Assembly (NCBI RefSeq): GCF_014196915.1
Contig: NZ_JACIEP010000005.1
Span: 248,001 to 312,000 of the forward strand
Origin: Dysgonomonas hofstadii
GTDB taxonomy: Bacteria > Bacteroidota > Bacteroidia > Bacteroidales > Dysgonomonadaceae
Direction of reading: 5' to 3'
Length of the DNA: 64,000 nucleotides
Positions 1 through 64,000 of the stretch are shown piece after piece. Below the pieces are notes generated by a model. That model saw only the letters and a list, made by a program, of their open reading frames with translations. It ran no database searches and was not told the origin of the DNA. The position numbers were made by a program, and so were the translations under genes. The stretch's first letter is position 1; the number at the start of each line of letters is the position of its first letter.

Positions 1-168
1 AATGATTATTTTTCCCGCCTTGGATATCTGTTCATTGCCTTGGATCAACGGGTAGCATAGCTTCTCGGTATTTTCATCCGTGAGGATAAACAGCCTGTCG
101 TAGTCTATTCTGCTTAGTATATCAGATAAATCTTTATTCAGATCGGTTGATTTTATTACTTTTTGCAC
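1..168 (-). CDS. aroB: 3-dehydroquinate synthase, N-terminal fragment (partial)
   Basis: The minus strand is open from a GTG at 168 to the window edge and gives 56 residues starting MQKVIKSTDL. The stretch RLFILTDENTEKLCYPLI resembles the N-terminus of Bacteroidetes 3-dehydroquinate synthase, the NAD- and metal-dependent enzyme that makes 3-dehydroquinate from DAHP in the shikimate pathway. The catalytic part lies outside the window, so the call rests on this short match to remembered family members. The GTG is the first usual start codon; the frame stays open a little further upstream, so the start is uncertain. The upstream region carries two dispersed repeats. Confidence 0.55.
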   Translation of the reverse strand, partial: MQKVIKSTDLNKDLSDILSRIDYDRLFILTDENTEKLCYPLIQGNEQISKAGKIII

Positions 169-204
169 GTCGGTAATTATATATTTATTGTTCTTCTTCT
201 AACT

Positions 205-233
205 AAAAAGTTACAAAAGTTACACTTTTGCAG
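205..233 (-). repeat. 29-bp dispersed repeat upstream of aroB
   Basis: These 29 bases are the exact reverse complement of 59604-59632, which lies upstream of the B3/B4-domain gene. On the minus strand the unit starts CTGCAAAAGTG and ends TTGTAACTTTTT. In both places it lies a short distance (about 37-53 bases) before a coding start and near a GTCAGGTTT motif, so the two upstream regions share a common module. Confidence 0.8.
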
Positions 234-259
234 TATTTTTTCATTTTATTATCTTTAAT

Positions 260-305
260 AAAACCTGACAATTGAAAATCGACGAAGCGAAGGCGAGTCA
301 AACCT
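260..305 (-). repeat. 46-bp dispersed repeat, copy 1 (intergenic)
   Basis: The reverse complement of these 46 bases is identical to 60676-60721, inside the coding sequence of the NAD(P)HX repair enzyme. A 25-base core of it also occurs at 52773-52797 inside the inverted-repeat element near 53 kb. It contains the motif CTCGCCTTCGCTTCGTCGAT and ends with GTCAGGTTT when read on the minus strand. Confidence 0.9.
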
Positions 306-380
306 TACACTTTTTTCAACTTTTTCTATTTCAGTATTTTTTGTTCTCATTCCTCTTTTTTAATGTATAGATAAAGAACT

Positions 381-1352
381 TTAATTAAAATACATATTTT
401 CTTCAAATTTATATCCCCTCAATACTTCATCAATTTTCATTGGGCGTTTACCAGCGAACTGTATATCTGTTATACTGATACATCCATCTGAACAAACTAC
501 ATGCAGATAAGTTTTATTATCAGTAAGAATTGTTCCGGCTGCATTTGATTGTAGGCTGTTTATAATTTGCGAAGCATATATTTTTACGTTCTGGGGCTCT
601 TTTCCTTCCGTATATAGTTCAGTCCATGCGGCAGGGTAGGGCGACATTCCCCGTATCAGGTTATGTATATCTTTTGCAGGTTTGTTCCAGTCGATGCGAC
701 AGGTTTCCTTAAATATCTTGGGTGCGGCTTTCAAATCATTTTCATCAGTAAAGAATTGTGACTGGTCTACAGCATCTACTTTGTTTTCGAGCAGCATATC
801 TACTGTCTTGCACACAAGCTTCGATCCTACGAGCATTAATTTGTCGTGAATGACTCCTGCGTTATCTTCGTCTTCTATTTTTACTTTTTCCTGCATGATT
901 ATTTTTCCCGTGTCTATCTCGTGTGTGAGGAAGAAAGTAGTAACGCCGGTTTCTTTTTCCCCGTTTATCACAGCCCAGTTGATAGGTGCTGCGCCACGAT
1001 ACAGAGGGAGCAATGACGCATGCAGGTTGAACGTACCCAGTCGTGGCATATCCCATACTATTTCGGGCAGCATACGGAAAGCGACAACGATCTGCAGATC
1101 GGCATTCCATGCTTTCAGCTCCGACAAGAATGATTCGTCTTTCAGTTTCTCAGGTTGCAGTAATGGGATATTCTGTTCCAACGCATATTTTTTTACAGCC
1201 GAGTATTGTATTTTATGTCCTCTTCCGCTTGGTTTGTCGGGCATCGTGATTGCACCGACTACGTTATATCCGTTTTCTACAAGCGCTTTCAGGCTTTCAA
1301 CCGCAAATTCAGGTGTTCCCATGAAAACGATACGCAGATCTTTTTTGTTCAT
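381..1352 (-). CDS. fmt: methionyl-tRNA formyltransferase
   Basis: Transfers a formyl group from 10-formyltetrahydrofolate to Met-tRNA(fMet) for translation initiation. The 323-residue length is normal. The N-terminal Rossmann domain begins with IVFMGTPEFAV (residues 8-18). The formyltransferase signature NLHASLLPLYRGAAPI spans residues 109-124, with N109 and H111 in the catalytic positions, and D147 in THEIDTG completes the usual Asn-His-Asp set. The C-terminal part (about 205-320) corresponds to the tRNA-binding beta barrel. The ATG at 1352 gives the expected N-terminus. A TACTTTTG box on the minus strand at 1378-1385 could be its promoter. No deformylase gene is adjacent, so it seems to be transcribed alone. 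Confidence 0.97.
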   Translation of the reverse strand: MNKKDLRIVFMGTPEFAVESLKALVENGYNVVGAITMPDKPSGRGHKIQYSAVKKYALEQNIPLLQPEKLKDESFLSELKAWNADLQIVVAFRMLPEIVWDMPRLGTFNLHASLLPLYRGAAPINWAVINGEKETGVTTFFLTHEIDTGKIIMQEKVKIEDEDNAGVIHDKLMLVGSKLVCKTVDMLLENKVDAVDQSQFFTDENDLKAAPKIFKETCRIDWNKPAKDIHNLIRGMSPYPAAWTELYTEGKEPQNVKIYASQIINSLQSNAAGTILTDNKTYLHVVCSDGCISITDIQFAGKRPMKIDEVLRGYKFEENMYFN

Positions 1353-1377
1353 CAGTTTTTCAAGATTATTTGATCTA

Positions 1378-1385
1378 CAAAAGTA
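1378..1385 (-). promoter_or_regulatory. putative -7 box for fmt (TACTTTTG)
   Basis: Read on the minus strand this is TACTTTTG, matching the Bacteroidetes TAnnTTTG -7 consensus, 26 bases before the fmt ATG. No clear TTTG -33 box was found at the ideal distance. Confidence 0.45.
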
Positions 1386-1412
1386 GCTAAAATAAGCGTT
1401 GTATAAAAGGTA

Positions 1413-1446
1413 ATGAGGATGTAAAAGTATACTCTTACACCCTCAT
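1413..1446 (-). terminator. hairpin downstream of the small membrane protein gene
   Basis: The arms ATGAGGATGTAA and TTACACCCTCAT pair with one mismatch around a 10-base loop, 24 bases after the stop of the minus-strand gene at 1470-1700. The T run after the stem is weak on the minus strand, so termination is plausible but not certain. Confidence 0.4.
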
Positions 1447-1469
1447 TTTATGTTGTTGTCTATCCTGGT

Positions 1470-1700
1470 TTAATTCCGTTCGTTTTCTTTCTTCTTTTTT
1501 GCCTCATAAGCATCCCTTTTGAAGAAGAATACATATATCAACCAAAGAAATATAAAAGTAAGGCTGGCAATAACGATAGATATGCCTGTTTTCCATATAT
1601 GCTGCCATTCTATGGGGGTTACTCCCCATAAAGCCAGAATGGTGAGGGCTGCTCCTGCAAAAATAACAAGTCCTAATAATAAACCGATAAAGTATTTCAT
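1470..1700 (-). CDS. small two-helix membrane protein, function unknown
   Basis: I do not recognise a family. The 76-residue product starts at an ATG and has two strongly hydrophobic segments (about residues 3-25 and 39-60) separated by a short polar loop with two tryptophans (W32, W36). It ends in a highly charged tail (KRDAYEAKKKKENERN) that should be cytoplasmic. The composition is that of an inner-membrane protein and there are no catalytic motifs. It stands alone between fmt and the ClC gene, with a hairpin after it. A real gene is likely because the coding pattern is good and nothing else occupies the interval. Confidence 0.7.
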   Translation of the reverse strand: MKYFIGLLLGLVIFAGAALTILALWGVTPIEWQHIWKTGISIVIASLTFIFLWLIYVFFFKRDAYEAKKKKENERN

Positions 1701-1806
1701 AAGGTTCTGGTTTTTATAATATTGTACTCTACAAATATATAAAAAAGATCAGACTGGCTATACTTTGTATAAGTTAAAGTGTTTTAAGTAAAACGCATAT
1801 GATGCT

Positions 1807-3603
1807 TTATTCTTCAATGAAGTTCTCTGCCAGTACGCCCCGGTATACATCCAGAATGTTCGATTTAGAGATAAATCCCAGATATACGTCATTCTCATCA
1901 ATAACCGGAAGATTCCAGGCCTTGGTTTCATCGAAACTTTTCATAACAGCTTCCATTGGCATACCTACGACTATCACGGCAGGAGGCGAGGTCATGAAGC
2001 GCGATACTTTAAAACGGTTATACAGTTCGGGACGGAACATGATATTACGTATATTATCTATCAGTACGATACCAAGGAAACGGTTCTTATCGTCCAATAC
2101 AGGAAAAACGTTACGTGAAGATCGAGAGATGACCTTCACCATATCGCCTAATGTCATATCGGGATGAATAGCCTGAAAATTCGTTTCTATCAGTTTCTCT
2201 ATTTCCATCAAAGTCAGTACGGCTTTGTCTTTCTGGTGAGTAATCAGCTCTCCTCTTTTGGCCAATCGCATAGAGTAGATACTGTGCGGTTCAAAGAACT
2301 TGATCACTACATAGGAAGATATGGAAACGATCATCAGAGGAAGCAGCAATTCATATCCGCCTGTCAGTTCGGCAATTAAAAATGTTCCGGTCAGCGGAGC
2401 ATGCATTACCCCGGCCATTACTCCGGCCATGCCCATCAGGGCAAAGTTTTCTTCCGGCAGTAAGGGTACATACTCGCTCAGGGTGGAGTTATTCAGTGTA
2501 AAAGCGAAAACAAATCCTGCAATACAACCGAGGAACAAGGATGGAGCAAATATTCCCCCTGTACCGCCTGCTCCGTTTGTGGCACTTGATGCAAATACTT
2601 TCATTAAGAGTACTCCTCCCAGAAATATAATGATTGTCCATCTGTAATCCTTAAATTGGAAGAAAGCACTGTTGTTCAGTAGCTCGTTATAATCTTTATG
2701 CCCGTTGATAAGCAGGTTTATTGTGTCGTAACCTTCACCATAGAGGGGTGGTAATAAGAATATGAGTATACTGAGAATGCTGGCTCCGATACCAAATTTT
2801 TGCCAGTAGGTCAGTTTTCGAAACTGTGTTTCGAACCAGTCCATCGCACGGGTAAAATATAATGATACTAGTCCGCAGAAAATCCCCAGTAATATAACGT
2901 ATGGAATGCGTTCGAACAAGAATGCATCGGTATGTGCATAGTTGAACATGGCTTTGGTTCCCATAGTAAGATAGGAGAGGGTAGCGGCAGTAACAGATGT
3001 CACCAACAATGGTAATACTGTAAAAGTAGTCAGGTCGAGCATCAGTACTTCAACCACAAAAACAAGCCCTGCAATAGGAGCTTTGAATATACCCGCAATG
3101 GCTCCGGCAGCACCGCAACCGATGAGGAGCATCAGGTATTTTTGTTCTACTTTAAAAAAGCGTCCTAAGTTAGATCCTATAGCCGAACCTGTCAAAACGA
3201 TCGGAGCCTCAGCTCCTACCGATCCCCCGAAACCGATGGTGACAGAACTGGCAACAATGGATGTGTACATGTTGTGGATCTTAATAAAGCTTTTGCGCTG
3301 CGATATAGCGTACAATATCTTTGTTACCCCATGGCTTATATCATCCCTTACCACATATTTTACATATAGCCCGGCTATCAGTATCCCTAATACAGGAAAT
3401 ACCAGATACATATAGTTCGCTCCTTCTGTCAGGAAATTAGATGTAAGTATATGTTGGATAATATGTATAAGACTTTTTAGTATGAATGCGGCTAAGGCTG
3501 TGAATATCCCGATGAGGAAACTCACAAACAAGACCATCTGCTTTTCTTTGATGTTCTGTGTTTTCCAGACAAGGAAATTATTGTACAATTTTTTCAGTGA
3601 CAT
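1807..3603 (-). CDS. ClC-family chloride channel or H+/Cl- antiporter with C-terminal CBS domains
   Basis: The 598-residue protein has a long multi-helix ClC core (about residues 20-440) followed by two CBS domains (about 465-590) that in this family bind adenine nucleotides and gate transport. The anion-pathway motif GGSVGAEAP lies at 126-134 and E132 aligns with the gating glutamate of ClC antiporters. A second pathway motif is GTGGIFAPSLF in the second half. CBS-tailed ClC proteins of this type are common in Bacteroidetes; channel versus antiporter cannot be decided from sequence alone. The ATG at 3603 is preceded by a TATTTTTG box on the minus strand. The gene appears monocistronic. Confidence 0.93.
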   Translation of the reverse strand: MSLKKLYNNFLVWKTQNIKEKQMVLFVSFLIGIFTALAAFILKSLIHIIQHILTSNFLTEGANYMYLVFPVLGILIAGLYVKYVVRDDISHGVTKILYAISQRKSFIKIHNMYTSIVASSVTIGFGGSVGAEAPIVLTGSAIGSNLGRFFKVEQKYLMLLIGCGAAGAIAGIFKAPIAGLVFVVEVLMLDLTTFTVLPLLVTSVTAATLSYLTMGTKAMFNYAHTDAFLFERIPYVILLGIFCGLVSLYFTRAMDWFETQFRKLTYWQKFGIGASILSILIFLLPPLYGEGYDTINLLINGHKDYNELLNNSAFFQFKDYRWTIIIFLGGVLLMKVFASSATNGAGGTGGIFAPSLFLGCIAGFVFAFTLNNSTLSEYVPLLPEENFALMGMAGVMAGVMHAPLTGTFLIAELTGGYELLLPLMIVSISSYVVIKFFEPHSIYSMRLAKRGELITHQKDKAVLTLMEIEKLIETNFQAIHPDMTLGDMVKVISRSSRNVFPVLDDKNRFLGIVLIDNIRNIMFRPELYNRFKVSRFMTSPPAVIVVGMPMEAVMKSFDETKAWNLPVIDENDVYLGFISKSNILDVYRGVLAENFIEE

Positions 3604-3623
3604 TTACGTATAATTTGAACCAG

Positions 3624-3631
3624 CAAAAATA
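3624..3631 (-). promoter_or_regulatory. putative -7 box for the ClC gene (TATTTTTG)
   Basis: The minus-strand reading TATTTTTG fits TAnnTTTG and lies about 21 bases before the ATG at 3603. Confidence 0.5.
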
Positions 3632-3709
3632 TAAAAAAGAAAGCATTTAAATTACAAAAACATGAACTACTTGGTAAAATAGTTAAGGCTCAATTCTTAC
3701 TTCTTCATA

Positions 3710-4807
3710 TTAATTAGGAGCTTTCGAGTACAGGTAGGCGGCAATAGCAATAAATACTATATTTGGTATCCACACGGCAAGCATAGGTGTCATAGTACCC
3801 GATACGGCAAACGAAGAACTCACCGTTTGGAATAATATGTAAGAAACACTTAGCCCTAATCCTATACCTATGTTCAGTCCCATTCCTCCCTTTACTTTGC
3901 GGGCGGACAATGAGGCTCCTATGATAGTAAGGATGAAAGCTGAAAAGACTGAAGCAAAGCGCTTATGAAATTCTATTTCGAATTGGGTAATGCTCACTTC
4001 ACCCACACTGGCCAGTCCTCTTTCTTTTTGCCGTTGTATATAACTATATAGCTTGGGAGTAGTCATTTGCTCAAAGTCGTTGACCGACACTAGTATATCA
4101 CTTGGAGTAACGGTTATCACAGTATCCAGTGATGAACCCGAAGAAATAACTTCCTTCATGCCCTGAAATTCACGTATAGAATAATTGGTGGCTGTCCAGC
4201 TATAAGCACTGTCATATCTTAGCCTTTTTGCTAAAAATCTGGATTTCAATTCTTTGCCATCGAACTTGTCTAGTGCGAAATTAATACCCTCCCGGCTTCT
4301 ATTATCAAAACTTTCCATATATAGGATCACACCCTTATCTATTTGCATTTGGATATGCCTGACATAGTCTACGCTTTTGTCTTTTATATATTTATTCTGG
4401 AAATCGATACGTGTCTTATTCGCCGGCGGTATAATAAAGCTACTCAGTATAAATGAAAATATCGCTATCACCGAGGCAGAGATCATGTAAGGCTTCATCA
4501 GGCGTTTGAAGCTCATACCGTTGGATAACATAGCTATAATTTCCGAGTTATCAGCCAGTTTGGATGTAAAGAAGATTACAGCTATAAAAACAAATAATGC
4601 GCTGAACAGGTTTGTGTAATACGGTACAAAGTTCATGTAATAGTCGAAAACAATAGCTTTCAGCGGAGCATTGTTATTCAGGAATTTATCTAGCTTTTCA
4701 TTAATGTCGAATACCACGGCGATAGAAATTATCAGGACGATGGAGAATATGTATGTCCCCAAAAACTTCCTGATAATATATTTGTCAAGTATTGACAATA
4801 ATTTCAT
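3710..4807 (-). CDS. lptG: LptF/LptG-family permease of the lipopolysaccharide export ABC transporter
   Basis: The 365-residue length and layout are typical of YjgP/YjgQ permeases: three N-terminal transmembrane helices (about 10-120), a periplasmic beta-jellyroll region (about 125-270) and three C-terminal helices (about 275-360). Together with a second permease and LptB this class moves lipopolysaccharide from the inner membrane to the LptC-LptA bridge. It follows tgt on the same strand, an arrangement common in Bacteroidetes. LptF and LptG are hard to separate by sequence, so the symbol follows that context. The start ATG at 4807 is immediately followed by MKLLSILDKYIIRKFL, the usual N-terminal amphipathic stretch. 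Confidence 0.9.
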   Translation of the reverse strand: MKLLSILDKYIIRKFLGTYIFSIVLIISIAVVFDINEKLDKFLNNNAPLKAIVFDYYMNFVPYYTNLFSALFVFIAVIFFTSKLADNSEIIAMLSNGMSFKRLMKPYMISASVIAIFSFILSSFIIPPANKTRIDFQNKYIKDKSVDYVRHIQMQIDKGVILYMESFDNRSREGINFALDKFDGKELKSRFLAKRLRYDSAYSWTATNYSIREFQGMKEVISSGSSLDTVITVTPSDILVSVNDFEQMTTPKLYSYIQRQKERGLASVGEVSITQFEIEFHKRFASVFSAFILTIIGASLSARKVKGGMGLNIGIGLGLSVSYILFQTVSSSFAVSGTMTPMLAVWIPNIVFIAIAAYLYSKAPN

Positions 4808-5010
4808 CCTGTTTTTCTTTTTAATAAAAACTTACAAACCTGACAGATTATTCAGTTATCAGTCACCAGTTAACAAAAAACACTTGTGACTATTTCTCAT
4901 AACCTGACAAAGATTACAGTTTTTCAATAGTTTCCAAAGATAGTATAATTGGCACGCCGGCATATTTCCGAATTAGCTAATTATTCTTTATATAGATAAA
5001 CTTTTTTTAA

Positions 5011-6141
5011 TTATATCCGCTTTGAAATATCTTCAATAACCGAACGTTTCCAATCCGTAAAGTCTCCTTCTATAATATGCCTGCGGGCTTCGCCCACCAG
5101 CCACAGATAAAAAGCAAGGTTGTGGATCGATGCTATCTGCAATGCCAATATTTCATTCGTAATAAACAGATGGCGAAGATATGCTTTTGAATACAAACTA
5201 TCAACAAAAGACGTCCCGTTTTCGTCTAAAGATGAAAAATCGTTTGCCCATTTCTTGTTTCGCATATTCATTATGCCGTTTCGGGTAAACAGTTGTCCGT
5301 TGCGTCCGTTGCGAGTAGGCATTATGCAGTCAAACATATCCACTCCACGCTCAATAGCTTCAAGTATATTGGCCGGAGTACCTACTCCCATCAGGTAACG
5401 GGGTTTATCCTTCGGTAATATCTCATTTACTACCTCGATCATTTCATACATCTTTTCGGTAGGTTCGCCTACGGCAAGCCCTCCGATGGCGTTTCCATCT
5501 GCTCCTTTCGATACCACGTTTTCAGCTGCCCTGATGCGCAGGTTGGGATAAACACAACCTTGTACGATGGGGAACAATGTCTGTTTGTAGCCATACTCGC
5601 ATTCGGTATCGCTAAACCGTTTGATACATCTGTCGAGCCAGCGTTCGGTCAGATCAAGCGATTTCTTCGCGTAATTATAATCGGCATCACCCGGCGTGCA
5701 TTCGTCGAAGGCCATAATAATATCTGCCCCGATCACCCGTTGAATATCCATTACCGATTCGGGTGTGAAAAAATGTTTCGAACCGTCGATATGCGAGCGG
5801 AATATAGCCCCTTCTTCGGTCAGTTTCCGGTTTTCTGCGAGGGAAAATACCTGAAATCCACCACTATCGGTAAGTATAGGTTTCTTCCAACTATTAAACT
5901 TATGTAATCCTCCGGCCTGTTTTAGTATTTCAAGCCCGGGCCGGAGATATAGGTGATAAGTATTTCCTAGTATTATTTGCGCATGGATATCATTGTCCAG
6001 TTCGGGCATATGCACCGCTTTCACTGCCCCTTGTGTACCCACCGGCATGAATATCGGAGTTTCTATTTGCCCGTGGTCTGTTGTAATAAGTCCCGCACGG
6101 GCACGGGACTTACTGTCTGTATATTGAAGTTTAAAGTCCAT
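5011..6141 (-). CDS. tgt: queuine tRNA-ribosyltransferase (tRNA-guanine transglycosylase)
   Basis: Exchanges guanine-34 of GUN-anticodon tRNAs for the queuosine precursor preQ1. The 376-residue length is normal. The substrate motif TDSGGFQVFSL (91-101) includes D92, and GGLAVGEP and FDCIMPTRNGRNG carry the base-recognition and nucleophile regions. The canonical C-terminal zinc site CxCxxC...H is not intact: where cysteines are expected, three residues before and further upstream of YSKAYLRHL, the protein has G309, S311 and D314, while the histidine (H340 in IHNLAFY) is kept. I believe other Bacteroidetes Tgt proteins look similar, so this is probably lineage-specific rather than decay. It precedes lptG on the same strand. 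Confidence 0.96.
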   Translation of the reverse strand: MDFKLQYTDSKSRARAGLITTDHGQIETPIFMPVGTQGAVKAVHMPELDNDIHAQIILGNTYHLYLRPGLEILKQAGGLHKFNSWKKPILTDSGGFQVFSLAENRKLTEEGAIFRSHIDGSKHFFTPESVMDIQRVIGADIIMAFDECTPGDADYNYAKKSLDLTERWLDRCIKRFSDTECEYGYKQTLFPIVQGCVYPNLRIRAAENVVSKGADGNAIGGLAVGEPTEKMYEMIEVVNEILPKDKPRYLMGVGTPANILEAIERGVDMFDCIMPTRNGRNGQLFTRNGIMNMRNKKWANDFSSLDENGTSFVDSLYSKAYLRHLFITNEILALQIASIHNLAFYLWLVGEARRHIIEGDFTDWKRSVIEDISKRI

Positions 6142-6226
6142 TAATTCTATTAGCCTTTAGCTTTCAGCTTTTTATTCTCAAATTTTAGTTTACACTGTAT
6201 TCCGCTGACCGTTGGTTCAAATTAAC

Positions 6227-7591
6227 TTATATCTGGGTAGTACGCGCCTGGTCAGCATCTTCATCATCTTCCCTTTTTATCAGATCTTTCATCTGGACAA
6301 CTACTATCGATGTTTTATTTTTATTTACAACGGTGAACAGATAGCCTTCAGCTTCCAGTTTATCATGAACATTTGGTATCCGTCCGAATTTGTCTATGAG
6401 GTAACCTGCAAGGCTGTCGTATTGCTTATCTTTATCTATAGGGTGAGGTAGTTCATCATTGATGTCAGAAATCGCCGAGGTGGCTATCACCGAATACGTA
6501 TTTTCTCCGGTCTGCTCTACAAAAGGTATTTCGTTATCGTATTCATCCTGAATTTCACCGACAAGTTCTTCGAGGATGTCTTCCATTGTGATAACACCTT
6601 CTACTCCTCCATATTCGTTCAGTACAACTGCTATTTGCTGGTGCTTCACCTGAAATTCTTTTAATAACTGACCGATGCGTTTTGTTTCGGGTGTAAAGAA
6701 AACAGGGCGTACAATGGAACGGATATCCACAGTACCGCTGATACGCATCTTTTTCAGTATGTCTTTTAAATGGACAACCCCTATGACATTATCGATGCTG
6801 TCTTCGTAGCAGGGAATACGGGAATAGCCCTCTTCGATAACAAATTCAAGGGTTTTCTCGTCATAGTCATTTGCATCGATGGCTACTACTTGTGTGCGTG
6901 GAACCATTACCTGCCGGGCAGTGCGTTCCGAAAAGTCGAATGCATTCTGTATAATATCAAATTCAGTCTCATCCACCTTCCCGCTTTCCTTGGCCTGATC
7001 GACCAGATAGCGCAGTTCATCGCTCGTATATACTTCCTGTTCGGATACCACATGCAGCCCTGCAGATTTGATTACAAAATTAGCCACGCCGTTCAATACA
7101 AAAATAAACGGACGGCAAATCCAATAGAAAGCATGTAATGGATAGGCTATCGCCAGTGTCGTTTGCTCCGAACGCTGAATCGCCAGCGATTTTGGAGCTA
7201 ATTCACCTAATACTATATGTAATGTGGTAATCAAAAGGAATGCAATTGCTATGCTTATTGCTTTAATTGTGATAGTTAATCCTAATATCGTGAACGACTC
7301 AAAGCTCACACCAATAAGGTCAAAGAATCCAATAATCAGTTTCGACACCACAGGCTCACCGATCCACCCCAATGCAAGGCTGGAAATTGTAATACCAAAC
7401 TGAGTTGCAGCCAGGTAGGCGTCCAGGTGAGTGACAATATGTTTAGAGAGAGTAGCCACACGGCTCCCGGCCTGAGCCTTTAATTCGAGTTGAGAAGATC
7501 TTACTTTTACAATAGCGAATTCCGCCGCAACAAAAAAACCATTAAAAAATACGAATAAAAAAGTAACTAATACTGATAAGACAATGTCCAT
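6227..7591 (-). CDS. CNNM/CorC-type transporter with CBS pair (hemolysin family protein)
   Basis: The 454-residue protein has the three parts of this family: an N-terminal CNNM (DUF21) membrane domain with about four hydrophobic segments (1-180), a pair of CBS domains (about 205-330, including VMVPRTQVVAID) and a C-terminal CorC_HlyC domain (about 345-435, including EYGGVEGVITMEDILEELVG just before it). Family members are linked to Mg2+ or Co2+ efflux, and in Bacteroidetes one paralog (GldE) acts in gliding or protein export, but nothing here identifies this copy as such. The gene lies upstream of tgt on the same strand with an 85-bp gap. A TATCTTTG box on the minus strand lies 25 bases before the ATG. 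Confidence 0.92.
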   Translation of the reverse strand: MDIVLSVLVTFLFVFFNGFFVAAEFAIVKVRSSQLELKAQAGSRVATLSKHIVTHLDAYLAATQFGITISSLALGWIGEPVVSKLIIGFFDLIGVSFESFTILGLTITIKAISIAIAFLLITTLHIVLGELAPKSLAIQRSEQTTLAIAYPLHAFYWICRPFIFVLNGVANFVIKSAGLHVVSEQEVYTSDELRYLVDQAKESGKVDETEFDIIQNAFDFSERTARQVMVPRTQVVAIDANDYDEKTLEFVIEEGYSRIPCYEDSIDNVIGVVHLKDILKKMRISGTVDIRSIVRPVFFTPETKRIGQLLKEFQVKHQQIAVVLNEYGGVEGVITMEDILEELVGEIQDEYDNEIPFVEQTGENTYSVIATSAISDINDELPHPIDKDKQYDSLAGYLIDKFGRIPNVHDKLEAEGYLFTVVNKNKTSIVVVQMKDLIKREDDEDADQARTTQI

Positions 7592-7615
7592 ATTTTGTTA
7601 TGAATGATAATATTG

Positions 7616-7623
7616 CAAAGATA
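7616..7623 (-). promoter_or_regulatory. putative -7 box for the CNNM/CorC-type gene (TATCTTTG)
   Basis: The minus-strand reading TATCTTTG fits TAnnTTTG, 25 bases upstream of the ATG at 7591. A TATATTTG on the plus strand at 7625-7632 faces the other way but is far from the next gene. Confidence 0.55.
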
Positions 7624-7814
7624 ATATATTTGTGAATTCAACTAGCAAAAAAGAGTTTATTTGTTTTTACATGTCAACAAAACCTTATATAACGCCCCAC
7701 AAATAAATTCGGTCAGAAACGGGATAAAATATCTTAAAGTATACAAAACTCCGGCTTTCGTCTACAAATACGCACTGTTAGTCTACAAATCCAAAACAGC
7801 TTTACATATGCCTC

Positions 7815-7822
7815 TATATTTG
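7815..7822 (+). promoter_or_regulatory. putative -7 box for the outer-membrane barrel gene (TATATTTG)
   Basis: TATATTTG fits the -7 consensus, 49 bases upstream of the ATG at 7871. The remainder of the 279-bp divergent gap shows no other clear element. Confidence 0.55.
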
Positions 7823-7870
7823 TATCAGAAACAAAAAATAATATTAATCAATAACTAAAACAACAAAATT

Positions 7871-8473
7871 ATGAAAAAGATTACTGTTACAACTATCATG
7901 GCAATTTGCGGAGCATTTATTTTAAGTATCAATGCACAAACAACTACTTCTTTTGGTATAAAGCTAAATGGCAATCTAACCAACGTGAAACTTACAAATC
8001 TTCAGAGTAATGATTCTTTTAAGGCCGGGGCCTCAATAGGCGGTTTCTCAAGAATAGAATTTAGTAAACACTTTGCTTTACAACCTGAATTATTGGTAAA
8101 TTATGCAGAGAAGAAAGCGTGGAGCGACAATGAGAAAGTTAAATTCAAATATGCTTCTGTGGAAATCCCGATATACGCCTTGGGGCAGTTTCAAGCAGGA
8201 ACGGGTAAAATATTCTTAGGTATCGGGCCACACATCGGTTATGGATTCAGTGCCGATTCGAGAAAAGAAGGATTGGACGACTGGGATGAAGGTGCAAACA
8301 AAGTGGAATTGAGCCATTGGTATATGGGTGGTGGAGTAATTGCCGGATATGAATTTAAAAACGGACTAATGATAAATGCAGGTTATCAACTGGGCTATGA
8401 TCTTCGCTCCAAAAATAAAACATCGAGCATGGATACGCAGACTATAAGTTTAGGTGTAGGATATAGGTTCTGA
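7871..8473 (+). CDS. outer-membrane beta-barrel (porin family) protein
   Basis: The 200-residue product begins with a clear signal peptide (MKKITVTTIMAICGAFILSINAQ, cleavage near residue 22) and continues as alternating short beta strands such as FALQPELLVNYAEKKAW, VEIPIYALGQFQ and IAGYEFKNGLMINAGYQLGYDL. It ends in an aromatic residue (VGYRF), the usual outer-membrane insertion signal. This is the architecture of the small PorT/OmpW-like barrel families (outer membrane protein beta-barrel domain) abundant in Bacteroidetes. The substrate is unknown. It is transcribed divergently from the CNNM/CorC-type gene, and a hairpin follows the stop. Confidence 0.85.
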   Translation: MKKITVTTIMAICGAFILSINAQTTTSFGIKLNGNLTNVKLTNLQSNDSFKAGASIGGFSRIEFSKHFALQPELLVNYAEKKAWSDNEKVKFKYASVEIPIYALGQFQAGTGKIFLGIGPHIGYGFSADSRKEGLDDWDEGANKVELSHWYMGGGVIAGYEFKNGLMINAGYQLGYDLRSKNKTSSMDTQTISLGVGYRF

Positions 8474-8500
8474 TCAAGTGCATATTCTCGTGAATTAGTT

Positions 8501-8535
8501 AAGGCTTCTGGTGGTATATCAGAAGCTTTAATTTT
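8501..8535. terminator. hairpin terminator between barrel gene and recQ
   Basis: GCTTCTG (8504-8510) pairs with CAGAAGC (8520-8526) and is followed by TTTAATTTTT. It ends the plus-strand barrel gene and overlaps the end of recQ coming from the other side, so it may work in both directions. Confidence 0.6.
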
Positions 8536-10432
8536 TATTACTAAGCTCAATTTTATCTGCTTTAAGAAAAATTTCTCTCCTATCAGCCATGAACCGGATA
8601 ACTTCGATTATATCTTTTTGAGCATAATTACTTAAAGATTCCACAATAAAAGCAATGGTTTTCTCTTCGGATAGCAGTTCTTTTATAGCAACTGCTATTT
8701 CGTTGTATCTGTTGCCAGACAAGTCCTTATCTTTCGCCGAAAGGCAAATGTCGCATTGTCCGCAATCTTTCGTGTCTTTTTCTCCGAAATAGGATAACAG
8801 GATTCGGCTGCGGCAGATTTCCGCTTGTTCCGCATAGTGATTCATTGCTTGTATGCGTTTTTCGAAGCGGTCTTTCCGGTCTTCGTTCACAATGCGTGGA
8901 ATAGTCAGGTATTTCGATTCTATGCGGGGCTGAATGTAAGCGATCAGAGGTGTTTTCTTATGTGGAATATAGTCGAGGACATTCCGTTTTGTCAATGTCT
9001 TGAACATTTCGTAGACATGTTCCCGCGTAGTTTCCATCCGTAAGGCGATCTCAGACTCATCAATAGTCGCATAATTAGTAAATAATCCGGTATAAAGCCG
9101 TAAGGTGGTATTTATCAGCAATTCGTATTGCTTGTCGAAATCGTAGTGATAGAGCTCGTCACGATAAACTGTAAACATCAGGCGCGATCGGTTGTCAATC
9201 TCTTCGGTATATTCAATATATCCTGCCAGATCGAGGATTTTCAGCGCGTTGTGAGCCGGTAATAAGGGTAATTTATATGCTGTGCAAAACTGCTTGATAC
9301 TGAAATCATATACCATTCCTATTCCAAAACCCTCGGCTACCTGAAAAAAATATGCCAGCGAATCATAGACATGGGAGATAAATTCGCGGGCGGGAAATTC
9401 GTCCCGTACACGCTTTTTAAGCTTGGCGCTGTCATTTTTTTCGTACAGGATAACAGCATAAGCTTTTTCTCCATCACGTCCGGCCCTGCCTGCTTCCTGA
9501 AAATATTCCTCAATGGAATTAGGCAGGTCGGTATGTACTACCAAACGGACATCGGGTTTGTCGATACCCATACCAAAAGCATTGGTACAGACGATTATAC
9601 GGGTTTCATTATTTTTCCATTTGTTTTGCTTGCGGGTTTTGTCGGTACTGCTCATGCCTGCATGGTAGAAATCAGATGAAAATCCGTTTTGTACGAGGAT
9701 ATCTGAAATTTCTTTTGTCTTTTGACGGCTGCGTACATAGATAAGTGTGGAGCCTTTTGTCTTTTGTAGCAGTTTTACCAGCTCTTCCTGTTTTCCCTCC
9801 ACATTGCGGACTATATATGCCAGATTCTTCCTCTCGAAAGTCTTTTGAAATACATTTTTCTTTTCAAAATGCAACTGGCTTTGAATATCGTTTATTACAT
9901 CGGGCGTTGCCGTAGCCGTAAGTGCCAAAACAGGCACATTCGGTACATGCTGCCGTATTTCTGCTATTCTCAGATAAGACGGACGGAAATCGTAGCCCCA
10001 TTGCGAAATACAATGCGCTTCATCTACCACCAGCAAGCAAACATTCATGTCCTTGAGTTTACTGAGAAAGAGCTGTGTAGCAAGTCGCTCGGGCGAAACA
10101 TAGAGGAATTTAAAATCACCGAATATGGCGTTTTCGAGTGTGGTGATAATCTCCTGCCGGGTCATTCCCGAATATACGGCAAGTGCTTTTATATTCCTGT
10201 CGCGCAGGTTATCTACCTGGTCCTTCATCAGGGCTATAAGCGGAGTGACTACGATACACAACCCTTCCATAGCCATAGTTGGCACTTGGAAAGTCAGAGA
10301 CTTACCCCCGCCTGTGGGCATAAGACCGAGCGTATCTTTTCCTGCACTCACCGAATGGATAATATCTTCCTGCAAGGGGCGAAAGTTGTCATAGCCCCAG
10401 TACTGTTTGAGTATTTTGTGATAGATATCCAT
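8528..10432 (-). CDS. recQ: ATP-dependent DNA helicase RecQ
   Basis: A 3'-5' superfamily 2 helicase acting in recombination and fork repair. The N-terminal helicase core has Walker A MPTGGGKS (38-45), the DEAH box (137-140) and the RecQ-specific CISQWGYDFRPSY loop. The zinc subdomain is present as C540 and the C557/C560/C563 cluster (DCGQCDIC). Between the helicase core and the zinc cysteines lies an extra region of roughly 190 residues (about 345-535) that E. coli RecQ does not have. The protein stops soon after the zinc domain and shows no convincing HRDC domain. This longer form occurs in other Bacteroidetes as far as I recall. The ATG at 10432 is well placed before YHKILKQYWGYDNFRPLQ. Confidence 0.93.
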   Translation of the reverse strand: MDIYHKILKQYWGYDNFRPLQEDIIHSVSAGKDTLGLMPTGGGKSLTFQVPTMAMEGLCIVVTPLIALMKDQVDNLRDRNIKALAVYSGMTRQEIITTLENAIFGDFKFLYVSPERLATQLFLSKLKDMNVCLLVVDEAHCISQWGYDFRPSYLRIAEIRQHVPNVPVLALTATATPDVINDIQSQLHFEKKNVFQKTFERKNLAYIVRNVEGKQEELVKLLQKTKGSTLIYVRSRQKTKEISDILVQNGFSSDFYHAGMSSTDKTRKQNKWKNNETRIIVCTNAFGMGIDKPDVRLVVHTDLPNSIEEYFQEAGRAGRDGEKAYAVILYEKNDSAKLKKRVRDEFPAREFISHVYDSLAYFFQVAEGFGIGMVYDFSIKQFCTAYKLPLLPAHNALKILDLAGYIEYTEEIDNRSRLMFTVYRDELYHYDFDKQYELLINTTLRLYTGLFTNYATIDESEIALRMETTREHVYEMFKTLTKRNVLDYIPHKKTPLIAYIQPRIESKYLTIPRIVNEDRKDRFEKRIQAMNHYAEQAEICRSRILLSYFGEKDTKDCGQCDICLSAKDKDLSGNRYNEIAVAIKELLSEEKTIAFIVESLSNYAQKDIIEVIRFMADRREIFLKADKIELSNKN

Positions 10433-10505
10433 TTGTCAATTAGCATATTAGCAAATGTGAAAATTGAGATAATTATATTTCCGAATTTGCTAATTATCAA
10501 ATTTG

Positions 10506-11303
10506 CTAATTATTTTTCATCGGACGCACTTCAATCTTCGTATTCACGCTTTCCAATGCTTTCCCTATTTTTCCCTGATCAAACTCTGACATGTGATAAG
10601 GATAAACCACTTTTGGTTCCACCTTCTTCACAGCATCAATAAACATTTCATCGGTCATTGTATAAGGCAGGTTTTTAGGCATAAAGGCAATATCTATCTG
10701 TCCTTTCAAAGATTCCATTTCCGGTATATTTTCCGTGTCGGCGGCTACATATACTCTTTTGTCTCCGAATGTTATTATGTAAGCATTGCCACGTCCTTTT
10801 GGGTGATAGGCTTCGCCGTCGGGCTTCTTATTTACAATATTGTATGCCGGAAAAGCATCAATATGCAACGCTCCCCAATGAGAATGGCCGCCGTTGTTCA
10901 TCACTTCTCCGTATCCAAGTATCTCATTACATACTTTTGATACAATGTAGTGAGTGTCAGCTTTCTTTATTGCATTGATTGCTGCTGTGTCGAGGTGATC
11001 GCCATGTTCGTGTGTAAGAAGTATCAAATCGGCTTTTGGTAGTTTCGAATAATCTGCTACCTGCGAATATGGGTCTACATGAATAATTTTTCCTCCATAC
11101 TCGAACATCAAAGAGCCATGCCCTACAAGTGTAACCTTTAGCGTGCCTGCGTTTGTTTCGTATATATCGGCTTTTATATATTCCTGTTGCATACTCAAAC
11201 TATCTGTCACTTTTTTGTTCTCTTCCGTCTGCTTAGCTTTTCCGCCACATGCCAGAAATGAAAACATAACTATTGTACTAAATAATAACAGTGATTTTTT
11301 CAT
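10506..11303 (-). CDS. MBL-fold metallohydrolase lipoprotein (UlaG-like)
   Basis: The 265-residue protein carries a lipoprotein signal (lipobox FLAC, C19), so it should be exported and lipid-anchored. The metallo-beta-lactamase motif HxHxDH is THEHGDHLD with H98, H100, D102 and H103, and later ligands are likely in AAFPAYN-like and VAADTEN segments. The sequence most resembles the UlaG/YtnP-like hydrolases of the L-ascorbate-6-phosphate lactonase type, but export makes a cytoplasmic sugar-phosphate substrate unlikely. The true substrate is unknown. It sits between recJ and recQ on the same strand. A small direct repeat of AATTTGCTAATTAT overlaps its 3' end. Confidence 0.85.
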   Translation of the reverse strand: MKKSLLLFSTIVMFSFLACGGKAKQTEENKKVTDSLSMQQEYIKADIYETNAGTLKVTLVGHGSLMFEYGGKIIHVDPYSQVADYSKLPKADLILLTHEHGDHLDTAAINAIKKADTHYIVSKVCNEILGYGEVMNNGGHSHWGALHIDAFPAYNIVNKKPDGEAYHPKGRGNAYIITFGDKRVYVAADTENIPEMESLKGQIDIAFMPKNLPYTMTDEMFIDAVKKVEPKVVYPYHMSEFDQGKIGKALESVNTKIEVRPMKNN

Positions 11304-11426
11304 AATGTTTTTATTTATATGAATTAGTATTCAAAGGAGTCATCATTTGTTTCACTCATTAGCAGTCAAAGTAGTTAAGTAGAATTATGAAGTTTTATGC
11401 TTAACTTCTTGACTGCTGGTCAACGT

Positions 11427-13154
11427 TTAACAAAGTTGGCCTGTATCTATATCTTTTACATATAGTTGTATGTTGGTCTTTCCATTATGGGTATTTTCTT
11501 CCAGTGTATAGCAGATGTCGAAAGGTTCACCACTCTTTACCCGTTCGTAACTGTCGCTCTGTCGAAAGGCGATACCGTTGACCGGAATAGATGTCGTTTT
11601 ATCTATCATTTCCAGTTTCAGGTGCACATTATCTTTTCCTACCAGTTTGCTCGTTCCATAGTCCATCACCCCACATGTAACGAATATCGGGTTCAGATTC
11701 TCGGGGCCAAAAGGGGCGAAGCCCGCAAGGTCTTCGATAAATTTATTGTTGATCTCTTTAAAAGTCAATTCTGCATCCACATTTATCTGTGGGCGCATCA
11801 TTTCGGGTGCCATCATTTCAAAAGAGAGTTCCTCGAACCGGCGTTTAAATTCCAACAGATTTTCTTCTTTAAGCGATAATCCGGCCGCATAGGTATGTCC
11901 TCCAAAATTTTCCAGGATATCTTTACTGGATTCTATGGCTTTGTATACATCGAATCCCATTACCGAGCGTGCCGAACCTGTGATAAGGCCGTGCGATTTA
12001 GTAAGCACAACAGCCGGACGAAGGTATTTTTCGGTCAGGCGTGAAGCCACAATGCCGATAACACCTTTGTGCCAGTTCTCATTATAGACGACAATACTTT
12101 TTAATTTTTTCATGTCGACAGTCTCATCTATAAACTGGATGGCCTCTTCGGTTATACGTTTATCCAGTTCGCGGCGGTCATCGTTGTAATGGTCTATATT
12201 TGTACTCTTTTCACGGGCATCTTCTATTGTGCCTGCCAGTAACAGATCTACAGCTTCTTTCCCTTTCATCATCCTTCCGGACGCATTGATACGGGGGCCT
12301 ATTTTGAAGATGATATCGTTTACTGTTATATTTTTATATGTAAGCCCGCAAATTTCGATAATCCCTTTTAGTCCCAGACTGGGATTTGAATTTATCTGTT
12401 TCAGACCATAGTAAGTCATCACTCTGTTTTCGCCTGTAATGGGAACGATATCGGATGCCACGCTAACGGCCACAAGATCGAGTAGATCAGATAATTCGGA
12501 AAAGTCTATCCTGTTGCTGATAGCCAAGGCCTGTACCAGTTTGAACCCTACACCGCAACCGGAAAGATGTTCGTAAGGGTAGGTCGAATCAACGCGTTTT
12601 GCATCTATAACAGCTACAGCATCGGGCAGTACTTCATCGGGCATATGATGATCGCCGATAATAAAGTCGATACCTTTTTCTTTGGCATAAGCCACTTTCT
12701 CTATGGCTTTGATTCCACAGTCGAGGGCAATGATCAGTTTAACACCTGTTTCTTCGGCATAATCGATCCCTTGTTCCGATATGCCATATCCTTCGTCGTA
12801 ACGGTCGGGGATGTAATAATCGAGGTTTGTTGTAAATTTCCGGAGAAATTTATATACCAGTGCAACGGCTGTAGTGCCGTCCACATCATAATCACCGTAT
12901 ACAAGTATACGCTGTTTTTGTCCCAACGCCTTTTCTATTCTCTTGACTGCTTTACCCATATCGGGCAACAGGAAAGGGTCATGAAGATCTTTCAAGTTAG
13001 GGTGAAAAAACCTGGAAGCTTCGTCTTCAGTTGTTATTCCTCTCTGAATCAAGAGCTGGCAAAGAACAGGACTAATGCCTAATTTCTTAGCGAGCTCATC
13101 TCTCTGCTCTTTTTGCCGGGTTGTTAGGTCTTCGTAATTCCATTTGTAAATCAT
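11427..13154 (-). CDS. recJ: single-stranded-DNA-specific exonuclease RecJ
   Basis: Degrades single-stranded DNA 5'-3' in recombination and mismatch repair. The DHH phosphoesterase motifs are visible: VYGDYDVDGTTA (metal-binding aspartates), ALDCG, and GDHHMP. The DHHA1 domain includes the late GGHTYAAGLSL motif, and a C-terminal OB-fold follows. I choose the ATG at 13154 (MIYKWNYEDL, 575 residues) because KWNY begins the conserved N-terminus of Bacteroidetes RecJ. The frame extends upstream to an ATG at 13208, which would add 18 residues rich in Pro and Glu with no family counterpart. Confidence 0.95.
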   Translation of the reverse strand: MIYKWNYEDLTTRQKEQRDELAKKLGISPVLCQLLIQRGITTEDEASRFFHPNLKDLHDPFLLPDMGKAVKRIEKALGQKQRILVYGDYDVDGTTAVALVYKFLRKFTTNLDYYIPDRYDEGYGISEQGIDYAEETGVKLIIALDCGIKAIEKVAYAKEKGIDFIIGDHHMPDEVLPDAVAVIDAKRVDSTYPYEHLSGCGVGFKLVQALAISNRIDFSELSDLLDLVAVSVASDIVPITGENRVMTYYGLKQINSNPSLGLKGIIEICGLTYKNITVNDIIFKIGPRINASGRMMKGKEAVDLLLAGTIEDAREKSTNIDHYNDDRRELDKRITEEAIQFIDETVDMKKLKSIVVYNENWHKGVIGIVASRLTEKYLRPAVVLTKSHGLITGSARSVMGFDVYKAIESSKDILENFGGHTYAAGLSLKEENLLEFKRRFEELSFEMMAPEMMRPQINVDAELTFKEINNKFIEDLAGFAPFGPENLNPIFVTCGVMDYGTSKLVGKDNVHLKLEMIDKTTSIPVNGIAFRQSDSYERVKSGEPFDICYTLEENTHNGKTNIQLYVKDIDTGQLC

Positions 13155-13208
13155 TATATATATTGTTTTTCTTTCTTCTGCCTCGGGTGGGGGCGAACGT
13201 TTATTCAT

Positions 13209-13618
13209 GAAGTAACAGCATGTACAAATAAACCAAATGTTACCCCCCGGTAATCTTTTCCGTTCACGAAAAAGTACTTTTCTACGAATTTGTAAAGATA
13301 ATATTTATAAGTGAAACGATTGTAACGGAGTTTGTTTTTTATTATTAACAATATTTTAATAATCTATAAAACAGAAATATATATAACTTATTTCTATTTT
13401 CTGAGCCTGAGGTCTTGTTTGAGAATTGGGATGATATGTATTTTATTTCGGAAACTTTATCAATGTAGAAAAAGAGTAATAAATTAACGTGAGTTCGATA
13501 TAGAATGTTTAAATATCAGTCTGTTATAAATTTCTCTTGTGAACTTCGTGTAAAACTTTGTGTTCTTAGTGGTTAAACCGTATTCTTTACCACAAAGTAC
13601 ACTGTGAATTAATAAAAT
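13209..13618. other. gene-free stretch left of inverted-repeat element A
   Basis: AT-rich spacer without a credible gene. It includes a segment (about 13535-13590) of the type TTCGTGTAAAACTTTGTG...CTTAGTGGTTAAA, which resembles low-level intergenic repeats. A 72-codon minus-strand reading frame here has no start context or protein-like composition. Confidence 0.5.
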
Positions 13619-14145
13619 ATGGCAATCAGTAGTTGAATTATTATGATTGTAAAAAATAATCGTTCTATTTTCTACTGCGCACAATCGAAGATTGCTTACC
13701 ATCCTTTTTTCCTAAGCAAAAAAAGGATGCAAAAATGCTTTGGTGGCTCATCCTGCGTGCGACCCGTTACAGGCTCACGGGCTAAATGGAAAGATTGTCC
13801 TGCGGACGCTTTCCATTTCACGCCCCTCTCACCTGACGGGTGCCCCTCTCTACGGACGAATGCCACCGGGCATCCGCCGGACAAGGCAGGGTAACCCCTG
13901 TCGTCGCATTGCGATTCGGGCATCATGTCCGCAGCAGGGGTACCCACCCTGCGAAAGCGGCGTGAAACCAAATTCTGTCTGAGCCGCAGGCGAGTTTATT
14001 TGGTTTAGCCGCTGAGCAGATGGTGGGTCTGTGAGGACTGCAGCCTTGATTTTTTGTAACTTTTGTATCAAGACAAAAGTTGAGAAAACAAGCCGGCAGG
14101 CGCGTTAGTGAAATTGAACTATTAAATATAACTACTGATTGGCAT
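13619..14145 (+). mobile_element. 527-bp inverted-repeat element, copy A (MITE-like or structured noncoding element)
   Basis: The element is bounded by ATGGCAATCAGTAG (13619-13632) and CTACTGATTGGCAT (14132-14145), inverted repeats with one mismatch. The core is much richer in GC than the flanks. About 105 bases from 13741 match copy B near 53 kb almost exactly, and a second conserved block lies at about 13961-14012. The core contains strong nested stems: AAATGGAAA (13784-13792) pairs with TTTCCATTT (13810-13818) around a GTCC-TGC-GGAC hairpin, and CCCGT/ACGGG lies at 13763-13781. Reading frames are open on both strands but overlap one another and are not conserved between copies in length. 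No target-site duplication is obvious. Confidence 0.75.
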
Positions 14146-14482
14146 AAATTATAAGTTATGAATATAAGGCTCAAAAGAACATTGATTATACTTAGCATCT
14201 TTGCGAGAAAACGTGTCAGGCGTGTCAGGTTTTGCTCAAAAGGCTAATGGCTATAAGCTAACAGCTAAAGGCTAAAAAACGATCTTTGAGATAATGATAT
14301 ATTGATAGAATAATAAGAAAAATGGTGTCAATATGAAAGAAATGAGTGTTGTGAAAATTGAAAAATATGTAAAGTTTGTAAAGTTTTAACATTCGGAACT
14401 TGCAATTTGCTATTTTCGATTTGTTATAGAAGTAGAGCCAATAGCCAATGGCGAATGTTGCGCGTTGTTGATATTTTTTTAA

Positions 14483-14496
14483 CTACTGATTGGCAT
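14483..14496 (+). repeat. solitary terminal repeat of the inverted-repeat element
   Basis: CTACTGATTGGCAT here is identical to the right end of copies A and B. The bases before it (GCGCGTTGTTGATA) loosely resemble the sub-terminal GCGCGTTAGTGAAA of copy A, so it may be the remains of a third copy. The stretch 14146-14482 otherwise shows only short repeats such as a tandem GTGTCAGG and GCTAA-rich runs. Confidence 0.6.
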
Positions 14497-14535
14497 TTAT
14501 TTATTGATTTTTCAGGAGAGACTCTTTTCATTTGT

Positions 14536-14543
14536 TATTTTTG
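14536..14543 (+). promoter_or_regulatory. putative -7 box for the MscS gene (TATTTTTG)
   Basis: TATTTTTG fits TAnnTTTG and lies 59 bases before the preferred ATG at 14603. The frame extends to a TTG at 14561, which is too close to this box to leave a normal leader. Confidence 0.5.
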
Positions 14544-14602
14544 TGAACAAAACGTTCTGATTGAAAGCTATAAAATTTAAACAGACTCTAAATCGTACAT
14601 AT

Positions 14603-15673
14603 ATGTTTGATAACGAAATGCTGGGAAATACATTGGAAAACTGGGGAATTTCCGTCCTCATTATTATTGGGACAATGCTGATAGCTAAGCTTGTTTCCCT
14701 GTTCAATAAAAAAGTAGTAAAGAGAATTACTGAAAAAACAGTCAATCGCCTCGACGATATTATCTACAAGGCTATAGAATCACCTGTCTTATTTGCCATT
14801 ATGCTGGCCGGAATATGGATCGCTTTTTATCGGCTGGATTTTTCCGAAAGTTTTAATAAAGGTATCAGTACTTCGTACAGGATACTCGTCGTACTGAATG
14901 TCACATGGTTCTTTACCCGTCTGATAAACAGCCTTATTGAAGTATACTGGGCAAATAATTCGGACGATTCGGTACGTACACGCAAACATACTTCGCGGAT
15001 GATGCCGGTGGTTAAGCGTAGCATTCTTGTTATTGTGTGGTGTATCGGTATCGTTATGGCGTTGAGTAATGTAGGTGTAAATATAACAGCCCTGCTGGGA
15101 ACTTTGGGTATTGGTGGTATTGCTTTTGCCCTGGCGGCGCAGGATACTATAAAGAACATATTCGGAGCCTTTACTATTTTCACAGACAAGCCGTTCAGTA
15201 TTGGTGATACCGTAAGAATAGATCAGTTGGAAGGAACTATTGTAGATGTGGGTATACGCAGTACCAAGATAAGAAATTACGATAAAAGACTGATAACCCT
15301 TCCTAACTATAAAGTTGCCGATGCGTCTATTATAAACATTACAGCCGAACCGATGAGACGTGTAGTTTTGAAACTGGGGCTGACTTATGTTACGACTCCT
15401 GAAAAAATGGAGGAGGCGATGAATATTTTACGTGCTATACCTGATAAGGTTGAATATATAACATCGAAAGACCTGACGGCGAATTTCACTGATTTTCTGG
15501 ATTCGGCGCTTGTTATCACTTTTATTTATTTTATCCAGAAAAGAGGTGATATTGCCAAAGTAACGTCCAATGTAAATATGGAAATACTAAAAGCTTTTAA
15601 TGCTGCCGGAATAGAATTTGCGTTCCCTACCCAGACTCTGTATATAAGTAAGGATACGACTGAGGAAATATAA
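14603..15673 (+). CDS. MscS-family mechanosensitive ion channel
   Basis: Opens under membrane tension to release solutes on osmotic downshock. The protein (356 residues from the ATG at 14603, MFDNEMLGNTLENWG) has an N-terminal set of hydrophobic helices, then the pore-lining TM3 region (about 155-190) with GTLGIGGIAFALAAQDTIKNIFGAF, the hallmark of the family, and the cytoplasmic beta domain with DKPFSIGDTVRID and RSTKIRNYDKRLITLPN. The frame continues upstream to a TTG at 14561, but an ATG start with a normal leader from the TATTTTTG box fits better. It converges with a second MscS-type gene. Confidence 0.93.
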   Translation: MFDNEMLGNTLENWGISVLIIIGTMLIAKLVSLFNKKVVKRITEKTVNRLDDIIYKAIESPVLFAIMLAGIWIAFYRLDFSESFNKGISTSYRILVVLNVTWFFTRLINSLIEVYWANNSDDSVRTRKHTSRMMPVVKRSILVIVWCIGIVMALSNVGVNITALLGTLGIGGIAFALAAQDTIKNIFGAFTIFTDKPFSIGDTVRIDQLEGTIVDVGIRSTKIRNYDKRLITLPNYKVADASIINITAEPMRRVVLKLGLTYVTTPEKMEEAMNILRAIPDKVEYITSKDLTANFTDFLDSALVITFIYFIQKRGDIAKVTSNVNMEILKAFNAAGIEFAFPTQTLYISKDTTEEI

Positions 15674-15713
15674 ACAAGCAGGACTACTCAATTGTGAATA
15701 GCCCTGCTTGTTT
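15672..15713. terminator. bidirectional terminator between two MscS-type genes
   Basis: AAACAAGCAGG (15672-15682) pairs perfectly with CCTGCTTGTTT (15703-15713). It lies in the gap between convergent genes and has A-rich and T-rich outer ends. Confidence 0.7.
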
Positions 15714-15734
15714 AACGGATCAGGATGTGTCTGC

Positions 15735-17051
15735 TTATGCCTTGTTTTCCAGCTTTGGAGTTACATCGCGCATAAATACGTCGTATGTATCGCTACCCGA
15801 GGATTCTTCGTAAATTTTCAGTCCGAAGTAAGGAATCACACTAATGAAGTGATTCACTATCTCTGAAAGGATCACTTCATATTCTGCCCAGACAATTGTA
15901 TTGGTAAATGTATACAGTTCGATAGGCAGGCCTTGCGAAGTAGGTGCTAACTGGCGAACCAGCAGTGTCAGGGTTTTATCTATTTTGGGATGATTGCGCA
16001 GGTAATATATTCCATATTGAAGGAACAGGTCGTTGTTGGTTATCTGGTGAACGTTCAACGGAATATCGGGATTTGTTGTTTTATTCAACTCCGCATATTC
16101 TTTTTCTTTATTCACTATATAATCTTTCAGCCCGTCTACCTGTTTAAATTTTTCAAGTTCGTCCTTTGTAAGGAAGCGGATAGTATCATGCTTGATATTC
16201 AAAGACCGTTTAAATCTTCGTCCACCCGATTCTTTCATTCCTCGCCAGTTCTGGAACGAATCGGATATCAGCGAATAAGTGGGTACAGTAGTTATTGTTT
16301 TGTCAAAGTTGCGGATTTTCACTGTGGTCAGGTTTATTTCCATCACGTCACCGTCGGCTCCGTACTTTGGCATCGTGATCCAGTCACCTATCTGCACCAT
16401 ATTGTTAGCTGATACTTGTATGCTTCCCACAAAGCCTTTTATCGTATCCTGAAAGACCAGCATCATGATAGCCGAGGCTGCACCCATAGCCGCAAAGAAT
16501 GCAGTCGCCGACTTACCTGTAAGGATGGAATAGATGACTACCGCCCCGAATATGAAGAAGATAATATAAATGACCTGTATATAGCTTTTCATCGGTTTGT
16601 TGTGGAAGGCCGGTTTTTCTTCCAGTACGTTGGCAAAAGACTTTATCAAAGACATTATAGTCCATATTACCATAAAGACCATATAGATGTCGGTTAGTTT
16701 TATCAACGGGGATATCAATCCCTGAAAGTCGTGCAGTACCACTGGTATAGAGCCCCTGACGAAAGAGTAGGGAACTACCAGCGCCAGATACTTAGGCAGT
16801 TTATTGGTAACGGCATATTTAAAAAACGAGAGGTTAGTGCCCTTATATATCTTCTCAAGAATAAATGTAAGTACCTTTTTTGTTACTTTCTGAAGCACAA
16901 CTACCGTCACTACTACCAATGCAATCAATATCAGTAGTTTGGTATATTCTATCCAGTGTTCGGGAACTCCCATGTTTGTAAGTAGTTCCTGCATCCATCG
17001 TGAAACTGTCGCTGTTATCGGATCGATCTCTACCTTTACTTGTTCTTCCAT
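15735..17051 (-). CDS. MscM/YbdG-like mechanosensitive channel
   Basis: The 438-residue protein has several N-terminal transmembrane helices (first at about 39-62), the MscS pore and beta domain (AMGAASAIMMLVFQDTIKGFVG, VQIGDWITMP and TTVKIRNFDKTITTVPTYSL) and a long C-terminal region. The motif FQNWRGMKESGGRRFKRSL and the extended C-terminus identify the YbdG (MscM, miniconductance) branch, different from the neighbouring MscS. Its role is response to mild osmotic stress. It is followed on the chromosome, but preceded in transcription, by a small lipoprotein gene whose stop is 18 bases upstream of its ATG, so the two are probably co-transcribed. Confidence 0.92.
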   Translation of the reverse strand: MEEQVKVEIDPITATVSRWMQELLTNMGVPEHWIEYTKLLILIALVVVTVVVLQKVTKKVLTFILEKIYKGTNLSFFKYAVTNKLPKYLALVVPYSFVRGSIPVVLHDFQGLISPLIKLTDIYMVFMVIWTIMSLIKSFANVLEEKPAFHNKPMKSYIQVIYIIFFIFGAVVIYSILTGKSATAFFAAMGAASAIMMLVFQDTIKGFVGSIQVSANNMVQIGDWITMPKYGADGDVMEINLTTVKIRNFDKTITTVPTYSLISDSFQNWRGMKESGGRRFKRSLNIKHDTIRFLTKDELEKFKQVDGLKDYIVNKEKEYAELNKTTNPDIPLNVHQITNNDLFLQYGIYYLRNHPKIDKTLTLLVRQLAPTSQGLPIELYTFTNTIVWAEYEVILSEIVNHFISVIPYFGLKIYEESSGSDTYDVFMRDVTPKLENKA

Positions 17052-17069
17052 TTTATATACGTTTTTTGA

Positions 17070-17423
17070 TTATTCTGTTATTGTTTTATCCATTCTCAGA
17101 AAGGTTTTACTTTTGCTGAAATAGCAATTCAGCGTGTCGTCTAAGTTAAATATCCTGTAACTGTTGTCGTATGCCCATGTGCCTTTAACATATACTTTAC
17201 ACAGATAGTATTCATCAGGTTGTTTCCTGTCCGGTTCCGGGATTTCTTCGTACGATATAGCTTTCAGATAATTGATGGTTGTCTTGGTGCCGTTGTCTAT
17301 ATCCTTGTATTTTAAGTGGCTTTGAACGGCTTCACCCATTTTCTCCAGATCGTAGTTGTATGAGTTACATCCGTATAGGATGCAACCTGCGGCAAGTGCA
17401 AACAAAATAACATACTGTTTCAT
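17070..17423 (-). CDS. small lipoprotein of unknown function
   Basis: I do not recognise the family. The 117-residue product has a clear lipoprotein signal: MKQYVILFALAAGCILYGCNS, with the lipobox LYGC and the lipidated cysteine at residue 19. The mature part is polar, with several Tyr and Asp residues and a strand-rich pattern (YYLCKVYVKGTWAYDNSYRIFNL) that suggests a small beta domain. It ends 18 bases before the YbdG-like channel gene on the same strand, so co-transcription is likely and it may be an envelope partner of that channel (inference). Confidence 0.75.
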   Translation of the reverse strand: MKQYVILFALAAGCILYGCNSYNYDLEKMGEAVQSHLKYKDIDNGTKTTINYLKAISYEEIPEPDRKQPDEYYLCKVYVKGTWAYDNSYRIFNLDDTLNCYFSKSKTFLRMDKTITE

Positions 17424-17607
17424 ATTGTATTATTTAGATTTTAGATTCCTAGTGATTCTATTTATGGAACAAACAGACCTGAAATAGGTTTAACAATTTA
17501 ACTAAAGTTTCACCAATTTTACCGTTCCTATCGAAGATCAAATTTAAAAAATCTAATCCGTGTCTACAAATCGAATTCACTTCTTATTTTTTCCATAAAC
17601 AAATTTA

Positions 17608-17615
17608 TACCTTTG
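17608..17615 (+). promoter_or_regulatory. putative -7 box for cinA (TACCTTTG)
   Basis: TACCTTTG fits TAnnTTTG, 35 bases before the ATG at 17650. Confidence 0.55.
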
Positions 17616-17649
17616 CTGTTCCATTTAATAATACAAAACAAACTAAATA

Positions 17650-18873
17650 ATGAAAACAGCAATAGTGACAATCGGCGATGAAATACTTATCGGGCAGATT
17701 GTTGATACTAATTCTGCCTGGATGGCTCACAAGCTTACATTAGCAGGATTTGAAGTAACTGAAACTCAATCGATAGGAGACAATGCAAAACAGATAAAAG
17801 ATACGATAGACTGTTTGTCGGGTAGGGTAGATGTCATTCTGATGACAGGTGGATTGGGCCCGACAAAAGACGATATAACAAAGAAAACCCTTTGCGAATA
17901 TTTCGGGACTGAACTTGCTTTCGATGATTCCGTTCTTGAGAATATAAAGAATGTGATATCCAGCTTTACTTCATTAAACGAGCTTACCCGTAATCAGGCA
18001 TATGTGCCCAAAGATTGTGTGGTTATACAAAACAAGGTAGGCACGGCTCCTATCACCTGGTTTGATTATAACGGAAAAGTGCTGGTGTCTATGCCCGGTG
18101 TGCCCTACGAGATGAGATATGTGATGGAAAACGAGATATTACCACGGTTACAGGCAAAATTCGATCCGGAAGCGTACCTGAAACGTGTATTCATTGTGCG
18201 GGGTTATACCGAATCGGCATTAGCTATGCATCTGGAAGATTTTGAAAATAATTTGCCTGAAGGTTTCGGGTTGGCTTATCTCCCTTCTCCGGGACTGGTC
18301 AAGCTTCGTTTGTTTGTAAGAGGAGAACACCGCTTGGACGAACTGGATGAACATGTAAAGAAGTTGCAGGGCTTATTGGGGGAAGCTATTCTCGCCGAGA
18401 AAGATCTCCCTGCAGAAAAATTATTAGGACAACGTTTATTCGAAAAAGGATTGACTCTCGGTACGGCTGAAAGTTGTACAGGCGGGAATATAGCTCATAT
18501 GATAACATCTATTCCCGGATCGTCCAATTATTTTAAAGGTTCGGTAGTATCGTATGCTAATGAGGAAAAAATAAATATCCTGCATGTCGCAAAAGAATCC
18601 CTTGATAAATTTGGTGCGGTGAGTGAAGCTGTAGCAATAGAAATGGCTCAGGGGGCACAACGTATTTTGAATGTGGATTGCTCCATAGCAACTACAGGAA
18701 TAGCAGGCCCCGCCGGTGGGACAGAAGAAAAACCTGTGGGCACAGTCTGGATATGTACAAGATATAAAGATAAATGTGTGGCACAAAAATACCAATTGGG
18801 CAGATACAGGGAATCCAATATTATAAGGGCGTCTAATTTAGGCATGGTACAGTTGTTGGATATGCTGGGTTGA
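17650..18873 (+). CDS. cinA: CinA family nicotinamide-nucleotide amidase (competence/damage-inducible protein A)
   Basis: The 407-residue protein has the two usual domains: an N-terminal MoCF-like domain (about 1-170, starting AIVTIGDEILIGQIVDTNS and with MTGGLGPTKDDITKKTL) and a C-terminal CinA domain (about 250-405, with GTAESCTGGNIAHMITSIPGSS and TTGIAGPAGGTEEKPVGTVW). The C-terminal domain deamidates nicotinamide mononucleotide for pyridine nucleotide recycling, and the N-terminal domain is linked to ADP-ribose or FAD hydrolysis in characterised members. The gene is transcribed alone from a TACCTTTG promoter, and a weak CCTTCCCC/GGGG hairpin lies after the stop. Confidence 0.95.
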   Translation: MKTAIVTIGDEILIGQIVDTNSAWMAHKLTLAGFEVTETQSIGDNAKQIKDTIDCLSGRVDVILMTGGLGPTKDDITKKTLCEYFGTELAFDDSVLENIKNVISSFTSLNELTRNQAYVPKDCVVIQNKVGTAPITWFDYNGKVLVSMPGVPYEMRYVMENEILPRLQAKFDPEAYLKRVFIVRGYTESALAMHLEDFENNLPEGFGLAYLPSPGLVKLRLFVRGEHRLDELDEHVKKLQGLLGEAILAEKDLPAEKLLGQRLFEKGLTLGTAESCTGGNIAHMITSIPGSSNYFKGSVVSYANEEKINILHVAKESLDKFGAVSEAVAIEMAQGAQRILNVDCSIATTGIAGPAGGTEEKPVGTVWICTRYKDKCVAQKYQLGRYRESNIIRASNLGMVQLLDMLG

Positions 18874-18955
18874 CTATAATAACCCTTCCCCGGCATCACG
18901 TCGGAGAAGGGGCACAATCCATAAGATTTAATCATGTGTGTTGATTAAATAAAAA

Positions 18956-21286
18956 CTATTTAGAACCTTTCATTATTCCCGCATCGGAATCATCGTTATT
19001 CAACCGTTTATTGCCAGCTTTATATTGACGTCCGAAATTCAGGTTTAGTGTGAAATTAACCATTAATACCTGTCTCAGATTGTTTGTATATACATCGGAT
19101 ATATTAGGCACAAGCTTCGACTGATTGCGGCTGCCTTGTGTATAATTATCTGTAAACGGATTGAACATAACCAATGATAAGCTCCACTTTTGCGCATTGT
19201 ATCCGGCAGAGATTACGTGTATCTCTTCGCCCAGGTTAAGTGTTTCGCCCCAGTACCAGTTCCAGCGTGGATGCCATTCGGCATTGAACATCCAGTTCTT
19301 ATAGTTTGCATTCAGCGAAGCTCTTACACGCCAGTTATTATATGTATGTGTATAGTCGTTTCCTTCGCTTATATAACGGTTAAGACCGGGTGCGACAGTC
19401 AAAGTTATATGGTCTTTCAATGGTTTGAACTTTAAAGCAAGTTCAGCATTGATACGATGGAAAGCTTTATGATTCACATTTGTGCGGATAAATTTATTTA
19501 TATTACTATCAAAAGTGATTTGCTCCATTACCGGTTTGTGGTCATAAGAGTACCTTGCATAGAATTCTGCACCAAACATACCCTTATTAAATCCTGCATT
19601 TATTGTATTCGACAGGAACCATACTGTATTAAGGTCCGGATTTCCCCGGCGTACCTGCAATGCATCTATATCCTGTTGAACGTTGTTCAGATCGGATAAT
19701 GACGGGGAATAGCCTGACATATAACCATTGTAACGGATGTAAGCATTGTCGTTGATATTGTATGAGGCTTTCAGTGTCGGTCTGAATATGTATTTTTCAT
19801 TACTGTTGCCCCCCTGGCTGTTATATGAGCGCATGGCACCCAGACCGAATGTATAGTTAAACTTATTTTTTCGCAACTGATATTCCACGAAGGCGTATGT
19901 TTCTGCGAAATTGAGTCCTATGTCTGTGGCCACATCCCCTTCGTATTTATTCTTTGTATAACTTTGAGTATGTTTCAGCCCGGCAGATAATTTTCCGCTT
20001 TTGAATGATTTTTCGTAAATACCTTCGGCGATTAACGAGTATTTGTCCCCAAGAACCGATGAATAGATGGATAGGTCGTTTTCTTCATTAATTTCCTGAT
20101 ACAGGCGGGTTGAGCGGGAATCTATATATGTTCCAACGATGTTGAATATCAGCAACTGGTCGTTTTTCAGATTACGCTGGTAATACAAATCCAGCGATGG
20201 GGTTTTCCCTCTCCATGTAGAATGGTCTGAGATTTGTAAAGGATCGTCGCTATCGGAAGCGTGAATCATACTGGTCCTGTCGCTGAATTCTTTTGGTGTA
20301 TCTTCATAATTGTACCGGAGTACTGCGTTGAACATATATTTATCTGTTTCTTGCAAACTGTAATTTAAGGCCAGATTGAGCCGGTCGTTTTCGAACCTTG
20401 TAGGTTGCCCATCTTCCACCCGTTCGAGGGTTTTATCCGGCATATTGAATGTTTCTTTATTTTCCCGGGTCCATTTTATTCCCCTGCGAGACCAGTAGGC
20501 GTTTATCCCGAATTCCGATTTTTTGTGATTTACCTTAGCCGAAACGAAATTTTCACCCCAGTCCATCCTGTCAAAGAAAACGTTTCCAAGATTAGCCGAC
20601 AGGCTTCCTCCCGATTCTTTCCTGTGTGTGATATAATCTATTACAGCAAGGGCGTTCCCATAACGCATACCCGGTTCATCGTGGTATTCTATGCGAATTA
20701 TGTCCTGCGGTTGTAAGGCAACTACTTCCTGCATGGTTACTTCCACACCATTAATACGGAGCTGTACAGCTTCTCCACTGGGTACGGTTATTGTATTATT
20801 TATAGGGTTTACTACTACACGCGATAGTTGTAGGTTACGCAAGAGTGTTACTCCGCTGTTCGATGCTTTTATTTGTGCATCGGAAGGTATAATGACTTTT
20901 CGGTCTGGCTTTTGTATAACAGAATTGGCTGTTACTGTTACATCCTGTAAAGCTATATCCGAAGGACTAAGCCCTATATTTCCCAGTTCGGCATCTTTGG
21001 CTGTACAATCTACAGGCATATATTTTTTCCCATAGCCGACAAATGTCGCCGATAATATGTAATTACCATTAGGAATGCAGTTAAAGGCAAAAAGCCCTTT
21101 TGTATCGGATGAGGCTCCTGCTACAAAGGTGGAGTCCTGATTCAGTAACGCTATATTTGCGAATTCTACAATTTCCTTGGTGTCTGTATCTATTATTTTG
21201 CCAGATACTTTAACCTGGGCGACAGATATCGGTGCGAATATCAGAGCAAAAGCAAGTATAATGAGAGAAGTTATTTTCAGGTTCAT
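18956..21286 (-). CDS. outer-membrane beta-barrel protein with N-terminal carboxypeptidase-regulatory-like domain (TonB-receptor-like)
   Basis: The 776-residue protein starts with a signal peptide (cleavage near IFAPISVAQ, residue 24), then a CarboxypepD_reg-like beta sandwich (about 25-110, VKVSGKIIDTDTKEIVEFANIALL). A plug-like region follows (about 115-225), with SGEAVQLRINGVEVTMQEVVALQPQDIIRIEYHDEPG compatible with a degenerate TonB plug. The rest is a long barrel of the OMP_b-brl_3 type. The layout is that of TonB-dependent receptor-like proteins that lack a SusD partner; none is adjacent. The ligand is unknown. The next gene downstream in position is cinA on the other strand. Confidence 0.85.
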   Translation of the reverse strand: MNLKITSLIILAFALIFAPISVAQVKVSGKIIDTDTKEIVEFANIALLNQDSTFVAGASSDTKGLFAFNCIPNGNYILSATFVGYGKKYMPVDCTAKDAELGNIGLSPSDIALQDVTVTANSVIQKPDRKVIIPSDAQIKASNSGVTLLRNLQLSRVVVNPINNTITVPSGEAVQLRINGVEVTMQEVVALQPQDIIRIEYHDEPGMRYGNALAVIDYITHRKESGGSLSANLGNVFFDRMDWGENFVSAKVNHKKSEFGINAYWSRRGIKWTRENKETFNMPDKTLERVEDGQPTRFENDRLNLALNYSLQETDKYMFNAVLRYNYEDTPKEFSDRTSMIHASDSDDPLQISDHSTWRGKTPSLDLYYQRNLKNDQLLIFNIVGTYIDSRSTRLYQEINEENDLSIYSSVLGDKYSLIAEGIYEKSFKSGKLSAGLKHTQSYTKNKYEGDVATDIGLNFAETYAFVEYQLRKNKFNYTFGLGAMRSYNSQGGNSNEKYIFRPTLKASYNINDNAYIRYNGYMSGYSPSLSDLNNVQQDIDALQVRRGNPDLNTVWFLSNTINAGFNKGMFGAEFYARYSYDHKPVMEQITFDSNINKFIRTNVNHKAFHRINAELALKFKPLKDHITLTVAPGLNRYISEGNDYTHTYNNWRVRASLNANYKNWMFNAEWHPRWNWYWGETLNLGEEIHVISAGYNAQKWSLSLVMFNPFTDNYTQGSRNQSKLVPNISDVYTNNLRQVLMVNFTLNLNFGRQYKAGNKRLNNDDSDAGIMKGSK

Positions 21287-21436
21287 AATATCAATTATTT
21301 AATCATTCACAATCATATTTAATCATATGACGAACCTTTGTCTAAAAAAGTTACAACTTTCAGTAAAATTCTTTATATAAAAAGAATTTTGCTAGTTGTT
21401 CTCTCTGAATGTCAGGAGGGTATGAAAAGACGAGAA

Positions 21437-22117
21437 TTATTCTCCCGAATAAATCGTATAGCCAAAGCCTTTAATTGTTTCAATCAGCTTAGTCTGCCCT
21501 TTTACTTCTATTTTAGTCCGCAGATAGGAAATATATACATCTACTACATTCGTGTTGGTATCATAATGAATGCCCCATACTTTATCCAGGATAAAAGCTC
21601 TGCTCAGAACTTTGTTACGGTTCTCCATCAAAAGTTTCAGCAATTTGAATTCTTGCATTGTCAACCTGATTTCTTCGCCATCACGCATTACTTTATGTTC
21701 TTCGGGGTAGAGCCTGATATTGCCACACTCCAATAGATCAGATCTTTCATTATTTTTCTGGGATTTGCGGGCCATTACCTTGAGGCGTGCTACAAACTCT
21801 CTGAAATAGAATGGAATAGATAAACAATCGTCGGCACCATCATCAAGAGCTTTTATCCTTCTCTCCGGATCATCACTCTCTGTTATAGTCAAAATAGGAG
21901 ATGCAGCTTCTTTGTATTGAATGTATTGAATGGCGGCAAGACTTCCTATTTCGGGAAATGCCATATTCAAAACGATGACGTCCCAAACTTTTGTAGTCAG
22001 TAGGAGTTTAACATCAGATGGCGTCTTGGCTAAAACAGCCGGCAACCCATTTTCCTTTAATCCTTCGATTATATATTCGCTTATATGACTGTTACTTTCT
22101 ATTAATAGTATTTCCAT
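21437..22117 (-). CDS. OmpR/PhoB-type regulator with a degenerate (aspartate-less) receiver
   Basis: The 226-residue protein has a receiver domain (1-115) and a winged-helix DNA-binding domain (about 130-224, with LTMQEFKLLKLLMENRNKVLSR and VVDVYISYLRTKIE). The receiver lacks the phosphorylation chemistry: the acidic pair is E7-S8, the phospho-acceptor position is asparagine (VLN51), and the lysine that precedes PF in normal receivers is isoleucine (CLSIPF). No histidine kinase is adjacent. It should therefore bind DNA without ordinary phosphotransfer control, responding to a ligand, to dimer state or to its own level. The target is unknown; the large barrel gene next to it lies on the same strand. 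Confidence 0.9.
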   Translation of the reverse strand: MEILLIESNSHISEYIIEGLKENGLPAVLAKTPSDVKLLLTTKVWDVIVLNMAFPEIGSLAAIQYIQYKEAASPILTITESDDPERRIKALDDGADDCLSIPFYFREFVARLKVMARKSQKNNERSDLLECGNIRLYPEEHKVMRDGEEIRLTMQEFKLLKLLMENRNKVLSRAFILDKVWGIHYDTNTNVVDVYISYLRTKIEVKGQTKLIETIKGFGYTIYSGE

Positions 22118-22269
22118 GCCGACTTAAAGTTCGAGTGCATAAAATTAGTGTTTTTTTTGTGACACTACCTAATGAAATAAGTAAGAAAAATATTTCAATC
22201 TTTATCTTTTGTATAGTAAATAGAGTTTAATTCAATAAGGTTATATATGGTTTATTCCCTGTGATTTAA
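22118..22269. other. AT-rich gap upstream of the orphan regulator
   Basis: No gene or clear promoter consensus is visible here. The region leads into the hairpin repeat cluster at 22270. Confidence 0.4.
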
Positions 22270-22388
22270 TAGCCTCCTGCTTTAGCTGGAGGATAATGGT
22301 CTAATCGGATAATGGCTTTAGCCAAAATGTTTTGACTAAAGTCGTTTTCTATCTGTATCATTATCCACGACTTTTAAGTCGTGGCAAC
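22270..22388. repeat. cluster of palindromic REP-like hairpins upstream of rnpA
   Basis: About 120 bases contain several strong stems in a row: CCTCC (22273-22277) with GGAGG (22288-22292), the self-complementary GGCTTTAGCC and GACTAAAGTC, GGATAATGG with CATTATCC, and CCACGACTT (22365-22373) with AAGTCGTGG (22376-22384). The repeated use of a CTTTAG/CTAAAG core suggests decayed members of one REP family, different from the REPs around the RAYT gene. Confidence 0.65.
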
Positions 22389-22521
22389 TAAAACGCCTAA
22401 AAACATGCATCTTACTCTTTTATTGAATATAAACTCTAATATATATTACTGCTTTCTACAATGAAAAAAGCTATTTGTCTAAAAATAAATAAATGAAATA
22501 GTAGAACCGGATATATTGATA

Positions 22522-22529
22522 TATCTTTG
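22522..22529 (+). promoter_or_regulatory. putative -7 box for rnpA (TATCTTTG)
   Basis: TATCTTTG fits TAnnTTTG. Its position excludes the TTG at 22527 as a start and leaves a short leader to the ATG at 22548. Confidence 0.6.
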
Positions 22530-22547
22530 CTGGTAGTTATGCCGGTA

Positions 22548-22970
22548 ATGAAAACAGAAAATATAAACAGGAGCTTTTGCAAAGAGGAACGGTTGTGTAG
22601 TACCAAATCTATCGACAGGCTTTTTGCATCAGGAGTTTCTTTTGTGGCATACCCTTTGCGGGTGGTCTTTTATCTGGAAAACGAGCCTGATGAGGGAAAA
22701 AGATTTGCTAAAATACTGGTTAGCGTTTCCAAAAAGAAGTTTAAACGTGCTGTAAAACGCAACAGGGTGAAGCGATTGATAAAGGAGGCATACCGACTGA
22801 ATAAATCTAAATATTCAGAGGTGCTTCGACAAAATGAAAGGCGGATGGATATTGCTTTTTTATATTTGAAGGGCGAATTGCCGGATTATGCAGAAATTGA
22901 AAAAGCGATACAAAAAGCTGCTTTTGTTTTAAATGAAAAATTGAAAGATAAGGAGGATGACGGAAAATGA
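22548..22970 (+). CDS. rnpA: ribonuclease P protein component
   Basis: Protein subunit that helps the RNase P RNA cut 5' leaders off pre-tRNAs. From the ATG at 22548 it is 140 residues, beginning [16 protein letters not shown]. The family signature is [17 protein letters not shown], containing the RNR motif, in a basic middle region, preceded by [12 protein letters not shown]. An ATG at 22539 is the alternative start, but it would lie almost on the likely transcription start set by the TATCTTTG box. The stop overlaps the yidD start as ATGA, so the two are translationally coupled, as in many bacteria. Confidence 0.95.
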
Positions 22971-23188
22971 AAAAAGTGCTGTCGTGGATTCTCTTATTAC
23001 CTGTCTACTTCTATAAGTATAGCATCTCACCTATGCTTCCGCCATCATGCAGATATACGCCTACGTGCTCGGAATATGCCATACAGGCCATAAAAAAACA
23101 TGGCCCGTTTAAAGGGCTGTGGCTGGCGACAAAACGGATACTGCGTTGTCATCCATGGGGTGGTCATGGTTATGATCCTGTTCCCTGA
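22967..23188 (+). CDS. yidD: membrane protein insertion efficiency factor YidD
   Basis: A small (73-residue) inner-membrane-associated protein thought to help YidC insert membrane proteins. The family signature is complete: [23 protein letters not shown], with both conserved cysteines, followed by [31 protein letters not shown]. The ATG at 22967 overlaps the rnpA stop, the classic rnpA-yidD order. Confidence 0.97.
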
Positions 23189-23191
23189 AGA

Positions 23192-24007
23192 TTAGTCCTT
23201 ATTCAAATATTTATCCAGCCCGTCTTCCGTAAAGGTTTTTTTAGTCGCTATCGTATTTTCGAATATGCTGATGTTTATATTTTCCCGTTCACGACTACTG
23301 AATGGATGGTAAAGATGATATTGCACACCTCCGCATTTAAGGAACTGACGCCTGATACCCGAAAATATAAGACGGGCGGCAATTTCACTGTCTTCGCGGC
23401 CCCATCCGGTCATGCCTTCGTTATAACCGTTTACAGCTATCAGGTCTTTTTTCCAGAAAGCCATGTTGCAACCTTTCACATAATAAGGCCTGTTCTTTTT
23501 ATACCTGAACCTGTAATGTTTTGAGAGCAGACAGCAACGGAAACCATTCAGCTTGTTTTTCAAACCTTTGGTGTATAACGGTATGTGTATTTGTTTCTTA
23601 GAAAATATATTTTTGCTGAGTTCTTCTCTCATATTGATCCTGCTGCCCGACACAAAGCATCCTTTTTTCATCAGGCGAATATGATCACGGATAAAGTGCC
23701 GTTCTAGGATAACATCCCCGTCGATCTGTATAATATAATTGCCTTTTGCCTTTACAATCGCTTTATTTCTTATTTGAGCCAGCTTAAATCCAGTGTCTTC
23801 GTGCCAGATATGTACAACAGGGCACGAAATTTTTGGTCTCATACTGTTTATAAGATCGGTTGTAGGTTGTTTTGATCCGTCATCTGCTATAATCACCTCA
23901 TCAGGCATAACCGTTTGTCTGGACACGCTTAGGAGTACGAGTTCCAGGGCTTCGGGCCAGTTGTATGTTGAGATCAGAAGCGATATTTTAGGCCTGTCAG
24001 GATTCAT
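23192..24007 (-). CDS. family 2 glycosyltransferase with C-terminal galactosyltransferase-like domain
   Basis: The 271-residue protein begins with the GT-A fold of family 2 (KISLLISTYNWPEALELVLLSV, then EVIIADDGS). The metal-binding DxD is IDGD (about 95-98). Residues about 180-230 (KGCNMAFWKKDLIAVNGYNEGMTGWGREDSEIA) match the Glyco_transf_7C module common in surface-sugar transferases. The ATG overlaps the stop of the preceding gene as ATGA. It is the last gene of a five-gene minus-strand operon that starts at 28281. The transferred sugar and acceptor cannot be told from sequence. Confidence 0.92.
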   Translation of the reverse strand: MNPDRPKISLLISTYNWPEALELVLLSVSRQTVMPDEVIIADDGSKQPTTDLINSMRPKISCPVVHIWHEDTGFKLAQIRNKAIVKAKGNYIIQIDGDVILERHFIRDHIRLMKKGCFVSGSRINMREELSKNIFSKKQIHIPLYTKGLKNKLNGFRCCLLSKHYRFRYKKNRPYYVKGCNMAFWKKDLIAVNGYNEGMTGWGREDSEIAARLIFSGIRRQFLKCGGVQYHLYHPFSSRERENINISIFENTIATKKTFTEDGLDKYLNKD

Positions 24008-24987
24008 ATATATTTGTTTTTCCTCAAATTTAGTGATGAAAAATTAAAAAACTTATCTAATTCGTAAATAAATATATTCCAATATGAGGCTTTCAGGTAA
24101 TTACAAACATCATCCAAAACCTTTTCTCTAATATTTTCATTTTTAAATAATTTGAAATTTTTGATCCGTTTTGTGAACTTACCTACAGCAATATCATTCT
24201 GTAACTTCGAAAAACTCAGCATATCCATTACATCTTTAAAAACGTATTTCCCTTCAATAAATTTTATCCCCTCCGAATCTGCTCTTGGTGTAACCTTATC
24301 TGAATGCTGTCTGAAATAGTTTAATTTGTCACAATAACGTATTACTGTACCTTGTATACAAATTTTATTCCAAAAATACCAGTCACCGCAAAATGTATAT
24401 TTAGTAAATTCATTTCCAATATTCTTATACGCCGATTTCCTGAATACTGCCATTCCGGCATTGTAAATACTATTGTCGAATAGCATGCGTGCTTTGAGAA
24501 ATTGCTTTCCGTCAAACACGTTCACCGCATATCGTTCTTGTTTGTTCCTGTCCCAGTCGATAGGCAGAATATTCCCGTTTTCATCTATTAGATGCGAACA
24601 ACAGTATGAAATGTTGCATGACAAATTATTTTTCAGTAAAAAAATCATTTTCTCAAGAAAAATAAGATCTGAATAGTCATCACTTTCTGCAATCCAGATA
24701 TATTCTCCCCGTGCTAATGATAAACCTTTCTGCCATTGCAAAAAAGGAGATCCCGAATTTTTTTCATTATAAATAACATGGGAAACCTTTTCCGATGTGC
24801 GGTACTTTTCTATAATGTCCCTGCTATTGTCTGTGGAACAGTCATCGAGGATTATCAGCTCAAAATCCTGGAAAGTCTGGTTTAAAATAGAATCCAACCT
24901 CTGAGCCAAAAAATGGTTATGGTTATAATTGGGAACAATAACGCTGACCAAAGGTGTTGACATCCGAACTGTATCTATATCTGTCAT
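24004..24987 (-). CDS. family 2 glycosyltransferase
   Basis: The 327-residue protein has the GT2 nucleotide-sugar domain: LVSVIVPNYNHNHFLAQRLDSILNQTFQDFELIILDDCSTD (about 13-53), GEYIWIAESDDY with the ESDD metal motif (about 100), and the C-terminal catalytic region with FCGDWYFWNKI. The last 110 residues are Lys/Phe rich and AT-rich in sequence. Its first ATG is close to the preceding stop (3-base gap) and its stop overlaps the next ATG, so it is tightly coupled in the operon. Substrate unknown. Confidence 0.92.
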   Translation of the reverse strand: MTDIDTVRMSTPLVSVIVPNYNHNHFLAQRLDSILNQTFQDFELIILDDCSTDNSRDIIEKYRTSEKVSHVIYNEKNSGSPFLQWQKGLSLARGEYIWIAESDDYSDLIFLEKMIFLLKNNLSCNISYCCSHLIDENGNILPIDWDRNKQERYAVNVFDGKQFLKARMLFDNSIYNAGMAVFRKSAYKNIGNEFTKYTFCGDWYFWNKICIQGTVIRYCDKLNYFRQHSDKVTPRADSEGIKFIEGKYVFKDVMDMLSFSKLQNDIAVGKFTKRIKNFKLFKNENIREKVLDDVCNYLKASYWNIFIYELDKFFNFSSLNLRKNKYI

Positions 24988-24990
24988 TTG

Positions 24991-26283
24991 TTATTCGTGT
25001 GTCAATATTTGATTATATATGTCAAATCTGATCTTAGCCAGAGCTTCAGGATCAGGCCTGTTATTCAGTTTTTGCTGTGCCCCGGCAATTAATTGCAGAC
25101 AAAGATTATTGTCTTTGGTAGCCGAAAGGACAGCCTTTATGAAATCGTCACTATCATCTGCTATCAGGCAGTCTTTTCCATTGACCAGATTCAGCCCTTC
25201 TCCGCCAATCGAGGATGTTACAATAGGAACTCCGGCACTTAAAGCATCGAGGATTTTTATTCTGACACCACTACCTATACGTAGTGGTACTATCATTATA
25301 GTATTATTCAGTTCGGTTGATAAATCTTCTACAAATCCTCGGAATACGACATTTGCGAACTTTGACTGGTAATTCTTAACAAGGCTTGAACGCCATTGGC
25401 CGATCACATGAAACTCCAGACCGGGATTCTCCTTTCGGATTTTATTCCAGCAATTATTTAAAAACCAGTCTACTCCGTCGTGATTAGGAAAATGATCGCT
25501 TCCACCAAGAAAGACTAATTTATTATTGAACCTGAAATCCTTGTCGTAATTTCCATCTTTGATTTCCATAATAGCAGGCGATGTCGCTATAAACACATCA
25601 TTCTTTAGCTGGCCTCGCAGTTTTTCGTTATCTGTGTCGGTCACTGTAACGACAGCATTGTATGCGTTCAGACAGCCGATCTCATAATTTCTTGAATAGT
25701 TGAGTAGATAACTGTCAGTAGGCCTCCTTTCTGCCAAAAGGCTGAACTCGCGCTCTGCTCTCACATATCTTAATTCGTGATGAATAAATACCTTTTTTAT
25801 AGTTGAGGGTAGAATATTCACTATGTTTAATAGTTCAAAGAAATCAACCTGGATCAGGTCGAATTTATTGGATTTTATCGTTTCATATACAAAATTCACA
25901 TAATCTTCGTCATCCGGTAAGTAAAAGGCCGGGGTTTTAGATGTCAGTATAAAATGCTTTCTTACCAGGTCGTTTTCCTGCAAGGAGCTTTTCCTGTTAA
26001 TTTTTCTTTCTAATGAAGACTTTAATTTTGTCATCCATTTATAAGAAAAACTTTTTCCGTCTGATTTTCTCCTTTCAACTTCATCTTTATTATAGGGATA
26101 GAAAGTTATATCAGTCCATATCTTTTGTAATTCTTCCAGGTTACTTTTATCCCGGTCGCTTACAGGGATTAGCATAGATATATCCACATATCGGCGAAGC
26201 CTGTCTATCAAACCGAAAACACCTTGGTTTCCGCCCGAGTTTACAGGATAAGGAAGGTATGGTGTAAGTATCAGTAATTTCAT
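24991..26283 (-). CDS. family 4-type glycosyltransferase (GT-B fold)
   Basis: The 430-residue protein has a GT-B layout: an N-terminal acceptor domain beginning LLILTPYLPYPVNSGGNQGVFGLI and a C-terminal nucleotide-sugar domain with KLVFLGGSDHFPNHDGVDWFL, EFHVIGQW, and the terminal motif IVPLRIGSGVRIKILDALSAGVPIVTSSIGGEGL, where the conserved E is replaced in context by the D/G pattern of the GT4 'sugar-PEP' relatives. It belongs to the Glyco_trans_1_4 type group. It starts one base after the neighbouring stop in the same operon. Substrate unknown. Confidence 0.9.
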   Translation of the reverse strand: MKLLILTPYLPYPVNSGGNQGVFGLIDRLRRYVDISMLIPVSDRDKSNLEELQKIWTDITFYPYNKDEVERRKSDGKSFSYKWMTKLKSSLERKINRKSSLQENDLVRKHFILTSKTPAFYLPDDEDYVNFVYETIKSNKFDLIQVDFFELLNIVNILPSTIKKVFIHHELRYVRAEREFSLLAERRPTDSYLLNYSRNYEIGCLNAYNAVVTVTDTDNEKLRGQLKNDVFIATSPAIMEIKDGNYDKDFRFNNKLVFLGGSDHFPNHDGVDWFLNNCWNKIRKENPGLEFHVIGQWRSSLVKNYQSKFANVVFRGFVEDLSTELNNTIMIVPLRIGSGVRIKILDALSAGVPIVTSSIGGEGLNLVNGKDCLIADDSDDFIKAVLSATKDNNLCLQLIAGAQQKLNNRPDPEALAKIRFDIYNQILTHE

Positions 26284-26284
26284 C

Positions 26285-27082
26285 CTATTTCAATTTATCT
26301 GCATGATGAAAAGGTATAAACTGTTTCCAGAATTCAGGATCGGTATTCTTATATGCGTGACATCCGAACGGCAATGTCCTGCTAAGTATCTCGTATGACT
26401 CCTGAGGGATACTCTCTATCGAGAAAGCCAAAGCTACCTTCCATTCAGGGATCATAAATCCGTCCTTTATCCGTTGAGCTTCTAATGACCAGAATATGTC
26501 TTCATGGAAAAAATGACTTTCGTTCTCCAGATAGAGATTCAGCAGTTTTTTATTCACCTTTTCCAGGACATTGATAAAAGACTCTACCTTCCGTAACGAT
26601 AAACCGCCATTTCCGGCATTGTTATTATATCGCCAATGTAATAGCTTTTCGTATCCGAAAAAAAGTCGTCCCCAATTAAAAACGAATTTATACAGGTTAT
26701 ATTTTGGTAGTTTTCGAGGCACGTACCAGGGTGCACCTATATAATCATAGTCTTTGCTACACCAATATTCCAGTTCGGGCTTAAATATATATGCATCTGT
26801 CTGATGAATAAGGATATATTGGTAATCTACGAAACGCTTGTAAAAAGATTGATCAAGCATCAGCCTGTTGTAACCTTGAAGGCCAGCAAAATACCGGTCA
26901 TCGAAACGTTCAACCCTTACAGAATCAAACTCGCGGTAACTATCATCCATAATAAAAGACTGTGGAGCAATAAAACAGCAGTCGAAGCCCTGTGTCATAA
27001 CTACAGCCTGTCTGACAGACATTTGTTCATCCTGATCCAAAGGCTTATAAACAGGGAAAATTACAAGACAGGTTTTCTTCAT
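26285..27082 (-). CDS. DUF5672 family protein, probable glycosyltransferase
   Basis: The 265-residue protein matches the DUF5672 family by its conserved blocks: RYFAGLQGYNRLMLDQSFYKRF, YQYILIHQTDAYIF (TDA as a DxD-like motif), YIGAPWY, GNGGLSLRKVESF and FFHEDIFWSLEAQ, ending with PFGCHAY. The family is of unproven function, but the GT-A-like motifs and constant company of glycosyltransferases suggest sugar transfer. It is the second gene of the operon, with an 8-bp gap to the gene before it. Confidence 0.85.
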   Translation of the reverse strand: MKKTCLVIFPVYKPLDQDEQMSVRQAVVMTQGFDCCFIAPQSFIMDDSYREFDSVRVERFDDRYFAGLQGYNRLMLDQSFYKRFVDYQYILIHQTDAYIFKPELEYWCSKDYDYIGAPWYVPRKLPKYNLYKFVFNWGRLFFGYEKLLHWRYNNNAGNGGLSLRKVESFINVLEKVNKKLLNLYLENESHFFHEDIFWSLEAQRIKDGFMIPEWKVALAFSIESIPQESYEILSRTLPFGCHAYKNTDPEFWKQFIPFHHADKLK

Positions 27083-27090
27083 AATCAGAA

Positions 27091-28281
27091 CTATTTCACA
27101 TCAAAAATTTCATCCAGTTGTTTGTAACGAACTTCGGGATTGAAGTATATATCAAAGAGATGGTACCCTTGTTTGCTTTGTTCATTATACAGTTGCTCGT
27201 CCGTCAGTAACCGGATTATATTATCGGCGAACTCTGGGGGTGTATTGCCTAACAGGCATCCGTTATTCAGTTTATTGGGTAGCCCATCCAATCCCCGTTG
27301 GGTGCAAACCACAGGTAGTCCGAAAGAGAAGGCTTCTAATACTTTCAGCTTGATGCCTGTGCCTTCGAGCATCGGGCAGATTGATATACGCGATTTTGCA
27401 TACACATCGCCAAGATCTGCGGCAAAAGGTATTTTCTCCACATTGGGGTATTCTTCTTCTATGACAACATTTATTTTCCCTACGATGCATATCTTGAGAT
27501 GCCCGGGCAGCAAAGGGTACACTTCCGACAAAAACCATTTGACTGACATACGGTTCCATTGGTTGTCACTGGCAACATATACTATATCGTATTCTTTATT
27601 TTTCGTGTCATACTCTCCCTTATTCATTACAAAAAGAGGCATATTAGGTACCAGACGTACCTTCGCATTCTTTACGAACTGGGAGAAAACATACATTTCA
27701 TCGGTCGATACTGCCCACACTTCATCAAAGCACGACAGGCTTTCCATTTCTGTCTGAAAATAGTCTCCTACTTTTTTCCCTCTTTTCTTGTCTTTAGCTA
27801 CATGTACCGTCAGAAAATCGTGGGTATCGACCATCACTTTTGCATTCTTCAGATGCTTGCTGTATCTTATCAGGTTGGTCCACAATATGTAATTGATTAT
27901 AATGTAATCGTATTCATTCTCTGCCAATACTTTTTCAAAAGATTTACGCAGATAAAAGGTGCAGAATGGACGGAATATGGATGATGCACCATAATAACGG
28001 CGCAAGATAAATTCAGGTATTTTATATGTAAAGAAGCGTTTTATAGGATTTGTTTTCGGGGGCTTCAGATCGGCCCATAAAACCCGGTCGGCAAATCCGG
28101 CATCTGTTATGCGGTCAGGCATATCATCTGTCCAGGTCTCATTTACCCAATTTTTTATCCCGAAGTAATCAACATAAAATCCACGATTTTTGAAATACCT
28201 TAGAAGAGAAATTACCCTTGTTACATTCCCTGCGTTGTTCTTTAGTTCCAGTTTGGGCATAAAATACAAAATACGCTTCAT
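27091..28281 (-). CDS. family 4 glycosyltransferase
   Basis: The 396-residue protein has a GT-B fold: N-terminal LYFMPKLELKNNAGNVTRVISLLRYF and a C-terminal domain with IVYVASDNQWNRMSVKWFL, LKICIVGKIN and SICPMLEGTGIKLKVLEAFSFGLPVVCTQRGLDGL, which includes the EGTG...E signature of GT4 enzymes. It is the promoter-proximal gene of the minus-strand operon, with a TATCTTTG box 23 bases before the ATG. Its function is likely in an exopolysaccharide or surface glycan (inference from context). Confidence 0.92.
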   Translation of the reverse strand: MKRILYFMPKLELKNNAGNVTRVISLLRYFKNRGFYVDYFGIKNWVNETWTDDMPDRITDAGFADRVLWADLKPPKTNPIKRFFTYKIPEFILRRYYGASSIFRPFCTFYLRKSFEKVLAENEYDYIIINYILWTNLIRYSKHLKNAKVMVDTHDFLTVHVAKDKKRGKKVGDYFQTEMESLSCFDEVWAVSTDEMYVFSQFVKNAKVRLVPNMPLFVMNKGEYDTKNKEYDIVYVASDNQWNRMSVKWFLSEVYPLLPGHLKICIVGKINVVIEEEYPNVEKIPFAADLGDVYAKSRISICPMLEGTGIKLKVLEAFSFGLPVVCTQRGLDGLPNKLNNGCLLGNTPPEFADNIIRLLTDEQLYNEQSKQGYHLFDIYFNPEVRYKQLDEIFDVK

Positions 28282-28304
28282 AGCCTCTTTTTAAAATAAG
28301 ACTA

Positions 28305-28312
28305 CAAAGATA
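28305..28312 (-). promoter_or_regulatory. putative -7 box for the glycosyltransferase operon (TATCTTTG)
   Basis: The minus-strand reading TATCTTTG fits TAnnTTTG, 24 bases before the ATG at 28281. Confidence 0.6.
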
Positions 28313-28360
28313 TACATTTAAATGAAATATACTTCCCCGCAAAAAAGGATAAAGCAGGAG

Positions 28361-28380
28361 ATTTACATATCTTTGTAAAT
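28361..28380 (+). promoter_or_regulatory. -7 box inside an inverted repeat, upstream of the divergent glycosyltransferase-like pair
   Basis: TATCTTTG (28368-28375) fits the -7 consensus and lies inside the inverted repeat ATTTACA (28361-28367) / TGTAAAT (28374-28380). The arms could be an operator that overlaps the promoter of the gene at 28404. Confidence 0.5.
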
Positions 28381-28403
28381 CATAAGAAAAGAAAATCGCG
28401 GAG

Positions 28404-29252
28404 ATGAGAAATTCAGAAATCAAAGTAGGCTACTTAGTATCTTATGACTACGAGTACATGAAAAACTCGTTACCTACTGTTTACGAGTATGCTGATATTA
28501 TAGCTGTCGCCATAGACAAAGACCGGATGACATGGAAAGGAACAAATTATGAAATAGCCGATTCTTTTTTCGAATGGCTGAAAGAATATGACAAAGACAA
28601 CAAGATAAGAATATATGAAGACTCCTTTTTTGACCCCGACCTGACCGTCATGGAAAATGACACGAGGGAACGAAACATGCTTGGCCGGTTCATGGGCGAG
28701 GGAGGATGGCATATACAGGTTGATTCTGATGAATATTTCTTAGATTTCAAGAAATTTACCGATTATCTGAAAAGTCTGGATATGATTGTCGCAACTTCTG
28801 TCTTTGCCCGGTGGGTCACAATATTTAAGCTGGACACGGAGAATGCGTTTATTATAGATAATGGGGAAAAGTTTCCCGTAGCAACGAATTTCGTATCGTA
28901 CGACAATGCAAGGCTTTCGTTTAATGCGAAAAAAGAAATAAATTCGGAATTCAAGGTCATTCATCAAAGCTGGGGACGATCAGAAGATGAACTTCGTCAG
29001 AAACTTAGTAATTGGGGTCATAGTAATGATTTTGATATAGAGTCTTACTTCCGGTTGTGGAAAGCAATAGATAAACATACATATAAGTATATCACTAATT
29101 TTCACCCGCTGAACGGTTTCGATTGGCAAAAATTGGAATGTATCGAAGCCAAAGATATTCCCACTCTGATAGAAAAAGTGAGGATAATACAGGAAGAAAA
29201 AGCCGGGAGAAAGAAAAACAAGTGGAAATCATTATTCAGAAGAAAAAAATGA
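28404..29252 (+). CDS. glycosyltransferase-like protein (GT-A fold), divergent
   Basis: The 282-residue protein starts IKVGYLVSYDYEYMKNSLPTVYEYADIIAVAIDKD, like the N-terminus of GT-A enzymes that follow a donor nucleotide, and has a metal-type DxD in GWHIQVDSDEYF (D107, D109). The tail after residue 255 is very basic and rich in Lys and Arg (EEKAGRKKNKWKSLFRRKK). I do not place it in a numbered family with confidence. It is divergent from the five-gene glycosyltransferase operon and overlaps the next gene by ATGA. Confidence 0.8.
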   Translation: MRNSEIKVGYLVSYDYEYMKNSLPTVYEYADIIAVAIDKDRMTWKGTNYEIADSFFEWLKEYDKDNKIRIYEDSFFDPDLTVMENDTRERNMLGRFMGEGGWHIQVDSDEYFLDFKKFTDYLKSLDMIVATSVFARWVTIFKLDTENAFIIDNGEKFPVATNFVSYDNARLSFNAKKEINSEFKVIHQSWGRSEDELRQKLSNWGHSNDFDIESYFRLWKAIDKHTYKYITNFHPLNGFDWQKLECIEAKDIPTLIEKVRIIQEEKAGRKKNKWKSLFRRKK

Positions 29253-29992
29253 CTATCACTTTCGAAACTAAATGTTGGGAAAAGGACTGGAGATATATCC
29301 TTTGCAGGGGTTATCTGGAAACAATGATTGAAAATTGTAGTTACAAATTCGATAAGAAGATATTATATATTAATAATGTTGATGATATATCCAAGGTTGA
29401 AAAGATAGCTCAAAAAAAAATAGAAAAAGGTATTATCGACAGATATATTATTGTTGATGAACATGCAGAGAGAGCTTTGAATTTTTTCAATATAGATAAG
29501 AACAATTTCAGGGGCGGATATTATTATTCTATAGCAGAGTTGGTCAGCATTTTTTTGTGTGAAACCGATTATCTTTTACATTTTTCGAGTGATGCTTGTA
29601 TCGTAAAAGACAGTTATGAATGGGTGAAGAAAACAATGTCCCTGATGGATGAACATAAAGAATATTTTGTAGGAAATCCTACATGGGGCAAGGATTTTGA
29701 AGGTGCAAAAACTGAATCGTTTGCCGAAACCGATGAGAATTTTATAGGATTCGGCTTTTCTGACCAATGCTACTTAATCCGTACCGAAGATTTTAAGAAA
29801 CCTATATACAATGAAACTAATCCCGTGTCGGAAAGATATCCTAAGTATGGAGGTGAGCTTTTCGAGAAACGGGTAGACGCATTTATGCGAAATCATAATT
29901 TGCATAGAATCACATCGAAGCATACGTCTTATATCCATAAAAATTATCCGAAAGAATCAAGATTTCAAAAAATACTTGATATTTTCAGATAA
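29249..29992 (+). CDS. putative glycosyltransferase-like protein, unknown
   Basis: The frame is open from 29123, but the real start is the ATG at 29249, which overlaps the preceding stop as ATGA and gives 247 residues (MTITFETKCWEKDW). The segment TDYLLHFSSDACIVKDSYEWV (about 107-127) places SSD115 where GT-A enzymes have a DxD-like motif, and IGFGFSDQCYLIRTEDF looks like the acceptor-side loop. I do not recognise a named family. The last gene of a two-gene unit next to the glycosyltransferase operon, it probably works in the same surface glycan pathway (inference). Confidence 0.75.
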   Translation: MTITFETKCWEKDWRYILCRGYLETMIENCSYKFDKKILYINNVDDISKVEKIAQKKIEKGIIDRYIIVDEHAERALNFFNIDKNNFRGGYYYSIAELVSIFLCETDYLLHFSSDACIVKDSYEWVKKTMSLMDEHKEYFVGNPTWGKDFEGAKTESFAETDENFIGFGFSDQCYLIRTEDFKKPIYNETNPVSERYPKYGGELFEKRVDAFMRNHNLHRITSKHTSYIHKNYPKESRFQKILDIFR

Positions 29993-29998
29993 GTGCTT

Positions 29999-30295
29999 TT
30001 AAAGCATTATTTTTCCGATATCTTCGTGGTAAACCTGATAGGTGGTTTGTGAAGAAGGATTGGATGTGTTTATAGTTGAAGAAAAATTGTTGTTCTCAAC
30101 TTTAAAAAAGCTACCGGTTGGTTCTACTCCGTCCGGAAGGAATACTAATAGACCTGAATAAAATTGGGTTTTTTCTATCTCCTTTTCATAAGGAAAAATA
30201 TTAATAATTCTACGATTATCATCTATTTCCACAACCTGATTTTTTAGATAAATATCCGGATATATAAATGAGTAGTGAGAATAGAAGCGTTTCAT
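29999..30295 (-). CDS. hypothetical protein coupled to the DUF4296 lipoprotein
   Basis: I do not recognise a named family. The 98-residue product (MKRFYSHYSFIYPDIYLKNQVVEIDDNRRIINIFPY) overlaps the preceding stop as ATGA, which argues that it is a real gene. The opening YSHYSFIYPDIYLKNQVVEI resembles the beta start of an amidohydrolase-like sheet, but the rest is too short for such a domain. Similar small genes follow DUF4296 in other Bacteroidales as far as I recall. There is no signal peptide. Confidence 0.7.
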   Translation of the reverse strand: MKRFYSHYSFIYPDIYLKNQVVEIDDNRRIINIFPYEKEIEKTQFYSGLLVFLPDGVEPTGSFFKVENNNFSSTINTSNPSSQTTYQVYHEDIGKIML

Positions 30296-31152
30296 CAGTC
30301 TTTATTCTTTTCGACAGAAACAGCTTCGGCTTCGACCTCAGCTTCCTCAACGGCAGGAGCTGTATTAGCAGGTCTGTTGACTGATGTCGGGTGTGCAGGA
30401 AGTTCGTGCAATGACAGAGAATCGGTTTTTGCAGAAACCGCAAGAGAATCGAGATAGCTGATATTATATAATGCAACATTCAATGGCACACCTTTTACTT
30501 TGTTCCTGAGCCGGACATATCCTGATATGCTCTTCAGTAAGCTATCAGCCAAATGAGGCTTGTCGAGTACATAGAGCTGGTTTTTTTCAACAGGTATAAC
30601 TTCATTTATCAAAGTGTCTTTGTACCTGAAAAATACAGCAGCTTCTACCTGTTGCAGATCGCTTAATCCTTGCACATTGAATTTCAGTCTGAACTTAGGT
30701 ACATCTACATTCTTTATCTTAAAAGAGTCTATATCAAAAGCCATAACAGGCGTAAACTGATTCAGATTGAAGTAGGTTGGTATAAAAGAATTAGGCCTGT
30801 TTTTTCCTGTAGCTGTGTTTATTAATGCCGAAAGCTGATTGTTGCGGGCCTTCAGTTTAGATGATACAGAATCGCTGATGGTTTCGTAATATTCTATATT
30901 ATCGGAATACCACACAAGTGACGAATCCAGTTCGGCTTGTGTTATTTTATGCTTTTTTAAAATCCCCTCTATTAGGGCGTCTCTTTTCAGATCGTTATTG
31001 AATTGATTATCCCTGGTGTAAATAGCCTGTGCCAATTGTATGTCTATCAATACATCTACCATTTTAGTTTCGGGCAGTACATGTCTTGGCCTGCGGCTAC
31101 ATGCGCCGAAGACAAGCAGTATGATAAAAGCTAAAATGGCAATCCGTTTCAT
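30295..31152 (-). CDS. DUF4296 domain-containing lipoprotein
   Basis: The 285-residue protein has a lipoprotein signal (MKRIAILAFIILLVFGACSRR, lipobox FGAC, C18) followed by the DUF4296 domain (about 28-115: LPETKMVDVLIDIQLAQAIYTRD ... DSSLVWYSDNIEYYETISDSVSSKL). The rest is a low-complexity, acidic tail (AVEEAEVEAEAVSVEKNK). The function is unknown, but the domain is confined to Bacteroidetes and usually sits beside lspA, as here (3-base gap). It is likely envelope-associated. Confidence 0.88.
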   Translation of the reverse strand: MKRIAILAFIILLVFGACSRRPRHVLPETKMVDVLIDIQLAQAIYTRDNQFNNDLKRDALIEGILKKHKITQAELDSSLVWYSDNIEYYETISDSVSSKLKARNNQLSALINTATGKNRPNSFIPTYFNLNQFTPVMAFDIDSFKIKNVDVPKFRLKFNVQGLSDLQQVEAAVFFRYKDTLINEVIPVEKNQLYVLDKPHLADSLLKSISGYVRLRNKVKGVPLNVALYNISYLDSLAVSAKTDSLSLHELPAHPTSVNRPANTAPAVEEAEVEAEAVSVEKNKD

Positions 31153-31155
31153 AAA

Positions 31156-31803
31156 TCAGGCTATCTCTTTTTTCTCCAAAGATAAGGACAATGTCCTGCG
31201 ATAAAAAATTAGAAGAAGAAAAATACCAACGGTTATCGCCGAATCGGCAATATTAAAAATAGGACTGAAAAATTCAAAGCCTACTCCACCCAATAATGGA
31301 AACCAGTCGGGAATTGTTCCTCTGAAAATAGGGAAATAAAGCATATCCACCACATGGCCATGAAGCCAAGATGAATATCCTTCGCCTAGCGAAACAAAAG
31401 ATGCGACATGTCCGGGATAACTCTCGGAGAATATTTCACCATAAAACACACTGTCGATAATATTCCCAAAGGCACCTGCCAGAATAAGAGCTATACAAGC
31501 GATATAACCTTTCGAAAAACCTCTCTTTACCAGTGTATATAAATAGTATGCGATAAATCCGATAGCAACTATACGAAACAAAGAAAGGAATAATTTCCCC
31601 CACGAGCGATTACCTTCTCCTCCCAGTTCCAGACCAAATGCCATGCCGGGATTCTCAACAAACTTGATCTTAAACCAACTAAGGATCTCATATGTTTCAT
31701 ATAATGACATATGTGTTTTTACCCATATTTTTGATACCTGATCTATCAGTAAAACCAATATGATAACAACAATGGCGATTATTCCGCTATTCTTTTTGTT
31801 CAT
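31156..31803 (-). CDS. lspA: prolipoprotein signal peptidase (signal peptidase II)
   Basis: Cleaves the signal peptide of lipid-modified prolipoproteins in the inner membrane. The 215-residue product is longer than the usual 160, as in other Bacteroidetes, because of a loop of about 40 residues between the catalytic segments. Catalytic aspartates are D153 (GHVVDMLYFPIF) and D187 (FNIADSAITVG), and the conserved N114 and D117 are in AGAFGNIIDS. Four hydrophobic helices are visible. It precedes the DUF4296 lipoprotein on the same strand and follows the TraR/DksA gene with a 97-bp gap. Confidence 0.97.
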   Translation of the reverse strand: MNKKNSGIIAIVVIILVLLIDQVSKIWVKTHMSLYETYEILSWFKIKFVENPGMAFGLELGGEGNRSWGKLFLSLFRIVAIGFIAYYLYTLVKRGFSKGYIACIALILAGAFGNIIDSVFYGEIFSESYPGHVASFVSLGEGYSSWLHGHVVDMLYFPIFRGTIPDWFPLLGGVGFEFFSPIFNIADSAITVGIFLLLIFYRRTLSLSLEKKEIA

Positions 31804-31900
31804 ATATTATATGCTTGATGCCGTAAATGAAAGCGAAGAAAAAACAGAGGTTTAACACACGTCTATCTTTTCTTCCTTTCCTGGTTATTTCTTCCTGTAG

Positions 31901-32281
31901 TTATTTAACTCCGCTATTCTTGGCCTCGATGCTCAATGTAGCATGAGGTACTGCACGCAGACGTTCTTTAGGTATCAATTTACCTGTTTCGCGGCAAATA
32001 CCGTATGTCTTGTTTTCGATACGGATAAGAGCCGATTGCAGGTTTTGTATAAACTTCATCTGGCGCTGCGCTAATCGTCCGGCTTCTTCCTTCGATAGGG
32101 TAGAAGCACCTTCTTCCAATACTTTGAATGTCGGAGAAGTGTCGGTTACATCGTTTCCGTCGGCATTTGTAATAGCCGCTCTCAATTCGTCGTATTCTTT
32201 TTTAGCTTTATTTAGCTTATCGAGAATTATCTCACGAAATTCGTTCAATTCCTCGTCTGTGTATCTTGTTTTTTCTGCCAT
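31901..32281 (-). CDS. TraR/DksA family protein with a degenerate zinc finger
   Basis: The 126-residue protein has an N-terminal coiled-coil region (about 5-90) and a DksA-like C-terminal globular end (NKTYGICRETGKLIPKERLRAVPHATLSIEAK). DksA-type proteins bind RNA polymerase through the secondary channel and alter promoter activity with ppGpp. The canonical C4 zinc finger is not present: only C96 remains, and the three other ligand positions are T99, S117 and A120. Similar single-cysteine forms occur elsewhere in Bacteroidetes. It lies directly downstream of ileS on the same strand, and upstream of lspA. Confidence 0.92.
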   Translation of the reverse strand: MAEKTRYTDEELNEFREIILDKLNKAKKEYDELRAAITNADGNDVTDTSPTFKVLEEGASTLSKEEAGRLAQRQMKFIQNLQSALIRIENKTYGICRETGKLIPKERLRAVPHATLSIEAKNSGVK

Positions 32282-32337
32282 AACTTCGCTTATTAAAAGT
32301 TAAACATCCTGTTTTATTTTTAAAGATAATTATTTTG

Positions 32338-35300
32338 TCAGACTTTCTCTATACTTATATATAAAATGTAGTCATCCATATCTGCTTCTTGACCATTTTT
32401 CACATCTGACAGTTCTATTCTGTCAGCCAGTACTTGTGAAGCAATGTATGTCTTATATTCTGAAATAGTGTCTCTTATCTGCTCCTGATCAGATATTTTT
32501 ATATTTATACGGTCTGTTATTTCGAATCCGCTTGATTTACGGATATTTTGTATTCTGTTCACTAATTCGCGGGCAATACCTTCTTTTCTCAGCTCGTCAG
32601 TCACTGTTACATCTAGGGCAACTGTCAATTTTCCTGCATTGGCAACCAGCCATCCCGGTATATCTTCCGATATGATTTCCACATCAGCCAGTTCGATGGT
32701 TGCTTCCTGCCCTTCGATGTTGAATGTATATGAACCGTCTTTTTCGAATGTTGCAATAGCATCCTGCTGCATATTCTGAACTTCGGCGGCAAGTTGTTTC
32801 ATTATCTTACCATAGCGTGGTCCAAGTTTTTTGAAATCAGGTTTTACTTTTTTTACCAATATTCCGGCGGCATTGTCTACATAGTTCAGTTCTTTTACAT
32901 TCACTTCGCTAAGTATAAGGTCGCGAACAGCTTCTATATCGTCTTTCTGGTTATCATTCAATATAGGAACCATTATCTGCATCAATGGCTGACGTACTTT
33001 TATGCTTTCTTTGCGTCGAAGTGCCAGTACAGCCGAAGATATATCCTGAGCTATCTGCATGCGTTCTTCCAGTTTTTTATCAACTACGGAAGCATTGTAA
33101 GCAGGATAATCCGATAAGTGGACTGAGGATATTTTTTCGCAGGCTGTAACAGCCACCAGGTCGCAGAATAATTTATCTGCATAGAATGGTGATATCGGTG
33201 CCATTAGTTTGGCAACAGTTTCAAGACATGTATACAGTGTCTGATATGCAGACAGTTTGTCCTGCGTCATTTCTCCACCCCAGAAACGCTTGCGATTGAG
33301 ACGAACGTACCAGTTGCTTAGATTGTCGTTTACAAAGTCGGATATAGCACGTCCTGCTTTGGTAGGTTCATAACTTGCATAATATTCATCTACATCTTTC
33401 ACTAATGTATTGAGTAGTGATATGATCCAGCGGTCTATTTCCGGACGGTCGCATACAGGAATGGTTCCCTCTTCAAATTTGAAACCATCAACATTTGCAT
33501 AAAGTGCAAAGAACGAATAAGTATTGTATAGTGTGCCGAAAAACTTGCGGCGCACTTCCTCCACTCCTTCTATATCGAATTTCAGATTGTCCCAAGGCGA
33601 TGCATTGGTAATCATATACCAGCGCAGCGGATCAGAGCCATACTTTTCTATTGTTTCGAACGGATCGACTGCGTTGCCAAGACGTTTCGACATTTTTAAC
33701 CCGTTCTTATCCAGTACCAGTCCATTAGATATCACATTCTTGAATGATATGCTGTCTCTGAACATGGTAGATATGGCATGCAGGGTAAAGAACCAGCCAC
33801 GTGTCTGGTCTACCCCCTCGGCTATAAAGTCGGCGGGATAAACTTTATTGAAGTCTTCCTCGCTGATATTCGGATAAAATACCTGTGCAAATGGCATTGC
33901 ACCCGAATCGAACCAGACGTCTATCAGGTCGGTCTCTCGTTTCATCGGTTTACCCGAATCAGAAACAAGTATTATATTGTCTACATACGGACGGTGTAGG
34001 TCTACTTTTTCGTAATTCACCTTATCCAGATTCCCTGGTTCGAAATCTTTCCAAGGTATTTCTTCCATAAACCCAGCGTCTACTGCTTTTTGCATTTCTT
34101 CGTAAAGCTCTTTTAGCGAGCCTACACATTTCTCTTCCTTACCGTCTTCTGTACGCCATATAGGAAGTGGAGTACCCCAGTAGCGGCTACGGCTCAGATT
34201 CCAGTCCTGCAGGTTTTCGAGCCATTTGCCAAAGCGTCCCGATCCTGTTGATTCCGGCTTCCAGTTGATCGTCTTATTCAGTTCTATGAGACGTTCACGG
34301 GCAGCAGTTGTACGTATAAACCAGCTATCCAGCGGATAATAAAGCACAGGTTTATCGGTACGCCAGCAATGCGGGTAGTTGTGTACCTGACGTTCTATTT
34401 TAAAAGCCAGTCCCTGCTGTTTCAGCATCACACTCAGATCGATATCCAATGTGTTAGCGTCAGCAGGTAAAGAATCATCATACTCGTTTTTTACATAACG
34501 GCCAGCATATTCTTTATATAGCTCTACGTTTACCTTTTCTTTTACAAAGGTAGGATCGAGATCTTCCAGGCGGAAATATTTTCCTGTAAGATCGACCATC
34601 GGACGGGTGTTGCCATCCTTATCTATCAGTAACATCGCAGGAACACCGTTCGCTTTTCCCACTTTGGCATCGTCCGCTCCAAAAGTAGGCGCTATGTGTA
34701 CGATACCTGTACCATCATCAGTGGTTACGAAGTCACCTGAAACAACTCTGAATGCGCCTTCTCCGGGATTCATCCACGGTATAAGCTGTTCGTATTGCAT
34801 GCCTACAAGGTCTTTACCCTGCCATTCTCCTACAACTTTATACGGGATCAGCTTATCACCTTGTTTATAATCCTCAAGAGCTATATCTTTAGCTTTCTCG
34901 TTGAACATACTAGGCATAAGCCATTTTGCCAAAACAACAGTTATGGGAGATCCTGTATATGGATTGTATGATTGCACAGCAACATAGGTGATGTCTGGTC
35001 CTACAGCCAGTGCTGTATTTGATGGCAACGTCCATGGGGTAGTTGTCCAGGCCAGGAAATAAGTGTCGCCAAAACCTGTCATTTCGGTCTTCGGATCTTT
35101 TATCTTGAACTGGGCTACACAGGTCGTATCCTTTACATCACGGTATGCACCCGGTTGATTTAACTCGTGTGTGCTAAGTCCTGTACCTGCTGCCGGAGAA
35201 TACGGTTGTATGGTATATCCTTTATACAGATATCCTTTCTTATACAGTTCTTTCAGTAAAAACCAAAGTGTCTCTATATAACGGCTGTCGTATGTGATAT

Positions 35301-35748
35301 ACGGGTTGTTCATATCTACCCAATATCCCATAATGCGGGTAAGGTTTTCCCACTCGCCTGTATATTTCATAACCTCCTTGCGGCAGGCATTGTTATATTC
35401 TTCTACAGTTATTTTCTTACCGATATCTTCTTTTGTGATCCCAAGCTTTTTCTCCACGGCAAGTTCTACCGGAAGTCCATGAGTATCCCATCCGGCTTTA
35501 CGGTTGACAAGGAATCCTTTCATTGTCTTGTAGCGGCAGAAAATATCTTTTACGGCACGCGCCATTACATGATGAATACCCGGCATGCCGTTTGCCGATG
35601 GCGGCCCTTCATAGAAAACAAAAGAAGGAGCATCCGCACGTAAATCAAGACTCTGCTGGAATATATTTTCTTTATCCCATTTTTCTAATATCTCTTTGTT
35701 GATATCGGAAAGATTAAACTTATTGTATTCTGAAAACTGCTTGCTCAT
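32338..35748 (-). CDS. ileS: isoleucyl-tRNA synthetase
   Basis: Charges tRNA(Ile) with isoleucine. The 1136-residue enzyme has the HIGH region as PSANGMPGIHH (50-60), in the form common in Bacteroidetes, the KMSKR loop (685-689, GLKMSKRLGN), and the editing domain with WTTTPWTLPSN (234-244) and GTGIVHIAPTFGADD (346-360). The catalytic Rossmann core is continued by DWNLSRSRYWGTPLPIW (515-531), and the C-terminal anticodon-binding region follows from about 790. A TATCTTTG box on the minus strand at 35784-35791 lies 35 bases upstream of the ATG. The gene runs into traR/dksA, lspA and DUF4296 on the same strand. Confidence 0.98.
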   Translation of the reverse strand: MSKQFSEYNKFNLSDINKEILEKWDKENIFQQSLDLRADAPSFVFYEGPPSANGMPGIHHVMARAVKDIFCRYKTMKGFLVNRKAGWDTHGLPVELAVEKKLGITKEDIGKKITVEEYNNACRKEVMKYTGEWENLTRIMGYWVDMNNPYITYDSRYIETLWFLLKELYKKGYLYKGYTIQPYSPAAGTGLSTHELNQPGAYRDVKDTTCVAQFKIKDPKTEMTGFGDTYFLAWTTTPWTLPSNTALAVGPDITYVAVQSYNPYTGSPITVVLAKWLMPSMFNEKAKDIALEDYKQGDKLIPYKVVGEWQGKDLVGMQYEQLIPWMNPGEGAFRVVSGDFVTTDDGTGIVHIAPTFGADDAKVGKANGVPAMLLIDKDGNTRPMVDLTGKYFRLEDLDPTFVKEKVNVELYKEYAGRYVKNEYDDSLPADANTLDIDLSVMLKQQGLAFKIERQVHNYPHCWRTDKPVLYYPLDSWFIRTTAARERLIELNKTINWKPESTGSGRFGKWLENLQDWNLSRSRYWGTPLPIWRTEDGKEEKCVGSLKELYEEMQKAVDAGFMEEIPWKDFEPGNLDKVNYEKVDLHRPYVDNIILVSDSGKPMKRETDLIDVWFDSGAMPFAQVFYPNISEEDFNKVYPADFIAEGVDQTRGWFFTLHAISTMFRDSISFKNVISNGLVLDKNGLKMSKRLGNAVDPFETIEKYGSDPLRWYMITNASPWDNLKFDIEGVEEVRRKFFGTLYNTYSFFALYANVDGFKFEEGTIPVCDRPEIDRWIISLLNTLVKDVDEYYASYEPTKAGRAISDFVNDNLSNWYVRLNRKRFWGGEMTQDKLSAYQTLYTCLETVAKLMAPISPFYADKLFCDLVAVTACEKISSVHLSDYPAYNASVVDKKLEERMQIAQDISSAVLALRRKESIKVRQPLMQIMVPILNDNQKDDIEAVRDLILSEVNVKELNYVDNAAGILVKKVKPDFKKLGPRYGKIMKQLAAEVQNMQQDAIATFEKDGSYTFNIEGQEATIELADVEIISEDIPGWLVANAGKLTVALDVTVTDELRKEGIARELVNRIQNIRKSSGFEITDRINIKISDQEQIRDTISEYKTYIASQVLADRIELSDVKNGQEADMDDYILYISIEKV

Positions 35749-35783
35749 AGCTCAATCTATAACATGCTTAAAAAAATTGACTG

Positions 35784-35791
35784 CAAAGATA
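35784..35791 (-). promoter_or_regulatory. putative -7 box for ileS (TATCTTTG)
   Basis: The minus-strand reading TATCTTTG fits TAnnTTTG, about 36 bases before the ileS ATG. Confidence 0.6.
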
Positions 35792-35929
35792 GTAAAAAAG
35801 TTATAACTAAAAGGTTCCCAATTATAAGTAATTTGGAAGATAAGTTAACAGATATTGAATGCCGCGTCTTCTATCTGTGCTTTTTTAACAGTTTAGGTAA
35901 AAAAATATTAATTAAGACAAATTTATTCA

Positions 35930-35937
35930 TATCTTTG
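35930..35937 (+). promoter_or_regulatory. putative -7 box for the gene at 35978 (TATCTTTG)
   Basis: TATCTTTG fits TAnnTTTG, 41 bases before the ATG at 35978. A short plus-strand open frame at 35764-35955 lies over both promoters and is rejected. Confidence 0.55.
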
Positions 35938-35977
35938 ACGCAGACAAACGTATAGAGTACCTAACACAATTTAATGT

Positions 35978-37054
35978 ATGGATAATTCATTTAGAAACAG
36001 AGTCAGCAAATTCTGGAGGACTTTCTCTGAAGAAGAATATCAAATCAGGGAAATGATGGACAACAAAGCTGCAGGTGAGACCTTGCTTAACTTTGTTGAC
36101 AGTATACTGCAAATCGCTTTCGATAAAGTTTATTTCGAAATGGGAATAAACAGAGAAAACAAATACGAGTTAATACTCACACCTGAAGGAGACAGGGCAA
36201 AGCTTATGCAGCTTCACTACTGGCTGCAATATGCTCCTGAACATCTATGGCAAAAGTGGAATTTCTATTCTTCAAAACCAGGAAAGGCAACATCGGGTTG
36301 GAAAATGAGTATGTATGGAATAGATCTGTCAAGTGATGATCTCATTATCTATCCCGGGGCTGATAACGAAAAGTCAAAAGTTGATATAGAAATTTATTGT
36401 CCAAAACTGATGGAATTGGAAGATCACAAACGCTATTCTATGTTTTTCATTTTCCTCGATCAGTTTATAGGCGAGTTATATACTATGGAGTATGTAGGTT
36501 ACATTGACTTCGTGGAAAATAAATCAGATAAAAAAGCGATCTCTATCGAAGAATTTCAGTCTACGATAAATGATTATATCGTCGATAACGGATGGCCGAA
36601 ATTCGATAATCCGTGTGAAATATATAGCGGTTACCGTATGGACCCAAACGAAAAGGAGGACTGGATATTACGTGAAGATATTTTCTCGGGCTATACATCA
36701 TGCACATCTTTGCTGGATGAATACTATAAAGGAAAGAGTCAACGGTTTGACGAGGCAGTGTCGAACGGAGTGCATTTTGGTTTTCTGTTTTTTGAAAATG
36801 TCAATGTGCCACGCGAGAATATTGTAAACTTCAGAGGAGATATTGAAGATAAAATAATGGAACAGACCGTTCCATATGGTATTGCAAATAGTCTGGGAGG
36901 TGCAACCGGTTTCCACTTCTCGTATATAGATTTTATTATATACGATTACGAGGCGTTTATAAATATTGCAAAAGAGATACTGACCGGGTATGATTTCGAA
37001 GAAAAAGGTTATTCGGACTTTAAGCGGGATATTGAGCCTGTTGTGTTCAACTGA
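35978..37054 (+). CDS. conserved-looking protein of unknown function
   Basis: I do not recognise a family. The 358-residue protein is acidic, with a mixed alpha/beta pattern and no signal peptide or membrane helix, so it is cytoplasmic. Notable segments are FWRTFSEEEYQIREMMDNKAAGETLL, YELILTPEGDRAKLMQLHYWL, APEHLWQKWNFYSSKPGK and a hydrophobic, aromatic-rich centre (RYSMFFIFLDQFIGELYTMEYVGYIDFV). It could be a two-domain protein with a repeat at about 65-160 and 270-345, but no catalytic motif is clear. The gene is alone, with its own TATCTTTG box and a strong terminator. Confidence 0.85.
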   Translation: MDNSFRNRVSKFWRTFSEEEYQIREMMDNKAAGETLLNFVDSILQIAFDKVYFEMGINRENKYELILTPEGDRAKLMQLHYWLQYAPEHLWQKWNFYSSKPGKATSGWKMSMYGIDLSSDDLIIYPGADNEKSKVDIEIYCPKLMELEDHKRYSMFFIFLDQFIGELYTMEYVGYIDFVENKSDKKAISIEEFQSTINDYIVDNGWPKFDNPCEIYSGYRMDPNEKEDWILREDIFSGYTSCTSLLDEYYKGKSQRFDEAVSNGVHFGFLFFENVNVPRENIVNFRGDIEDKIMEQTVPYGIANSLGGATGFHFSYIDFIIYDYEAFINIAKEILTGYDFEEKGYSDFKRDIEPVVFN

Positions 37055-37062
37055 TAATATTG

Positions 37063-37096
37063 AATGCCCCGGATTATTATTCGGGGCATTTTAATT
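37063..37096 (+). terminator. rho-independent terminator
   Basis: AATGCCCCG (37063-37071) pairs perfectly with CGGGGCATT (37082-37090), followed by TTTAATTT. It ends the unknown gene. Confidence 0.8.
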
Positions 37097-37155
37097 TAAG
37101 ACAACTAAAATATATACCTGTTTGTTTAATTTATTTGTAAATTAATATCAATGCA

Positions 37156-37518
37156 ATGACACAAATTAAATTGAAACGGGTATATGGCAATTATAGCGAA
37201 AATGATGGCTACCGCGTGCTGGTAGATCGTTTGTGGCCTCGTGGAATGAAAAAGGAACATTTGCATTACGATCTTTGGGCAAAAGATATTACCCCTTCAC
37301 CTGCTATCCGTAAATGGTTTCACGAAGATGTTGAAAACCGTTGGACAGGTTTTGTGGAATTATATCAGAAAGAGCTTGACGAATCGGAAGCAGTGAAGAA
37401 GTTCGTGGATCTGATAAAAGATAAAGATATTATTACTCTGCTTTATGCATCGAAAGAACCGGAACATAATCATGCGAAGATATTAAAAGCATATCTGGAT
37501 AAGGTTTTGAAGAAATAA
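37156..37518 (+). CDS. DUF488 family protein
   Basis: The 120-residue product is a typical DUF488 protein: IKLKRVYGNYSENDGYRVLVDRLWPRGMKKEHLHYDLWAKDITPSPAIRKWFHED with the conserved RVLVDRLWPRG motif, and DIITLLYASKEPEHNHA with the conserved LLYASKEPEHN ending. The molecular function is unproven. The ATG at 37156 is preferred over an out-of-frame ATG at 37151. A proC gene follows with its own promoter. Confidence 0.95.
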   Translation: MTQIKLKRVYGNYSENDGYRVLVDRLWPRGMKKEHLHYDLWAKDITPSPAIRKWFHEDVENRWTGFVELYQKELDESEAVKKFVDLIKDKDIITLLYASKEPEHNHAKILKAYLDKVLKK

Positions 37519-37567
37519 GCCTTATCGGTTGATGGAAATGAATACAGGGTAATTGAAAACATTTTTA

Positions 37568-37575
37568 TAACTTTG
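37568..37575 (+). promoter_or_regulatory. putative -7 box for proC (TAACTTTG)
   Basis: TAACTTTG fits TAnnTTTG, 25 bases before the ATG at 37600. Confidence 0.55.
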
Positions 37576-37599
37576 CCAATATCCTAAAAAAATTAATAT

Positions 37600-38382
37600 A
37601 TGAAAATATCGATTATAGGCGCCGGAAATATGGGAGGAGCCATTGCAATAGGCTTGGTATTGAGTAAAAATATACCTTCTCATAATCTGACAGTAATAGA
37701 TAACAGAGGCAGAAATGTACCCCGGCTGAAAGCCGCAAGCGAAGATATAAATGTGGTCGTTGACGATTACAGTTCGTTGTCCTCGGCTGACGTTGTTATT
37801 ATAGCTGTAAAGCCCTGGATAGTAGAGCAGGTATTGAAGACGCATGGGGCATTACTTAATCCGAAGCAATTGATCGTATCTGTTGCGGCTGTGGTCACAT
37901 TGGCACAGTTGCAGGAGTGGACATCCCCACGGCAACCAGTTTTCAGGGTGGTGCCTAATACTGCGATTGCCGTCAGTCAGAGCATGACATATATCACATC
38001 CCAGAGTGCAGATAAAGAGCAGCAAGATAATATATACAGAATATTTTCACTGCTTGGCAAAGCAGAGATAGTAGACGAAAAATTAATTTCTGCAATAACT
38101 TCTCTGACTTCATGTGGCATTGCTTTTGCTTTCCGTTATATCAGGGCAGCTATGGAAGGTGGTATCGAAATGGGTATCTATCCCGATCAGGCTAAAGCCG
38201 GAATTTTGCAAACTCTGCGTGGTGCTATCGAATTGCTGGAAGCAAACGGTACACATCCCGAACAGGAGATAGATAAAGTGACTACTCCCGGAGGGATCAC
38301 GATTAAAGGTCTTAATGAAATGGAACATTCGGGTTTTACATCTGCCGTAATCAATGGGCTAAAGGCTAGTAATACGAAATAA
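37600..38382 (+). CDS. proC: pyrroline-5-carboxylate reductase
   Basis: Reduces 1-pyrroline-5-carboxylate to proline with NAD(P)H, the last step of proline synthesis. The 260-residue length is near normal. The N-terminal Rossmann fold begins ISIIGAGNMGGAIAIGL (3-19), VIIAVKPW contains the dinucleotide-binding part (about 67-74), and the C-terminal all-alpha domain ends with the P5CR signature (TTPGGITIKGLNEMEHSGFTSAVINGL). A perfect 18-bp terminator follows. Confidence 0.96.
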   Translation: MKISIIGAGNMGGAIAIGLVLSKNIPSHNLTVIDNRGRNVPRLKAASEDINVVVDDYSSLSSADVVIIAVKPWIVEQVLKTHGALLNPKQLIVSVAAVVTLAQLQEWTSPRQPVFRVVPNTAIAVSQSMTYITSQSADKEQQDNIYRIFSLLGKAEIVDEKLISAITSLTSCGIAFAFRYIRAAMEGGIEMGIYPDQAKAGILQTLRGAIELLEANGTHPEQEIDKVTTPGGITIKGLNEMEHSGFTSAVINGLKASNTK

Positions 38383-38420
38383 GTATAGATAGTTAAAGTT
38401 TTTACATATACTTTGATATA

Positions 38421-38465
38421 AATATACCCTCGTTACAATTTTGTAACGAGGGTATATTGTTTTTT
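38421..38465 (+). terminator. rho-independent terminator after proC
   Basis: An 18-bp perfect stem (38421-38438 with 38441-38458) around a two-base centre, followed by GTTTTTT. It is the strongest simple hairpin in the window. The region from here to 38634 is AT-rich spacer with no visible gene. Confidence 0.9.
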
Positions 38466-38634
38466 GACATCTAGTACACCTGTTTGTATAGTAAACTCCC
38501 CTTGCTTTTGCTCATATATTCTATTCTTATAAAAAAATATTTTAAATAATATGATAAATTATTTATTTAAGTATTTGATAATTAGATATTCTGTTGAAAA
38601 GTTGTATTTTTTTTGAAAAAAAGTTATTAAAATG

Positions 38635-38665
38635 TTTGGTATATAAAAAACTTCAATTACATTTG
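38635..38665 (+). promoter_or_regulatory. Bacteroidetes-type promoter TTTG-N19-TACATTTG
   Basis: The -33 box TTTG (38635-38638) and the -7 box TACATTTG (38658-38665) are separated by exactly 19 bases, the Bacteroidetes sigma-ABfr consensus. The leader to the ATG at 38738 would be about 65 bases, AT-rich. The same TACATTTGCAG string stands upstream of the related gene at 47554. Confidence 0.8.
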
Positions 38666-38737
38666 CAGTGTACTAGTCAACTAATACACCAAATTACTAA
38701 AGCAAAAATAAAATATAAACGATAAAAAATTACTATT

Positions 38738-39178
38738 ATGAAAGCAACAATTTTAACATCAGTATTCGTAGCATTATTCTTCTCTGCAAATCTTAATGCT
38801 AACAACGTGAAAACTTACAGTAACATCGAATCAGGTGAGTCTGGAACTAAAAAAGAATTTGTTTCAGTAGAAAGTAAAACATTGGAGCCACTGAAAAAAG
38901 AATCTTACAACTATGATGTAACGGGACGTTTAACCGAAAAAACAATAAGCAAATGGTCGTATGAAAAAGGATGGGAAAATACAGGGCGATATGAATACCA
39001 GTATAATGAAACCGGAAACGTAGCTAATGTGATATATACCGAATGGAACAAACAGGATAACGATTGGGCAAGCAAAGAATACTTCCTGGTTCATGTATAT
39101 AATGAAAATAATGAATTCTTGTCGATAGAACAACTCGAAATAAGCACCACTAATAGTAATTATATCACTCTTAAGTAA
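38738..39178 (+). CDS. DUF3836 family secreted protein
   Basis: The 146-residue product has a signal peptide (MKATILTSVFVALFFSANLNAN, cleavage near residue 21) and a DUF3836-type mature part built of short repeating beta hairpins: YNYDVTGRLTEKTISKW, YEYQYNETGNVANVIYTEW and YFLVHVYNENNEF. These resemble YD-repeat-like strands. The function is unknown; the family consists of small exported Bacteroidetes proteins. A paralog lies at 47554-47901 (minus strand) with a matching -7 region. A strong terminator follows. Confidence 0.85.
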   Translation: MKATILTSVFVALFFSANLNANNVKTYSNIESGESGTKKEFVSVESKTLEPLKKESYNYDVTGRLTEKTISKWSYEKGWENTGRYEYQYNETGNVANVIYTEWNKQDNDWASKEYFLVHVYNENNEFLSIEQLEISTTNSNYITLK

Positions 39179-39226
39179 TCATACAAACACTACAACGCAA
39201 AGATTGATTAACAACGAGTGGATTGT

Positions 39227-39265
39227 CCTCCCCAAAAGCAACTGTGCTTTGGGGAGGCTTTTTTT
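39227..39265 (+). terminator. rho-independent terminator
   Basis: CCTCCCCAAAAGCA (39227-39240) pairs with TGCTTTGGGGAGG (39245-39257) with one bulged A, and CTTTTTTT follows. It ends the DUF3836 gene. Confidence 0.85.
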
Positions 39266-39410
39266 ATATATAAGATGCAAAGTTAGAATTAGAAAAGGGT
39301 TTTTAATTGGAAATGCTATAAAGAAAAAGGATCGGGTTCAACATACATTGAACTCAATCCGTTTCTTAAAAAAGTCAACCCGATTGACCGGGCTGGCTAA
39401 ATCGCTTTTA

Positions 39411-39587
39411 TTATTTTTTTGTATCCTCGATAGATTTTTTGCGGAAGTCTTTCAAAGCTTTTTCAATATCAAGTGATACTTTTCTAGCACGTTGACCGGC
39501 AGCTTTGTTTCCGTTTGCGATTTGAGACTCTGCATCTTTAGCGAATGCTTCAAAGTTTGCTTTTAATGTTTCAACTAAATTTTTCAT
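39411..39587 (-). CDS. histone H1-like (Hc1-family) protein
   Basis: A 58-residue basic helical protein, MKNLVETLKANFEAFAKDAESQIANGNKAAGQRARKVSLDIEKALKDFRKKSIEDTKK, matching the small Hc1-like proteins of Bacteroidetes by its NGNKAAGQRARKVSLDIEK core. Such proteins are thought to bind DNA non-specifically. The frame reaches a TTG at 39596, but the ATG at 39587 is the natural start. A TATCTTTG box lies 33 bases upstream on the minus strand. Confidence 0.9.
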   Translation of the reverse strand: MKNLVETLKANFEAFAKDAESQIANGNKAAGQRARKVSLDIEKALKDFRKKSIEDTKK

Positions 39588-39619
39588 TGTTTTCAATTTT
39601 TATAACGTTAATGGAGATA

Positions 39620-39627
39620 CAAAGATA
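39620..39627 (-). promoter_or_regulatory. putative -7 box for the Hc1-like gene (TATCTTTG)
   Basis: The minus-strand reading TATCTTTG fits TAnnTTTG, about 33 bases before the ATG at 39587. Confidence 0.6.
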
Positions 39628-39766
39628 AATTTCATTTTCAAGAAATAATCTAAATCTTGAAAAATCATGCGATATTTTTTCTTAATTTTTGTTTTATGCG
39701 CTGTTTCGTTTATACACAACGGGTAAGTTTACCTCGATTTATGTATAAAAACTCACTTATTATGAG

Positions 39767-39774
39767 TATTTTTG
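39767..39774 (+). promoter_or_regulatory. putative -7 box for nadA (TATTTTTG)
   Basis: TATTTTTG fits TAnnTTTG, 42 bases before the nadA ATG at 39816. Confidence 0.6.
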
Positions 39775-39815
39775 TCCGTCAATTTTAGAATTTAGATGCT
39801 TTTATTTCACGAGAT

Positions 39816-40820
39816 ATGACATTATTAGAAAAAGCGATAGATAGACTGCCGGATAAAGGATATCTGAATCTTGAAATACCTAAAGGTATAAATCTTGTAG
39901 AAGAGATTAACCGTATGCGTAAGGAAAAAAACGCGATAATTCTGGCGCATTATTATCAGACAGGTGATATCCAGGATATTTCCGATTTTTTGGGAGATAG
40001 TTTGCAATTGGCTCGTGCTGCTGAAAAAACAGATGCGGATATGATCGTTTTTTGCGGAGTACATTTCATGGCAGAAACAGCTAAAATCCTTAATCCTACA
40101 AAAAAAGTGGTTCTTCCCGATTTATTAGCGGGCTGCTCTCTGGCTGATTCGTGTTCGGGCGAAGGTTTGCGGGAATTGAAGAAGAAACATCCAAATGCAA
40201 TTGTAGTAAGCTATATTAATTGCGATTCGTCAGTTAAAGCCGAAAGCGATATTATAGTTACTTCATCGAATGCCGAACATATTATAAATTCCCTGCCGAA
40301 AGAACAGGAGATAATTTTTGCGCCCGACCGTAACCTGGGACGTTATATCAATCAGGTTACAGGCCGTAATATGATACTTTGGGACGGAGCGTGTATTGTG
40401 CACGAGGCGTTTTCACTGGAGCGTATAGCCCAGCAGATGCTCGATCATCCAAAAGCCAAACTGATTGCGCATCCCGAAGCGCAGAAGCCTGTTTTACAGG
40501 TGGCTCATTATATCGGTTCCACTGCTAATCTGTTGAACTATGTGGCAAATGATGACAGTCAGGAATTTATTGTAGCTACCGAAGAGGGAATTCTTCACGA
40601 GATGCGTAAACGTGCACCGGGCAAGATTCTTATACCTGCATTGACTATTGATGATACCTGTAATTGCAGCGAATGTCATTTTATGAAGCTCAACACTATG
40701 GCGAAATTATATTTGTGCATGAAATATGAACTTCCCGAAATATTGATGGATGAGGAAATACGATTGAAAGCATTACGTCCGATAAATAAAATGCTGGAGA
40801 TGTCGAAAGCGATTAAATGA
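39816..40820 (+). CDS. nadA: quinolinate synthase
   Basis: Condenses iminoaspartate and dihydroxyacetone phosphate to quinolinate, using a [4Fe-4S] cluster. The 334-residue length is normal. The cluster cysteines are recognisable in LLAGCSLADSC (C107), WDGACIVHEAF and DTCNCSECHFMKLN, with substrate motifs ILAHYYQTGDIQDISDFLGDSL (42-63) and VFCGVHFMAETAKIL. It begins the NAD biosynthesis group. nadB follows 1.4 kb later, with a REP-RAYT-HNH module in the gap. Confidence 0.97.
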   Translation: MTLLEKAIDRLPDKGYLNLEIPKGINLVEEINRMRKEKNAIILAHYYQTGDIQDISDFLGDSLQLARAAEKTDADMIVFCGVHFMAETAKILNPTKKVVLPDLLAGCSLADSCSGEGLRELKKKHPNAIVVSYINCDSSVKAESDIIVTSSNAEHIINSLPKEQEIIFAPDRNLGRYINQVTGRNMILWDGACIVHEAFSLERIAQQMLDHPKAKLIAHPEAQKPVLQVAHYIGSTANLLNYVANDDSQEFIVATEEGILHEMRKRAPGKILIPALTIDDTCNCSECHFMKLNTMAKLYLCMKYELPEILMDEEIRLKALRPINKMLEMSKAIK

Positions 40821-40868
40821 ATTATAAATTATGAATTATGAATTGAGTCCCCAAAAGACAGCTCATAG

Positions 40869-40909
40869 CTTGCCCGCGCAGACTTCCAGTCTGTGTGTTG
40901 CGTAGCAAG
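40869..40909 (+). repeat. REP palindrome 1 (upstream of the RAYT gene)
   Basis: A 41-base imperfect palindrome with outer arms CTTGC/GCAAG and the inner stem CAGACT (40879-40884), TCC, AGTCTG (40888-40893), with a flanking G·U-type pair. Its inverted relative stands after the RAYT gene. The upstream bases 40821-40868 are a short spacer after nadA. Confidence 0.85.
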
Positions 40910-40923
40910 AAATAACATTATAT

Positions 40924-41454
40924 ATGAGTAGAAGATACAAATTTCACAATCCTGATGGCCTTTACTTTGTCAGTTTTGCTGTTAAAGAATGGATTGATGT
41001 TTTTACTCGTAATGAATATAAAAATATTATAGTTAATAGTTTGAGCTTTTGCCAAAAACATAAGGGCTTAGAGTTGTTTGCATGGTGCATAATGACTAAT
41101 CATGTTCATCTAATTGTTAGGGCAATGGAAGGACATTTGCTACAAAATATATTGAGAGATTTTAAGGGTTTTACTTCCAGAGAGATATTAAAGGCAATAA
41201 GGAATAATCCACAAGAAAGCCGCAAAGAGTGGTTGCTAGAAAAATTTAAAGATATAGATGGTAATTGCTTTTGGGCGACAGGTAATCATCCGATAGAACT
41301 ATGGAACAACGAGGTTATTCATCAAAAACTGGATTATCTGCATAATAATCCGGTTGAAGAAAGTTTCGTTTTTCGGGCAGAAGATTATGTATATAGTAGT
41401 GCGGTTGATTATTCAGGAGAGAAAGGGTTGATAAATGTAATTGTTATTGAATAG
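40924..41454 (+). CDS. REP-associated tyrosine transposase (RAYT, Y1/IS200-like family)
   Basis: Cuts and joins single-stranded DNA at REP sequences in known relatives; this family is stationary or acts in trans on REPs. The 176-residue protein has the HUH motif WCIMTNHVHLIV (H60 and H62), and the catalytic tyrosine is probably Y138 in KLDYLHNNPV, the typical RAYT C-terminal motif. The gene starts 15 bases after REP 1 and REP 2 begins 3 bases after its stop. It lies between nadA and nadB, away from the origin of the operon. No full IS (no TnpB) is present. Confidence 0.93.
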   Translation: MSRRYKFHNPDGLYFVSFAVKEWIDVFTRNEYKNIIVNSLSFCQKHKGLELFAWCIMTNHVHLIVRAMEGHLLQNILRDFKGFTSREILKAIRNNPQESRKEWLLEKFKDIDGNCFWATGNHPIELWNNEVIHQKLDYLHNNPVEESFVFRAEDYVYSSAVDYSGEKGLINVIVIE

Positions 41455-41456
41455 AT

Positions 41457-41497
41457 TTTGCTGCGCAACACACAGACTGGAAGTCTGCGCGAGCAAG
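41457..41497 (-). repeat. REP palindrome 2 (after the RAYT gene, inverted)
   Basis: This is the inverted form of REP 1: on the minus strand it starts CTTGCTCGCGCAGACT and differs from REP 1 at only a few bases in the loop-side arms. REP 1 and REP 2 together bracket the RAYT gene. Confidence 0.85.
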
Positions 41498-41529
41498 GGA
41501 TACCTTACATTATGTAAAAATAAATTATT

Positions 41530-42153
41530 ATGGAATATGTTAGTTATGAAAATCTGAAAGCTAAATATATTAACAATTGTGGTATTGTCTCCAAAGTTCC
41601 ATATAATGAATTATTAGGTACATTTGAATGGCAAAAAAAACGAAATGAAATTATAGAACGAGATAAAGAACAATGTCAGAAATGTGGTATATTTAAACCT
41701 ATTCTTGATAAAGTATATTTAGAATTTTGGGAACAAATGGAACCGCCCTTTAATGAAATGCCTGTGCCAATTATTTATCAGTATGATGGAAATAGAGAGT
41801 ATGTGATGAATATAAATGGAACTCGTATACCTTGTTATCTTCCTTCTCTACATGTACATCATAAAAAGTATTACATTGAAAACAAAATGCTTAGATTGCC
41901 ATGGGAATACAACAGTGATGATCTCATTGCTTATTGCATTGACTGTCATGCTAAATGGCATTTGGAGAACAAAATAGAAATAGAATTTGTAGATTGTAAT
42001 AGTAAAATATCATTTGAGCGAGAAGTCATACCTTGTAATAAATGTCAAGGAGAAGGATGGCTTCCTCAATATTCACATATAGAAGGTGGAATTTGTTTCC
42101 GATGTGGAGGAATTGGCATAGAAATCGAATCAATATCATGGAATAATGAATAA
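41530..42153 (+). CDS. HNH-type nuclease-like protein with DnaJ-type zinc finger
   Basis: The 207-residue protein has an HNH-like core: EWQKKRNEIIERDKEQCQKCG (C49, C52), LHVHHKKYY (H110, H111) and YCIDCHAKWH (C136, C139), which together resemble a ββα-metal nuclease with a structural zinc pair. The C-terminal part adds a CxxCxGxG...CxxCxGxG finger (C169, C172, C189, C192) of the DnaJ zinc-finger type. No neighbouring restriction or toxin genes are present. It is inserted between REP 2 and REP 3, and the AT-rich composition is somewhat different from nadA and nadB, so acquisition with the RAYT module is plausible. Confidence 0.85.
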   Translation: MEYVSYENLKAKYINNCGIVSKVPYNELLGTFEWQKKRNEIIERDKEQCQKCGIFKPILDKVYLEFWEQMEPPFNEMPVPIIYQYDGNREYVMNINGTRIPCYLPSLHVHHKKYYIENKMLRLPWEYNSDDLIAYCIDCHAKWHLENKIEIEFVDCNSKISFEREVIPCNKCQGEGWLPQYSHIEGGICFRCGGIGIEIESISWNNE

Positions 42154-42163
42154 AGATCAATTT

Positions 42164-42204
42164 TTTGCTCGCGCGGACGTCCCGTCCGTGTGTTGCGAAG
42201 CAAA
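42164..42204 (+). repeat. REP palindrome 3 (compensatory-change variant)
   Basis: It has the same orientation as REP 1, but the inner stem is CGGACG (42174-42179), TCC, CGTCCG (42183-42188): relative to REP 1, two base pairs have changed on both sides and pairing is preserved. Outer arms TTTGC/GCAAA. Confidence 0.85.
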
Positions 42205-42220
42205 AATAAAGATAGACAAT

Positions 42221-42250
42221 GCACACGGACTGGAAGTCTGCGCGAGCAAA
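42221..42250 (-). repeat. REP palindrome 4 (truncated, inverted)
   Basis: An inverted REP with one outer arm shortened. It follows REP 3 by 16 bases, so REP 3 and REP 4 form a REPIN-like inverted pair (42164-42250) after the HNH gene. The inner stem has one G·U-type mismatch. Confidence 0.75.
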
Positions 42251-42276
42251 GTTAAACGGCTTTTGTGCAAAAAAAA

Positions 42277-43878
42277 ATGCAAATAACTAAAAAAATGATA
42301 TACACAGATGTTCTGGTAATAGGTTCGGGTATTTCGGGTCTGTCTTATGCGCTTAAAGTCGCTCAGCAGAAGCCTGAAGCTCAGATAACAATCATCACTA
42401 AGTCGGATGATGAAGAATCAAATACCAAATATGCTCAGGGTGGAGTAGCAGTGGTTACAGATTTTACAAAAGACAGTTTCGAAAAACATATCGAAGACAC
42501 CTTGCGCGCCGGAGATGGAATGTGTAAACGCGAAACGGTAGAAGTTGTCGTAAAAGAAGGTCCTGAGCGTATTCACGAGATAGTAGAGTGGGGGGCTAAC
42601 TTCGACAAAGACGAAAAACAACATTACGATCTGGGTCGTGAAGGCGGGCATACAGAAAACCGGGTAGTGCATTATAAAGATATTACGGGTGCTGAAATAG
42701 AGCGGGCTTTGCTGAAAGCTGTTGAATCTCTCGATAACGTGCAATTATTAAACCATCACTATGTTGTAGACCTCCTGACGGAGCATCAGGTGCCCGGAGC
42801 TGAATTTGATAAATATAATCTTAACTGCTACGGAGCCTATGTGCTGGATATGAAAAAGCAGCGTATTATAAAAATGTCTGCGAAAATAACTATGATGGCT
42901 ACCGGAGGTTGCGGACATGTATATAAGAATACAACCAATCCCACTATTGCGACGGGAGATGGTATCGGATTGGCTCACAGAGCGAAGGCTAAGGTCAGTA
43001 ATATGCAGTTTATCCAGTTCCATCCTACGGCATTTTATAGTCCTATCACAGGACAGTTACCTCTGATCTCAGAGGCTGTCAGGGGTTTTGGGGCAAAGCT
43101 TCGCACAGCGTCCGGCGAACCTTTCATGCATAAATATGATGAAAGGGAAGAACTTGCCTCGCGCGATATTGTAGCCCGTGCGATCGACAGTGAGATGAAG
43201 TTGCGGGGAGACGATTATGTCTGTCTTGATTGCCGCCACCTCGACAGACAAAGATTCCTAGAACATTTTCCTAATATTTATCAGCAATGTAAGGATGCCG
43301 GATTAGATATGTTCGAAGACCTGATTCCCGTTGTGCCGGCCAGTCATTATCTGTGTGGCGGTATTGACGTGGATCTTTTCGGGCAAAGTACCATCAAGAA
43401 TATGTTTGCGGTAGGGGAATGTTCCAATACAGGGCTGCATGGTGCAAACAGGCTTGCTTCCAATTCTTTACTCGAAGCATTAGTGTTTGCTCACAGGGCT
43501 GCTATGAAAACAGTGGAGCGTCTCGATGAAGATGATTTCAACTACGATCAGTTAAATATGCTTCCCGAATGGAATCAGGAAGGGATGAATGTGAATGAAG
43601 AAATGGTGCTGTTGAATTATCTGCGCAAAGAGTTGCAGTCTCTGATGAGCGATCTTGTAGGTATCGTCCGCAGTAACAGGCGCTTGCAATTGGCAAAACA
43701 AAAAGAAGAAGAAATATATAAATCGGTAAAAGAAATCTATAACTTTTCTATTCTGTCACCTCAGCTGTCGGAACTCAGAAATCTGGCCAGTATAGCCTAT
43801 CTTATCATTACACAAAGTATAGAGCAGAAAGAGAATAAAGGCACATTCTATAATAAAAACCTCGATGAAAAGAAATAG
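42277..43878 (+). CDS. nadB: L-aspartate oxidase
   Basis: Oxidises L-aspartate to iminoaspartate, feeding NadA. An FAD-dependent member of the succinate dehydrogenase/fumarate reductase flavoprotein family, about 533 residues, with the dinucleotide motif VLVIGSGISGLSYALK, the FAD contact KYAQGGVAVV, QFHPTAFYSP and HYLCGGIDVD, and ANRLASNSLLEALVFAHRA. The frame extends to a GTG at 42265; ATG codons at 42277 (MQITKKM) and 42295 (MIYTDVLVIG) are better starts, and the choice between them is open. Its stop overlaps nadC by 14 bases. Confidence 0.96.
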   Translation: MQITKKMIYTDVLVIGSGISGLSYALKVAQQKPEAQITIITKSDDEESNTKYAQGGVAVVTDFTKDSFEKHIEDTLRAGDGMCKRETVEVVVKEGPERIHEIVEWGANFDKDEKQHYDLGREGGHTENRVVHYKDITGAEIERALLKAVESLDNVQLLNHHYVVDLLTEHQVPGAEFDKYNLNCYGAYVLDMKKQRIIKMSAKITMMATGGCGHVYKNTTNPTIATGDGIGLAHRAKAKVSNMQFIQFHPTAFYSPITGQLPLISEAVRGFGAKLRTASGEPFMHKYDEREELASRDIVARAIDSEMKLRGDDYVCLDCRHLDRQRFLEHFPNIYQQCKDAGLDMFEDLIPVVPASHYLCGGIDVDLFGQSTIKNMFAVGECSNTGLHGANRLASNSLLEALVFAHRAAMKTVERLDEDDFNYDQLNMLPEWNQEGMNVNEEMVLLNYLRKELQSLMSDLVGIVRSNRRLQLAKQKEEEIYKSVKEIYNFSILSPQLSELRNLASIAYLIITQSIEQKENKGTFYNKNLDEKK

Positions 43879-44731
43879 ACCGTCATATGTGACAGACGAA
43901 CGTCTGTACCATTTCATAGATGAAGCGATAAAAGAAGATATCGGAGATGGAGATCATTCTACTTTGGCAAGTGTTCCTGTTGGTTTGCAACAAAGAGCAA
44001 GATTGCTGATAAAGCATGATTGTATATTGGCCGGAGTAGATCTTGCCCTTGAAATATTCCATTATTATGATAAGGAATTAGAAGTTGAAGTATTGAAGAA
44101 TGACGGAGACAAGGTAAAAGAAGGAGATATTGCTTTTATTGTTTACGGCTCGGCCCGGTCTATCCTGACTATGGAGCGCCTGGTACTTAACTGTATGCAA
44201 CGGATGAGTGGTATTGCTACTTATACACACGAAATGGTCGAGCTTTTGTCAGATACAAAAACACGTATCCTTGATACACGTAAAACTTCACCGATTTTCC
44301 GTATGTGTGAGAAATGGGCAGTATATATCGGCGGAGGAAAGAATCATCGTTACGGTCTTTTCGATATGATCATGCTGAAAGATAATCATAACGACTATGC
44401 AGGAGGTATCACCAATGCCGTAGAGGCAACAGTAAAATATCTGAAAGAAAAGGGAAAAGACCTGAAGATAGAAGTTGAAACCCGCAATCTGAAAGAAGTG
44501 AAAGAAGCCCTTGCTACTAAAGCTATAGATGTTATAATGCTGGATAATATGTCATTGAGCGAAATGGCGGCCGCAGTGGAACTGATAAATGGAACGACGG
44601 AAACGGAAGCTTCGGGCGGTATAACAAAAGACACTGTGCGTGATGTGGCAATGACCGGAGTTGATTATATTTCATCGGGAGCCATCATATACGATGCTCC
44701 CAATATAGATTTAAGCCTGAAAGCCTTTTAA
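43865..44731 (+). CDS. nadC: nicotinate-nucleotide pyrophosphorylase (carboxylating)
   Basis: Converts quinolinate and PRPP to nicotinate mononucleotide, CO2 and pyrophosphate, completing the de novo route. The 288-residue length is normal. Clear motifs are DGDHSTLASVP near the N-terminus, ERLVLNCMQRMSGIAT, ILDTRKTSPIFRMCEKWAVYIGGGKNHRYGL and MLKDNH, ending with EASGGITKDTV and DYISSGAIIYDAPNIDLSLKAF. The ATG overlaps nadB, showing translational coupling. The arrangement nadA-(insertion)-nadB-nadC is the expected Bacteroidetes order. Confidence 0.97.
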   Translation: MKRNRPSYVTDERLYHFIDEAIKEDIGDGDHSTLASVPVGLQQRARLLIKHDCILAGVDLALEIFHYYDKELEVEVLKNDGDKVKEGDIAFIVYGSARSILTMERLVLNCMQRMSGIATYTHEMVELLSDTKTRILDTRKTSPIFRMCEKWAVYIGGGKNHRYGLFDMIMLKDNHNDYAGGITNAVEATVKYLKEKGKDLKIEVETRNLKEVKEALATKAIDVIMLDNMSLSEMAAAVELINGTTETEASGGITKDTVRDVAMTGVDYISSGAIIYDAPNIDLSLKAF

Positions 44732-44744
44732 TAAGTTCAGGCTT
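44713..44744. terminator. bidirectional terminator between nadC and the HAD gene
   Basis: AAGCCTGAA (44713-44721) pairs with TTCAGGCTT (44736-44744) across the convergent stop codons of nadC and the HAD hydrolase gene. The stem lies within the ends of the coding regions. Confidence 0.65.
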
Positions 44745-45381
44745 TCTCTATTATTTCAATAACTTTATTTAAATCTGAAAAATCGGGAATGACGCAATCG
44801 GCTTTTCCTTCCAGTTGATCTGCCGGTATGGTGGTAGATAGCCCGACCACATACATTCCGGCATCTTTACCTGCTTTTATCCCATGAAAAGAATCTTCGA
44901 ATACAATGCATTCATTTGGTGAAATATTCAGATCTTTTGCAGCTAGTAAATAACACATCGGATTGGGCTTACCTTCTGTTATCCTTGCGGCTGTAACTTC
45001 TACATCAAAGACCTTGTTCAACCCCATTATGGATAAAGCCCTCTCCATTTTAAAGTCCTGAGAACTTGTTACCAAGCCTAGTTTATAGCCTTTGCTCTTT
45101 AGGTAATCGATAAATTCCATCACTCCGGTTACAGGAGGAAAGTCCATTTTTAATTCAAATTCGGCAAGCTCTTTTCCTACAATATCCTGTTCTTTTTTTG
45201 AAAAATGGCTGAAATATTTTTTCAGTATATCGGGTGAAGTTGTCCCTTTTACCTGTAAGGCGAAATTTTCTATACCCAGGTTATATTTTTCACCTAAAGC
45301 ATCTATGTATATATCATATTGAGGTTCGGTATCCGCAATGACCCCATCAAAATCGAATAATATAGTTGTTTTTTTAGACAT
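44737..45381 (-). CDS. HAD-superfamily hydrolase, beta-phosphoglucomutase-like
   Basis: A 214-residue HAD protein with the nucleophile motif I in FDFDGVIADTEP (D10 and D12), a C1-type helical cap (about 20-80), motif II GLVTSSQDF, motif III lysine in GKPNP and motif IV FEDSFHGIKAG. This layout is that of subfamily IA phosphatases such as phosphoglycolate phosphatase or beta-phosphoglucomutase; which substrate is used cannot be told. The gene is convergent with nadC and precedes the barrel gene's stop on the same strand by 6 bases, so it may be co-transcribed downstream of it. Confidence 0.9.
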   Translation of the reverse strand: MSKKTTILFDFDGVIADTEPQYDIYIDALGEKYNLGIENFALQVKGTTSPDILKKYFSHFSKKEQDIVGKELAEFELKMDFPPVTGVMEFIDYLKSKGYKLGLVTSSQDFKMERALSIMGLNKVFDVEVTAARITEGKPNPMCYLLAAKDLNISPNECIVFEDSFHGIKAGKDAGMYVVGLSTTIPADQLEGKADCVIPDFSDLNKVIEIIEKA

Positions 45382-45387
45382 TATCAG

Positions 45388-46161
45388 TTATTTCAGTTTA
45401 TAAGAAACCCCGAATGAAGCGTAAAGGTTCTGCATTTTAAATTGTATAGGGCTCTGATCCCGGTAAAATATATCTGTTAACCCACAATTGAAGTCCACAA
45501 AAACTCCGATACGGTCATTTACTTTATATTTTCCTCCGATGATAAATCCCGCATCAAAATCCCGCATATTATCGCTGAAATCGAATGTTGCAGGATTGTC
45601 TGCTTCTATATCTACCCTTAGTCCGTTTGGAGTCCCTTCGCGCAAATACCCGTCGGATACGTTCCCTGTAAATTTAGTTTTCCCGATGCCGGATGCATAA
45701 ATGCCTGCTTTTACTTCCCACTTGGGAGTAATGCTGTATATTCCCGATACAGAAAGCGTGAGGTAGTAGAGACTTACATTTGTCATGTTTTTTCCTACGA
45801 AATATCCTTCTACAGTCTTTTCTTCTTCTCCGGGTTTCGATACCAGTACCCTTGTGCGCATGTATTTAACCTCATCGGTTACACGCATTCCCTTGCTTCC
45901 GACAGATAGCTCGGTTCCGATACCCCATTTTTCTGTAAGATAATAAATAGTTCCTACCCCTACATGAGGATTTATCTTAGGGTTGTAGCTTTCTATTTTC
46001 CTTACTTCTTCAGGGATTGGCACAGGCATGGAACCTCCCATATTTAGTCCCAGATTAAAATACCATTCGGTAGTCTTTTTCTTTTCAGGATTGTCGTCTG
46101 CTTTTATATAGGTGCTGAAAGCCACGAGTACCAATAGTATAATAGATAATCTAATTTTCAT
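45388..46161 (-). CDS. outer-membrane beta-barrel protein (porin family)
   Basis: The 257-residue protein has a signal peptide (cleavage near TYIKAD, residue 21), then alternating beta strands such as WYFNLGLNMGGSMPVPI, VGVGTIYYLTEKWGIGTEL, TNVSLYYLTLSVSGIYSI and FDAGFIIGGKYKVNDRIGVFVDFNCGL, and ends in SFGVSYKLK. This matches the PorT/outer-membrane beta-barrel domain group. It lies immediately downstream of a PCMD-domain lipoprotein gene (20-base gap), so the two may form a surface pair. Substrate unknown. Confidence 0.85.
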   Translation of the reverse strand: MKIRLSIILLVLVAFSTYIKADDNPEKKKTTEWYFNLGLNMGGSMPVPIPEEVRKIESYNPKINPHVGVGTIYYLTEKWGIGTELSVGSKGMRVTDEVKYMRTRVLVSKPGEEEKTVEGYFVGKNMTNVSLYYLTLSVSGIYSITPKWEVKAGIYASGIGKTKFTGNVSDGYLREGTPNGLRVDIEADNPATFDFSDNMRDFDAGFIIGGKYKVNDRIGVFVDFNCGLTDIFYRDQSPIQFKMQNLYASFGVSYKLK

Positions 46162-46181
46162 AATACTTTTCTCTGGTTTTA

Positions 46182-47324
46182 TTATTGGGGTGTATCACAT
46201 ATAATTTCTACATCGTCCACAATGAGGGTGCTTCCGATCGATCCTTTATATTCGTTTCCATCTTTGCTGGAAGCAAACATAATAGTCAGTTTGTAATCAT
46301 AATTATCATAATCAAGTTCTGCTCCATTCTTATATTCAAAAGGAATCGTAAATTTGGTAAATCCTTTATCAACCAGTTTGTCGGTCTGGTTGGCAGTTTC
46401 GGGTTTCCAGTCGGCACGGGCTACGATCTTTTCAGAATCCATAATTGTTATACCGTCCAGATACTCATTATAAGATTCACCTTTGGTAACCTTAAATAAT
46501 ACGGCATAAATAGAGAAAGCATCATCAATGGCATCAGTCCGTATTTCCTGTCCGTTTTCCAGATAAACATAAGGGGAGCCTTTTTTATATTTATAATATC
46601 CGGTAAATGTTAATGGTTTGCCTTGCTTTTGAGGATGCAGACGTCCCAGATGCAGGCATTTACGTGGCTCGCCAATACCTTCTGCCAGTGAAAAACGTCC
46701 ATAGAATAGTGATCCGCTGAAAATCGGGATCTGGATGTTTCCTATCTTTACTCCTCCGTACGAAGTTTCCAGTTTAGCCGCATATTGTCCACTGTAAGCT
46801 TCGGTGGTAGCCGATGGCCTGGTAGGGAATTCCTTCCCTTTATTGACTATAGCAATACCCGGATTGCCCGAATCCCACATTTTCACATAAAAACCTTCAC
46901 TGGTCTTTATCTGCATGTCATAGTATCCCATATTGGTCTGTTTCCAGTCTTCAAAATCAAATTTCAGATCAAGGGTGGATAACCTGACAATAGTTACAAG
47001 ATAGTTTTTAGTGAAATTACCATCTTCGGAAACAACTTTATAAGTAAGAGGCCCCTTCGAAAAATCCTGTTCGGTTCCCGATGCGGGAGAAACCGTAGCT
47101 CCGGGCGATAATGTGATTTCTGTTGTTACCTTTTCGAGATTAATATCGTCAGTAGCATATACAAAGACTTCTTCGGTCTGTGGATCAGGATTGTCATCCA
47201 CATAGCTGTCATCCAATATTTTGAATGATAGAATGTCGGTTTCTCTGTTCAGTGGTTCATCCTTGATGCAGGAGGTAACACCGAGAATGATTGCGGTAAT
47301 GGCAGATAGATACTTAAATTTCAT
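46182..47324 (-). CDS. PCMD-domain lipoprotein (putative carbohydrate metabolism domain)
   Basis: The 380-residue protein has a lipoprotein signal (MKFKYLSAITAIILGVTSCIKD, lipobox VTSC, C19), then a short Ig-like region (ETDILSFKILDDSYVDD...), and the PCMD domain (about 115-375: LDLKFDFEDWKQTNMGYYDMQ ... GSTLIVDDVEIICD). The terminal GSTLIVDDVEI motif is typical. PCMD proteins are surface lipoproteins of polysaccharide-use systems; no SusC/SusD or glycosidase is adjacent, so a carbohydrate role is inferred only from the domain. It precedes the barrel gene by 20 bases. Confidence 0.88.
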   Translation of the reverse strand: MKFKYLSAITAIILGVTSCIKDEPLNRETDILSFKILDDSYVDDNPDPQTEEVFVYATDDINLEKVTTEITLSPGATVSPASGTEQDFSKGPLTYKVVSEDGNFTKNYLVTIVRLSTLDLKFDFEDWKQTNMGYYDMQIKTSEGFYVKMWDSGNPGIAIVNKGKEFPTRPSATTEAYSGQYAAKLETSYGGVKIGNIQIPIFSGSLFYGRFSLAEGIGEPRKCLHLGRLHPQKQGKPLTFTGYYKYKKGSPYVYLENGQEIRTDAIDDAFSIYAVLFKVTKGESYNEYLDGITIMDSEKIVARADWKPETANQTDKLVDKGFTKFTIPFEYKNGAELDYDNYDYKLTIMFASSKDGNEYKGSIGSTLIVDDVEIICDTPQ

Positions 47325-47493
47325 AATCTGTGTATAACTTTAGTTTTTTTTGCTCTGGTACTTAATTATTTATCCGTTAAGCAAAAAGGCATTTGTTCTT
47401 TAAAATGATTGCAAATGTAAGGAATCAATTTATCTAAATAAAATAAAGGGGGATAGGTCTGTGAAATATATTTAATATTTTAACTGTTTTTGA

Positions 47494-47533
47494 CAAAAAA
47501 AGCCCCGGCTCTTCAAATTAGAAAAGCCGGGGC
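47494..47533 (-). terminator. rho-independent terminator for the DUF3836 gene
   Basis: GCCCCGGCT (47502-47510) pairs with AGCCGGGGC (47525-47533); read on the minus strand it is followed by a run of seven T residues. Confidence 0.85.
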
Positions 47534-47553
47534 AATGTTTTAGTTAAATAAGA

Positions 47554-47901
47554 TTACCTCTTAGCCCAATTGTTAGATTTTTTATCCCATTTAACGACAG
47601 TAGGTGTTGTTGGAAGATTGTTGTCATCATATCCATACTCGTACTTTTGTACACCAACCCATCCTTTCAATTCGTTCCATTCGTATGTTGCTTTTTCCAG
47701 TATACGTCCTGTTGCATCATATTGATAGATCGTTTTTGACAAAGGAGCGTTAGTTTCTTTGTCGCAGTATAGAATTTCTTTAACACAACCATTTTCTGTT
47801 TGTTCTATATTACTCAGTTTAATTGTTTCACGAGTATTTGCATTAATAGCAGTAGACAAACAGAATACTAGTAGAATAGAAAAGAAAAATTTTGCTTTCA
47901 T
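47554..47901 (-). CDS. DUF3836 family secreted protein, paralog
   Basis: The 115-residue product has a signal peptide (MKAKFFFSILLVFCLSTAINAN) and a beta-hairpin core (IYQYDATGRILEKATYEWNELKGWVGVQKYEYGYDDNNLP) that matches the protein at 38738-39178 closely: YQYDATGRILEKATYEW here against YNYDVTGRLTEKTISKW there. It is shorter at the C-terminus, stopping after WDKKSNNWAKR. The two form a small paralogous family of unknown function, each with a strong terminator and the same TACATTTGCAG -7 region. Confidence 0.85.
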   Translation of the reverse strand: MKAKFFFSILLVFCLSTAINANTRETIKLSNIEQTENGCVKEILYCDKETNAPLSKTIYQYDATGRILEKATYEWNELKGWVGVQKYEYGYDDNNLPTTPTVVKWDKKSNNWAKR

Positions 47902-47933
47902 AACAATATTTTTTTTAAGTCATTTTTATGCTG

Positions 47934-47941
47934 CAAATGTA
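47934..47941 (-). promoter_or_regulatory. putative -7 box for the DUF3836 paralog (TACATTTG)
   Basis: The minus-strand reading is TACATTTGCAG, identical over 11 bases to the promoter of the first DUF3836 gene, and 33 bases upstream of this ATG. The rest of the gap to 48297 is AT-rich with no visible gene. Confidence 0.65.
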
Positions 47942-48297
47942 ATTCTGTTTTTTGTGATTTTGAAATTTTTAGTATCAAAATGTCATAAAATGTTGGTTAA
48001 TTATGGTTAATAATTATATAATAGGTGTTTTTGTGTATAATTATAGATATTTTGATTGTCAAAATGGTATTTTATGCATTGTTATAAGTAAACAAAAAGA
48101 AAGACTTGGGAGCCAATATGAAGAAAAGAGTTAGCCGGGATAAGAAAAGAAGAAAATAGAATTTGTGAATTACAGAAAAATATATAAAAAAGCTAACTAT
48201 GTAAGTCTATAACTTTAATATTTCGAAAAAAATAGCGAAATTTGCCTGCCTTTGAAGGAATTAATATTTTAACTATATAAAACAATAAAACAATTAG

Positions 48298-49944
48298 ATG
48301 AAAAAGAGCGCGTTACAAATAGCTAGAGCTGAGTACAAGCCTAAAATGCCGAAAGCGTTGCATGGCTATATAAAAGTGGAAGAAGGTGCTGCAACACAAT
48401 CGGTAGCAGATCAGGAAGAAGTGAAAAAACTTTTTCCGCATACTTATGGTATGCCTACTATCAAATTTGTGGAAACTTCTGAAAAGACAAGTTATCCGGC
48501 AATCAATGTAGGGGTTATCTTATCAGGTGGACAGGCTCCCGGAGGTCATAATGTAATCGCAGGAATTTTTGATGGTATTAAAAATATGAATGGTAACAGC
48601 CGTCTTTATGGTTTCCTTATGGGGCCGGGCGGATTGGTAGATCACGATTATAAAGAACTTACAGCCGACATTATCGACGAGTACCGCAATACAGGAGGGT
48701 TTGATATCATTGGCTCGGGACGTACAAAATTGGAAACTAAAGAACAGTTTGATAAAGGTCTTGAAATATTGAAAAAACTAGAGATCAAAGCTCTGGTTAT
48801 TATTGGTGGCGACGATTCCAACACAAATGCTTGTGTGCTGGCTGAATATTATAAAGCGATAAACGCAGGGGTACAAGTGATTGGTTGTCCTAAAACAATC
48901 GATGGCGACCTGAAAAACGAAATGATAGAAACGTCATTTGGTTTCGATACTGCATGTAAGGTGTATGCCGAAGTTATCGGTAATATTCAGCGTGACTGCA
49001 ATTCGGCGCGCAAATACTGGCACTTTATCAAGTTGATGGGACGTTCGGCTTCTCATATCGCTCTTGAGTGTGCTTTGCAGGTACAACCTAATATGTGTAT
49101 CATTTCAGAGGAAGTTGAAGCAAAGAAACTTTCCCTTGACGATATAATAACAGATATAGCAAATGTTGTGGCAAGACGTGCCGCTGATGGAAATAACTTC
49201 GGTACAGTACTTATTCCTGAGGGACTTATCGAATTTATTCCGGCAATGAAAGTTCTCATCTCTGAATTGAATGATTTCCTTGCTCATCATCAGGACGAAT
49301 TCAATGCTGTGCCTAAAGATGACCAGCTAGAATATATTACTAAAAACCTTTCTGCCGAAAACGCGAAAGTATTTGCAAGTCTTCCGGCAGGAGTTGCCCG
49401 TCAGTTGACACTCGATCGTGACCCTCACGGAAATGTGCAGGTTTCTCTTATCGAAACAGAAAAATTACTGGCAGAAATGGTAGGAAATAAACTGGCAGAA
49501 ATGAAGGCTGCAGGTAAGTATAACGGTAAATTCGCATCTCAGGTTCACTTCTTCGGATATGAAGGTCGTTGTGCAGCTCCATCTAATTACGATGCAGATT
49601 ATTGCTATACATTAGGCTTTACGGCTGCCGGACTTATAGGAACAGGGAAAACAGGCTATATGTCATCTGTTCGTAACACAACTGCTCCGGCTGATCAATG
49701 GATTGCAGGCGGTGTGCCGGTAACAATGATGCTGAATATGGAACGCCGTCATGGTGAAATGAAACCTGTTATCCAGAAAGCTCTTGTGAAACTGGATGGC
49801 GCTCCGTTCAAATTCCTCGAAGCAAATCGTGAAGCATGGGCAGTGGGGACAGAATTCGTTTATCCTGGTCCTATCCAGTACTTCGGACCAAAAGAAGTAT
49901 GTGATCAACCAACAGTTACATTGCAGTTGGAACAAGCGAAATAA
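48298..49944 (+). CDS. pfp: pyrophosphate--fructose-6-phosphate 1-phosphotransferase
   Basis: Phosphorylates fructose 6-phosphate with PPi rather than ATP, reversibly, in glycolysis. The 548-residue length fits the long PPi-dependent class. Motifs are ILSGGQAPGGHNV (75-86), GGDDSNTNA (170-178), where the second Asp in place of Gly is the mark of PPi use, and PKTIDGDLKN (198-207). C-terminal motifs include HFFGYEGRCAAPSNYD and MNMERRHG. It is alone on its strand, terminated by a strong bidirectional hairpin shared with mdh. A membrane pyrophosphatase and aldolase lie nearby. Confidence 0.97.
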   Translation: MKKSALQIARAEYKPKMPKALHGYIKVEEGAATQSVADQEEVKKLFPHTYGMPTIKFVETSEKTSYPAINVGVILSGGQAPGGHNVIAGIFDGIKNMNGNSRLYGFLMGPGGLVDHDYKELTADIIDEYRNTGGFDIIGSGRTKLETKEQFDKGLEILKKLEIKALVIIGGDDSNTNACVLAEYYKAINAGVQVIGCPKTIDGDLKNEMIETSFGFDTACKVYAEVIGNIQRDCNSARKYWHFIKLMGRSASHIALECALQVQPNMCIISEEVEAKKLSLDDIITDIANVVARRAADGNNFGTVLIPEGLIEFIPAMKVLISELNDFLAHHQDEFNAVPKDDQLEYITKNLSAENAKVFASLPAGVARQLTLDRDPHGNVQVSLIETEKLLAEMVGNKLAEMKAAGKYNGKFASQVHFFGYEGRCAAPSNYDADYCYTLGFTAAGLIGTGKTGYMSSVRNTTAPADQWIAGGVPVTMMLNMERRHGEMKPVIQKALVKLDGAPFKFLEANREAWAVGTEFVYPGPIQYFGPKEVCDQPTVTLQLEQAK

Positions 49945-49964
49945 TACTATCTAGATAAATAACT

Positions 49965-49996
49965 AAAAAAGGATGTTCAAGTGAACATCCTTTTTT
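49965..49996. terminator. bidirectional terminator between pfp and mdh
   Basis: A-tract (49965-49970), GGATGTTCA (49971-49979), two-base loop, TGAACATCC (49982-49990) and T-tract: a perfect stem with A and T runs on the correct sides for both convergent genes. Confidence 0.92.
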
Positions 49997-50017
49997 CATA
50001 TCACTTATTTTATCTGA

Positions 50018-50959
50018 TCAGATCAGATTGCCTTCTTTCAATACTGTATTTGTTTTGTGAACAGCAGCAGCCGAAGCTTCGAACTTTTCTTTTTCTTCAG
50101 CAGTCAGTTTCAGGTCGATGATCTTTTCCCATCCATTCTTGCCTAAAACAACAGGTACACCAATACAGATATCGTTTTGTCCGTATTCACCTTCTAGTGT
50201 TACACAGCAAGGGATTACTTTCTTCTGGTCATGAATAATCGCTTCAGCCACATAAGCTCCTGCTGCTCCCGGTGCATACCATGCAGAAGTACCTAAAAGA
50301 CCGGTAAGAGTAGCTCCACCAACCATTGTGTCGGCAACTACTTTATCGAGGGTTTCTTTTGATAACAGATCTGATACAGGGATACCTTTATATGTGGCAA
50401 GGCGTGTAACAGGGATCATAGTAGTATCGCCATGTCCGCCGATCACCATGCCTTCAACTTCATTCGGATTACATTCTAAAGCCTGACTCAGGTAATATTT
50501 GAAACGTGAACTGTCTAAAGCTCCTCCCATACCGATCACACGGTGTTTAGGAAGCCCTGTTACTTTCGAAGCCAGATATGTCATTGTATCCATAGGGTTG
50601 GAAATAATAACAAGGATGGCATTGGGCGAATATTTAAGGATGTTTTCTGCAACACTTTTCACAATACCGGCATTCACTCCGATAAGTTCTTCGCGTGTCA
50701 TACCCGGTTTGCGTGGGATGCCAGATGTGATAACAACAACATCAGAATCGGCGGTAGCGGCATAATCGTTTGTCACTCCTTTGATGCGTGTGTCGAAACC
50801 CAGAAGCTGAGCAGTCTGGTTCATATCCATTGCTTTTCCTTCCGATACACCTTCTTTTACATCGAGCATTATCACTTCGTCTGCCACCTCATTAAAGGCA
50901 AGGACATTTGCACATGTAGCACCTACATTTCCGGCGCCAACAACTGTTACTTTAGACAT
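50018..50959 (-). CDS. mdh: malate dehydrogenase (NAD-dependent, LDH-like)
   Basis: Interconverts malate and oxaloacetate with NAD+. The 313-residue length is normal. The Rossmann start is VTVVGAGNVGATCANVLA (3-20), SNPMDTMTYLASKVTG and RVIGMGGALDSSRFKYYL follow, and the catalytic histidine stands in VIGGHGDTTMIP. It is the bacterial LDH-like class of malate dehydrogenase. Upstream TACATTTG on the minus strand (51156-51163) is a possible promoter. It converges with pfp. Confidence 0.97.
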   Translation of the reverse strand: MSKVTVVGAGNVGATCANVLAFNEVADEVIMLDVKEGVSEGKAMDMNQTAQLLGFDTRIKGVTNDYAATADSDVVVITSGIPRKPGMTREELIGVNAGIVKSVAENILKYSPNAILVIISNPMDTMTYLASKVTGLPKHRVIGMGGALDSSRFKYYLSQALECNPNEVEGMVIGGHGDTTMIPVTRLATYKGIPVSDLLSKETLDKVVADTMVGGATLTGLLGTSAWYAPGAAGAYVAEAIIHDQKKVIPCCVTLEGEYGQNDICIGVPVVLGKNGWEKIIDLKLTAEEKEKFEASAAAVHKTNTVLKEGNLI

Positions 50960-51155
50960 AATTTTAATTTATTATATTAGTTAATGTATATATTTAGAGT
51001 CTTTTTTATGTGATATATTTCCTGATCGGAAAATCTGTTGTTCCTATAATCAGTCAGGTTAATAAAAAAAAATAGGTCTGTGATCTTAATCCTTTTATTT
51101 TCAATTTGTAAACAAAAACCCTGTCACATTGGTTCAATACCTTATAAAAACCTAA
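50960..51155. other. AT-rich leader and promoter region upstream of mdh
   Basis: A long AT-rich stretch without a gene or a strong hairpin. If the TACATTTG at 51156-51163 is used, the mdh leader would be nearly 200 bases, long for this genome; TATTTTTG-like boxes further up are alternatives. Confidence 0.35.
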
Positions 51156-51163
51156 CAAATGTA
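51156..51163 (-). promoter_or_regulatory. possible -7 box for mdh (TACATTTG)
   Basis: The minus-strand reading TACATTTG fits TAnnTTTG, about 197 bases before the mdh ATG. Confidence 0.4.
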
Positions 51164-51269
51164 CGTGCTTATTCTGAGAAATAGAATTAATTAAAGACCA
51201 AAAATATTGGGATTTATTAAAAAAAGCGAAAGCATTTACGAGCTTTTATACATTCTGATTAAAAACATT

Positions 51270-51277
51270 TATATTTG
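51270..51277 (+). promoter_or_regulatory. putative -7 box for the coiled-coil gene (TATATTTG)
   Basis: TATATTTG fits TAnnTTTG, 24 bases before the ATG at 51301. Confidence 0.6.
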
Positions 51278-51300
51278 TAGTCGCATTTTAAAATATCATT

Positions 51301-52191
51301 ATGAGTTCGGAGAAAGGAAACAATAATAAGATATTAATAGCCGTAATCGTTTTACTGATTATAGGTATGGGGATTGCGGGCTATTTCATATTCAATCAAA
51401 AGACACAAATAGAAGAACTTCAGGAAGAAAGCAGCTTGTCGAAGCAACAGCTTGAGGACGAATACGAGAGTTTGTCGATGCAATATGAAGGGTTCAAGAT
51501 GAATATAAAGAACGATTCCCTGTTGCAGAAACTGACAAACGAACAGGCAAAAGTACAGCGTCTGTTAGAAGAGCTTAAAACTGTGAAGGCCGAAAATAAA
51601 GCTGAAATCTCTCGTTTGAATAAAGAACTGGCTACATTGAGACAGGTGTTAAAATCATATATCGTACAGATAGATTCATTAAACAGGGCCAATGCACAAC
51701 TCAGACAGGAAAAGCAGGAGATAACTACCAAATATCACGAAACGACGCGTACCCTTAACGAAGTAACACAGCAAAAAGAAAACCTGAATGAAAAGGTGAC
51801 ACTGGCTGCTAAACTCGATGCAACAGGGATTAGCGTACAAGCCACCAATAACAAAGGAAAAGTCCAGAAAAAGATAAGTAAGGTGGAACGGTTGGTCATC
51901 AATTTTATGATCACTAAAAATATAACGGCTGAACCTGGAGAACGTACTATTTACGTGCGCATAATGAAGCCGGATAATGACGTGCTAACCAAGAGCCGTA
52001 CAAATACTTTTGCCTTCGAAAACAGGGATATCAATTATTCGATAAAGAGAATGATAGAATACGGAGGGGAAGAGGTGCCTGTTACTATGTACTGGGATGT
52101 GGAAGAATATCTGATGCCCGGCACATACCGGATAGACATATTTGCCGATGGCAGCCGCATAGGGATGAAATCGTTTACAATGGAAGACTGA
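51301..52191 (+). CDS. membrane-anchored coiled-coil protein, unknown
   Basis: I do not recognise a named family. The 296-residue protein has one N-terminal transmembrane segment (about 10-30, ILIAVIVLLIIGMGIAGYFIF), a long heptad-like coiled coil (about 35-170, rich in EEL, KAE and QLRQEK), and a C-terminal beta domain of about 110 residues (VERLVINFMITKNITAEPGERTIYVRIMKPDNDVL ... YRIDIFADGSRIGMKSF). It probably projects from the inner membrane into the periplasm. Its stop overlaps the next ATG by one base (TGATG), so it is coupled to the GNAT gene. Confidence 0.82.
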   Translation: MSSEKGNNNKILIAVIVLLIIGMGIAGYFIFNQKTQIEELQEESSLSKQQLEDEYESLSMQYEGFKMNIKNDSLLQKLTNEQAKVQRLLEELKTVKAENKAEISRLNKELATLRQVLKSYIVQIDSLNRANAQLRQEKQEITTKYHETTRTLNEVTQQKENLNEKVTLAAKLDATGISVQATNNKGKVQKKISKVERLVINFMITKNITAEPGERTIYVRIMKPDNDVLTKSRTNTFAFENRDINYSIKRMIEYGGEEVPVTMYWDVEEYLMPGTYRIDIFADGSRIGMKSFTMED

Positions 52192-52685
52192 TGAATATAA
52201 TAGAAGCCAATAAAGATCATATATTTATAATTAAATCATTATCAGACCGTATATGGCCGCATACCTTTGCTGAAATGCTGTCGGAAGACCAGATCGCATA
52301 CATGATGGATATGATGTATAGCCAAAGTTCATTGGAAAAACAGATGGATAGCGGACATCAATATCTTCTTGCCGAAGAGAACGGAGAATATCTGGGATAT
52401 GTATCTTACGAGCTGAACTATCAAAACACTAATATAACCAAAGTACACAAAATATACATATTACCTTCGTTACAGGGAAGGGGTATAGGCCGTTTCTTTA
52501 TCGATGTTGCAATAAAAATAGCCAAAGAGAATAACAATACGGGACTTGCCTTAAATGTAAACCGTGATAATACTAAAGCCATCAGCTTTTATGAACTAAT
52601 GGGCTTCAGTATCGCAAAAAGGGAGGATAATGAAATCGGTTGCGGTTATCTCATGACCGACTATGTAATGCATAAAATATTCTGA
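52191..52685 (+). CDS. GNAT family N-acetyltransferase
   Basis: The 164-residue protein has the GNAT acetyl-CoA signature KVHKIYILPSLQGRGIGRFFIDVAIKIAKE (about 83-112), with QGRGIG as the pyrophosphate loop, and NNTGLALNVNRDNTKAISFYELMGFSIAKRE in the C-terminal half, where the Tyr of SFYE is the likely general acid. The substrate is not evident. Its start overlaps the coiled-coil gene's stop. Confidence 0.93.
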   Translation: MNIIEANKDHIFIIKSLSDRIWPHTFAEMLSEDQIAYMMDMMYSQSSLEKQMDSGHQYLLAEENGEYLGYVSYELNYQNTNITKVHKIYILPSLQGRGIGRFFIDVAIKIAKENNNTGLALNVNRDNTKAISFYELMGFSIAKREDNEIGCGYLMTDYVMHKIF

Positions 52686-52706
52686 TTTCTGTCAAGTAAT
52701 CAAATC

Positions 52707-53248
52707 ATGCGAATCAGCAGTTAGATTTAAATGTTCAATTTTACTAACGCACCCTTCGGGGTTGTTTTTCATTTTGACTCGCCTTCGCTTCGTCGATCGT
52801 TGATTGGCATTGCCCAAAACGAAACAAAAGGCTAGTGCTTTGTTCCCCGCCGACCTGTCAACGGCTTGCCGGCTAAACCAAATAAACTCGCCTTCGGCTC
52901 AGACAATATTTGGTTTCACGCCGTCTTCACCGGACAGGTGCCCGTCGTAGGAACCTATGCACGGAAAGCTGGCGCACGATAAAGAATTACCCTGCCTTGT
53001 CGTGGCTTTGCCCGGTGGCATTAAGCCGTAGTGCGGGGCATCCGTCAGGTGAGAGGGGCGTGAAATGGGAAGCGTCCGCAGGACAATCTTTCCATTTAGC
53101 CCGTGAGCCTGTAACGGGTCGCACGAAGGATGAGCCACCAAAGTGTTTTTGGTTCCTTTTGGGGCTTTGGGCAAAAGGAACACAAGCAATCTTCGATTGC
53201 GCGTAGTAGAAAAGAAACGAACGATTAAATCCATCTACTGATTGGCAT
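52707..53248 (-). mobile_element. 542-bp inverted-repeat element, copy B
   Basis: The element runs from ATGCGAATCAGCAG (52707-52720) to CTACTGATTGGCAT (53235-53248), the same terminal inverted repeats as copy A, with two mismatches in the left end. Its core matches copy A in reverse orientation: the roughly 105-base block at about 53036-53142 is nearly identical, and the GGTTTCACGCC region at about 52873-52923 matches the other block. At 52773-52797 it carries the 25-base core of the 46-bp repeat. Ends and middle differ in length between copies. No gene is credible in it. Confidence 0.75.
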
Positions 53249-53370
53249 TAATCATTAATTTCTTATTATATATCTGTCTCAAATATGTTAAAATTTGAGA
53301 CAGATCATGTTTTTTCTGTCTTTTTAGCTAAAAAAAATGCCCGAATATAATATTTGTTAATAAAAATATT

Positions 53371-53378
53371 ATATTTGC
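53371..53378 (+). promoter_or_regulatory. putative -7 box for hppA (TATATTTG)
   Basis: TATATTTG fits TAnnTTTG, 114 bases before the ATG at 53492, which leaves a long AT-rich leader. No better box lies closer. Confidence 0.5.
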
Positions 53379-53491
53379 TATGTTAACAAAGGTGGAAGGT
53401 ACAATAATACTATAAAAACAAAATGGACAGCGTAACTGTTTTTATAATTTTATTGTACTTGTTTTATAACTAATCTAAAAAATCAGTACGC

Positions 53492-55858
53492 ATGAAGAAG
53501 TTACTATCTCTCTCATTGTTTTTACTGCCGCTAAGCCTTATGGCCAGTGAAGCAGACTTAAAAGTTCCGGATTTAGGACCAGGTTACAACCTCTTATTAT
53601 GGGGACTTTTAATTCTGTTGCTTGGAATAGCATTTGGCTTAGTGCAGTATTTTTACATTAAAAAATTACCCGTACATGCTTCGATGCTCAATGTATCGAA
53701 GACAATTTACGAAACATGTAAAACCTATCTTTTGCAACAAGGCAGGTTTCTTTTTTATCTGCTAATCATTATCTCGGTGGTCATGCTTATATACTTCGGC
53801 TTCCTTTCCGAACCGGAGATTGTAGCAACTGGAGAAGTCAGCAGGGTTGCATTCCTGTTATCTGTCCTCTTCTGGACAGTGCTAGGGATAGCCGGATCGT
53901 ATGGCGTGGCATGGTATGGAATCCGTATCAATACACTGGCCAATTCCCGGACAGCTTTTGCATCGCTTCGCAAGCGTCCCTGGGATGTCGTGAATATTCC
54001 GCTAAAGGCAGGTATGAGTGTAGGGGTAATGCTCATTACAGTAGAGCTGATAATGATGCTCGTTATCCTCCTGTTTGTTCCGGGAGATATGGCAGGTGCT
54101 TGTCTGATCGGGTTTGCCATAGGTGAATCTCTGGGTGCGTCTGCTTTGCGTATCGCTGGCGGTATTTTTACCAAGATAGCCGACATTGGAGCCGACCTGA
54201 TGAAGATTGTCTTTAACATAAAAGAAGATGATCCCCGTAATCCGGGTGTTATTGCAGACTGTACGGGCGACAATGCCGGGGATAGTGTAGGGCCGACAGC
54301 CGATGGATTCGAAACATACGGAGTTACAGGCGTTGCACTGATCTCATTTATTGTTTTGGCCGTGTTGAACGTAGAATATCAGGCCATTTTTATTGTATGG
54401 ATATTCGTTATGCGTCTGATGATGCTGTTTACTTCTATTTTGTCTTATTATATCAATCAGGGGATTGCCACAGCGAAATATAGAAACTTATTAAAGTTCA
54501 ATTTTGAGAATCCGCTTACAGCGCTTATTTGGATTACATCAATTATTTCTATTATAGCAACTTACATCGCCAGTTATTTCATGTTGAATGGAATGGAAAA
54601 CGGACTTTGGTGGAAACTGGCATCTATTATAAGTTGTGGAACTCTGGCCGCTGCCGTTATACCTGAATTGACTAAAGCGTTTACCAGTTCCTCGTCACGC
54701 CATGTGAAAGAAGTTGTAACAGCTTCGCGCGAAGGAGGAGCATCTCTGAATATTCTATCGGGTATGGTGGCCGGTAATTTCAGCGCATTCTGGAAAGGTC
54801 TTACGATTGCGTTACTAATGGCTGTTGCGTATTTTATTTCGCAGCAGGAGCTGGGTAGTATAATGGCATACCCATCTATATTTGCTTTTGGCCTTGTTGC
54901 TTTCGGTTTACTCGGTATGGGGCCTGTTACTATTGCTGTTGACAGCTACGGGCCAGTAACAGATAATGCCCAGTCGGTATTCGAGCTGTCACGTATCGAA
55001 CATTTGCCTGAGATATCTTCTGAAATAGAAAAAGACTTTGGATTTGCCCCTGATTTTGAAAAAGGGAAGGAATCTCTTGAAGAAAATGATTCTGCCGGAA
55101 ATACATTTAAGGCGACGGCAAAACCTGTATTGATAGCTACCGCTGTTATTGGTGCCACAACAATGATATTTTCCATTATCCTTGTACTTGAAAAAATGGG
55201 ATTGCTGGATATTAATCTGATAGCCGCACCTGTCCTCCTTGGTTTTATATGTGGTGGTGCTGTTATCTATTGGTTCTCCGGTGCGTCTATGCAGGCTGTT
55301 ACAACGGGAGCGTACCGTGCCGTGGAATATATCAAAAAGCATATCAACCTGAATAAAGAAGAAGCTGATATAGAGGATTCGAAAGCGGTAGTAAAGATTT
55401 GTACCCAATATGCACAGGTGGGTATGTGGAATATTTTCCTCGCGTTGTTATTCATTACGATGGCTTTTGCATTCATCGATCCTAATTTCTTTGTGGCTTA
55501 TCTTATATCTATAGCGGTATTCGGCTTGTATCAGGCAATATATATGGCAAATGCCGGAGGTGCATGGGACAATGCGAAAAAGATCGTAGAAGTGGAGCTA
55601 AAAGAGAGAAATACACCTCTTCACGAGGCGACTGTTGTGGGTGACACAGTAGGTGATCCATATAAAGACACTTCTTCTGTATCATTGAATCCAATAATTA
55701 AGTTTTCTACCTTGTTCGGATTACTGGCAGTAGAGATTGCCATATCGGAAAGCATGGCATCTTATAGTAAATGGATAGGGGTAGGATTCCTTATTGTCGC
55801 TCTGGTATTTATATACCGTTCGTTCTATGCAATGAGGATTGTAAAAAAGGAAAAATAA
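53492..55858 (+). CDS. hppA: membrane-bound ion-pumping pyrophosphatase
   Basis: Hydrolyses pyrophosphate and pumps H+ or Na+ across the membrane. The 788-residue protein has about 16 helices. The catalytic loop is NPGVIADCTGDNAGDSVGPTADGFE (from about residue 248, D256 onward), and DSYGPVTDNAQSVFELS and the C-terminal GDTVGDPYKDTSSVSLNP are the usual metal-binding ends. Position K540 in GNTFKAT aligns with the lysine that makes mPPases K+-independent (K+-dependent ones have Ala there). An N-terminal helix (MKKLLSLSLFLLPLSLMAS) precedes the core. It is convergent with the fba gene. Confidence 0.95.
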   Translation: MKKLLSLSLFLLPLSLMASEADLKVPDLGPGYNLLLWGLLILLLGIAFGLVQYFYIKKLPVHASMLNVSKTIYETCKTYLLQQGRFLFYLLIIISVVMLIYFGFLSEPEIVATGEVSRVAFLLSVLFWTVLGIAGSYGVAWYGIRINTLANSRTAFASLRKRPWDVVNIPLKAGMSVGVMLITVELIMMLVILLFVPGDMAGACLIGFAIGESLGASALRIAGGIFTKIADIGADLMKIVFNIKEDDPRNPGVIADCTGDNAGDSVGPTADGFETYGVTGVALISFIVLAVLNVEYQAIFIVWIFVMRLMMLFTSILSYYINQGIATAKYRNLLKFNFENPLTALIWITSIISIIATYIASYFMLNGMENGLWWKLASIISCGTLAAAVIPELTKAFTSSSSRHVKEVVTASREGGASLNILSGMVAGNFSAFWKGLTIALLMAVAYFISQQELGSIMAYPSIFAFGLVAFGLLGMGPVTIAVDSYGPVTDNAQSVFELSRIEHLPEISSEIEKDFGFAPDFEKGKESLEENDSAGNTFKATAKPVLIATAVIGATTMIFSIILVLEKMGLLDINLIAAPVLLGFICGGAVIYWFSGASMQAVTTGAYRAVEYIKKHINLNKEEADIEDSKAVVKICTQYAQVGMWNIFLALLFITMAFAFIDPNFFVAYLISIAVFGLYQAIYMANAGGAWDNAKKIVEVELKERNTPLHEATVVGDTVGDPYKDTSSVSLNPIIKFSTLFGLLAVEIAISESMASYSKWIGVGFLIVALVFIYRSFYAMRIVKKEK

Positions 55859-55884
55859 TATAAACGAATCAATAAGCCAAAAAA

Positions 55885-55922
55885 AATAAGGAGTTTCATA
55901 ATACGAAACTCCTCATTTTTTA
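55885..55922. terminator. bidirectional terminator between hppA and fba
   Basis: GGAGTTTC (55890-55897) pairs with GAAACTCC (55905-55912), with an A run before and CATTTTTT after. It ends both convergent genes. Confidence 0.85.
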
Positions 55923-55942
55923 TATAGAATAGCTATATTTTA

Positions 55943-56938
55943 TTAAGCTTTTCCTGCGCTGCCAAGCACTGCTTCGATTTTGTGTTTGTACAGTTTTTTA
56001 GCATTTTCACGAGCTGGGCCCAGATATTTACGTGGGTCGAATTCTGCCGGTTTATTTGCGAATACCTCACGGATAGCAGCAGTCATAGCAAGACGGCTGT
56101 CAGAGTCGATGTTGATTTTGCAAACTGCAGATTTAGCCGCTCTGCGAAGTTGTTCTTCAGGAATTCCGATTGCATCTTTCAATGCGCCACCATATTTGTT
56201 GATAGTAGCTACTTCTTCCTGAGGAACAGAAGATGCTCCGTGAAGAACGATAGGGAATCCGGGAAGTTCTTTTTCGATAGCTTCAAGGATGTCGAAACGG
56301 AGCGGCGGTGGAACTAACATACCATTAGCGTCTCTTGTACATTGTTCAGGAGTAAATTTGTTTGCTCCGTGAGAAGTACCGATAGAGATTGCCAGTGAGT
56401 CACAACCTGTTCTAGTAGCAAAGTCTACTACTTCTTCAGGTTGAGTATATGTATGGTGCTCTGCAGAAACTTCATCTTCAACACCTGCAAGTACGCCAAG
56501 TTCACCTTCTACTGTTACATCGTATTGGTGAGCGTAGTCAACCACTTTTCTTGTAAGGGCAATGTTTTCTTCGTATGGAAGGTGAGAACCGTCGATCATA
56601 ACAGAAGAGAATCCTGAATCGATACAAGATTTACATGTTTCGAATGTATCGCCGTGGTCTAAGTGAAGCACTATCTGAGGTTTTTCCCATCCAAGGCTTT
56701 TTGCGTATTCAACAGCTCCCTGAGCCATGAAACGTAATAAGATTGGATTTGCATATTCGCGTGCACCTTTTGATACCTGTAGGATAACCGGAGATTTAGT
56801 TTCAGAAGCAGCAGAAACGATAGCCTGTAATTGTTCCATGTTATTGAAGTTGAAAGCTGGAATTGCATATCCGCCTTCTACCGCTTTTGCAAACATCCCT
56901 TTGGTGTTTACTAATCCTAAGTCTTTGTAATTAACCAT
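55943..56938 (-). CDS. fba: class II fructose-bisphosphate aldolase
   Basis: Splits fructose 1,6-bisphosphate into the two triose phosphates using a divalent metal. The 331-residue protein has the family motifs YAIPAFNFNNMEQLQAIV, the metal-binding HLDHGDTFETCKSCIDSGFSSVMIDGSHLPYEENI, EGELGVLAG, SLAISIGTSHGANKF and VLHGASSVP. It is transcribed alone, with a TATTTTTG box on the minus strand at 56987-56994. With pfp and hppA close by, it belongs to PPi-linked glycolysis. Confidence 0.97.
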   Translation of the reverse strand: MVNYKDLGLVNTKGMFAKAVEGGYAIPAFNFNNMEQLQAIVSAASETKSPVILQVSKGAREYANPILLRFMAQGAVEYAKSLGWEKPQIVLHLDHGDTFETCKSCIDSGFSSVMIDGSHLPYEENIALTRKVVDYAHQYDVTVEGELGVLAGVEDEVSAEHHTYTQPEEVVDFATRTGCDSLAISIGTSHGANKFTPEQCTRDANGMLVPPPLRFDILEAIEKELPGFPIVLHGASSVPQEEVATINKYGGALKDAIGIPEEQLRRAAKSAVCKINIDSDSRLAMTAAIREVFANKPAEFDPRKYLGPARENAKKLYKHKIEAVLGSAGKA

Positions 56939-56986
56939 TGTTTTCTAGTTTATTATAAATTAATTCTGTATTAATATTTTGCGTTA

Positions 56987-56994
56987 CAAAAATA
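56987..56994 (-). promoter_or_regulatory. putative -7 box for fba (TATTTTTG)
   Basis: The minus-strand reading TATTTTTG fits TAnnTTTG, about 49 bases before the fba ATG. Confidence 0.5.
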
Positions 56995-57048
56995 ACAAAT
57001 TTAAGTGAGATTTGGTTTCAAAAATAAGATAAAATAACCTTTTACCCG

Positions 57049-57954
57049 TCATTTCCATAGCGGGGTAGGGTATGTGCCGTTGTCTACCAGTTTTTGTATT
57101 TTTTCGACTACCGAAGGCCTGTCTTCGGCATAAGTTACACCGAACCATTTTGACGGAGTGTCCAGCACTTTCACATCGGAAATTTTATTAACGATCAGGT
57201 GGTCAACCATCAGCGGGATGAAGTATTCTGCTTTGTGGTTACCAACATTTGCATCAAGGAATTTTACGAAATATTTCTCCGAGTGTTCGAAATAATCCGG
57301 AGTGAATCCCCACATGTTCATAGATACAGGAGCATTTTCAGGTAATTCATACCAGTAATCCTCTGCGTCTTTATATTGTATCTTACCGTCTTTTCTCTCG
57401 ATATGTGTGCGTTCTACCACGCTTTTCAGAAAATCGTTTTCGTCTGTTTCGCATACACCGCGCGCTACAGCACCACTTTCCGATAATGTGTTGCTTAGAC
57501 GGTAGCCTACCATGCAGTAATGGTTTTCCTGTCCTTCCATTTTTTCCAATTGGCGGGCTAGTGTTTCATAACTGTCGCGTCCGTAGAAATCGTCGGCATT
57601 GATAACGGCAAATGGTTCATTGATCACATCTTTTGCCATCATCACAGCGTGGTTGGTTCCCCATGGTTTTTGTCTGTCGGGATGCAAAGTATATCCTTCG
57701 GGCAGGTTGTCCAGTTCCTGATATACAACTTCTACCGGAATATGGTTTTCATATTTGGAAACGATTTTCTCACGAAAATCCTTATCGAACGATTTCCTGA
57801 TAACAAATACAACTTTTCCGAATCCGGCTTTCAGTGCATCGTAGATCGAATAATCCATGATTGTTTCACCGTTAGGACCCAGGCCATCCATTTGTTTCAG
57901 ACTTCCATAGCGGCTTCCCATTCCGGCAGCTAATACATACAAGGTTGGTTTCAT
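57049..57954 (-). CDS. sugar-phosphate nucleotidyltransferase family protein
   Basis: The protein (301 residues from the ATG at 57954, MKPTLYVLAAGMGSRYG) has the nucleotidyltransferase core: the LAAGMGSRYGSLKQMDGLGPNGETIMDYSIYDAL substrate loop, NADDFYGRDS with the metal-binding DD, and QKPWGTNHAVM. It transfers NMP to a sugar phosphate; which sugar is not clear. The frame continues to 58053, but a TATCTTTG box at 57989-57996 lies inside that extension, so the ATG at 57954 is the real start. Confidence 0.9.
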   Translation of the reverse strand: MKPTLYVLAAGMGSRYGSLKQMDGLGPNGETIMDYSIYDALKAGFGKVVFVIRKSFDKDFREKIVSKYENHIPVEVVYQELDNLPEGYTLHPDRQKPWGTNHAVMMAKDVINEPFAVINADDFYGRDSYETLARQLEKMEGQENHYCMVGYRLSNTLSESGAVARGVCETDENDFLKSVVERTHIERKDGKIQYKDAEDYWYELPENAPVSMNMWGFTPDYFEHSEKYFVKFLDANVGNHKAEYFIPLMVDHLIVNKISDVKVLDTPSKWFGVTYAEDRPSVVEKIQKLVDNGTYPTPLWK

Positions 57955-57988
57955 CTTCTGAATATTTTTTAGGTTAATTTTTGAGACA

Positions 57989-57996
57989 CAAAGATA
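57989..57996 (-). promoter_or_regulatory. putative -7 box for the nucleotidyltransferase gene (TATCTTTG)
   Basis: The minus-strand reading TATCTTTG fits TAnnTTTG, 34 bases upstream of the preferred ATG at 57954. It is the main reason for rejecting the longer start. Confidence 0.6.
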
Positions 57997-58176
57997 ACTT
58001 TTTAAGCTGTAATACTGATAAAATTTTATACATATTGATCTAATCTTAGCCAAAAAGTCATAGTTAAGCCTTATTTGCTATTTTAACATCCTTTGTGAAA
58101 ATATCGGACGGCTGATCTTCCAGGGCATTGTTTATTTCAGTAATTTCGGACAGCTAATAAAAAACAAATATAGACC

Positions 58177-59313
58177 ATGAAAAATACATCTTCGGAACAT
58201 ATTGTGTGGGTCGATCTTTTACGGGTACTAGCCTGTTTTCTTGTTGTAGTCGCGCACAGTTGCGATCCGTTTGTAGCCCGGTTCGATACTAATCATTCAG
58301 AATTTCTCACAGGGGCTTTTATCGGTAGTCTGGTGCGTCCGTGCGTTCCGCTGTTCGTTATGATATCCGGATTGCTGTTGTTGCCTGTAAATATGGAAAT
58401 GCGCGAATTTTACAGGAAGCGGGCCAGAAGGCTTTTATGGCCTTTTGTATTCTGGTCGCTGATGCTTCCTGTTTTGTATTTTCTCTATGTGAACTCGGGT
58501 ATTGAAATAGTGAATCCTAATATTGTATTAGAGGATTATACGATAGGAAAGACTTTACAGAAACTATATCTGTTTATTTTCAATTTCAATTATGATACTA
58601 CTGTCTTATGGTACGCATATATGCTCATAGGTCTTTATTTGTTTATGCCTGTTATCAGCGCATGGCTGGTACAGGCTGGAAAGAAGGATATTCAATGGTT
58701 TTTGCGTATCTGGGTAGTCAGTATGTTCTTGCCTTATATTCAGATGTTTGCTCCAGTATTAGGATATGAGGGCAATGGTGGAAATCTGGGCTTGTTGGGT
58801 GTATGTGAATGGAACCCGTATGGGATGTTCTATTATTTTTCGGGCTTTTTGGGATATGTCGTATTGGCTTACTACCTGAAAAGGTTTCCTTTGGAGTGGA
58901 GTATGTCCAAAGCCTTGCGGATTGCCATGCCGTTGTTCCTGGCCGGTTACGCTATTACTGCCGGAGGTTTTGTCCTTACTCAGGAATATTATCCGGGCAG
59001 CTATGCCAATCTCGAGATTATCTGGTATTTTTCGGGCATCAATGTGTTCCTGATGACTTTTGCTATATATATTGTAATGCAGAGGGTGAAGATAAAAGCA
59101 TCCCCGGTCTTGTCTAAAATAGCCACACTGACGTTTGGGATATACCTTTGTCATTTTATTTTCGTGCAGTTTTCTTATGATGTAATTTATCCGAATATAG
59201 CGGTACCTGCTGTTGTAAAACTTCTTCTGGTCGCTATTCTTTCTTTTGGAATTTCCTTGCTTGTTATATGGCTTATGAGTCTGAATAAATATACCCGGAA
59301 AGTCATTATGTAA
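58177..59313 (+). CDS. acyltransferase 3 family membrane protein (WecH-like)
   Basis: The 378-residue protein has about ten hydrophobic helices and the family start VWVDLLRVLACFLVVVAHSCDPF (about 9-31), with the conserved active-site histidine H27 in VVVAHS, RPCVPLFVMISGLLLLP (about 54-70), and the charged YRKRARRLLWPFVFWSL loop. Such enzymes acylate surface sugars in the membrane. The acyl donor and acceptor are unknown. It is alone on its strand after a gap of divergent sequence. Confidence 0.92.
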   Translation: MKNTSSEHIVWVDLLRVLACFLVVVAHSCDPFVARFDTNHSEFLTGAFIGSLVRPCVPLFVMISGLLLLPVNMEMREFYRKRARRLLWPFVFWSLMLPVLYFLYVNSGIEIVNPNIVLEDYTIGKTLQKLYLFIFNFNYDTTVLWYAYMLIGLYLFMPVISAWLVQAGKKDIQWFLRIWVVSMFLPYIQMFAPVLGYEGNGGNLGLLGVCEWNPYGMFYYFSGFLGYVVLAYYLKRFPLEWSMSKALRIAMPLFLAGYAITAGGFVLTQEYYPGSYANLEIIWYFSGINVFLMTFAIYIVMQRVKIKASPVLSKIATLTFGIYLCHFIFVQFSYDVIYPNIAVPAVVKLLLVAILSFGISLLVIWLMSLNKYTRKVIM

Positions 59314-59603
59314 TTGCATTATTTGTCGATAGCTTTATCTATAGGATATCACTGTGCTAATAATTCAATATGTCAATGTGCCAATGATAAAGAGTTCTTC
59401 AAAAAATAGAAAAACTTGTAATGTTTGTCAGGTTTTGTTTTCTGTCATGCCAGAGCGAAGCGAATATCCAATGAAAGAGATCTTTCGTTCCTCAGGATGA
59501 CAAACGAGGAAAAGAAGGCGAAAATAAAAAAGAGAAATGAAGAATTAAGAATGAAATGCGTTGTTTACTGATAACTGAATCTGTCAGGTTTTGGTTGAAA
59601 ATG
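59314..59603. other. gene-free stretch with dispersed repeats after the acyltransferase
   Basis: It contains a repeat of the type TGTCATGCCAGAGCGAAGCG...TTCCTCAGGATGACA (about 59447-59503), whose TGTCAT and ATGACA ends are inverted, and two GTCAGGTTT motifs near 59429 and 59583. No gene is visible. The 29-bp repeat at 59604 follows. Confidence 0.55.
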
Positions 59604-59632
59604 CTGCAAAAGTGTAACTTTTGTAACTTTTT
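59604..59632 (+). repeat. 29-bp dispersed repeat upstream of the B3/B4 gene
   Basis: Exact reverse-complement copy of 205-233, starting CTGCAAAAGTG. It ends 53 bases before the ATG at 59686. Confidence 0.8.
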
Positions 59633-59685
59633 CACAATAAAATAATTTATTAAATAGTTATATATCAGATAGAAGTAAAATATAA

Positions 59686-60348
59686 ATGTTAAAAATAACT
59701 GTATCGGAAGAGATTAAGAATATATGTCCCTGTTTTTCAGGAGTTGCCATATTTGCGAAAGTAAAGAACAGTATATATAATGAAAAATTGTGGGAAGAGA
59801 TTAATAGCCTTACTAAGGAGTATAGGGAAACGCATGAAATAGAGGATATTAAGAAAAACCCTGTCATCGAAGCAACCCGCATGGCATATAAACGCCTGGG
59901 AAAAGATCCTAATCGCTACCGTCCGTCTTCCGAAGCTTTGTGCCGGAGGATACTGCGCGATATTCCCTTATATCAGATAGATACGCTTGTCGATCTTATT
60001 AATTTGGTCTCTATCAGGACAGGCTACTCTATAGGTGGCTTTGATGCAGATAAAATTCATGGAGATTCTCTTACCCTTGGTGTGGGAAAGGCAGATGAGC
60101 CTTATGAAGCCATTGGTCGCGGTATAATGAATATCGAAGGACTTCCTGTTTACAGGGATGCCATAGGTGGAATAGGTACTCCGACCAGCGACCACGAACG
60201 GACAAAGATAAGTTTGGAGACCACCAGTTTTCTGGCTATTATAAACGGATATAGTGGTAAGGCAGGGGTAGAAGAAGCTGCAGTATATATGCAGGATTTA
60301 TTGAAAGAATTTGCCGGTTCGGATGGAGGAACGATTATTTATTTCTAA
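59686..60348 (+). CDS. B3/B4 domain protein (PheT editing-domain-like)
   Basis: The 220-residue protein is a stand-alone B3/B4 domain, as in the beta subunit of phenylalanyl-tRNA synthetase: VIEATRMAYKRLGKDPNRYRPSSEALCRRILRD, LVDLINLVSIRTGYSIGGFDADKI and GGIGTPTSDHERTKIS. Free-standing forms are proposed to hydrolyse mischarged tRNAs, but this copy could be doing something else. It lies 17 bases upstream of the NAD(P)HX repair gene and is likely co-transcribed with it. Confidence 0.88.
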   Translation: MLKITVSEEIKNICPCFSGVAIFAKVKNSIYNEKLWEEINSLTKEYRETHEIEDIKKNPVIEATRMAYKRLGKDPNRYRPSSEALCRRILRDIPLYQIDTLVDLINLVSIRTGYSIGGFDADKIHGDSLTLGVGKADEPYEAIGRGIMNIEGLPVYRDAIGGIGTPTSDHERTKISLETTSFLAIINGYSGKAGVEEAAVYMQDLLKEFAGSDGGTIIYF

Positions 60349-60365
60349 AAAATAAAAATGGTACT

Positions 60366-61868
60366 ATGAAAATACTAACAGGAAGTCAGATTAAGGAAGC
60401 AGATCAATATACTATCAAGAATGAACCGATAGATTCTATAGCCCTTATGGAGAGAGCTTCGAATGCTATCGCACAGTGGGTGTGTGAAAATATTGACAAA
60501 ACCATTTCATTGCTGTTCCTCGTAGGAAAAGGCAATAATGGGGGAGATGGCCTGGCCGTTGCCCGTATTTTGTTTCATGCAGGTTATGATTGTTTAGTTT
60601 GTATGCTGACTGATAAGGAAGACGAACTTAGTGAGGAATGTCGTTATAATCTGGAAAGATTACCGAAATATGTCAGGTTTGACTCGCCTTCGCTTCGTCG
60701 ATTTTCAATTGTCAGGTTTTCTGATTTAGAGCCAGATGCTATTATTATAGATGCGTTGCTCGGCTCGGGGGTAAAAGGAGATCTTAGGGAGCCTTTATCT
60801 GAAATTATCGATCAGGTTAATGGATTGCCGAATAAAGTCATATCAGTCGATCTGCCATCAGGTATGAAGACGGAATTTGGTAATGCCGGGCAAAGTATTA
60901 TCAAAGCCGGTGTAACACTCACTTTAGAGTTTCCTAAATTGGCGATGTTGTTGCCGGAAGCCGGAGAATACTGTGGTGACATAAAAATACTGCCGATAGG
61001 GTTAAGCAAAGACTTTATTGATAAAGCTATAACTGAATATCATTATATTACAAATGATCTAATAAAAGGGATTGTTCGTAAGCGTGATAAATTCGCACAT
61101 AAAGGTATATATGGTCATGCCTTGCTTATCTGTGGATCGCGAGGAATGTCAGGAGCAGCGGTCTTGTGTGCCGGAGCTGCTCTTCGGTCAGGATGTGGAT
61201 TGGTGACAGTTCATTTGCCTCAATTAGAGAGATTCTCTTTACAGGCCATCTATCCATCGGCAATGACAAGTCTTGATAATGACGATTGTTTTTCGGAATT
61301 GCCTGAAAATCTGGATAATTACTCGGCAATTGGTATCGGTTGTGGATTGGGCAAAGCTCCAAGAACAATTAAGACGTTTGAACTATTGTTGAAGAGTTCA
61401 ACAAAACCAATGGTAATAGATGCTGATGCTTTGAATATACTGGCTGACAATTATGAATTGAGACAGTTTGTACCGGAAGGTTCCATACTTACCCCTCATC
61501 CGGGAGAACTGAAAAGGCTTGTCGGTGAATGGAAAGATGAACAGGAGAAAATACTATTGGTTCGGGAATTAGCTGCAAACCTTAAATCGGTGATTATTGT
61601 AAAAGGTGCTCACACGATGGTTTGCTTGCCCGGTGGTAACTGCTATTTTAATTCAACGGGGAATAGTGGTATGGCAAAGGGAGGTAGCGGCGATGTATTG
61701 ACGGGTTATGTCACGGGTTTGCTGGCAAGAGGGTATAACAATTGGCAGGCGGCCATACTGGGCGTATATATACACGGACTGGCGGGAGACAGAGCTTCTG
61801 TTAGATACGGACTGGAAGCGATGAATAGTAAGGATTTGATAGATGAATTAACTCTTGATATAAAATAA
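60366..61868 (+). CDS. nnr: bifunctional NAD(P)HX epimerase/dehydratase (NAD(P)H-hydrate repair)
   Basis: Repairs damaged NAD(P)H hydrates: the N-terminal NnrE domain (about 1-215, ILTGSQIKEADQYTIKNEPIDSIALMERASNA and LVGKGNNGGDGLAVARIL) is an epimerase, and the C-terminal NnrD domain (about 225-495, HALLICGSRGMSGAAVLCAGAALRSGCGLVTVHL, SILTPHPGELKRL and NSGMAKGGSGDVLTGYV) is the ADP-dependent dehydratase. Residues about 106-118 lie in the 46-bp repeat and separate two identical VRF triplets (103-105 and 116-118); without them the sequence would read KYVRFSDLEPD. Otherwise a normal 500-residue enzyme. Confidence 0.95.
   Translation: MKILTGSQIKEADQYTIKNEPIDSIALMERASNAIAQWVCENIDKTISLLFLVGKGNNGGDGLAVARILFHAGYDCLVCMLTDKEDELSEECRYNLERLPKYVRFDSPSLRRFSIVRFSDLEPDAIIIDALLGSGVKGDLREPLSEIIDQVNGLPNKVISVDLPSGMKTEFGNAGQSIIKAGVTLTLEFPKLAMLLPEAGEYCGDIKILPIGLSKDFIDKAITEYHYITNDLIKGIVRKRDKFAHKGIYGHALLICGSRGMSGAAVLCAGAALRSGCGLVTVHLPQLERFSLQAIYPSAMTSLDNDDCFSELPENLDNYSAIGIGCGLGKAPRTIKTFELLLKSSTKPMVIDADALNILADNYELRQFVPEGSILTPHPGELKRLVGEWKDEQEKILLVRELAANLKSVIIVKGAHTMVCLPGGNCYFNSTGNSGMAKGGSGDVLTGYVTGLLARGYNNWQAAILGVYIHGLAGDRASVRYGLEAMNSKDLIDELTLDIK
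60676..60721 (+). repeat. 46-bp dispersed repeat, copy 2, inside the NAD(P)HX repair gene
   Basis: Identical to the reverse complement of 260-305. It contains two GTCAGGTTT copies as a direct repeat just outside and at its end (60673-60681 and 60712-60720), separated by 30 bases; one repeat plus the 30 bases make 39, which is 13 codons, and the frame is kept. Confidence 0.9.
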
Positions 61869-61899
61869 TATGAGCCCGGTATAGTACCGGGCTCATATT
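61867..61899. terminator. bidirectional hairpin between the NAD(P)HX repair gene and rpsP
   Basis: AATATGAGCCCGGTA (61867-61881) pairs perfectly with TACCGGGCTCATATT (61885-61899). The T run is poor but both genes end here. Confidence 0.7.
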
Positions 61900-61922
61900 A
61901 TAAACCTATCTGAATTTTTATT

Positions 61923-62495
61923 TTATTCAGCGCTTTTTTCTTCTGCAGGAGTTTCTGCTTCTGCAACCGGAGTTTCAGCTACGTCTTCAGCAGGTGCAGC
62001 TTCTTCAACTTCGGCTTCTGCGGCGGCAGCATTTTCTTCGGCTTTTTTCTGAGCTACGGCAGCGGCTTTAGCTTTGTTTGCAGCTTGTTCAGCTTCTAAA
62101 CGGGCTTTGGCGTCGGCTTTAGCTTTAGTTTCGTTTTTGTTGATGACTGCCTGAGTTCCTTTTTCTTTCTCAGATTGCCATGCTTCAAATTTCTTGTCGG
62201 CATCAGCTTCAGTGAAAGCACCTTTGGCAACACCACCTAAAAGGTGTTTCTTAAGTAGAACTCCTTCTTTAGAAAGTATGTTACGTGTAGTGTCGGTAGG
62301 TTGAGCACCAACTTGTAACCAGTACAAAGCCCTGTCGAAGTTTAATGTTATTGTAGCAGGGTCGGTATTTGGATTGTATGTACCAACCTTTTCAATAAAT
62401 CTTCCATCACGTGGAGCTCTGCTATCTGCAATGACGATATGGTAAAAAGGGTAACCTTTGCGTCCTCGTCTTTGTAAACGGATCTTTGTAGCCAT
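61923..62495 (-). CDS. rpsP: 30S ribosomal protein S16 with long C-terminal extension
   Basis: Ribosomal small-subunit protein. The normal S16 core is residues 1-80 ([42 protein letters not shown]). The remaining about 110 residues, past [24 protein letters not shown], are a low-complexity extension rich in Ala, Glu and Lys ([49 protein letters not shown]), like that of other Bacteroidetes. The total of 190 residues is about twice the usual size. It is transcribed alone here, without rimM or trmD. Confidence 0.95.
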
Positions 62496-62610
62496 TTTCT
62501 TTCTTTGTTAATTTTAATTATACATAATTGTTATTAGCGGGTGCGAAGATAAGTATAAGTTCTGGTATAACAAGCGGATAATGATGAAAATTTAGATATT
62601 TGTGCAATAA

Positions 62611-62640
62611 AAAAGACCAAGCATTTAAACCTGGCCTTTT
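62611..62640 (-). terminator. possible terminator after rpsT
   Basis: An imperfect stem (AAAAGACCAAG with CTGGCCTTTT) lies downstream of rpsT on the minus strand, with an A/T-rich outer end. Two mismatches weaken it. Confidence 0.35.
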
Positions 62641-62675
62641 GTCGTTATATAATGTTTATATTAGTATCTTCTCTC

Positions 62676-62927
62676 TTACAAAGAATTTACATGCGCGGCA
62701 AGCTTCGATTTCAAGTTGCCCGCTTTGTTCTTATGAATAACGTTCTTCTTAGCTAGTCTGTCAAGCATAGAACATACAGAAGGATATAGTTTTTGAGCTT
62801 CTGCTTTATCTGTTAGTGTACGAAACTTCCTAACAGCATTCCGTGTTGTTCTTGCTACATATCTATTTCTCAAGCGTCTAACTTCCGCTTGTCTGATTCT
62901 TTTTTCTGCTGATTTATGATTTGCCAT
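62676..62927 (-). CDS. rpsT: 30S ribosomal protein S20
   Basis: The 83-residue, very basic helical protein [38 protein letters not shown]...[22 protein letters not shown] has the S20 N-terminus ([11 protein letters not shown]) and the conserved [13 protein letters not shown] end. Binds 16S rRNA in the small subunit. tRNA-Glu lies just upstream on the same strand. Confidence 0.97.
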
Positions 62928-62965
62928 CTTGACTAATCCTTATGTTTTATATTTTATTACTTTTG

Positions 62966-63037
62966 TAGCCCATAGGGGAGTCGAACCCCTCTTTCAAGAA
63001 TGAAAATCTTGCGTCCTAACCGATAGACGAATGGGCC
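62966..63037 (-). tRNA. tRNA-Glu (anticodon TTC)
   Basis: The minus-strand cloverleaf is 72 bases. The acceptor GGCCCAT pairs with ATGGGCT (first pair G·U), with discriminator A. The anticodon arm is CAAGA-TTTTCAT-TCTTG with anticodon TTC, and the T arm is GAGGGGTTCGACTCCCC. No CCA is encoded. The layout matches the Bacteroidetes tRNA-Glu. Confidence 0.97.
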
Positions 63038-63204
63038 ATCCTGTGGAGTTTCTCTGTATTTACAGTATCTTTCTCCTGCGATTGCGGATGCAAAGGTAAA
63101 TCATTTTTGATTATGTGCAAATTTTTGATACTGTTTTTTTTGAAAATCTTTAACCTTTGTCGCTATGGTGTTGAAATTCAATGTTGTTTTCTTGTGAAAG
63201 AAAT

Positions 63205-64000
63205 TCATACGCCTTCTCCTTTCTCAATATAAACCGATGAAAACTGGGTTTCCGGCGCTTTCTTCATCTTCAATATTTGGTATATAAGGGTAAGCCATGT
63301 GATAAGAAATGGCAAGGATTTCAGAGCGTATTTTCTCACTATTTCTCTTTTCACATATGACGGTGCTAAGTCTGATGCACCTAATAGCGATAAGACGATC
63401 ATAAATACAAGTAGGAAAATCACATATTTGCTATAAGGTTTTTCCTGTATAATAAACCAGATACCAAACCCCGCAGTGGCTATTATATATGTGCATGATT
63501 CCGAACCGGAGCTGAATAATACGATGAACATCAGTGTTGAGGCCAGTAATGCCAACTGATATCTTGTATCATTGTACATATCTGTTCTTAAATATTGTAA
63601 TGCAAACAGGAGTATGGCAGGGACGATTATTGTAATACTGGAAATGTCATGTCCAAAAATCCTTTGTATCATACCCGAAGCCGATATATTTTGCATAATA
63701 GATGTGATATTATCACTGTTTTTACCTGTAAGGGATTCATACCAGTCAGCGTAACTTTGTATTACAAATTCAGGTGATGAAAACAACATGGGTAAGGCAA
63801 AGAAAACAGCGCACCAGAATAAGAAGTATCCTATGAACTTTATTTTTTGTTTCGAGAAGAAGAAGAATGCCAATCCTACTATCCCATATAATTTGATGAA
63901 GAATCCTAGAGCTATCAGACAGGTCGCCCAAAAATCATTCTCTTTTCTTATAAAGATAAAAGCACCTATAACAAAGGCGGCTATCATAGTATTTGTCTGG
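63205..64000 (-). CDS. GT87-type (DUF2029) membrane mannosyltransferase-like protein, C-terminal part (partial)
   Basis: The frame runs off the right edge of the window (the first 13 bases past the inner ATG at 63987 stay open). 265 residues are visible, with about seven hydrophobic segments (WATCLIALGFFIKLYGIVGLAFFFF, FWCAVFFALPMLF, ...) and the loop FIKLYG, the sign of GT-C enzymes of the GT87 family that use polyprenyl-phosphate mannose. The catalytic N-terminal part is outside. The final residues (KAPETQFSSVYIEKGEGV) are cytoplasmic. Confidence 0.75.
   Translation of the reverse strand, partial: QTNTMIAAFVIGAFIFIRKENDFWATCLIALGFFIKLYGIVGLAFFFFSKQKIKFIGYFLFWCAVFFALPMLFSSPEFVIQSYADWYESLTGKNSDNITSIMQNISASGMIQRIFGHDISSITIIVPAILLFALQYLRTDMYNDTRYQLALLASTLMFIVLFSSGSESCTYIIATAGFGIWFIIQEKPYSKYVIFLLVFMIVLSLLGASDLAPSYVKREIVRKYALKSLPFLITWLTLIYQILKMKKAPETQFSSVYIEKGEGV

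Follow-up and report, generated by a model that had tools for sequence, protein, structure and literature searches.

About 40 copies of a non-coding mobile element are present in the genome of Dysgonomonas hofstadii. The element is probably a MITE, and its cargo consists of two copies of a mobile structured module that appears not to have been described. It has the features of a MITE, namely terminal inverted repeats (TIRs), a 5-bp target duplication, a multicopy state, short length and no coding capacity. Two copies, A and B, lie in the window, the stretch of 64,000 nucleotides that was analysed (positions 248,001 to 312,000 of contig NZ_JACIEP010000005.1), and both were located where a previous reading of the letters alone, the original prediction, had placed them (Table 1).

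With copy A as query, BLAST finds 87 matching pieces (E ≤ 0.01) in the genome that was searched (5.04 Mb, 44 contigs), the best match other than itself having an E-value of 2.2e-189. A covariance model of the core, a long irregular hairpin termed P4, yields 83 matches (1 partial). The core, which the original prediction proposed to search for in the full genome, is therefore not confined to one or two copies; there are many, and their ends are conserved. The P4 matches form 35 convergent pairs and 13 singles, with 0 divergent and 0 tandem arrangements, and the gap within the convergent pairs is 92-95 nt in 28 of the 35. Parts of the module are missing or substituted in some copies. The nested stem and the near-identical core in opposite orientation, both of which had been predicted, are present in copies A and B. 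The downstream flank of copy A (window 14146-14260, aaattataagttatgaatataaggctcaaaagaacattgattatacttagc) recurs beside a copy at C5:351.7 kb (L037), which points to further intergenic repeats around the elements.

The ends of the element display a 16-bp terminal inverted repeat with the consensus ATGCSAATCAGTAGTT. Copy A has ATGGCAATCAGTAG on the left and copy B has ATGCGAATCAGCAG, with CTACTGATTGGCAT on the right in both; these repeats are imperfect and carry 0-2 mismatches to the consensus. The original prediction had given 14-bp TIRs: the ends themselves stand, the repeat is longer at 16 bp and is not perfect, and the solitary right end placed at 14483-14496 is an exact match. A TIR pair was found in 25 of 30 loci when up to 4 mismatches per 14-bp end were allowed. 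Mapping of the target sites, also proposed at the outset, revealed 5-bp duplications flanking the element. Among 40 TIR pairs at loci of this genome (at most 5 mismatches summed over the two ends; a few long pairings are probably spurious), the flanks are identical over 5 bp in 13, whereas 2000 shuffles gave 1.56 on average and never more than 7; 0 of the 40 are identical over 6 bp. The flanks are A/T-rich, and those of copy A (aaaat/aaatt) and copy B (aaatc/taatc) each agree at 4 of 5 positions. The same TIR and duplications are found in the congeneric genomes G003, G015 and G018 and in G029 of genus g6, examples from relatives being taata/taata and gatat/gatat. The MITE interpretation, one of several that had been put forward, is thus supported by many copies, sharp TIR ends and 5-bp duplications. 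We know of no family whose repeat matches this TIR.

Shorter and different elements share these ends. Minimal elements of 65 bp (L039, 1501-1565) and 79 bp (L094, 2491-2569) consist of little beyond two TIRs. A second MITE of ∼245 bp in G018 (L208-L211, L217) displays the same TIRs with a different hairpin-rich core, and a 5-bp duplication is present in 4 of these 5 loci.

Table 1. Positions of the element copies and their parts in the window (position 1 is the first letter of the window)
Feature	Position	Strand	Basis and details
Copy A, whole element, 527 bp	13619..14145		Ends; 5-bp duplication 4/5
Left TIR, copy A	13619..13634	+	End comparison
Right TIR, copy A, exact CTACTGATTGGCAT	14130..14145	-	End comparison
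Pseudoknot, half-unit 1, copy A	13700..13743	+	Stem CATCCTTTTTT/AAAAAAGGATG; loop CCTAAGCA pairs 7/8 with TGCTTTGG after linker CAAAAA
P4 irregular hairpin, half-unit 1 (GACCC...GGGTGCC), core of the original prediction	13761..13844	+	P4 model, C5:261761-261844
P4 irregular hairpin, half-unit 2, facing half-unit 1	13939..14029	-	P4 model, C5:261939-262029
Pseudoknot, half-unit 2, copy A	14045..14081	-	Stem AACTTTTGT/ACAAAAGTT; loop CTTGAT pairs with ATCAAG after ACAAAAA
Solitary right end, outside copy A	14481..14496	+	End search
Copy B, whole element, 542 bp	52707..53248		Ends; flanks 4/5
Left TIR, copy B	52707..52722	+	End comparison
Right TIR, copy B	53233..53248	-	End comparison
P4 irregular hairpin, left half-unit, copy B	52852..52942	+	P4 model, C5:300852-300942
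P4, right half-unit, copy B, near-identical to 13761-13844	53037..53120	-	P4 model, C5:301037-301120
Pseudoknot, right half-unit, copy B	53138..53181	-	GTTCCTTTTG/CAAAAGGAAC with CCAAAG/CTTTGG

Compared with itself in reverse complement, copy A matches over positions 155-399 (E 4e-8), and the element therefore consists of two homologous half-units that face each other. From the TIR inward, each displays an A/T-rich stretch, a small hairpin, a stem-loop with a C/T-rich 5′ arm (S1), an A-rich linker, a strand that pairs with the S1 loop (S2), and P4, which starts with GACCC and ends with GGGTRCC. The nested stems of the core had been recognized in the original prediction; the inverted duplication and the pseudoknot outside the core are additions to it. 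No clear S1 was identified in copy B's left half-unit. The linker carries an additional hairpin in 6 of 20 right-type halves, and behind it the S2 strand is retained; at L016, L026, L093, L096, L098 and L101 the insert is a hairpin module of the form AATACAC...GTGTATT.

The stems of P4 covary in a shuffle-tested alignment; the original prediction had proposed to look for such covariation. The alignment (A1) comprises 23 of 53 sequences, hand-picked for diversity; its anchors were required by the search pattern, so that the invariant columns are biased, whereas the variable stems were not required. Pairing is found in 94.4% of 570 cells compared with 78.7% after shuffling, and in 36-52% when the partner strand is slid. 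Changes on both sides occur in 16 of 25 pairs (10.7 shuffled, 1 of 500 as high) and in 93 cells (28.5 shuffled, 0 of 500), and the covariation score is 0.439 against 0.162 (0 of 500). The count of further pair types in P4, 29 against 29.6 in shuffles, is not above chance.

For the pseudoknot, 46 sequences with loops of 8 bases were collected by requiring S1, so that the 98.4% pairing of S1 arises by construction; two-sided changes are found in 5 of its 11 pairs. S2 was not required in the collection and is 73.4% paired, with a weak signal of 1 in 8 pairs changed on both sides. S1 and S2 together display no excess over shuffles, either in two-sided pairs (6 vs 5.2) or in further types (14 vs 12.6). 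The two strands of S2 do change together among types (CTTGAT/ATCAAG, CTTGAC/GTCAAG, CCAAAGC/GCTTTGG), and further pairings are found across phyla (TCGCC/GGCGA, CACC/GGTG). Changes in the linker go along with those in the purine arm of S1 (mirror match 6.51, compared with 5.38 when linkers are swapped; 0 of 2000, n = 35), and the linker thus appears to follow the S1 stem as a third strand would; the direct match, 6.31, is barely separable from the mirror match, so that the triplex geometry is not proven.

The structured module is more widely found than the MITE, and elsewhere it is present as single units, as tandem units or as inverted pairs whose ends differ from those of the MITE. The P4 model matches 70 of 101 genomes of the family, representing 11 of 15 genera, and 6 of 395 in a phylum-wide sample, and BLAST with copy A matches 17 of 61 relatives, the genome of D. 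hofstadii being included in each count. In genera g10 and g11 the unit is single (e.g. L128, L129, L131, L135, L137, L138, L141-L143), and where the TIR and the pseudoknot would stand, these loci by eye have a closing stem that varies in sequence. Rows of two or three units on the same strand are found at L140, L152 and L202.

An apical motif, AACTCGCYN(2-5)GCTCARACA, extends the comparison beyond the family. It has 103 matches in 17 of the 395 phylum genomes, 39 of them in D. hofstadii, whereas the reversed pattern has 1. In named genomes at least 118 stretches were found, in Bacteroidota, Proteobacteria, Bacillota and others, and 80 loci were taken among the matches listed. By a rough estimate, chance alone would give some 480 matches in the collection as a whole, so the sequence context of the motif matters. 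A complementary stem of at least 6 is found just outside the motif in 55 of the 86 matches whose flanks were long enough (76 loci, among the matches listed), where 200 flank swaps give a mean of 1.2 and a maximum of 5. S1 with an A-rich linker lies upstream in 27 of 83 matches listed and at 7 of 365 control positions; with S2 added, the figures are 21 of 83 and 3 of 365. The P4 model reaches only 8 of the 80 listed loci (E < 0.01), and homology across phyla therefore rests on the motif, the pseudoknot and the layout.

Variovorax sp. OV700 carries 7 copies of ∼590 bp, each formed by two inverted half-units with S1, the linker, GCGACCC and the apical motif (1 of the 7 lacks the right S1). Their ends are quite different, with no evident 5-bp duplication. 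A Variovorax copy matched 13 plasmid records and no phage record; copy A matched no plasmid. In viral contigs the apical motif is found in at least 120 stretches, and 21 of 85 of the matches listed have a stem of at least 6 (control mean 0.6). Thirteen viral contigs (L369, L370, L387, L389, L394, L399, L410, L413, L420, L427, L428, L429 and L440) continue the motif as CTGGCGC and by eye have no flanking stem; L399 consists of tandem repeats of ∼3.1 kb. One of the initial proposals was a structured RNA gene that moves. Covariation and the wide, patchy distribution uphold a mobile structured module, and its RNA nature is putative.

The two strands of the module are not equivalent. Around the motif, G.T and A.C were scored alike in 77 helices; read on the AACTCGC strand, these contain 37 G.T and 82 A.C mismatches (p 4.5e-5 if cells are independent); 33 helices have more A.C and 16 have more G.T. 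The complementary strand therefore keeps more standard or wobble pairs, and in the MITE this is the outward strand, which leads from the centre towards the TIR. The family P4 alignment (66 rows, near-duplicates removed) has 14 G.U and 33 A.C on the inward strand, and it was built with an inward-sense model that, if anything, favours G.U. The outward strand folds better in all 3 P4 regions tested, of 4 in the window (outward/inward -46.4/-41.5, -48.6/-35.7 and -47.5/-39.8 kcal/mol). The second of these values belongs to copy B, where the reported change of one pair to G.T on one strand and A.C on the other is real, the outward strand being the + strand. Mismatch counts and folding alike thus bear out the suggestion that folding favours one sense. 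We infer that it is the outward strand that folds and that selection keeps the folding.

Whether the module acts as DNA or RNA is a closer question, in which single-stranded DNA is slightly favoured. Apical loops on the outward strand are GNA in 43 of 63 and GNNA in 10 of 63, and 7 of these 10 are not GNRA. The loops d(GNA) and d(GNNA) are very stable and are DNA-type loops. Wobble rarity was considered as proof of DNA and was dropped. The outward strand has 82 G.U per 1770 Watson-Crick cells, and terminator-like hairpins have 9 per 308, 4 per 136 and 19 per 304, a comparison that is rough as these stems were collected by other rules; with rates so similar, rarity cannot tell DNA from RNA.

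The units show no consistent orientation relative to neighbouring genes, the upstream gene being on the same strand in 29, on the opposite strand in 23 and absent in 11 (n = 63). For 18 family singles, both neighbours are on the strand of the unit in 6, both on the other strand in 6, and mixed or with one missing in 6. The missing orientation bias led to the rejection of a cis-regulatory element and leaves the promoter module, another of the original proposals, without support. A single protein-coding gene was likewise rejected on the lengths of the open reading frames and the Pfam result. Copy A has no frame of 100 aa or more and copy B has one of 111 aa, for which no Pfam match lies above the cut-off (best DUF3804, E 0.085), in agreement with the statement that the core holds no credible gene.

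No autonomous copy with ATGCSAATCAGTAGTT ends was seen when TIR pairs 0.8-5 kb apart were screened by eye in D. hofstadii, G003 and G029 (complete at up to 2 mismatches) and, among the matches listed, in G018 and G019. The pairs at G018:C25 (2.4 kb between the ends) and G003:5032853-5035274 by eye enclose open reading frames of host genes and no transposase. The genome encodes two Y1 proteins, one of them within the window. A REP-associated tyrosine transposase (RAYT) is found at 40924-41454 (+) (NCBIfam NF047646, E 5.6e-26), and its flanks at 40870-40910 and 41460-41500 display an inverted palindrome, cgcagacttccagtctgtgtgttgcg and its complement. By eye this palindrome is unrelated to the module, and a REP of the resident RAYT was rejected.

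The 16-bp inverted repeats and 5-bp duplications point to mobilization by a DDE-type transposase. Acting in trans, such an enzyme would recognize the ATGCSAATCAGTAGTT ends and would insert the element into A/T-rich sites. The cargo would be two convergent copies of the module of roughly 230 bases each, predicted to comprise a small hairpin, a pseudoknot in which an A-rich third strand seems to add stability, and the long irregular P4 hairpin, whose internal loops are conserved and whose apical loop is small. The folded module might serve, for example, as a recognition site during mobilization or as a protected transcript.

A MITE with two module copies as cargo is the probable reading, and others differ in what they make of the module. 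That it is a transcribed structured RNA of the outward sense, with the MITE spreading a mobile sRNA or UTR element, is a serious possibility, although short of a probable one; the same can be said of a U-rich linker forming a major-groove triple helix with the A-tract of S1. The outward strand has more G.U than A.C and folds better, its G.U rate resembles that of terminator-like hairpins in the rough comparison above, and pyrimidine-type intrastrand triplexes occur in RNA (PMC4666352, in excerpt). Against RNA stand the lack of a fixed orientation to genes, the DNA-type apical loops, and a GU:AC ratio of 82:37, below the 32:9 pooled from terminator-like hairpins. Somewhat more tentatively, the module might belong to a class of mobile structured elements in several phyla, with a GNA-apex hairpin and a triplex-stabilized pseudoknot, that acts on the level of single-stranded DNA and is here the cargo of a DDE-type MITE. 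It would then fold from one strand and be used as single-stranded DNA by a putative mobilizing enzyme. Such an element would occur singly, in tandem or in inverted pairs, and would have been captured by the MITE in this family.

It is unlikely that the covarying stems are a by-product, that is, quasi-palindromes corrected by template switching or gene conversion with no function of the fold. The stems vary yet stay complementary, wobble is rare and modules are exchanged among copies, all consistent with such correction, but the apical motif recurs in distant bacteria with hardly any reversed matches, the pseudoknot pairing is not a simple palindrome, and a strand bias is not expected from it. 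Rather remote is the proposal that the units are gene-cassette recombination sites comparable to integron attC, with the MITE as a derived pair. It is suggested by genome G362, where a run of same-orientation units lies between genes, 7 of 12 units are within 11 nt after a stop codon (4 at 7 nt), and a gene of 449 aa is present twice with 99% identity; but 5 of these 12 units lack such a stop. Over all units the proposal is unsupported: among 35 S1 units from 86 loci, a stop within 60 nt is found 10 times on the 5′ side and 10 times on the other side, and in D. hofstadii the ends are TIRs with 5-bp duplications. The array in G362 (L488-L489, C2 303-326 kb) comprises 8 single units of the same orientation over ∼22.6 kb. 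Hardly any credence can be given to a decayed protein-coding insertion sequence with the core as a remnant gene; frames are open in places, including the 111-aa frame of copy B, but that frame has no Pfam match above the cut-off, indels are not multiples of three and changes are paired across stems.

Should the fold prove functional, an unnamed structured element with a shared architecture would be present in many bacterial genomes, in some of them in dozens of copies, and would pose a testable question: what recognizes the module, as DNA or as RNA.

At gathering score, Rfam models find only tRNA and rRNA in the window and 19 motif loci; at a lax E-value, all matches of 5 copies and one Variovorax copy score far below gathering. 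No description of the module was found in the open-access literature. Integron attC sites are long imperfect hairpins folded from one strand with conserved unpaired bases. The module likewise has a long imperfect one-strand hairpin, but the Dysgonomonas element differs in having TIRs and duplications. REP, BIME and REPIN sequences are also folded repeats, often in inverted pairs, thought to be mobilized in trans by RAYT (Y1) proteins; REPs are 20-40 bp with GTAG or CGTC tags, unlike this element of ∼530 bp with its TIRs and 5-bp duplications, which does not qualify as REP (PMC3733652, in excerpt).

The nearest published sequence found is the BoxC/PIT (TM-ECO) triplex repeat. According to an excerpt of PMC4666352, these repeats form intrastrand triplexes, occur in many bacterial genomes, have no assigned function and follow the consensus CCCTCNCCC N3-6 GGGNGAGGG N3 GGGNGAGGG. 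The module similarly has a pyrimidine arm, a loop, a purine arm and a second purine stretch, but it differs from the repeat as described there in being A/T-rich and combined with a pseudoknot pairing and a long hairpin. The BoxC consensus was found in 2 of 493 loci, representing one place in one Variovorax genome and outside the module; at L349 the sequence lies at 2131-2163, ∼50 nt outside one element copy. MITEs are likewise short and non-coding, with TIRs, target duplications, many copies and no transposase of their own. The element described here differs from them in its cargo, a convergent pair of covarying structured modules that is found independently elsewhere, so that this MITE carries structured cargo with a life of its own.
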